From a virus: 22,486 bases of DNA. Location: the IMG/VR virus record IMGVR_UViG_3300025872_000333, positions 1 to 22,486 of that record. The stretch is one strand, 5' to 3'. Below, piece after piece: positions 1-22,486 of this stretch. Position numbers and translations under genes: made by a program. A model generated the notes under the pieces. That model did no database searches and was not told where the DNA came from. It saw nothing but the letters and a program-made list of their open reading frames with translations. Positions within the stretch are counted from its first letter, which is position 1. The number at the start of each line of letters is the position of its first letter.

Positions 1-1707
1 ATAGGCTTCAATAAAAGCATCTGCAAAGTTTGTGGGCATTACTTGCTGTGCAAGATTGCGAACATCTTCGCTTGTTTTAATAGCATCGTCTCCCCAAAGG
101 ATACGACCTGGAGAGCGAGATAGGTTCGAGCCTAGGTCATAGGCAAACTTACGTGCTCGCTTAACATCCTTTTTTAGTTTAAGAATGTCTTCAATCTCAG
201 GGTTGAGTAGACTTTCAGAATCATCAGATACCTTCTTCAAGGCATCCATAATACCTAGCAAGCCTTCATCGTTCTGCTTAATAACATCTTCTGTTGCTTT
301 TGATTTAACAGCAGGGTTAAAAGTTTCGTATGCAATTCTATGTGCAGCAGAAGTAACGTTACGTGTATCACGTGCAGTAACAATTCCACTACGGCGTGCA
401 GAAACACCAGTTACTGGACCACTCAAGAATGAGTTAAAGTCATCTACATCTGTAAAAAACTTCTTAGCAGTAGTTGAATCATACTTATTAAGTTTCTTCA
501 TTTCAGCGCCAATAGCGCGAATGCGTTCTCTGTCAGCCCACTGTGGGTGGTCTTGCTTAATCTTATTAAATGCAAGAGAACGAGCAGTAGGACTGTCTGC
601 TTCCATGTAGGACTTAATGATAGGACCTAGTTGGTCATCCCATAATGTCTTAACTTCTGGTTGTCTAAAAGCCCAGTCAAGACCAGCACTTGCAGTACCA
701 GCCTTTTCAGAAATATACTGATAAGTATCAGCCATTCTTTCGCCACGGCTTTTTAAACCAACAAACTTCATTGCATCAGCAGCAGCAACTGGAACTCCAT
801 CTACACCTTTAGTTAAAGCCTTTACTCCAGGTCCAACACCAATGTAGGTTAATGGGTCAATCGCAAATTGGTAAATAGCATCAATTGGTCCAGAAACAAA
901 CTTTCTTAAATCTGTTTGACCTTTTTTGGTTGTAGCATCAAGACCAAGTTTTTTTGTAAACTTAACTGCCCAATGATTTTTGTTAACAGTTGTTTCAGAT
1001 ACGGCTGCTTTGTTTGCAAAGTCACGACCAGGACTAACCTGTGCATCTAATTTAATTCGCTCTAAAAGATTCTGAAACTTCTCTGGCTCATCGCCCATAA
1101 ACTGAATAGCCTTATACATATCAGCATCACTTGTGCCATACATATCCATTGATTCACCAATGGTACGACCTTCAGCATTACCACGCAAAAGTGTAGTTAG
1201 TGCTTTTCCATATTGCTTCTCATAGGCAGCAACTTTGTCCCAACGCCATGAGTTTAAACCGTTGTAAGAATCAGTAAGAAGTTTTTTGGAAAATGGTTTG
1301 CCTTGTTCTAATTGAGCACGAACAATGTTTGGAGTATTAATTGTTTTACCATACTCGCCAGCAACTTTAAATCCAGCAATTTGAAGAGAAAAAGCCGCTT
1401 CTGTTGCTCTTTGAACAAGCCCACTACCAATTTGTACTAACTTACCCCGTAAATCTTGTTCTGGTTCAAAGATTTGTTTGTCTGGATAAATAGTACGAAT
1501 GTTAGTTTGTACTACTGGGTCTAGTTTTAGAAACTGCTTACGTGCTTCTTTTTCACTTAACTTAAGTAAAGACTTAGCCTTTAAGTAATTCTTAGTATGC
1601 TGCTCAACAAGCAGTGCTTCTTTAGGGTCAAGTTGTGTTTTTAAAGCAGCACTATAAAAGTTAGGGCTAACGAGTGCAACAGATGGGTCAAGATTTACCT
1701 CTGGCAT
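1..1707 (-). CDS. Large virion structural protein, possibly internal/ejected, C-terminus beyond left edge
   Basis: I checked this frame codon by codon from the ATG at 1705-1707 to base 1 and found no stop, giving at least 569 residues. It begins MPEVNLDPSVALVSPNFYSA. The protein is strongly helical and rich in Lys, Glu and Ala, with a more hydrophobic stretch about residues 265-290 (segment SGPIDAIYQFAIDPLTYIG). No enzymatic motif was recognised. Its start overlaps the stop of the preceding gene (TAATG), so it belongs to the late operon downstream of portal and the Ntn-hydrolase. Large helical proteins in phage structural modules are often internal virion, ejection or tape-measure-like proteins; I favour an internal virion protein because it sits close to portal, but this is inference from size, composition and position. 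The true length is unknown. Confidence 0.75.
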   Translation of the reverse strand, partial: MPEVNLDPSVALVSPNFYSAALKTQLDPKEALLVEQHTKNYLKAKSLLKLSEKEARKQFLKLDPVVQTNIRTIYPDKQIFEPEQDLRGKLVQIGSGLVQRATEAAFSLQIAGFKVAGEYGKTINTPNIVRAQLEQGKPFSKKLLTDSYNGLNSWRWDKVAAYEKQYGKALTTLLRGNAEGRTIGESMDMYGTSDADMYKAIQFMGDEPEKFQNLLERIKLDAQVSPGRDFANKAAVSETTVNKNHWAVKFTKKLGLDATTKKGQTDLRKFVSGPIDAIYQFAIDPLTYIGVGPGVKALTKGVDGVPVAAADAMKFVGLKSRGERMADTYQYISEKAGTASAGLDWAFRQPEVKTLWDDQLGPIIKSYMEADSPTARSLAFNKIKQDHPQWADRERIRAIGAEMKKLNKYDSTTAKKFFTDVDDFNSFLSGPVTGVSARRSGIVTARDTRNVTSAAHRIAYETFNPAVKSKATEDVIKQNDEGLLGIMDALKKVSDDSESLLNPEIEDILKLKKDVKRARKFAYDLGSNLSRSPGRILWGDDAIKTSEDVRNLAQQVMPTNFADAFIEAY

Positions 1708-2129
1708 TAAGCACCACTATCTTCTAGCATTCGGTAAATTAACTCTGTCTCTCCAGTTGTATCCTGTTGTGCAATCTTGCGTAGCACAGAAAGGATAGTT
1801 GGCTCCATTTGTGTTGGAGGTGCTGGCAAAACTTCTGGACCAGGACCTGCACCAAAACTCATACCAGATGTAATTGGTTCATTAGGACGCTCTGTTGGAG
1901 CAGTCAATGGAGTAATGGAACCACCAAGGGCACCCTCAAACGGATTGCCTTGCATAGGTGCTGCTACTTGATTTGAGTAGGTTTGCTGTCCTTGTCCGTA
2001 TGGAAGTCCTGAGATGTACTTTGCTCCTTGTGTTGGTCCCCCGTCAGTGCGTTGAGAAAGAGCGCCAGGGCCTGAAACTGGGGCTGGGTTAGACGGCTCA
2101 CGATAACCACCTTGTGGTGCTGTTGTCAT
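1707..2129 (-). CDS. Pro/Gly-rich small protein of the head module
   Basis: 140 residues. The first 105 or so are low complexity, rich in Pro, Gly, Gln and Ala, and look disordered. The last 35 or so (ILSVLRKIAQQ onward, ending RMLEDSGA) form one amphipathic helix. The ATG at 2127-2129 overlaps the stop of the upstream gene (TAATG) and its own stop overlaps the start of the large protein, so all three are probably translationally coupled. No family was recognised. A disordered body with a short terminal helix suits a linker, decoration or assembly-chaperone role, but nothing in the sequence proves one. It could also be a scaffold-like factor, though it is less acidic and less helical than typical scaffolds. 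Confidence 0.7.
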   Translation of the reverse strand: MTTAPQGGYREPSNPAPVSGPGALSQRTDGGPTQGAKYISGLPYGQGQQTYSNQVAAPMQGNPFEGALGGSITPLTAPTERPNEPITSGMSFGAGPGPEVLPAPPTQMEPTILSVLRKIAQQDTTGETELIYRMLEDSGA

Positions 2130-2407
2130 TACTCATCTCCTTCGTCTTCCATTAATTCATCATCTTCATCTGCTGGCGGTTCGCCAAAGGACTCTTTATT
2201 GTATTCCTTAGCCATACGCATCATGCCATAGGCATTCCAGGGTGTCATTGCTTCTGACACTTCCGTATGCAAGTAACGAGTTCCATCATAGTCTGCCCAT
2301 TCTGTAATTATTAGCCAGTTAGCGCAGATGTAGTTAGACCCATCAGGGTCTTCCTCTATTAGAACTCTTAGTGCTTGCTCTATTTTCTCCCTGAACTTCT
2401 CACTCAT
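2129..2407 (-). CDS. Small acidic protein of unknown function, head module
   Basis: 92 residues. The N-terminus is an amphipathic helix (MSEKFREKIEQALRVLIEED). A Trp/Tyr-rich core follows (NWLIITEWADYDGTRYLHTE, then TPWNAYGMMRMA) and the protein ends in a very acidic tail of about 18 residues dominated by Asp and Glu. The start overlaps the stop of the Ntn-hydrolase gene (ATGA). The W-I-I-T-E-W-x-D-x-D-G-x-R-Y-L pattern looks like a conserved small phage protein, but I cannot attach a function. Close coupling to the hydrolase makes a partner or regulator of that enzyme possible; this is inference from position only. Confidence 0.7.
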   Translation of the reverse strand: MSEKFREKIEQALRVLIEEDPDGSNYICANWLIITEWADYDGTRYLHTEVSEAMTPWNAYGMMRMAKEYNKESFGEPPADEDDELMEDEGDE

Positions 2408-2973
2408 TTTGCGTACTGAATCTTTGTTATAATTGGTGGGCTAGTATAAATATCCCACACACAGGCAATCTCAATTGCTTTGCGAATTATTTTTTCCGCT
2501 TGCTCTGGAGTTTTCGCTTTATCAATATGTAGCGCCTCCATAACTCCCACAGCAATATCGCCACCATTGCCCCCATAATAGATACCACGGTTATCACGGT
2601 CCCAAGAATAATCTTGAAATACAGGATAAAGGATTCCGCGAATGCTGATAATAAAATCTGAATCTTGCGCTGCTGCATCCCCATCTTCTTTCATGTCATA
2701 ACCTGCATCAATAAAAGTTTTACGCATAGCGGGGATAAACTTTTGCGTCATAAACAAATCTAAGTCTTCCAACTTAGTTGGCTTAGGTGGTTTCCACCCA
2801 AACTGTAAGATGTTAGAACCACGACTAGCACCAGAACCTGCAATAAGATAACCGTTGTTCTCAATAATTTTATGAGTAGCAATTGTCATAGGGCGACCAG
2901 TTTCATCAGATGCTCTAGAATCGCACCCAATTACAGACCAACCATTACCTTGATATGCAGCAAGTGTTGTCAT
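2404..2973 (-). CDS. Proteasome beta/HslV-like Ntn-hydrolase, candidate prohead maturation protease
   Basis: 189 residues, about the length of bacterial HslV. The start is MTTLAAYQGNGW; removal of Met would expose Thr1, the nucleophile of proteasome beta subunits and HslV. Counting from that Thr, Asp falls at 17 (GCDSRAS) and Lys at 34 in a T-H-K-I-I segment, close to the Thr1/Asp17/Lys33 set of the family. The next strand reads YLIAGSGASRGSNILQF, equivalent to the glycine-rich AGFAGGTAD segment of HslV, and the C-terminus (AIEIACVWDIYTSPPIITKI) matches the HslV end containing ICIYTNHF. A strong ribosome binding site (AAGGAGGGGAC on the minus strand) precedes the ATG. It lies directly after portal, where tailed phages usually encode the prohead protease, and no classical prohead protease is visible nearby. 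Family placement is fairly secure; the maturation role is inferred. Confidence 0.78.
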   Translation of the reverse strand: MTTLAAYQGNGWSVIGCDSRASDETGRPMTIATHKIIENNGYLIAGSGASRGSNILQFGWKPPKPTKLEDLDLFMTQKFIPAMRKTFIDAGYDMKEDGDAAAQDSDFIISIRGILYPVFQDYSWDRDNRGIYYGGNGGDIAVGVMEALHIDKAKTPEQAEKIIRKAIEIACVWDIYTSPPIITKIQYAK

Positions 2974-2987
2974 GTCCCCTCCTTGTT

Positions 2988-4742
2988 TTATCTACGAGTT
3001 ACTGTTCGCGCTGATGCGCTTGCCGTTCCACCTGATGTCAGGCTTGATAATAAACTTTGTAACGATTGCGGTTGTCCTGCTCCTGGTGGAAGAGCGCCAC
3101 CTGCTGGAGCCGCGGCGGGAGCAGGGGACGGTTGCTCAACCTGAGATGCTTCCCCAGCAGGTGGTAATTCTGGAGCGAACACATCATTGATTGCGTCCTC
3201 AATCTGAGTGCCCTTCTGGCGCATACGGATAACTTCTGCAATCTTCTTAACGATTGTAGTTGGGTCTCCGCCATTAGCAATAAGTTGTGGAATTGCTTGT
3301 GCTGAAGCATTAAGAGATGAGATAAGCGCAGAGCGCATTTCCTCAACTTCAATCTTTTCCTGCTCCTGAGTTACGTTAACTCCAAATGGCAATTCACGTT
3401 GTGCTAAATCCTTAGAGATTAATTTACCGCCAAGGGCTTGTAGCATAAAGATAAGTCCCTGTGCTGGGTTAAGCCCAGCCAACATTCCATAACGAACATC
3501 AGCAGAGTAGTCTCCCTTGATATCCTTTGATGGGAGATACTCAATTGCATAAGGGCTACCTGAATCAATACCACGAATAGCCTTAATCTCATTAAAGATT
3601 TTTTCATCTACTTCAAAGCAAAGTGAAATTACAGTCTTAAGTGCAGATGCAAAGATTGCTTGCGCTGACTTGACCTGTGTATCAAATCCACCCATAAGGG
3701 CTTGCACGCCTTGACCAGTAATGATTGAAGCATCAACATTTCCAGTACGTGATTCAGGATAGCGTGTACCAGTACGCAATTCATTTTGTAGAACTGCTTG
3801 CTCATTGAACAATGAACCAGATACTGGTAGTTCAACTCGGCGAACACCTGCTGGGTTCTTAGTACGGATAACTCCGTCTCCACCAAATTGGAACTCGTTC
3901 ACATCGTCAGGGACAATCAGTGGTGACTGCACGGCTTTCTCTGTTGCTTCCATCGCAAGTAATGCGAATCTATTGCGAAGCAACTGAATACCAAGCACAT
4001 CATCAAACTGTCCACGCATCTCTCCATCAACAGTTGGTCGCTTAGCAACTACAACCATCATCTTGCCAATAGGATTCTTGGCACGGGAGATAACTAGGTT
4101 CTGGCGGTCTGGAACGTAAATGATAGATTGATACTGGTCGTAGTAACGAATAATATCGAATCTAGCATTCATATCTTGGTCATAACCATCACGACCAAGT
4201 AAAGCGTCAGTATGCTCTGGGAACTGGGAAACCAATTCTGCCAGTGGCATAGAGTAACGCTTAGCAAAAGCAACGCAGCGTCCGTAGCGGTCAAACTCAG
4301 GATACGCCCCGACAGGACTTTCTACGCGAATACGCGGCAACTTTGCTTCAGTGTCCAGTTCAATGATGAACGGGACAAACCCAAATGTGATGTACCAGTC
4401 TGCGCCTGTATACATCTGTACTTGCAACTCGGAATTGTAAAGATAGTTAGCAGCAATGCGAGTACGGTTATCTGCTGCTTTACGAGCACGGTCTTTAACT
4501 TGGCTAACTACAGAGCAGTTAACTGCTGGTAGCGGTGCCATTACTTCTGATAGGTCACGGGCAACAATGTCAACAAAGTTAGCAACTACGTTTGTATCTA
4601 CACCTTCAGGAAAGAAGTCAGGATACACACTAGAAATCTGACCTTGGCGGACTAGCAACACATCTTGGTGACGACCATCGCGCTCACGGCTACGGTCTTT
4701 TAAAGACGCAACACGTGCAAAGATTTGCTTATCTGTTAGCAT
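2988..4742 (-). CDS. Portal protein
   Basis: 584 residues. Portal proteins form the dodecameric ring at one capsid vertex through which DNA enters and leaves. Supporting features are length, position downstream of TerL, and a typical mixed alpha/beta order: an N-terminal helical segment (MLTDKQIFARVASLKDRSRE), a middle with PVGAYPEFDRYGRCVAFAKR and a long helix (LLRNRFALLAMEATEKAVQS), then a wing-like region and helical crown. The C-terminal 60 or so residues are Pro/Ala/Gly/Gln/Ser-rich and look disordered. The ATG overlaps the stop of the preceding lysine-rich gene (TAATG). Assignment rests on context and general resemblance rather than a diagnostic motif; a head-tail connector is the main alternative. 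Confidence 0.72.
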   Translation of the reverse strand: MLTDKQIFARVASLKDRSRERDGRHQDVLLVRQGQISSVYPDFFPEGVDTNVVANFVDIVARDLSEVMAPLPAVNCSVVSQVKDRARKAADNRTRIAANYLYNSELQVQMYTGADWYITFGFVPFIIELDTEAKLPRIRVESPVGAYPEFDRYGRCVAFAKRYSMPLAELVSQFPEHTDALLGRDGYDQDMNARFDIIRYYDQYQSIIYVPDRQNLVISRAKNPIGKMMVVVAKRPTVDGEMRGQFDDVLGIQLLRNRFALLAMEATEKAVQSPLIVPDDVNEFQFGGDGVIRTKNPAGVRRVELPVSGSLFNEQAVLQNELRTGTRYPESRTGNVDASIITGQGVQALMGGFDTQVKSAQAIFASALKTVISLCFEVDEKIFNEIKAIRGIDSGSPYAIEYLPSKDIKGDYSADVRYGMLAGLNPAQGLIFMLQALGGKLISKDLAQRELPFGVNVTQEQEKIEVEEMRSALISSLNASAQAIPQLIANGGDPTTIVKKIAEVIRMRQKGTQIEDAINDVFAPELPPAGEASQVEQPSPAPAAAPAGGALPPGAGQPQSLQSLLSSLTSGGTASASARTVTRR

Positions 4743-5587
4743 TATTTAATTCCCTTTTTGGCAAGATAAGCAGATGCTTTCTTTGCTATTTCGGCTGCTT
4801 CTTTTTTGTTTATGTTTTGTAAACCAGAACCATATTTTCTAAAAAATGCATTTGCAATGTCATCGTTCTGCTTAAATGCTTCTCTTTGAGGCTTACTCAT
4901 TTCAGCAATAATTTTATTAATGTTGCTTAATTCATTCTTTAATGGTGCATCTGGATTAGGTATATTTAATTCTTTGTCACGTTCTGCTGGAGTTTTTCTT
5001 GAACGTGCTTGTTCTGCTGCCTTCATAGCAGCCTTGCGTGAAGCATCTAGTTTAGTATCTTTTGGTATTGCAACTTTTGCTCGTTCAGTTGCAGCAGATG
5101 GCTTAGCAACTTGAACACTCGGCCCACGTTTAGGTCCAGCAACAGTAGTTCCTTTAGCAGCAGTTCCTCTTGGGAGTAATGGCTTAAGTGCTTCTGAAAC
5201 TCTTTCATTACGTTCTTTTGCACGAAGCGCTCGAACATCTGCTGGGGTAACGCGGTCCTTTTGCATAGACTTAGTTACAGTCTTAGTGTCAGGCTTCTTC
5301 TTATAAAGATTATAAAGTTCTTTAGCAGGGTCTGCTTTTGGCGGACGCACACTACCAGTTTGACCTTGACTAGATACAACTCGCTTAGGAGGATTTGCTA
5401 CATCTGGTCTGCGATTAGCACGACCAAGTTTAGGTGCACCAGTTTTCATCTCAGTTCTAATAAGTTCTTTGATTTCTTTTTGGGTAACCTTCTTGGCTGC
5501 TGCTTGAAGCAAACGCTTCTTTGCTGCGTTAGAGACTGCAGCACGGGCAATTGCCGCTACTACCGCTCCTGCTAATGGTGCTGGCAT
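4742..5587 (-). CDS. Lysine/alanine-rich basic protein, possibly DNA-binding
   Basis: 281 residues lying between terL and portal. The N-terminus is a short Ala-rich amphipathic stretch (MPAPLAGAVVAAIARAAVSN). Most of the rest is Lys/Arg/Ala/Pro-rich and probably disordered, with patches such as AAKKRLLQAAAKKVTQKEIK and ARKAxMKAAEQARSRKTPAE-type repeats. The last 80 residues are more ordered and helical (ELSNINKIIAEMSKPQREAF onward), ending in a Lys-rich helix. A ribosome binding site AAGGAGTAGAG lies just before the ATG. No family was recognised. The composition recalls histone H1-like or internal virion DNA-binding proteins, so DNA condensation or packaging is a possible role. Its position between terminase and portal is unusual. 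Confidence 0.7.
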   Translation of the reverse strand: MPAPLAGAVVAAIARAAVSNAAKKRLLQAAAKKVTQKEIKELIRTEMKTGAPKLGRANRRPDVANPPKRVVSSQGQTGSVRPPKADPAKELYNLYKKKPDTKTVTKSMQKDRVTPADVRALRAKERNERVSEALKPLLPRGTAAKGTTVAGPKRGPSVQVAKPSAATERAKVAIPKDTKLDASRKAAMKAAEQARSRKTPAERDKELNIPNPDAPLKNELSNINKIIAEMSKPQREAFKQNDDIANAFFRKYGSGLQNINKKEAAEIAKKASAYLAKKGIK

Positions 5588-5596
5588 CTCTACTCC

Positions 5597-7483
5597 TTAT
5601 CCGAATTGTTCTTGCCACTGTTGTTGTAGTGCAAGGTCTAGATTTACAGTTCCGCGTCTTGATAGTTGAGCACGTGTAGCCCAACGGTTTTCTGTGTATC
5701 GTGAGATAACGGTGCTCTGTTGCATCAACTCACGAAGTCTAAGGAATGCAAACCACATAGCCATCACGCAGTCTGTCTTGCCTTTGGTCTCGGGTTTCCA
5801 AGTAATGAGTTGTTGAATTAAAGCCTTGACTCCCTCTGAACCATCTGAGGAAGGAAACTCAATTGTGTTGTTCTTTTGGAATACTCCATCGTGCATAGTG
5901 CCCAGCATTGTTGACATAGATGCCACACCATGGGAAGTATCCCATTTGTTCTTTGCTGTAAAGTGAGGCTTTAGGCTTGTGCCGTATTGAGATAGCCATT
6001 CACGCAAATCGTTATCTAGTTCATAGGCTTTCTGGTGAGCGTTAATCTCAACGCGAATCTCATTAGGACGATACTTGATAGTAAACTCTTCCAGCATTGC
6101 GCGAATTTTTTGTGGTGTAGGCTCAGACATGTTCTCACAGTCCAGCACATACATTTTTCCGTCTGCTCGGTTATAGGTCATTGCTACAAACGCAGCATGT
6201 CCTCTGCCCATAGCAGGGTCAAATCCAACAACTGTATAACCTTCAACCTGAGTCGGATGTCCCACCGCGCCTGGTTTTAACGGACCACGCTTTCTCATAC
6301 CCTTTACACATGACTGAACCAGTGCGGGTGGGAAGATGGAATCTTCTTCGACATCCTCCTGCTGATAGACCAAAGCCCAGGTACTAGGTGTTACTTCACC
6401 ACGGCGCTTAAATAATGATGGGCCATCCCACTTAGGGTATAGCCCTTGCTCATCGGGTGTGTCCTCGTCTCCATCCCACGGATGGTCAGACTTAGGCCAA
6501 AGGGTTACCCATTCTTCTGGGTTCTTCCCATACTCCAAAACCGCAGGCATAGCCATGTAAGTAAATGGGCACTTACCATTAGACCAATGCTTCGGATTAC
6601 GAAGTTCTTTATAAAAATCATTCGCCGCAATTCGTGTCCCTACAATTAGCAACTTGCCGTTTTTACCCAAACGGGTAATAACTTCCTTTTGTAACCAGTT
6701 AATCTGCTTATCCCACTCATGGGCGTTAGCGGTAGTAATACAGTCATCCAAAATAATCAGGTCGGCGCGGGCACCGTAAATCTGACCACCCATACCAAGT
6801 GCTTGGATAGTTGGGTCTTTCTCGGATGAATCTCTCGCATCGCCCCCAAGGTAAACCGTGTCTACCTTCCAGGTATCGGCATCTTGTTTCCAACCGCCCT
6901 CTGGGCCATAGGCTGTTTGTAACTTCAGCCAACGTGGGTGGGATAACCTTTGCTTAATCGCATACACGAACTCTCGTGCTTTGTTAAGGGTCTTACTGAC
7001 CACAATGATACGCACATTGGGATTGAGGGCGATACGATAAGTCGAATAGTTAACAGTCACCACAGTGGACTTGGCGTGCTCAGGGGGTACGTTAACCAAT
7101 AGGCGGTTCTGGTCTCCAGGCTCATACACCATAGAGTCATGCAGCCATGAAGGCTCATCGCCTTCTAGTAGGTCAATCCAATCCTGATGGTGGGCAAATA
7201 CCTTCTGCCCCAAAAATACCTCTGAGAACTGGGAAAAGGAAATCTCATCCTTTGCCACCCCCAGGGCGACAGTGGACTTATTTTTGGCATCTGCCTTAGC
7301 ATCTTCCAAATCACGGGCAAACTTCTTATCGCGGCTAATCCAGATACGCAGGGTATCTTCCTTATAGCCAATCTGCTGCATAGCCCTTGGGGCACCCATG
7401 CCCTCGGCTATCAGGGCTAAAACCTTAGCCTTTGCCTCCGCAGTTTTTTCCGTACGGGGGTTGTTAGTTTTGCTAAATGTCAT
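5597..7483 (-). CDS. terL: Terminase large subunit (DNA packaging motor) with N-terminal HTH
   Basis: 628 residues. TerL is the ATPase-nuclease that translocates DNA into the prohead and cuts it. Residues 16-60 form a helix-turn-helix (RAMQQIGYKEDTLRIWIS) of the kind found in small terminase subunits. The ATPase domain has a Walker A-like motif at about 132-140 (VPPEHAKST) and Walker B at about 242-247 (LIILDD), followed by a possible coupling motif (LLIVGTR). The RNase H-like nuclease domain starts at about residue 415 with VVGFDPAMGRG (Asp422), and later acidic residues (RVEINAH, KTDCVMAMW) fit the metal site. This is the first gene of the minus-strand late operon, facing the divergent control region. 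Its ribosome binding site is weak (GGGACAG). No separate small subunit gene is visible in this window. Confidence 0.93.
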   Translation of the reverse strand: MTFSKTNNPRTEKTAEAKAKVLALIAEGMGAPRAMQQIGYKEDTLRIWISRDKKFARDLEDAKADAKNKSTVALGVAKDEISFSQFSEVFLGQKVFAHHQDWIDLLEGDEPSWLHDSMVYEPGDQNRLLVNVPPEHAKSTVVTVNYSTYRIALNPNVRIIVVSKTLNKAREFVYAIKQRLSHPRWLKLQTAYGPEGGWKQDADTWKVDTVYLGGDARDSSEKDPTIQALGMGGQIYGARADLIILDDCITTANAHEWDKQINWLQKEVITRLGKNGKLLIVGTRIAANDFYKELRNPKHWSNGKCPFTYMAMPAVLEYGKNPEEWVTLWPKSDHPWDGDEDTPDEQGLYPKWDGPSLFKRRGEVTPSTWALVYQQEDVEEDSIFPPALVQSCVKGMRKRGPLKPGAVGHPTQVEGYTVVGFDPAMGRGHAAFVAMTYNRADGKMYVLDCENMSEPTPQKIRAMLEEFTIKYRPNEIRVEINAHQKAYELDNDLREWLSQYGTSLKPHFTAKNKWDTSHGVASMSTMLGTMHDGVFQKNNTIEFPSSDGSEGVKALIQQLITWKPETKGKTDCVMAMWFAFLRLRELMQQSTVISRYTENRWATRAQLSRRGTVNLDLALQQQWQEQFG

Positions 7484-7663
7484 TACTGTCCCATTCTACG
7501 GGCAGTATTTACCCGCCTGCAAACTTCCTTATCAGTCAGTTTGTAACAGACAGTAGATACAGTCTGTACGCAAGGGCCTGAAGCCCTTGCTATAGTATCG
7601 GCAATAAATTGCCTCTACTATATATTAATCCGTTCAACAGGCCATTCCGAACGCTTTACAGCC

Positions 7664-7679
7664 TGTGATTTACATCACA
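7664..7679. promoter_or_regulatory. Crp/GlxR-type operator-like palindrome
   Basis: The 16 bases read TGTGATTTACATCACA, an exact fit to the symmetric TGTGA-N2-TA-N2-TCACA consensus known for actinobacterial Crp/GlxR regulators and close to the general Crp site. It overlaps a candidate -35 box (7669-7674). The match is seen directly; that a host cAMP-type regulator binds it is inference. Confidence 0.55.
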
Positions 7680-7697
7680 GTATAGTTAATATACTAT
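7669..7697 (+). promoter_or_regulatory. Candidate sigma70-type promoter overlapping the Crp-like site
   Basis: TTTACA at 7669-7674 and TACTAT at 7692-7697 are separated by 17 bases. The -35 matches TTGACA at five of six positions and the -10 matches TATAAT at four of six. Transcription would start near 7704 and read through most of the hairpin-rich region toward 8080, giving a leader of about 375 bases. The Crp-like palindrome covers the -35 box, so a bound regulator could repress it. Confidence 0.35.
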
Positions 7698-7854
7698 AAC
7701 CGCAGGTCAGAGCCAGTATTAGCAGTACTGGGGCATAGGCATCCCGTTGTACGGGAAATATTTTGGTAGAGATACTCTCTTACTACCAGTTACAGTTAAT
7801 AACTCTGGGGTCAAGTAGACCCATAGAACTATACAGCAGGACACTGTTCTGTCA

Positions 7855-7884
7855 GTTACTGTACAGTCTGTCCTGTTACTGTAC
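7855..7884. repeat. Ten-base direct repeat with 20-base pitch
   Basis: GTTACTGTAC occurs at 7855-7864 and again at 7875-7884. The start-to-start distance of 20 bases is about two helical turns, so both copies face the same side of the DNA. Related fragments (CAGTTACAGTTA near 7788, CAGTCTGTAC at 7560-7569) lie in the same gap. This fits iterated binding sites for a repressor or an initiator. Confidence 0.5.
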
Positions 7885-7983
7885 TGGAGTGATAGGAGAC
7901 TATCTCGGCGCTCCATTTAAACAATACATTCCGCGCCCCAGTTTAATTTAAAATCCTAACTGGATAGTCTGGTTGATAATACT

Positions 7984-8017
7984 ATGGGCATCAAGCCCAT
8001 GAAAAGACTGGGCTTGA
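7984..8017. promoter_or_regulatory. Overlapping inverted repeats at the early promoter, probable operator
   Basis: Two alternative palindromes share one arm: ATGGGC/GCCCAT at 7984-8000, and TCAAGCCCA (7991-7999) with TGGGCTTGA (8009-8017). The second runs into the -35 box of the early promoter at 8014-8019, so a protein bound here would block RNA polymerase. The HTH protein encoded at 9905-10192 is a candidate binder; that link is inference. Confidence 0.45.
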
Positions 8018-8043
8018 CACCCATTGTGTGGGGATTGTGTAGT
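8014..8043 (+). promoter_or_regulatory. Early-operon promoter
   Basis: A perfect -35 TTGACA at 8014-8019 is followed after 18 bases by TGTAGT at 8038-8043 (four of six to TATAAT). The predicted start near 8050 leaves a leader of about 30 bases containing the AAAGGAAG ribosome binding site of the gene at 8080. It is the best promoter match I found in the divergent gap and points into the plus-strand operon. Confidence 0.55.
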
Positions 8044-8079
8044 TAGAAAATATCTACCTACAGAAAGGAAGTTAATCCC

Positions 8080-8469
8080 ATGTCTGATGAACTGACTGTA
8101 ACCAACGCATGCTACCAGTGCATGATTCAGATGGAACTGTGCCCAGACTGCACCGACCTACGGGACAGCCGAGCCAGTGACATAGCCCATGACCTAGTAG
8201 ATGAAGGCAACCTTCAATACCGCCGTCAATGGCACTCAGTTACCGAACCATCTGCCCATGAATGGGTAGGCAGTACGACCAGAGTAGAACCTTACTTTGT
8301 CTACGCTACCCAAACTTGGGAGGATACTCGCGAGGAGTATCTAGAAGCAATCAGCCTAATAACTGACCGCATCTTTGACCTCAATATGGACATGCCACCA
8401 AACTCAATGGTGTGCCAAACCTGCCACTATACCTTCAACAAGCACGCTCAGTGCCCAAACTGCAACTAA
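8080..8469 (+). CDS. Small zinc-finger-like protein, first early gene
   Basis: 129 residues. It carries two Cys pairs at each end: C11-x2-C14 and C21-x2-C24 near the N-terminus, and C112-x2-C115 and C125-x2-C128 at the C-terminus, the pattern of zinc ribbons. The middle is acidic and rich in aromatic residues (TWEDTREEYLEAISLITDRI). A ribosome binding site AAAGGAAG precedes the ATG. As the first gene after the strong early promoter it may act on host transcription or another early takeover step, but no family was recognised and this is inference from position and metal-site pattern. Confidence 0.75.
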   Translation: MSDELTVTNACYQCMIQMELCPDCTDLRDSRASDIAHDLVDEGNLQYRRQWHSVTEPSAHEWVGSTTRVEPYFVYATQTWEDTREEYLEAISLITDRIFDLNMDMPPNSMVCQTCHYTFNKHAQCPNCN

Positions 8470-8482
8470 TCACCAAGGCTCG

Positions 8483-8501
8483 CCCCGTCAGAGTGACGGG
8501 G
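8483..8501 (+). repeat. Perfect GC-rich hairpin between two early genes
   Basis: CCCCGTC at 8483-8489 and GACGGGG at 8495-8501 enclose a five-base loop AGAGT. No T-run follows, so it is not a standard intrinsic terminator. It could protect or process the mRNA between the genes at 8080 and 8541, or tune their ratio. Confidence 0.5.
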
Positions 8502-8540
8502 ACTCCGCCCAGTCAACTAACTAACAGAAAAGGAAATAAC

Positions 8541-8852
8541 ATGTCAAACACATTCACATTCAATGGTTCAATCGTTAAGGCAGTGAAAGATTACAACAAT
8601 GTTATCAAGGCAACTGTTGTAGACCGCCGAATCGAGTACACTCCAGATGGTTCAATGGCTAGCAAGTTCACCGCAAGCCGTCAAATCACTATCCAAGACC
8701 CTGCGCTCCAAGCATGGATTCGTGAGAACTTAATCAACTCTACAGAAACTGAGTTCATCTGTAACATTGAAGGTTACTTAACATCTACTTACTCCGACAA
8801 GAAGGAGCAATGGTACGACAACCAAGTCGCTACCAAAATCTCTCTCGTCTAA
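8541..8852 (+). CDS. Probable OB-fold, single-strand-DNA-binding-like protein
   Basis: 103 residues. I chose the ATG at 8541 because it has a good ribosome binding site (AAAAGGAAA) and begins sensibly (MSNTFTFNGSIVKAV); the same frame is open upstream but lacks a ribosome binding site. The segment IEYTPDGSMASKFTASRQ resembles the SSB pattern 'RYTPSG..VANFTLA', and NIEGYLTSTYSDKKEQWYDN resembles the SSB strand 'VEGRL....WEDKDG'. It lacks the usual acidic C-terminal tail of bacterial SSB. It would coat single-stranded DNA during phage replication or recombination. The gene is followed at once by an intrinsic terminator, so it may be highly expressed from the early promoter. SSB-like identity is inferred from weak similarity. 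Confidence 0.6.
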   Translation: MSNTFTFNGSIVKAVKDYNNVIKATVVDRRIEYTPDGSMASKFTASRQITIQDPALQAWIRENLINSTETEFICNIEGYLTSTYSDKKEQWYDNQVATKISLV

Positions 8853-8859
8853 CAACACC

Positions 8860-8902
8860 GCAGGTGGTGGGGGCTACGGCTCTCACCACCTGCACTTTTT
8901 TT
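8860..8902 (+). terminator. Intrinsic terminator after the SSB-like gene
   Basis: A ten-pair stem, GCAGGTGGTG at 8860-8869 and CACCACCTGC at 8884-8893, is followed by AC and seven T (8896-8902). This is a textbook rho-independent terminator. It would separate the first two early genes from the rest of the operon, so the distal genes need read-through, antitermination or their own promoter. Confidence 0.88.
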
Positions 8903-8937
8903 GCTAGCCCCAGGGTAACATTAACGGACGCTAGCAA
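8901..8937. repeat. Eight-base inverted repeat next to the terminator
   Basis: TTGCTAGC at 8901-8908 and GCTAGCAA at 8930-8937 form an inverted repeat with a 21-base spacer; the left arm begins at the end of the terminator T-run. A -10-like TATACA at 8948-8953 follows, without a convincing -35 box. It may be an operator for a second promoter feeding the small-gene cluster; support is weak. Confidence 0.35.
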
Positions 8938-8969
8938 GTCCATTTTCTATACAGAACTGGAGCCTCAGA

Positions 8970-9050
8970 ATGCTAGACAACAAAGATAATATAGTTTACT
9001 GTGGGGACTGCTTAGTTCCTATTAGCCAATGCTCACACAAAAGGAGATAG
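8970..9050 (+). CDS. 26-residue Cys-containing micro-protein
   Basis: MLDNKDNIVYCGDCLVPISQ and then CSHKRR. The ATG at 8970 has GGAG seven bases upstream. C11, C14, C21 and H23 could form one zinc site. The next gene starts three bases after its stop, and the ribosome binding site of that gene (AAGGAG) lies inside this coding region. It is the first of a run of tiny early genes. Function unknown; the good ribosome binding site and tight packing argue that it is real. Confidence 0.55.
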   Translation: MLDNKDNIVYCGDCLVPISQCSHKRR

Positions 9051-9052
9051 AA

Positions 9053-9256
9053 ATGTTATTAGATTCCATGACAATGCTTGCAATCCTGATTGCTTTAACT
9101 ACATCTGTAGCAGTCATCACCCTTGCTATCAGACAGAACATGCTACTTATGAGAGAGAACACTGACCTTCGCCGTGCCTTACGCACAGCCAAGGCAGCCA
9201 ACCATATCTACTATGACCCAGACATAGCCAAGGAAGACCTATGGACAACCAAATAA
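9053..9256 (+). CDS. Small single-pass membrane protein
   Basis: 67 residues from the ATG at 9053, chosen because AAGGAG sits eight bases upstream; an in-frame ATG at 9029 has no such site. Residues 6-27 are a hydrophobic membrane helix (MTMLAILIALTTSVAVITLA). A charged, helical, probably cytoplasmic tail follows (MRENTDLRRALRTAKAANH). This layout suits a small inner-membrane effector, for example an early superinfection-exclusion or membrane-remodelling factor, but it matches no family I know. It overlaps the next gene by 16 bases. Confidence 0.65.
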   Translation: MLLDSMTMLAILIALTTSVAVITLAIRQNMLLMRENTDLRRALRTAKAANHIYYDPDIAKEDLWTTK

Positions 9257-9390
9257 AGTATCAGACATACGATTGCTACTCATGTGGCATCGCTATTTTA
9301 GTAGATGTAAATAGAACCAGCCCAAGAAACTACTGCCAAGCATGTGCTTGGACCAAGTTAGGAGCAACAGATGTCATACACAGTTCATGA
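9241..9390 (+). CDS. 49-residue zinc-ribbon-like protein
   Basis: MDNQIKYQTYDCYSCGIAIL onward, with C12-x2-C15 and C33-x2-C36, a typical small zinc ribbon. The ATG at 9241 lies inside the end of the membrane-protein gene and has AAGGAAG upstream. Small single zinc ribbons of this kind are common in actinophage early regions. The specific function is unknown. Confidence 0.6.
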   Translation: MDNQIKYQTYDCYSCGIAILVDVNRTSPRNYCQACAWTKLGATDVIHSS

Positions 9391-9499
9391 GATAGCGGAC
9401 TTGAATGAGTCCATTGACCAAGCAATAACATCAATCAAGAAAGCCAATGCCATTCTTGAAGAGATGATGGCAACAGGTAGAATCTATGTCGAAGAGTAA
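9371..9499 (+). CDS. 42-residue helical small protein
   Basis: MSYTVHEIADLNESIDQAIT followed by a helical stretch ending GRIYVEE. The ATG at 9371 has AGGAG about six bases upstream and overlaps the preceding gene. Heptad-like spacing of Ile, Leu and Ala suggests a short coiled coil. No family was recognised. Confidence 0.55.
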   Translation: MSYTVHEIADLNESIDQAITSIKKANAILEEMMATGRIYVEE

Positions 9500-9620
9500 C
9501 CATCATTGGTTATGTAGTGATATCCCAGGACAGTACTACTGTAAAAACTGCCCCGCCAAAGGTTGGTGGAGCATCATGTATAGAAAGATAATGGAATATG
9601 GAACAACTAGAGCGTCCTAA
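9486..9620 (+). CDS. 44-residue Cys/Trp-rich small protein
   Basis: MSKSNHHWLCSDIPGQYYCK followed by NCPAKGWW and a basic helix. C10, C19 and C22 with nearby His residues could bind zinc. The gene overlaps both neighbours and keeps the cluster's tight packing. The ribosome binding site is poor, so translation probably depends on coupling. Function unknown. Confidence 0.5.
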   Translation: MSKSNHHWLCSDIPGQYYCKNCPAKGWWSIMYRKIMEYGTTRAS

Positions 9621-9774
9621 TACATGGTGGGCAATAGTTGAGCGTCAAGAAATTGACGAAGACTATGGCATTAAGATGACAGATGAACAATGGGGCAACA
9701 TGGTATACAACCTAGACAAAGCCGCATACAATTCAATAGATGCAATCATTACAGAACTGGTAGATGAGTTCTAA
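9598..9774 (+). CDS. 58-residue small acidic protein
   Basis: MEQLERPNTWWAIVERQEID onward, ending in an amphipathic helix (AAYNSIDAIITELVDEF). The ATG at 9598 overlaps the upstream gene by 23 bases, and the stop overlaps the next ATG (TAATG). It has the composition of a folded acidic helical protein. No family was recognised; DNA mimicry or host-protein binding is possible but unsupported. Confidence 0.55.
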   Translation: MEQLERPNTWWAIVERQEIDEDYGIKMTDEQWGNMVYNLDKAAYNSIDAIITELVDEF

Positions 9775-9908
9775 TGACTGGCCCATACGTACCAGCACAA
9801 TGCGCTGACTGCGACCAGTATGCAGAAAACTTCTGTAATACAAGTGGCTTATGCACAGATTGCTGTAGCAAATGTGAAGATGAATACGAATGTGTGGAAG
9901 AACTATGA
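9774..9908 (+). CDS. 44-residue very Cys-rich protein
   Basis: MTGPYVPAQCADCDQYAENF onward. Eight Cys in 44 residues (C10, C13, C21, C27, C30, C31, C34, C40) with many Asp and Glu. This is enough for two metal sites, or an iron-sulfur site. It starts in a TAATG overlap and ends in an ATGA overlap with the HTH gene, so it is probably co-translated with that regulator. No family was recognised. Confidence 0.55.
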   Translation: MTGPYVPAQCADCDQYAENFCNTSGLCTDCCSKCEDEYECVEEL

Positions 9909-10192
9909 GTGACCTTAACCCACCATACCTAGAAGTAATTGACACACTTAAATATATACGCCTACTCAAAGGCTATACCCTTGAACAAGTAGAACAAGTA
10001 AGCAATGGTGAGTTCAGCAAAGAAGCAGTAGGTAGTTACGAACGCAATGGTAGAAACATCACACTCAGAAGACTGCTAAAATTGTGTGATGTATACGGAG
10101 TATCAATTGATTCAGTCATCAGACACAGTATGTATGGTGACCCAATACATGTAATGCGAAGGAGAAAGTATGAGTTACGAACCACCGCTTGA
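9905..10192 (+). CDS. Xre/Cro-like helix-turn-helix regulator
   Basis: 95 residues from the ATG at 9905, which overlaps the preceding stop (ATGA). The pattern IRLLKGYTLEQVEQVSNGEF, then S-K-E-A-V-G-S-Y-E-R, then ITLRRLLKLCDVYGVSIDSV is the five-helix HTH_3/Xre fold, with the recognition helix around residues 35-46. Such proteins repress phage promoters or control the early-late switch. The inverted repeats at 7984-8017 are a natural candidate operator. There is no dimerisation or protease-linked domain, so it resembles Cro more than CI. Confidence 0.78.
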   Translation: MSDLNPPYLEVIDTLKYIRLLKGYTLEQVEQVSNGEFSKEAVGSYERNGRNITLRRLLKLCDVYGVSIDSVIRHSMYGDPIHVMRRRKYELRTTA

Positions 10193-10274
10193 AGATGACA
10201 TAGCACTAGACAAAGAGATAGAAGATGAGGATGATGGTTATCAAGAACCAGACAGGATGTGGGGCGATGAATGA
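10170..10274 (+). CDS. 34-residue highly acidic peptide
   Basis: MSYEPPLEDDIALDKEIEDE followed by DDGYQEPDRMWGDE. It has a strong ribosome binding site (GAAGGAGAAAG) and overlaps the end of the HTH gene. About half the residues are Asp or Glu. It may bind a basic partner or mimic DNA; no family was recognised. The ribosome binding site and packing support expression. Confidence 0.5.
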   Translation: MSYEPPLEDDIALDKEIEDEDDGYQEPDRMWGDE

Positions 10275-10362
10275 AATATCAATCCTCCCTCTCACACCAT
10301 TACAGTCCTGGGCATTCCTCATTACAGTTTTCTATCTCCTCTACAGATGGGTCGTTAGATGA
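10267..10362 (+). CDS. 31-residue membrane peptide
   Basis: MNEISILPLTPLQSWAFLIT then VFYLLYRWVVR. Residues 12-28 form a membrane helix with a positively charged end, so the C-terminus is likely cytoplasmic. The start overlaps the acidic peptide gene, and the stop overlaps the ATG of the secreted transglycosylase-like gene (ATGA). A tiny membrane protein beside a cell-wall enzyme resembles a holin or holin-regulator arrangement, but it sits in the early operon. The ribosome binding site is weak, so expression depends on coupling. Confidence 0.5.
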   Translation: MNEISILPLTPLQSWAFLITVFYLLYRWVVR

Positions 10363-10772
10363 AGAAACTATTCGCATTGCTTACAGCATGGTATGTAGCA
10401 TTCTTGTCAATGCTGCCGTGGCACATGCCAGCAGTTCAGGCTTACACAGAACCAAAACCTACGGAGATGAGCGAGTTCCATTGGACTCCCCGTGCTCTGA
10501 AATTATATGCAAAACAGTTCATGCGGATGGCATACCCAGAATGGAACTTGTCTGAGCATCGCGCTCTCATGAAACTATGGGGTAAGGAATCAGCATGGAA
10601 TCCAGCAGCAGATAACCCAAACAGTTCTGCATTTGGTATTCCACAGTTGCTTAATCTTGACCCAGCAACGCCAGCCCCGCTCCAGATTGAGCGGGGGCTG
10701 GCCTACATCCAGCACCGTTACGACAAACCATCAGTTGCTTGGTCTCATTGGCGAAGCAATGGATGGTACTAA
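10359..10772 (+). CDS. Secreted lytic-transglycosylase-like protein
   Basis: 137 residues. Residues 1-29 look like a Sec signal peptide: KK, a hydrophobic core (LFALLTAWYVAFLSMLPW) and a PAVQA cleavage site before YTEP. The mature part has the goose-lysozyme/SLT-like signature G-K-E-S-A-W-N-P with a catalytic Glu, then NPNSSAFGIPQLLN (the S-x-A-x-G-x-x-Q pattern), and ends SHWRSNGWY, like actinobacterial secreted transglycosylases. It would cleave peptidoglycan glycan strands outside the membrane. It lies in the early operon, away from the endolysin at 19427-19930, so a role in wall remodelling, superinfection exclusion or extra lysis help is possible. Family assignment is good; the role is inferred. 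Confidence 0.75.
   Translation: MKKLFALLTAWYVAFLSMLPWHMPAVQAYTEPKPTEMSEFHWTPRALKLYAKQFMRMAYPEWNLSEHRALMKLWGKESAWNPAADNPNSSAFGIPQLLNLDPATPAPLQIERGLAYIQHRYDKPSVAWSHWRSNGWY
10671..10701 (+). repeat. GC-rich hairpin inside the transglycosylase-like gene
   Basis: CCAGCCCCGCTC at 10671-10682 pairs with GAGCGGGGGCTGG at 10689-10701, with one bulged G and a six-base loop. It is far more GC-rich than the surrounding DNA. It lies within the coding sequence, so it may affect mRNA stability or translation, or be chance from codon choice. Confidence 0.45.
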
Positions 10773-10797
10773 CCAACAACAAACTAAGGAGAAAGAA

Positions 10798-11298
10798 ATG
10801 ACAGTAACACTAGAAGAAATCGAAAACTACCACAACATCCTGTTGGATGAAAATGGTAAAGAAGAACAACTACAAGCACAACGCAAGCGTCTAACAGACT
10901 CTATCTACAGCACCATTGATTCAGGTGTAGCACCAGATGATGACCACATTGCAGAGATTGCAGCAGCAATGCAGAAGGACATTCAGTTGCGTGACTTCAT
11001 GCTAGGTCTACCATCTGAGCGCAAAATTGAGGATGTTAATACATACCTTGCATACTTTGTAGACTCAGTACCTAATGAGTTTTTTGCACCAGTTGGAAGT
11101 GTATTGGCTGCAAATCTATATTCACTAGAGCAAACAGATTCAGCCAAGGAACTGTTAGCAAAGGTACAAGTAGCAGACCCTCGCTATTCACTAGCGAATC
11201 TACTACACCGTGTCTTCTATTCAGGTTGGCCTGCATCAGCATTCACAACCATGACTGAGGAACTACATCCAAAAGTTAAAGAAGGCATGGGTATCTAA
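10798..11298 (+). CDS. DUF4192-like protein
   Basis: 166 residues from the ATG at 10798, chosen for its AAGGAG ribosome binding site; the same frame is open upstream but only across the previous gene. The N-terminal half is acidic and helical. The C-terminal part (SVLAANLYSLEQTDSAKELL, then ADPRYSLANLLHRVFYSGWP) resembles the end of DUF4192, a family found mainly in actinobacteria and their phages whose function is unknown. It lacks the larger N-terminal part of full-length cellular DUF4192 proteins. The family call is moderate. Confidence 0.65.
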   Translation: MTVTLEEIENYHNILLDENGKEEQLQAQRKRLTDSIYSTIDSGVAPDDDHIAEIAAAMQKDIQLRDFMLGLPSERKIEDVNTYLAYFVDSVPNEFFAPVGSVLAANLYSLEQTDSAKELLAKVQVADPRYSLANLLHRVFYSGWPASAFTTMTEELHPKVKEGMGI

Positions 11299-11300
11299 TC

Positions 11301-11795
11301 ATGGGATTGGATATGTATCTCTACGCCCGTAAAGGTATCTCATCTATTGATTGGATAACTGGACAATATGGCAGGCTTGATAAAAAACCTAATGCCGATT
11401 ACAAAATCCTTACTGCACTTATGGGTGCTGGCGATTGGGCTCATGACCCAGAAGAACTAGCCTATGCAACGGTATCAATTCAAGTTGGATACTGGCGCAA
11501 GGTTAATGCTATCCATAACTGGTTCATTGAAAACCTAGCAGATGGGGAGGATAATTGTCAGCCTATCTATGTACCTCGTAGTTCTTTAATTGATTTAAAG
11601 ATTACATGTGAAGAGGTATTAGCAGACCATGACAAAGCAGCAGAACTGCTGCCAACAGGCGCTGGCTTCTTCTTTGGAAGCACAGAGTATGACGAATGGT
11701 ATTTCCACGGCATAGAAAAAACCGTGGAGATAGTAAGCAAACTCATTGAAGATGTACCCGAAGGATGGGCCTTCGAATATCAGGCTTCATGGTAA
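11301..11795 (+). CDS. Conserved phage protein of the MGLDMYLYA type, function unknown
   Basis: 164 residues. It begins MGLDMYLYARKG, has a central VGYWRKVNAIHNWFIENLAD segment and ends with a GFFFGSTEYDEWYF core and an FEYQASW tail. These three blocks are characteristic of a widespread phage and bacterial hypothetical family whose function I do not know. It starts two bases after the preceding stop. The aromatic-rich conserved core suggests a compact enzyme or binding domain. No metal or nucleotide motif was seen. Confidence 0.75.
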   Translation: MGLDMYLYARKGISSIDWITGQYGRLDKKPNADYKILTALMGAGDWAHDPEELAYATVSIQVGYWRKVNAIHNWFIENLADGEDNCQPIYVPRSSLIDLKITCEEVLADHDKAAELLPTGAGFFFGSTEYDEWYFHGIEKTVEIVSKLIEDVPEGWAFEYQASW

Positions 11796-11807
11796 AGAAA
11801 GGAACAC

Positions 11808-12761
11808 ATGACTACAGCAGATGTAGTAAATAAACCAAACCGCTCCGCCTGGATTAAAGCAGGCGTAGCCGTTGAAGCAAGCAGTGCATCAGAGGTAGCC
11901 AGACAAGCAGGGCTTGACTGGTCTGTATCTCTATCAGATATGCACACAGAACAGTTCATGCATGTACCTAAGAAGCAGGCTGTTGTTAAGAAAGATAATG
12001 GAAAAGAGTCAGTCATTGGTGTAGTAGGCAACAAGTATAAAGTCTTTCAGAACTCTGAAGTCTTTGGTTGCCTTGATGCCTTGATTGATTCAGGCGAGGC
12101 TCGCTATGCAGCAGCAGGTGAGTACGATGGCGGAGCAAAAGTCTGGATGCTCATGTCATTACCAAGAGAAATGGAAATCAAGGGCGACCCACATGCAGCC
12201 TTCTTACTGGCTAAAACCAGTCATGACGGCTCATCATCAGTAGTAGTTCGCCCTATCATTGAACGATTGTTTTGTGCCAATCAAATCAATCGTATTTTTA
12301 GAGCCAAGAACAAGGCACATACCTATACCTTGCGTCACACACAGAACGCATTGCTATCAGTATCTGGTATGCGAGACTTACTTGACCTAACATACAAGAG
12401 TGTTGATGAGTACAGTAACCTGGCCAACTACCTCATGCAGCGTGAGGCAGACATCAACAAAGCAACCGCATACTTCAAGAAAGTATGGGCGTTGCCAATC
12501 AAGATTGAACACTCACCTATGCACCTACTCAGCAAAGGCGAGAAGAATGCTAAGTCCCGTGCTCTTAATGCACGGCAAAAAGCATTTGCTATCTACTCAG
12601 ATAGCCCAACACAAGAGAACATTCGCGGAACAGACTTCGGATTGTGGCAAGCAGTTGTAGAATACGCTGACCACTACTCCCAGAAAGATGCTAGTATTGC
12701 TACCCTTGCAGGGCGCAATGATGGCATTAAACTAAGAGCACTAGAACTAATCGGAATCTAA
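11808..12761 (+). CDS. DUF932 phage/plasmid-like protein
   Basis: 317 residues. The block SVIGVVGNKYKVFQNSEVFG followed by a segment near 'GGAKVWMLMSLP', then ADxxR-like CANQINRIFRAKN and a long helical C-terminus, is the layout of DUF932 (TIGR03299), common in phages and plasmids, often near replication and recombination genes. The biochemical function is not established. AAAGGAACAC precedes the ATG. Here it lies upstream of the nuclease-ATPase-primase block, consistent with a DNA metabolism role. Length is normal for the family, and I see no break. Confidence 0.82.
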   Translation: MTTADVVNKPNRSAWIKAGVAVEASSASEVARQAGLDWSVSLSDMHTEQFMHVPKKQAVVKKDNGKESVIGVVGNKYKVFQNSEVFGCLDALIDSGEARYAAAGEYDGGAKVWMLMSLPREMEIKGDPHAAFLLAKTSHDGSSSVVVRPIIERLFCANQINRIFRAKNKAHTYTLRHTQNALLSVSGMRDLLDLTYKSVDEYSNLANYLMQREADINKATAYFKKVWALPIKIEHSPMHLLSKGEKNAKSRALNARQKAFAIYSDSPTQENIRGTDFGLWQAVVEYADHYSQKDASIATLAGRNDGIKLRALELIGI

Positions 12762-12769
12762 GGAGAATC

Positions 12770-13204
12770 GTGTACCTAAACCCAATAACAGTAGACGGAA
12801 CTACATACAACTTCACTGAGGAATCATTGAAGGAACTAATCAAGAATGAAACAGCAACTAAATCAAGACTAGAACAAGTACAACTTGAGGCTCAGGAGGC
12901 ATATAGAAAACTTGCATCTATCCGAGGCAAGGTATATGATTTCTTTACTGAAGCATTTGAAGATGTTACAGATGAAGCAACCGTTACACGTGAGGGCGTT
13001 AACGAATTGCTAGAGTCAATCGGTTCAGATACATTAGTTACAACTTGGTCAGCAACTGTAGAGATTACAGTTACAGTCACTGGTATCAAGGCTTCTTCCC
13101 CTGAAGAGGCTGAAGATATTATCAATGACAATATCGAAGTCAGCGGCTACGACTTAGAGATAAATGACCAAGAAGTAAATGTGTATGGAGTCGAAAGAGA
13201 GTAA
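12770..13204 (+). CDS. Actinophage-type protein of unknown function
   Basis: 144 residues with a GTG start at 12770, supported by AAGGAG five bases upstream. Residues 17-60 form a probable coiled coil (SLKELIKNETATKSRLEQVQ onward). The C-terminal half is beta-rich, with a Thr/Val strand WSATVEITVTVTGIKASSPE and EAEDIINDNIEVSGYDLEIN. The A-x-S-x-E-E-A-x-D-I pattern resembles small beta-alpha domains seen in many actinophage proteins. I cannot name a function. Confidence 0.65.
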   Translation: MYLNPITVDGTTYNFTEESLKELIKNETATKSRLEQVQLEAQEAYRKLASIRGKVYDFFTEAFEDVTDEATVTREGVNELLESIGSDTLVTTWSATVEITVTVTGIKASSPEEAEDIINDNIEVSGYDLEINDQEVNVYGVERE

Positions 13205-13342
13205 CTGCCTACCTCTCTCTTATGTAACATCAATAGTCGCTATCTAACGCATAGGTGTTTGTTCATTTCTACTATGTGTTAGACTTGGGGATGGGTGGTC
13301 CCGCCATCTGCGAACACGGGACTCTAATTATCAAGGAGATAT
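13205..13342 (+). promoter_or_regulatory. 138-base leader with two stem-loops before the RecB-like gene
   Basis: This is the longest gap inside the early operon. CTAACGCATAG (13244-13254) pairs with CTATGTGTTAG (13272-13282) over 11 pairs with one G-U, around a 17-base loop. Downstream, GTCCCG (13298-13303) pairs with CGGGAC (13317-13322). The AAGGAG ribosome binding site lies just before the next ATG. No T-run follows either stem and no convincing promoter was found. It could be an attenuator, an RNA-processing site or a small structured RNA. Confidence 0.45.
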
Positions 13343-14125
13343 ATGCCAACAGAAATAGAACGCGATAGATACGGACGACCATTAGTTGTTCCACCTAGCG
13401 GAGGCAAGGCAGTTGCTTATACTCGCGCAACTACCATCGCTAATAGTTTAGATGATGCCTCTGCATTAACAGCATGGAAAATGCGTATGGCAGCAATAGG
13501 TTTAACAAGCAGGCCAGACTTATTATTAGCCATTGGTGTAGCAGGAGATAACAACAAGTTAGTTAATGCTTACATTGAAGAAGCAATGGAAGTAGCAGGC
13601 GCTAGTAAAGCAGCCACAATTGGTACAGCAATCCATGCACTCACAGAAAAACTAGACTTAGGTTTAGAGTTGGGTGTATTTCCAGAGCAGTGGATGCCAG
13701 ACATCAAAGCCTATGAAGCAGCAACAAGCATTCTTACTAAGATTTACATTGAACAATTCACAGTACTAGACAAGTTTAAAATTGCAGGTACTCCAGATAG
13801 AGTTGTTGAATACAAGGGTGAGCGATTCATTGCAGACTTAAAAACAGGTCGCATTGACCACCCAAATAATATCGCTATGCAGTTAGCAATCTACGCCAAC
13901 GGTTCGCCGTACATGACTGATACGGCGACCCGTGGCACATGGGGCGATATCAATAAAGAGAAAGCAATTATTGTTCATGCACCAGCAGGTACAGGAACAT
14001 GCAAACTAGTATGGATTGACATCAAAGAAGGATGGAAAGGTGTACAGTTTGCAATGAAAGTAAGAAAGTGGCGAGACCAAAAGGGTCTTGCTACTCCATT
14101 CGAGCAAGGAGAAGATAGTGCCTAG
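13343..14125 (+). CDS. RecB/Cas4-type PD-(D/E)XK exonuclease
   Basis: 260 residues. The nuclease motifs are in the right order: His98 in GTAIHALTEK, Asp152 in IAGTPDRVVEY, Asp165-x-Lys167 in FIADLKTG, and the QxxxY motif at 180-184 (QLAIY). This is the RecB/AddB/Cas4 nuclease core, which resects double-stranded DNA ends using two metal ions. There is no helicase domain and no Cas4 iron-sulfur Cys cluster. Phage versions serve recombination and replication, here beside an ATPase and a primase. The N-terminal 60 residues (including AVAYTRATTIANSLDD) match the usual N-terminal helical cap of actinophage Cas4-like exonucleases. It overlaps the next gene by eight bases. Confidence 0.85.
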   Translation: MPTEIERDRYGRPLVVPPSGGKAVAYTRATTIANSLDDASALTAWKMRMAAIGLTSRPDLLLAIGVAGDNNKLVNAYIEEAMEVAGASKAATIGTAIHALTEKLDLGLELGVFPEQWMPDIKAYEAATSILTKIYIEQFTVLDKFKIAGTPDRVVEYKGERFIADLKTGRIDHPNNIAMQLAIYANGSPYMTDTATRGTWGDINKEKAIIVHAPAGTGTCKLVWIDIKEGWKGVQFAMKVRKWRDQKGLATPFEQGEDSA

Positions 14126-14588
14126 CACAGAAGCACCAATCAGTATCACAGTTAAAACAACAGCAGGTAGCCTAGTAACAGTCCGCGCAGAAAGCGGAGA
14201 TGAACTAGACCAGATTGTTGCACATTCAATTGCAGCAATCGCATCAGCAGCACAAGAACTAGAATCAGCAGTTCGTTTTGCAGGTGCCCCAGCAGCACCA
14301 GCACCATCAGTACAGTCAGTTGCAGCCGCATTAGGTGGCAACATCATTGAGACAGGAACAACTATTCCTGCACAAGAATATGCACAGCCAGCACCAGTAG
14401 CAACACTTGGTGGTCGTGCTTGTGCACACGGAAAGATGACAGCAATTCAAGGCATGGGTAAAGATGGTAAGCCATACAAGGGTTACTTCTGCCCAGCACC
14501 GAAGGGTGCATTTGACAAGTGCAAGAACCAGTATGTTGTGGTTCAGTCACCAGAGTGGAACACATTCGTTCCAGAACAGATTAAGTGA
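14118..14588 (+). CDS. Protein with Ala-rich linker and C-terminal zinc-like domain
   Basis: 156 residues from a GTG at 14118, supported by AAGGAG about eight bases upstream; an earlier in-frame start lies within the nuclease gene without a clear ribosome binding site. The N-terminus is beta-rich (ISITVKTTAGSLVTVRAESG) followed by a helix. Residues 55-95 are an Ala/Pro linker. The C-terminal domain has Cys102, His104, Cys125 and Cys135 around GKDGKPYKGYFCPAPKG, a plausible zinc site and a recurrent pattern in actinophage replication regions. It may be a nucleic-acid-binding accessory to the exonuclease and ATPase. Function not established. Confidence 0.68.
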   Translation: MPSTEAPISITVKTTAGSLVTVRAESGDELDQIVAHSIAAIASAAQELESAVRFAGAPAAPAPSVQSVAAALGGNIIETGTTIPAQEYAQPAPVATLGGRACAHGKMTAIQGMGKDGKPYKGYFCPAPKGAFDKCKNQYVVVQSPEWNTFVPEQIK

Positions 14589-15397
14589 AAACACTTAGAC
14601 GCTCTATAAACAAAGCAGAGGTAGGCGGAGAACCACTTCCGCCTTCCTTTGCAGCGTTTGAGAGAGCAGGAATTATTCTGCGTAGAGCAGAAGTAACTGT
14701 AGTTGCAGGCACCCCAGGTGCAGGTAAGTCGTCAGTTGCATTGGCTATCGCTGCTAAAACAAAACATCCTACACTTTACTTTTCAGCAGATACCAATGCA
14801 CATACGATGGCTATGCGTTTGATTGCCATGACAGGCAAGATGACACAAGCAGCAGCAGAACAGTTACTTAAAAACAATCCTGCTAAATCACATGAGATAC
14901 TACAACTAAACAATCATTTGTTCTGGTCGTTTGAATCCAGCCCTACACTCAAAGACTTAGATGATGAAGTCTCAGCCTTTGAAACAGTGTGGGGCAAGAG
15001 TCCAACTCTTATTGTTGTAGACAATCTTATGGATGTAGCAATGGATGGATACGATGAGTTCGGCGCAATGCGTGCAGTTATGAAGGAACTCAAGTATCTA
15101 GCCAGAGATACCAACGCAGCAGTACTAGTTCTGCACCACACAAAGGAAGGCTTTGATGGTTATCCATGTCAGCCACGCAGCGCAGTACAAGGCATGGTCA
15201 ATCAGATTCCAGCCATGGTTCTCACCATTGGTCAGATGAAACAGGGTGATGACACATACTTGTGTGTAGCCCCAGTTAAAAATCGCTACGGCAGAGCAGA
15301 CCAAACAGGTAGTAACTATGTTAGTCTGTCATTTAACCCAGACTCTATGTACTTAGAAGATGTAGCAGTCAGATACCAACAAGAGGGAATGGTATGA
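14585..15397 (+). CDS. RecA-fold ATPase, DnaB-like helicase or recombinase core
   Basis: 270 residues, GTG start in a GTGA overlap. Walker A GTPGAGKS at 42-49, Walker B LIVVDNL with Asp146, and sensor-like VLVLHHTKE followed by an Arg-containing segment (QPRSAVQGMV) place it in the RecA/RadA/DnaB ATPase group. It contains only the ATPase core: the DnaB N-terminal primase-interacting domain is missing. Its neighbours are an exonuclease, a PD-(D/E)XK nuclease and a primase, so it is probably the replicative helicase or a recombination ATPase. I favour DnaB-like because of the LHHT motif and the nearby primase. RadA/KaiC-like is the alternative. Confidence 0.8.
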   Translation: MKTLRRSINKAEVGGEPLPPSFAAFERAGIILRRAEVTVVAGTPGAGKSSVALAIAAKTKHPTLYFSADTNAHTMAMRLIAMTGKMTQAAAEQLLKNNPAKSHEILQLNNHLFWSFESSPTLKDLDDEVSAFETVWGKSPTLIVVDNLMDVAMDGYDEFGAMRAVMKELKYLARDTNAAVLVLHHTKEGFDGYPCQPRSAVQGMVNQIPAMVLTIGQMKQGDDTYLCVAPVKNRYGRADQTGSNYVSLSFNPDSMYLEDVAVRYQQEGMV

Positions 15398-15597
15398 AGA
15401 TAATTAAAGAACCAGTTTTTTTCCACAATGAACGTGGATTTAGTATTAAACTAATGAAATGGGATATGTCTGATTATATGTTTAATATTAAAGCATTTGG
15501 TCGAGACTTTGGATGGAGAATATATAAAGGCAATCCAACTCCATTAGAAATATTAGAATGGGAATCAGGTTTTCAAGACGAAATTATTAAAGAATGA
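15394..15597 (+). CDS. Small protein of unknown function in the replication block
   Basis: 67 residues. MKIIKEPVFFHNERGFSIKL onward; rich in Phe, Trp, Ile and Lys with likely beta strands. The start overlaps the ATPase stop (ATGA) and its own stop overlaps the nuclease start. Its codons look more AT-rich than those of its neighbours. No family was recognised; the tight coupling suggests an accessory subunit. Confidence 0.6.
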   Translation: MKIIKEPVFFHNERGFSIKLMKWDMSDYMFNIKAFGRDFGWRIYKGNPTPLEILEWESGFQDEIIKE

Positions 15598-15950
15598 GTA
15601 GTGCAGCCAAGCGTAAAGGTACACAAGGCGGAGAAATCCCAGCAGTTAATTGGTTAAAAGAGAATGGTTTTCCATACGCAGAACGCAGACTAGCGGGTAG
15701 TCACCTAGATAGAGGCGACATAGCAGGAGTCAATGGAGTAACCATAGAAGTTAAGAACCATATTAAGTTAGACCTTAGCACTTGGATTAAAGAACTAGAA
15801 GTAGAAATGATTAACGACCAAGGTTGGACAGGTGTTGTCCTCCATAAGAAAAAAGGAACCAAGGATGTTAACGAGTGGTATTGCACAATGCCAGCCAAAG
15901 TATGGCTGGACTTAATTAAGAAGGCCATGAATGGAAGCAGCCAAGCATAG
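15594..15950 (+). CDS. PD-(D/E)XK nuclease, Holliday-junction-resolvase-like
   Basis: 118 residues. AERRLAGSHLDRGDIAGVNG, then VTIEVKNH, give Asp42 and Glu52-x-Lys54 after a Gly-rich strand, the PD-(D/E)XK core in the arrangement of small archaeal-type Holliday junction resolvases. It would cleave branched DNA from replication and recombination before packaging. Glu14 in the N-terminal helix (GGEIPAVNWLKENGF) is a candidate fourth metal ligand. Length is right for a single-domain resolvase. It overlaps both neighbours. Confidence 0.75.
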   Translation: MSSAAKRKGTQGGEIPAVNWLKENGFPYAERRLAGSHLDRGDIAGVNGVTIEVKNHIKLDLSTWIKELEVEMINDQGWTGVVLHKKKGTKDVNEWYCTMPAKVWLDLIKKAMNGSSQA

Positions 15951-16314
15951 TATTGTAGATTATCTTAACTACATTGGCGCCACCGTGCCTCCAGAGGGCA
16001 GCGGTTGGCGCAAAATAAAATGCCCATTCCACGATGACAGTCATGCATCAGCAGGTCTAAACTTCGATGAAGGTAGATTCAAGTGTCACGGCTGTGGTGT
16101 AGGTGGAGATGTATACGACTTAATTATTCAGAAGGAGGGAGGTACATATCGTGAGGCTATCAAATTCGCACAGGCAATTTCTCTTGCAGGCGGCGCAGCA
16201 GTACGCAAGCCAGATTCATTTAGCAACAGACTATCTGGCAACACGCAATCTCTCGGTCGCAGAGGCGCAACGGTTTCATTTGGGAGTAGTAAAGGACGCT
16301 CTTCCAGGTCATGA
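15931..16314 (+). CDS. DNA primase, zinc-finger part of a split primase
   Basis: 127 residues as an open frame. The CHC2 zinc finger is C31-x2-H34 and C52-x2-C55 (KCPFHDDSH, KCHGCGVGGD), the DnaG domain that selects the priming site. The primase-like part runs to about residue 80 (GGTYREAIKFAQAI). The last 40 or so residues (RKPDSFSNRLSGNTQSLGRR onward) look like an out-of-frame reading of the downstream catalytic gene, which continues in another frame from 16151. So either this frame ends with a non-family tail, a frameshift joins both parts, or the assembly has an error. The start at 15931 overlaps the resolvase gene and has AAGAAGG upstream. Confidence 0.8.
   Translation: MEAAKHSIVDYLNYIGATVPPEGSGWRKIKCPFHDDSHASAGLNFDEGRFKCHGCGVGGDVYDLIIQKEGGTYREAIKFAQAISLAGGAAVRKPDSFSNRLSGNTQSLGRRGATVSFGSSKGRSSRS
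16132..16143 (+). promoter_or_regulatory. Internal strong ribosome binding site for the primase catalytic part
   Basis: AAGGAGGGAGGT lies inside the zinc-finger gene, seven bases before a GTG at 16151. It is one of the purine-richest Shine-Dalgarno matches in the window. It may start separate translation of the toprim part or stimulate a ribosomal frameshift. Since it encodes the family-typical Lys-Glu-Gly-Gly, the match could be partly coincidental. Confidence 0.5.
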
Positions 16315-16780
16315 ACAGTATGCAGATAGACTAGCCATCCCATACATCACGCCATCAGGCGTGGTAGATATCAGATTCAGAGCAATGAACGGAGCAGACC
16401 CAAAGTATATGGGTATGCCAGGTGCTAAGACCAGCATGTTCAATGCACAAGTAGTACTAACAGCATCAGACTACATCTGTGTCACCGAAGGTGAAATAGA
16501 TTGCATTACACTCAGCGTTAAAACCAATCACCCATCAGTAGGTATTCCAGGTGCAAATAACTGGAAGCCATTCTATACAAGAATCCTAGATGACTTTGAT
16601 ACAGTAATCGTGCTAGCAGATGGCGATGCACCAGGGCTAGAGTTCGGCAAGAAGATAAGCAAAGAGTTGGGTAATGTTAATATCATTCAGATGCCAGAAG
16701 GCCACGATGTCAACAGTATCGTGCATAAAGAGGGAGTAGATTTTATCAATGAGCGAATCGCCAAGTGCCTCAGTTCCTAA
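16151..16780 (+). CDS. DNA primase, toprim catalytic part of a split primase
   Basis: 209 residues from a GTG at 16151, in the frame one base ahead of the zinc-finger part. The region LATDYLATRNLSVAEAQRFH then GHEQYADRLAIPYI is the DnaG-type RNA polymerase domain entry. Toprim motifs are present: TEGEID at 112-117 with catalytic Glu113, and LADGD with Asp157/Asp159, followed by MPEGHDVNS. It would synthesise RNA primers for the phage fork. Together with the zinc-finger frame it makes one complete DnaG-like actinophage primase. The GTG is chosen because of the strong ribosome binding site; the frame is open only from about 16124. Confidence 0.82.
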   Translation: MRLSNSHRQFLLQAAQQYASQIHLATDYLATRNLSVAEAQRFHLGVVKDALPGHEQYADRLAIPYITPSGVVDIRFRAMNGADPKYMGMPGAKTSMFNAQVVLTASDYICVTEGEIDCITLSVKTNHPSVGIPGANNWKPFYTRILDDFDTVIVLADGDAPGLEFGKKISKELGNVNIIQMPEGHDVNSIVHKEGVDFINERIAKCLSS

Positions 16781-17063
16781 TGAAGATAGTGTATGGGATT
16801 TTATTAGAGATAATCCACGGATTATTGGACTGCCAGTATCAGACAAGCAGGGTCTAGACCTACTTAATGCACTACGAGATGTAGATGAAATGCTTTTCAA
16901 AGACCAAGAGATGGCACACAAGATGCTTACCATGATTGCCACAGTCATAGTGGCAGCAGCCACAGGTAGTGGCAACGAGACTATTGAAGAAATACTAGTA
17001 GCAGAAGCAATGCATAAGTTCGATACAGAGGCAAAGGAGATACTCAATGAAAGACCCGAATGA
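16749..17063 (+). CDS. Helical small protein of unknown function
   Basis: 104 residues. MSESPSASVPNEDSVWDFIR onward, with a hydrophobic helix (HKMLTMIATVIVAAATGS) that may be an amphipathic or membrane-associated segment, and an acidic helical C-terminus. The start lies inside the end of the primase gene and the stop inside the next gene. No family was recognised. The block LDLLNALRDVDEMLFKDQEM suggests helical packing, possibly a primase or helicase loader, but this is speculation from position. Confidence 0.6.
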   Translation: MSESPSASVPNEDSVWDFIRDNPRIIGLPVSDKQGLDLLNALRDVDEMLFKDQEMAHKMLTMIATVIVAAATGSGNETIEEILVAEAMHKFDTEAKEILNERPE

Positions 17064-17331
17064 CTTTGAAGATATTCTAAAAGAACTACGTATTATTATG
17101 ATACGTAAACATGCAGACTATGGGCCGTTGAATATCTCTAACGCTCCAGGCGGAGCAATGAATGGGCTGCTTGTCCGTATGCATGACAAGATGGCACGGT
17201 TAGAAAATCTTTACTACAAAAACAACGACACGCCCAACTACGAATCCATACAGGATTCCTTCATTGACCTAGCAAACTATGCAATAATCGGACTATTGGT
17301 ACAAAGAGGACAGTGGGAAGGCGTTAACTAG
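17047..17331 (+). CDS. DUF1599/Nmad1-like protein
   Basis: 94 residues. KHADYGPLNISNAPGGAMNG, then LLVRMHDKMARLENLYY, and ESIQDSFIDLANYAIIGLLV match the DUF1599 family, also called nucleotide modification-associated domain 1. This family often lies near base-modification or thymidylate-type genes in phages, and its chemistry is not settled. The fold resembles all-alpha MazG/dUTPase-like proteins. Here it is near the sigma-like and WhiB genes with no obvious modifying enzyme in the window. The start overlaps the preceding gene by 17 bases. Confidence 0.8.
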   Translation: MKDPNDFEDILKELRIIMIRKHADYGPLNISNAPGGAMNGLLVRMHDKMARLENLYYKNNDTPNYESIQDSFIDLANYAIIGLLVQRGQWEGVN

Positions 17332-17334
17332 TCA

Positions 17335-17979
17335 ATGTATGTAGATGAGTACGAGGCAATGGTGATAGCCCTTGCTGCTGAGTACCACCGCAAGTACCAG
17401 ATGACTGAGCAATCAGACATTCAACAAGTACTATGGCTGTGGTTTGTTTCTCATCCACAAAAATACAAAGAGTGGTCAGAATTAGAACAGAAAGATAGGG
17501 ACAAGTTAATAGCACGGTCTCTACGCAACGCAGCCATCAAGTACTGTGAGCGGGAGAAGGCTAGAAAAATTGGCTACGAAATTCTTGACCTGTATTACTA
17601 CAACTCCTCAGTTATCGAAGCCTTTCTACCATCCATCATTGCAGAATCATATGAGATTCCAGTAGCAATCAAAGACTTAAACTATAAGTTCTCTAAAGGT
17701 GAAAGCAATGACACTAATAACTGGTTAGTACTTCGCTCAGATATAGCCACTGCCTACTACAGATTATCAGATGCAAAACAAAATGTGCTTCGTATCAAAT
17801 ACTCAGCAGAAAATGTTGAGTGGAGCCAGTTAGCAGATGAGTTATCTACTACTCCAGATGGTGCCCGCATGAAAGTGCAGCGGGCAATCAGTAGTCTAAT
17901 CAGAAATCTTGGTGGGCATAGGCCATATGCAGAAGAAGAAGATTTAGTAGAGGTAGATGATGACGAATCAGGAGAATGA
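17335..17979 (+). CDS. Sigma-factor-like HTH protein
   Basis: 214 residues. Residues 5-80 resemble sigma region 2: ALAAEYHRKYQMTEQSDIQQ then VLWLWFVSH, and RSLRNAAIKYCEREKARKIG. Residues 144-192 resemble sigma region 4: LSDAKQNVLRIKYSAENVEW then SQLADELSTTPDGARMKVQR, a helix-turn-helix that reads the -35 element. The tail is acidic. It may redirect host RNA polymerase to phage late promoters. The weak match to standard sigma motifs means it may instead be a sigma-fold DNA-binding regulator. It starts four bases after the previous stop and overlaps the next gene. Confidence 0.7.
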   Translation: MYVDEYEAMVIALAAEYHRKYQMTEQSDIQQVLWLWFVSHPQKYKEWSELEQKDRDKLIARSLRNAAIKYCEREKARKIGYEILDLYYYNSSVIEAFLPSIIAESYEIPVAIKDLNYKFSKGESNDTNNWLVLRSDIATAYYRLSDAKQNVLRIKYSAENVEWSQLADELSTTPDGARMKVQRAISSLIRNLGGHRPYAEEEDLVEVDDDESGE

Positions 17980-18208
17980 AAATGCTGCCAAAGCAATCAG
18001 AGAGTTACTACATCCAACGGATTACTCGCGTGCTATGGACTTGCGAGGAGAACCTATTGGAGATGTTTGCGTATGTGGAGGGGATGTATTTCATGCGCTT
18101 GTTGCATTTGACGAAGGTGAACTATGCTTTTATTTCCTTGATGGAGAGTGCACTAACTGTGGCTCAATGGTCACACTCCCTTACCCAAAAAACGAGGAGA
18201 CTTTCTAA
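17957..18208 (+). CDS. Small protein with two Cys pairs, zinc-ribbon-like
   Basis: 83 residues. The N-terminus is helical (MMTNQENENAAKAIRELLHP). A CVCGGD motif (C38, C40) and a CTNCGS motif (C65, C68) suggest a zinc ribbon around a beta-rich core (HALVAFDEGELCFYFLDGEC). The start at 17957 or 17960 (two adjacent ATG codons) lies inside the sigma-like gene, and its stop overlaps the ATG of the FmdB-like gene. Function unknown; linkage to three putative transcription factors suggests a regulatory role. Confidence 0.65.
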   Translation: MMTNQENENAAKAIRELLHPTDYSRAMDLRGEPIGDVCVCGGDVFHALVAFDEGELCFYFLDGECTNCGSMVTLPYPKNEETF

Positions 18209-18369
18209 TGCCACTATTTGATTTTAAATGTGAATGTTGTACAGAAGTAATGGAGATTAACGAGAATATTCCACCAGCCTGCCCAACTTGTGGTGAAACT
18301 ATGCAGCGTGTATGGTCAGCACCAGCCATCAAGTTTAATGGCACAGGCTTCTACTCAACAGGAGGATAG
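18208..18369 (+). CDS. FmdB-family zinc ribbon protein
   Basis: 53 residues, starting in a TAATG overlap and preceded by GAGGAGA. It reads MPLFDFKCECC, then CPTCGETMQRVWSAPAIKFN and GTGFYSTGG. The C8-x2-C11 and C25-x2-C28 pairs and the S-A-P-A-I-x-F-x-G-x-G-F-Y-S ending are the signature of the FmdB putative regulatory family, widely found in bacteria and in actinophages. It is thought to be a small zinc-binding regulator, though its targets are unclear. The full domain is present. Confidence 0.82.
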   Translation: MPLFDFKCECCTEVMEINENIPPACPTCGETMQRVWSAPAIKFNGTGFYSTGG

Positions 18370-18370
18370 A

Positions 18371-18502
18371 ATGACAAGCAAAAGAGTTGGCAAGTATTGG
18401 TTTTCATGGGGAAGAGTAGATGGATTTGCTTTAGGTATTTGTATCTGTAAGCATTTTATTACCATTGATTTAGTATTTTGGTATGTAGGTATGGAGTTCT
18501 AG
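18371..18502 (+). CDS. 43-residue aromatic-rich small protein
   Basis: MTSKRVGKYWFSWGRVDGFA, then LGICICKHFITIDLVFWYVG and MEF. The ATG at 18371 follows AGGAGG of the preceding gene end; its stop overlaps the GTG of the WhiB gene by one base. Residues 19-40 are hydrophobic and could associate with a membrane. It resembles short actinophage proteins that begin with a positively charged aromatic segment. Function unknown. Confidence 0.6.
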   Translation: MTSKRVGKYWFSWGRVDGFALGICICKHFITIDLVFWYVGMEF

Positions 18503-18792
18503 TGACCTATCCAGTATGGACAGATACTCCAGCCTGTCGTGGCACAGATACAGAGATGTGGTTTGCAGAAGATAGCGAACCAGGATACAGAGAAGCAAAC
18601 CTTCTTAAAAGAATCTGTGCTAGTTGTCCAGTTCAAACACAATGTCTACAATATGCACTAGAAAATACAGTGCAAGGATTTTGGGCAGGAACTACACCTA
18701 GACATAGGCAAGCAATCCGTAAGAAGTTAAACATAATACCTAAACCAGTTGGCCTAGCATGGGAGATACATGAGTACGGCAAAGTTATCTGA
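18502..18792 (+). CDS. whiB: WhiB-family iron-sulfur transcription regulator
   Basis: 96 residues from a GTG at 18502 with GGAG five bases upstream. The four cluster ligands are C12, C39, C42 and C48 (C-x2-C-x5-C), and the turn GFWAGTT at 59-65 is followed by a basic helix (PRHRQAIRKK) that contacts DNA. WhiB-like proteins are restricted to actinobacteria and their phages; they carry a [4Fe-4S] cluster, bind the sigma region 4 of the primary sigma factor and alter promoter choice. Phage WhiB proteins can silence host whiB genes. It lies near the sigma-like gene, so the two may act together on host RNA polymerase. Confidence 0.92.
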   Translation: MTYPVWTDTPACRGTDTEMWFAEDSEPGYREANLLKRICASCPVQTQCLQYALENTVQGFWAGTTPRHRQAIRKKLNIIPKPVGLAWEIHEYGKVI

Positions 18793-19150
18793 CTTCGATT
18801 TAGACCTAGCAGTAGGTCAAGAAGGAGAAGGACTAGTCCAACAGTTGTTAACTGGTGGTACTACAGTAGAAGTAAAGACAGATTTAAAGTGGAAAGAGAC
18901 TGGCAACCTATACATCGAAACAGTTTGCTGGTCACACAATAACGAGAATTGGTATCTATCAGGATTGTCCAGTACAAAGGCAAGTTACTGGGCTTTCGTG
19001 CTGGAGGGGACAACCCTGTTGGTACCAACGGAGGTACTGAAGCAGGTAGTAACGGCTAGGGGAAGAGCCATTACCTGCAACATACCTCCGAACCCTAGTA
19101 AGGGTTACCTTATTAAGGTAGAGGATATAATCAACTCTCTGCGTAAATGA
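18770..19150 (+). CDS. PD-(D/E)XK-like nuclease, last early gene
   Basis: 126 residues. GQEGEGLVQQLLTGGTTVEV then KTDLKWKETGNLYIE has the Glu20, Glu34-x-Lys36 and downstream G-N-x-x-I-E pattern of small restriction-endonuclease-fold proteins found in phages. A classic Asp before the ExK motif is not obvious, so activity is less certain. It may cut or process host or phage DNA, or act as a resolvase. It overlaps WhiB and is the last gene before the bidirectional terminator. Confidence 0.65.
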   Translation: MSTAKLSDFDLDLAVGQEGEGLVQQLLTGGTTVEVKTDLKWKETGNLYIETVCWSHNNENWYLSGLSSTKASYWAFVLEGTTLLVPTEVLKQVVTARGRAITCNIPPNPSKGYLIKVEDIINSLRK

Positions 19151-19154
19151 CAAA

Positions 19155-19197
19155 AGACCCCCAGCGCTGGTAGAGATACCAGTTCTGGGGGTTTCTT
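19155..19197. terminator. Bidirectional terminator between converging operons
   Basis: ACCCCCAG (19157-19164) pairs with CTGGGGGT (19185-19192); inside it, CTGGT (19167-19171) pairs with ACCAG (19178-19182) around a six-base loop, with a CG/TT internal mismatch. T-rich flanks on both strands (TTTCTTGTC on plus; TCTTTTGTC on minus) let it stop both the early operon and the minus-strand late operon. Confidence 0.85.
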
Positions 19198-19229
19198 GTC
19201 TCTATGGGGCTCCTAAGCCCCTTAAATGG

Positions 19230-19415
19230 TTACTTTGAACCACGTCCAAACTGTGTTGCAGATGGGTCTAGCCACTTAAGTAGTGGTCCAGCAAAGCCTG
19301 CAAGGGCTGCAGCACCAAGAGTCTTAAGGTCTGTCTCACCAGCAAGGTATAGTGCAAGAGCAGCAGATGCTGCAGCACGGAACCATGTGAGTGCTACTTG
19401 CTTAAATTGTTCCAT
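19230..19415 (-). CDS. Small holin-like membrane protein
   Basis: 61 residues from the ATG at 19413-19415, chosen because AAAGGAGATAAC lies just upstream. MEQFKQVALTWFRAAASAAL, then ALYLAGETDLKTLGAAALAG and FAGPLLKWLDPSATQFGRGS. Two hydrophobic segments (residues 8-24 and 32-45) joined by a polar turn, and a basic, charged C-terminus, fit a small two-helix holin. It is the last gene of the late block, just after the endolysin. The endolysin partner nearby makes a lysis role likely. A minor structural protein is the alternative. Confidence 0.65.
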   Translation of the reverse strand: MEQFKQVALTWFRAAASAALALYLAGETDLKTLGAAALAGFAGPLLKWLDPSATQFGRGSK

Positions 19416-19426
19416 TGTTATCTCCT

Positions 19427-19930
19427 TTATTGCTTTGCCCCGTGCAATTTGCAGCAGGTACAAACTTCAGTTTTGTATGCCTTTTTGGCAGGAACTGGTA
19501 GCGCCAATGCTACCACTTGATTGACAATTTTAGGCTGATTTAGCCACCAGAACCACGGAGAAGTATCTGTACAAAAAGCGGGGTTAATAGAAATATGAAG
19601 GTGCTTATTGTGAGGATTACTCCCAGTGTACCGTCTGTTTCCCAACTTGGACTTTTCTCTTGACCAGATTTTTCCTTTGAAGATAAGATACTTAACACGC
19701 TTATCCTCCTTTAACTTTTCAAATATATCGGCACAATCAATGCCATGTTTAGGGTCGTGGGTTAGGTCAACTGCAAGTCCAGTATTATGGTCGCTGGTTG
19801 GACTCTGTTTCAGATGAGCGTTCGACGGCAGAAGTCCATCTGACGCTTTCAAACGCAGCGGAGAAATCGCTGTGGCTTGACGCAGGACAGCAATAGCGGC
19901 AGGTGTGGCTCTCTTGACAACAGACTTCAT
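19427..19930 (-). CDS. Endolysin, M15-type (VanY-like) zinc peptidase
   Basis: 167 residues. The M15 peptidase signature S-D-H-N-T-G-L-A-V-D-L gives His48 and Asp55, and the H-N-K-H-L-H-I-S block gives His110/His112, completing the zinc site. M15-type endolysins cleave peptide cross-links (D-Ala-D-Ala or L-Ala-D-Glu type) of peptidoglycan. There is no signal peptide, so export needs a holin; two small membrane proteins flank it. A Cys-rich tail (VCTCCKLHGAKQ) after a hydrophobic Pro/Ala segment may bind metal or the wall. The start overlaps the stop of the upstream membrane gene (TAATG). Confidence 0.88.
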   Translation of the reverse strand: MKSVVKRATPAAIAVLRQATAISPLRLKASDGLLPSNAHLKQSPTSDHNTGLAVDLTHDPKHGIDCADIFEKLKEDKRVKYLIFKGKIWSREKSKLGNRRYTGSNPHNKHLHISINPAFCTDTSPWFWWLNQPKIVNQVVALALPVPAKKAYKTEVCTCCKLHGAKQ

Positions 19931-20136
19931 TACTCATTTCTCCCCTTTTGAACCATAATTTGATACAAGATTTCTACTTTTTCCTCTAATCTAATAACAG
20001 AATCTTTGAGACTGCTGCCAGAATTAGGCTTAAGTTCATACAAATAGTGCTTAACTAACCAACGTACTGAGGTAGCAAACGCTGCCACTAATGTACAAAC
20101 AGATACTGCTAAGCCTAACCATTGAGCCGTACTCAT
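19930..20136 (-). CDS. Single-pass membrane protein with coiled coil, holin-like
   Basis: 68 residues. Residues 4-27 form a membrane helix (AQWLGLAVSVCTLVAAFATS) and residues 45-65 a charged coiled coil (SVIRLEEKVEILYQIMVQKG). It sits between the tail gene and the endolysin with TAATG overlaps on both sides. This N-terminal helix plus coiled coil layout is common in small actinophage lysis-cassette proteins, so it may be a holin, antiholin or spanin-like partner. Confidence 0.68.
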   Translation of the reverse strand: MSTAQWLGLAVSVCTLVAAFATSVRWLVKHYLYELKPNSGSSLKDSVIRLEEKVEILYQIMVQKGRNE

Positions 20137-22118
20137 TATACTGTCCTCACCAGAATTTCTAATATGCCACCAAAACCTGTAGAGTTTTTATCTGGTGGAG
20201 TTGCGTTTATTAAGTTAATTCCTTCAATCTGAACCTGACGGCTTTCGCCCGTATTCAAATCCTGCCATGTAACGATGTCTCCTGACTCTTCAATTGATTC
20301 AAGTTCTAAAATGCGCTCATGTGCTCTACCTGAGTAACCAGTACGCACATTATTCTTATCTGTCTCTTCATCAAAGCAGTAGACATAGTAACTAATAAGA
20401 CGCTGACGTGGTGTAGCAATGGTTGCCTTTGCTTGATAGCCCTTAAAGACTGGGCCAAGAGAGGTAGTTACAGAATCACGATACATAACAAACTTATATG
20501 CAAGATACTCTTGTGGCTCTGCTGGAGAAGATGTTGCAACTTCAACAGCAGGAACAGCAGAGTCGTATGAAATATGCTCATAAGGAAAATTATTAGAATC
20601 AATACTTTGTAAAGACATAGAACCATAGGTAAAGTTACCGCGCCCTAAAAGGCGCTTGAAGTTTTTAGGCTCAAGAGTTCCGTATCTAATATTACCTGTA
20701 GTTAAATAACCAGATGTTCTTAGTGTTGATTCATCTTCCATGTACACATATCCGTTAGCACCAGAAGCATAGGCAGTACAAAAAGCAAGTTGGTCAGTAC
20801 CATTAGCAAAAGCACAAGCAGTTGTTTGATGACCAGTCACTCCGTCATAGTTAATATCGTTTGCCCATGCAAAGCGGAGAGTTTCTATCTCTGTTGATAG
20901 GTCAATACGAATTACTCCAGGCTCACCATTAACTGAAGTTGCACACCATACATAGTGGTCACGGGCTGCAAAGTCATAACAAGGTTGGTCTGTCTCAACT
21001 ACTAAAGGTCCATAATTAATAGAACCGTCTTGGTCGTTGACTACTGCAACTCGCACACCTTTGCTAGTCCCAATCATCATGTAACCAAGATAGTAGTAAA
21101 TCTTATGTACTACTTCACCTACTGGAAGTTCTGCAGCCACAACCGCAGAGGTAAGTGTTGGCATTACACCTGCTGTGCTGAGAGTAAACTTCTGAATAGT
21201 AGACTGAATACCGTTGTAGCCAGCGATGTAAATCGCTGGGCCTGATGCTGTTACTGATGTATAGATATGGCTAGTTACTGGGTGTGTATAAAGTGCGGTT
21301 GGCATGGCCACGGCAGATGCAGCAAACTCATACACCTTGTTATCAGCACACATTACAATACGGTCTTTAATATACTCCATAGTTGCATTAGAGATTGTTC
21401 CAATCTCATCAAACATAAATGTATTTGCTGTAGCAGATGTACCAGTTAGTGCTTTTTTGTATACAGTTTTCTTTGTAGCAGTATTAGTAATCCAGTATGC
21501 AGTAGTACCATCATCACAAATAGCATATACTGGAGCATCTACACCAGCATTATAATCAATAAAGTGAGTAACCGTTCCAGTAGTATTAATTTTATCTACA
21601 TCATACTCGTCCCATACAAGTACACCAGATGTGTTGTTCCATTTAATAGAACGAATTGACTGAAACGGACGTGGATTAGATTCAAAAATACCAGTATCGC
21701 GCAATGCGCCAGTAGTATTATGTCCTTGAGTGACATTATTAAGAAGAGTTACTTGTCCTTTAGTCCAGACATTTAAGCCCTTGCTATCTGCAAATCGGTA
21801 ATGTCCATTCTCATCATTGGTTGCAGGGTCATAAAAATTAATACCAGCACCACCATGAAATGACATCTGAGAACGAATCCACCAACCAGTCAATGACTGT
21901 TCGCCTGGCTCATTAGTAGAATCAAACTGGTCCTTCTTAAAAGGAGCAGTACGGCGTGTATATGGACGGTCATTATTTGTGGCTAAAATAAACGGCATTC
22001 CACCAACAGCCACATCATAGGCTACATCAGTATTTTGCCAGATATTTGAAGTTGATACGACACCAACATCTACGGCAATAGCACGGTTACTACGACCTTC
22101 GGTAATATCTCTAGCCAC
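20136..22118 (-). CDS. Tail protein, probable beta-propeller receptor-binding or minor tail protein
   Basis: 660 residues from a GTG at 22116-22118 with AAGGAGTAAC just upstream. It is almost entirely beta-strand. Residues 35-100 hold a conserved-looking block (PFILATNNDRPYTRRTAPFK, then WWIRSQMSFHGGAGINFYDP). The middle has repeated blade-like strands, for example VYAICDDGTTAYWITNTATK, YYLGYMMIGTSKGVRVAVVN and ARDHYVWCATSVNGEPGVIR, suggesting a beta-propeller. The C-terminal 150 residues form a further beta domain. It lies before the lysis genes, as tail-tip or fibre genes often do. A host-binding tail protein is the best fit; there is no diagnostic enzyme motif. Confidence 0.65.
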   Translation of the reverse strand: MARDITEGRSNRAIAVDVGVVSTSNIWQNTDVAYDVAVGGMPFILATNNDRPYTRRTAPFKKDQFDSTNEPGEQSLTGWWIRSQMSFHGGAGINFYDPATNDENGHYRFADSKGLNVWTKGQVTLLNNVTQGHNTTGALRDTGIFESNPRPFQSIRSIKWNNTSGVLVWDEYDVDKINTTGTVTHFIDYNAGVDAPVYAICDDGTTAYWITNTATKKTVYKKALTGTSATANTFMFDEIGTISNATMEYIKDRIVMCADNKVYEFAASAVAMPTALYTHPVTSHIYTSVTASGPAIYIAGYNGIQSTIQKFTLSTAGVMPTLTSAVVAAELPVGEVVHKIYYYLGYMMIGTSKGVRVAVVNDQDGSINYGPLVVETDQPCYDFAARDHYVWCATSVNGEPGVIRIDLSTEIETLRFAWANDINYDGVTGHQTTACAFANGTDQLAFCTAYASGANGYVYMEDESTLRTSGYLTTGNIRYGTLEPKNFKRLLGRGNFTYGSMSLQSIDSNNFPYEHISYDSAVPAVEVATSSPAEPQEYLAYKFVMYRDSVTTSLGPVFKGYQAKATIATPRQRLISYYVYCFDEETDKNNVRTGYSGRAHERILELESIEESGDIVTWQDLNTGESRQVQIEGINLINATPPDKNSTGFGGILEILVRTV

Positions 22119-22135
22119 GTTACTCCTTAAGTCAG

Positions 22136-22169
22136 AAAATAATAAATGACCAGTTTATCCACTTGGTCA
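22136..22169 (-). terminator. Terminator-like hairpin before the tail gene
   Basis: Read on the minus strand, TGACCA (22169-22164) and TGGTCA (22152-22147) form a stem with an 11-base loop, followed by TTTATTATTTT. An outer pairing of the A/T-rich arms (AAATAATAA with TTATTATTT) extends it. It would partly terminate transcription after the small gene at 22191-22427 and tune the tail gene. The stem is short, so efficiency is doubtful. Confidence 0.5.
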
Positions 22170-22190
22170 GGTGGTCTTGCTACTTATTAT

Positions 22191-22427
22191 TTATTCAGCA
22201 GATTCAACAGGTAATGCTGCAAGTTCTGCTTGATGAGTTGTAATTGCAGCCTCAAGAATTGCAAGAGCCTTGTCAGCGTTAGCAACTCCATCTGCATCAT
22301 CCAGTGACTCACAAGTAGTCTTGTTGAGTGAGTGCTGGTATGCCTCAGCAGCAAACTGTGATACTCGCTGAGTTAGGATGTTGCGCTTTTGCTCATCTGT
22401 TAGTAGTGATGCGTAGTCAATTGACAT
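22191..22427 (-). CDS. Small acidic helical protein of the tail module
   Basis: 78 residues. MSIDYASLLTDEQKRNILTQ, then RVSQFAAEAYQHSLNKTTCE and a second long helix (ADKALAILEAAITTHQAELA). It looks like a helical hairpin with an acidic end. The ATG overlaps the stop of the upstream gene (TAATG) and AAGGAC is the ribosome binding site. No family was recognised. Its place before the tail gene suggests a tail assembly or structural accessory role. Confidence 0.68.
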   Translation of the reverse strand: MSIDYASLLTDEQKRNILTQRVSQFAAEAYQHSLNKTTCESLDDADGVANADKALAILEAAITTHQAELAALPVESAE

Positions 22428-22486
22428 TAGTTTTGTCCTTCTGTTAAGTCAGCCTCGTCAGGCTGAGTTACTTCTATTGTATCAGT
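22427..22486 (-). CDS. C-terminal end of an upstream late gene, partial
   Basis: Nineteen residues, TDTIEVTQPDEADLTEGQN, run from the right edge to a TAA that overlaps the next ATG (TAATG). The frame is open to the edge, and the overlap follows the packing style of the rest of the late block. The body of the gene lies outside the window, so no function can be given. Confidence 0.5.
   Translation of the reverse strand, partial: TDTIEVTQPDEADLTEGQN

Follow-up and report, generated by a model that had tools for sequence, protein, structure and literature searches.

The 22,486-base IMG/VR virus record analysed here (the window), which is probably a fragment, encodes a subunit of a proteasome-type threonine protease related to BPH and HslV, and the gene most likely specifies an optional late protease rather than the enzyme that matures the capsid. 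This HslV-like gene holds one exact slot in widespread freshwater actinophages, whose cultured representatives are Planktophila phages E7 and F5. The features of the window to which the argument refers are as follows.

2404..2973, minus strand: HslV-like (proteasome-type) threonine protease gene, assigned from PHROG 1040, profiles, a structure model and active-site residues
2976..2984, minus strand: ribosome-binding site of the HslV-like gene, AAGGAGGGG, by direct reading
2404..2407, minus strand: ATGA in which the HslV-like stop codon and the p92 start overlap, by direct reading
2988..4742, minus strand: portal protein (phrog_104, E=1.1e-23)
5597..7483, minus strand: terminase large subunit (phrog_38, E=6.7e-69)
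2129..2407, minus strand: p92, a small protein with an acidic tail; 47 of 72 loci carry it after the HslV-like gene
1707..2129, minus strand: p140 (phrog_8200), a conserved gene that comes next in the module; 72 of 72 loci have it downstream
1..1707, minus strand: N-terminal part of a very large, hypervariable protein (its relatives have 1550-1880 aa), truncated where the contig ends
18478..18792, plus strand: WhiB-like transcription factor (PF02467, E=3.6e-17), a marker of an actinobacterial host

The reading frame at 2404-2973 is open, starts with ATG and encodes 189 residues beginning Met-Thr-Thr. It is preceded at 2984-2976 by AAGGAGGGG, a strong ribosome-binding site whose AGGAGG core lies four bases from the ATG. 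An HMM search with the window protein matched PHROG 1040, 'peptidase HslV family', over residues 1-184 (E=4.2e-17). Against the Pfam Proteasome family (PF00227), the window protein alone scored a suggestive 17.8 bits, the curated cut-off being 22.4, and 22 of 23 family members matched at E<=0.1 (best 7e-6). A search of the PDB with the single window sequence gave nothing significant; the family profile retrieved BPH (5ovu, E=3e-10) together with several HslV chains. The protein is not HslV proper, as the equivalog models TIGR03692 and NF003964 returned 15-16 bits where 157.75 and 137 are needed. Scans of genome contigs found no bacterial relatives of it.

The fold agrees with this assignment. 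AlphaFold2 run on only 16 close relatives gave an unusable model (pLDDT 42), and addition of divergent relatives to the alignment produced a monomer model with a pLDDT of 85.4 and a pTM of 0.84. This model shows a proteasome-type Ntn-hydrolase fold, and Foldseek matched it, with a probability of 1.00, to BPH (TM 0.76), HslV (TM 0.69) and also proteasome beta subunits. The best match among viral models (TM 0.88) is annotated 'HslV ATP-dependent protease HslVU (ClpYQ), peptidase subunit' and comes from an uncultured Caudovirales phage. The model contains two helix pairs (50-58 and 71-89; 138-147 and 156-175), and it is consistent with the group-I traits of AAH, one of the phage proteasome homologues (AAH, PPH and CPH) catalogued by Fuchs, Alva and Lupas in 2021 (PMC8665760), in that the insertions and the C-terminal helix 5 are absent. 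Assignment to PPH was considered and rejected because PPH has about 140 residues and lacks helix 2, whereas the window protein has 189 residues and four helices. An earlier note on this DNA, made from the sequence alone, had proposed an HslV-like Ntn hydrolase, and both the profile searches and the structure model bear this out.

The active-site residues that the note had picked out after the Met-Thr-Thr start, namely Asp17 and Lys34 counted from Thr1, are where it placed them, and its glycine block is there with Gly47 in 'GSGA'. All 78 full-length close relatives (72-100% identity) have Thr1, Thr2, Asp17, Lys34, Gly45 and Gly47 unchanged, and 79 divergent relatives of the phage E7 type, whose identity to the window protein is only about 30%, retain Thr1, Asp17, the Lys and the Gly. 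The Thr1/Asp17/Lys33/Gly47 set characteristic of proteasome-like Ntn hydrolases is thus present throughout the 78 and 79 sequences; in the window's type an insertion of one residue moves the lysine from 33 to 34. Substitution of Thr1 in most relatives, which the note had named as evidence against its proposal, is not seen, Thr1 being invariant in all 157. Median dN/dS values of 0.11, 0.14 and 0.06 in three groups indicate purifying selection, and the reading frame is therefore no chance ORF. One position sets the window copy apart from most of its kin: residue 135, in a GSG motif, is Asn here and in 11 of the 78 close relatives, and Ser in the other 67. From our reading of that motif, residue 135 probably corresponds to the Ser that in BPH hydrogen-bonds Thr1 (PMC5777263). 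With Asn135 instead of Ser, the activity of the window's own copy is uncertain.

Among known systems, BPH (5ovu, 5ovs and 5ovt; PMC5777263) is the closest in structure, being the top match of both the PDB profile search and Foldseek and sharing Thr1, Asp17, the Lys and the Gly; as for the window protein, its partner unfoldase is not known. It differs in being a chromosomal, bacterial protein with about 18% identity to the window protein and in having Ser where the window has Asn at the contact to Thr1. HslV (ClpQ) of HslVU is alike in size, Met-Thr-Thr start and fold, but the window protein scores far under the equivalog cut-offs and no HslU was found in the ten phage records scanned. The PHROG 1040 proteins and the AAH, PPH and CPH homologues share with the window protein the HMM match, the Thr1/Asp17/Lys/Gly residues, the lack of a propeptide, the lack of a detected AAA+ partner and an origin in tailed phages. 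In the 2021 catalogue, however, gene context was uninformative and no actinobacterial phage with AAH was listed (PMC8665760), whereas the window's family sits in a fixed slot after the portal gene in actinobacterial phages. HslV or BPH genes have been annotated before in reports on single phages (PMC7823757; PMC8953757). Our literature search turned up nothing on HslV in freshwater actinophages and no tested function for any phage proteasome homologue. What is new here is the fixed portal slot in actinobacterial phages, the swapping of alleles within it, the alternation with a second small gene (k76, below) and the comparative case against a role in maturation.

The slot belongs to a head module that reads terminase, one or more variable genes, portal, HslV-like gene, p92 (in some phages), p140, the 1550-1880-aa protein, c0, c15, a scaffold-like protein, major capsid protein (MCP) and tail genes. 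Synteny confirms the place beside the portal: in 78 of 79 loci the gene directly upstream is the portal gene, and the remaining locus, about 200 bp off, reflects a local-alignment effect. Planktophila phages E7 and F5 (OX376640, OX376641; PMC10202952) have the same module order, a portal 71% identical to that of the window and an HslV-like gene directly after it, but their HslV-like protein shares only about 30% identity with that of the window. Because the window carries a WhiB gene and is kin to these phages, the host points to a freshwater actinobacterium, probably of 'Ca. Nanopelagicales'. The Beephvirinae (Streptomyces phages Immanuel3 and FlowerPower) share the order of terminase, portal (41-43% identity), p140, very large protein, c15 and MCP; an HslV-like gene was found nowhere in their complete genomes.

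Between the well conserved portal and scaffold/MCP genes lies a hypervariable block made up of the 1550-1880-aa protein (window 1-1707, minus strand; for example L088:6354-11669), c0 and c15, with median identities of 21-32%. These three are presumably ejected or tail-tip proteins. The c15 of Planktophila phage E7 (L084:15339-16931) contains a long Gly-Thr dipeptide repeat that is missing from most homologues.

To avoid selection for the gene under study, loci were gathered with the portal rather than HslV as bait. Of the 70 loci that the portal of phage E7 retrieved with sufficient DNA downstream, 61 had the gene and nine lacked it, and no copy was found elsewhere on those nine contigs, which include ones of 39.9, 37.5 and 30.5 kb. 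When a second portal query was added, from a phage without the HslV-like gene, the combined set comprised 95 distinct portals, 67 with the gene and 28 without. The portal tree requires at least four changes between presence and absence, and starred branches force three of these. A search with the portal of the window itself found the gene in all 42 loci of the window's clade and in 23 of 32 more distant ones, and the gene may therefore be important within that clade. In 26 of the 28 loci that lack it, the slot is filled by k76, a protein of 75-80 residues (75-95 across the wider k76 type) with an acidic tail that occurs in none of the 67 loci with the HslV-like gene; k76-like small proteins also occupy the slot in nine further loci (L419, L433, L439, L440, L442-L445 and L447). 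A representative is:

L262:14489-14716, minus strand: k76, between portal and p140, with the consensus ..EYxKSLRxAGF...YPxW..

k76 is unrelated to the HslV-like protein and has no family match, and no protease match was obtained for it or for nine other proteins of one genome without the HslV-like gene (ten proteins scanned). It might nonetheless be a functional replacement of the HslV-like gene.

The earlier note had suggested that the enzyme serves capsid maturation. A prohead protease recruited to cut scaffold and MCP during assembly would suit the near-invariant place beside the portal and the coding of the gene on the head-gene strand in translational linkage with its neighbour; as the note had remarked, no classical prohead protease was recognised among the structural proteins scanned. 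The comparison among relatives speaks against it. The gene is dispensable among close relatives: a phage with it (G024) and two without it (G014, G016) have MCPs 97% identical, scaffolds 82-84% and portals 87-88%, and another such pair (G023 with, G013 without) has MCPs 94% identical. Phages of the two groups show no difference in MCP N-termini or scaffold size. In a set of 35 genomes, 20 pairs combine MCPs more than 90% identical with HslV-like proteins less than 50% identical, and 28 pairs show the reverse, with HslV-like proteins above 70% and MCPs below 50%; variants about 30% identical are thus swapped without a matching change in the MCP. The Beephvirinae have the module without the gene, and outside the family homologues lie away from the portal, at the right end of Pitbull and beside thyX in Pumpernickel. 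A prohead protease should be required by the capsid that it processes and be kept together with it; the gene does not follow that pattern, and given its absence from 28 of 95 portal loci we consider this role very improbable. Because the gene is missing or swapped across near-identical capsids, the natural conclusion from these sequences is that this capsid would mature without the HslV-like enzyme, although in phages that lack the gene a host protease might do the same job. A protease beside the portal should not be named a maturation protease on that ground.

In actinomycetia phage DSL-LC01 (L082:12001-12954), the HslV-like gene stands immediately before whiB, about 6 kb upstream of the terminase gene.

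An HslU-type AAA_2 domain was found in none of ten phage records (the window and nine relatives), with 14 of 14 controls matched, in line with the earlier observation that no cognate ATPase is visible. Fuchs et al. list no HslV for Actinobacteria in their Table 1 and discuss an unfoldase-independent clearance of unstructured proteins for such homologues (PMC8665760). On the basis of the missing AAA_2 domain, of BPH with its lack of a known unfoldase and of that discussion, we propose, with a probability of roughly 55%, that the gene encodes a BPH/HslV-like threonine protease that works independently of an unfoldase, late in infection and in an accessory capacity, to degrade flexible host or phage proteins. 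The host methionine aminopeptidase would remove the initiator Met and expose Thr1, and the subunits may then form a double ring that needs no dedicated ATPase, as proposed for BPH. Because the gene shares the strand of the head genes and has its own strong ribosome-binding site, we infer that the protease would be produced late, together with the head proteins, and it could then break down flexible or unfolded proteins of either partner at that stage. On this view the gene is an accessory one: its place between portal and p140 is fixed, divergent homologues replace one another there, and an unrelated small gene can occupy the place instead.

A serious rival, though in our estimate an unlikely one, is a specific protease for host takeover or counter-defence that removes one host protein, the slot diversifying as the target does. 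A host-facing role would suit the exchange of divergent variants within a single slot, as well as the pattern of presence, absence and divergent replacement under purifying selection, and homologues elsewhere lie in non-structural regions (by whiB in DSL-LC01, by thyX in Pumpernickel). A place among the head genes suggests late expression, however, which is late for counter-defence, and no target is known; we also know of no adaptor-less proteasome-type ring with high specificity. The enzyme could instead cut or clear the variable proteins encoded downstream (the 1550-1880-aa protein, c0 and c15), since the gene heads the hypervariable block and head proteins are processed by a prohead protease in other phages, such as SPN3US (PMC10052503). 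In 10 genomes c15 and c0 did co-vary with the HslV-like protein (Mantel p=0.0002 for c15), but in 35 genomes the correlation for c15 was only rho 0.19, under those of portal (0.45) and scaffold (0.39), and this line of evidence was dropped; moreover, the large protein of a phage without the gene (G013) is 64% identical to its counterpart in one with it (G022). Processing of ejection proteins is thus a weaker rival than a takeover or counter-defence target, and we regard it as distinctly unlikely. Quite improbable, too, is a broader role as a virion-assembly protease of actinobacterial phages, one that cuts or clears either capsid components or the variable ejection proteins, k76 achieving the equivalent through a recruited host protease; if true, this would be the first viral proteasome homologue with a morphogenetic function. 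The optional late protease that we favour can be approached directly, because cultured phages and natural 'knockouts' with near-identical capsids make the function of a viral proteasome homologue testable.

Elsewhere in the window, the gene at 19427-19930 (minus strand) matches phrog_32486 (E=3e-90); its product weakly resembles D-alanyl-D-alanine carboxypeptidases (E about 0.15 for Peptidase_M15_4 and VanY) and may be the endolysin.
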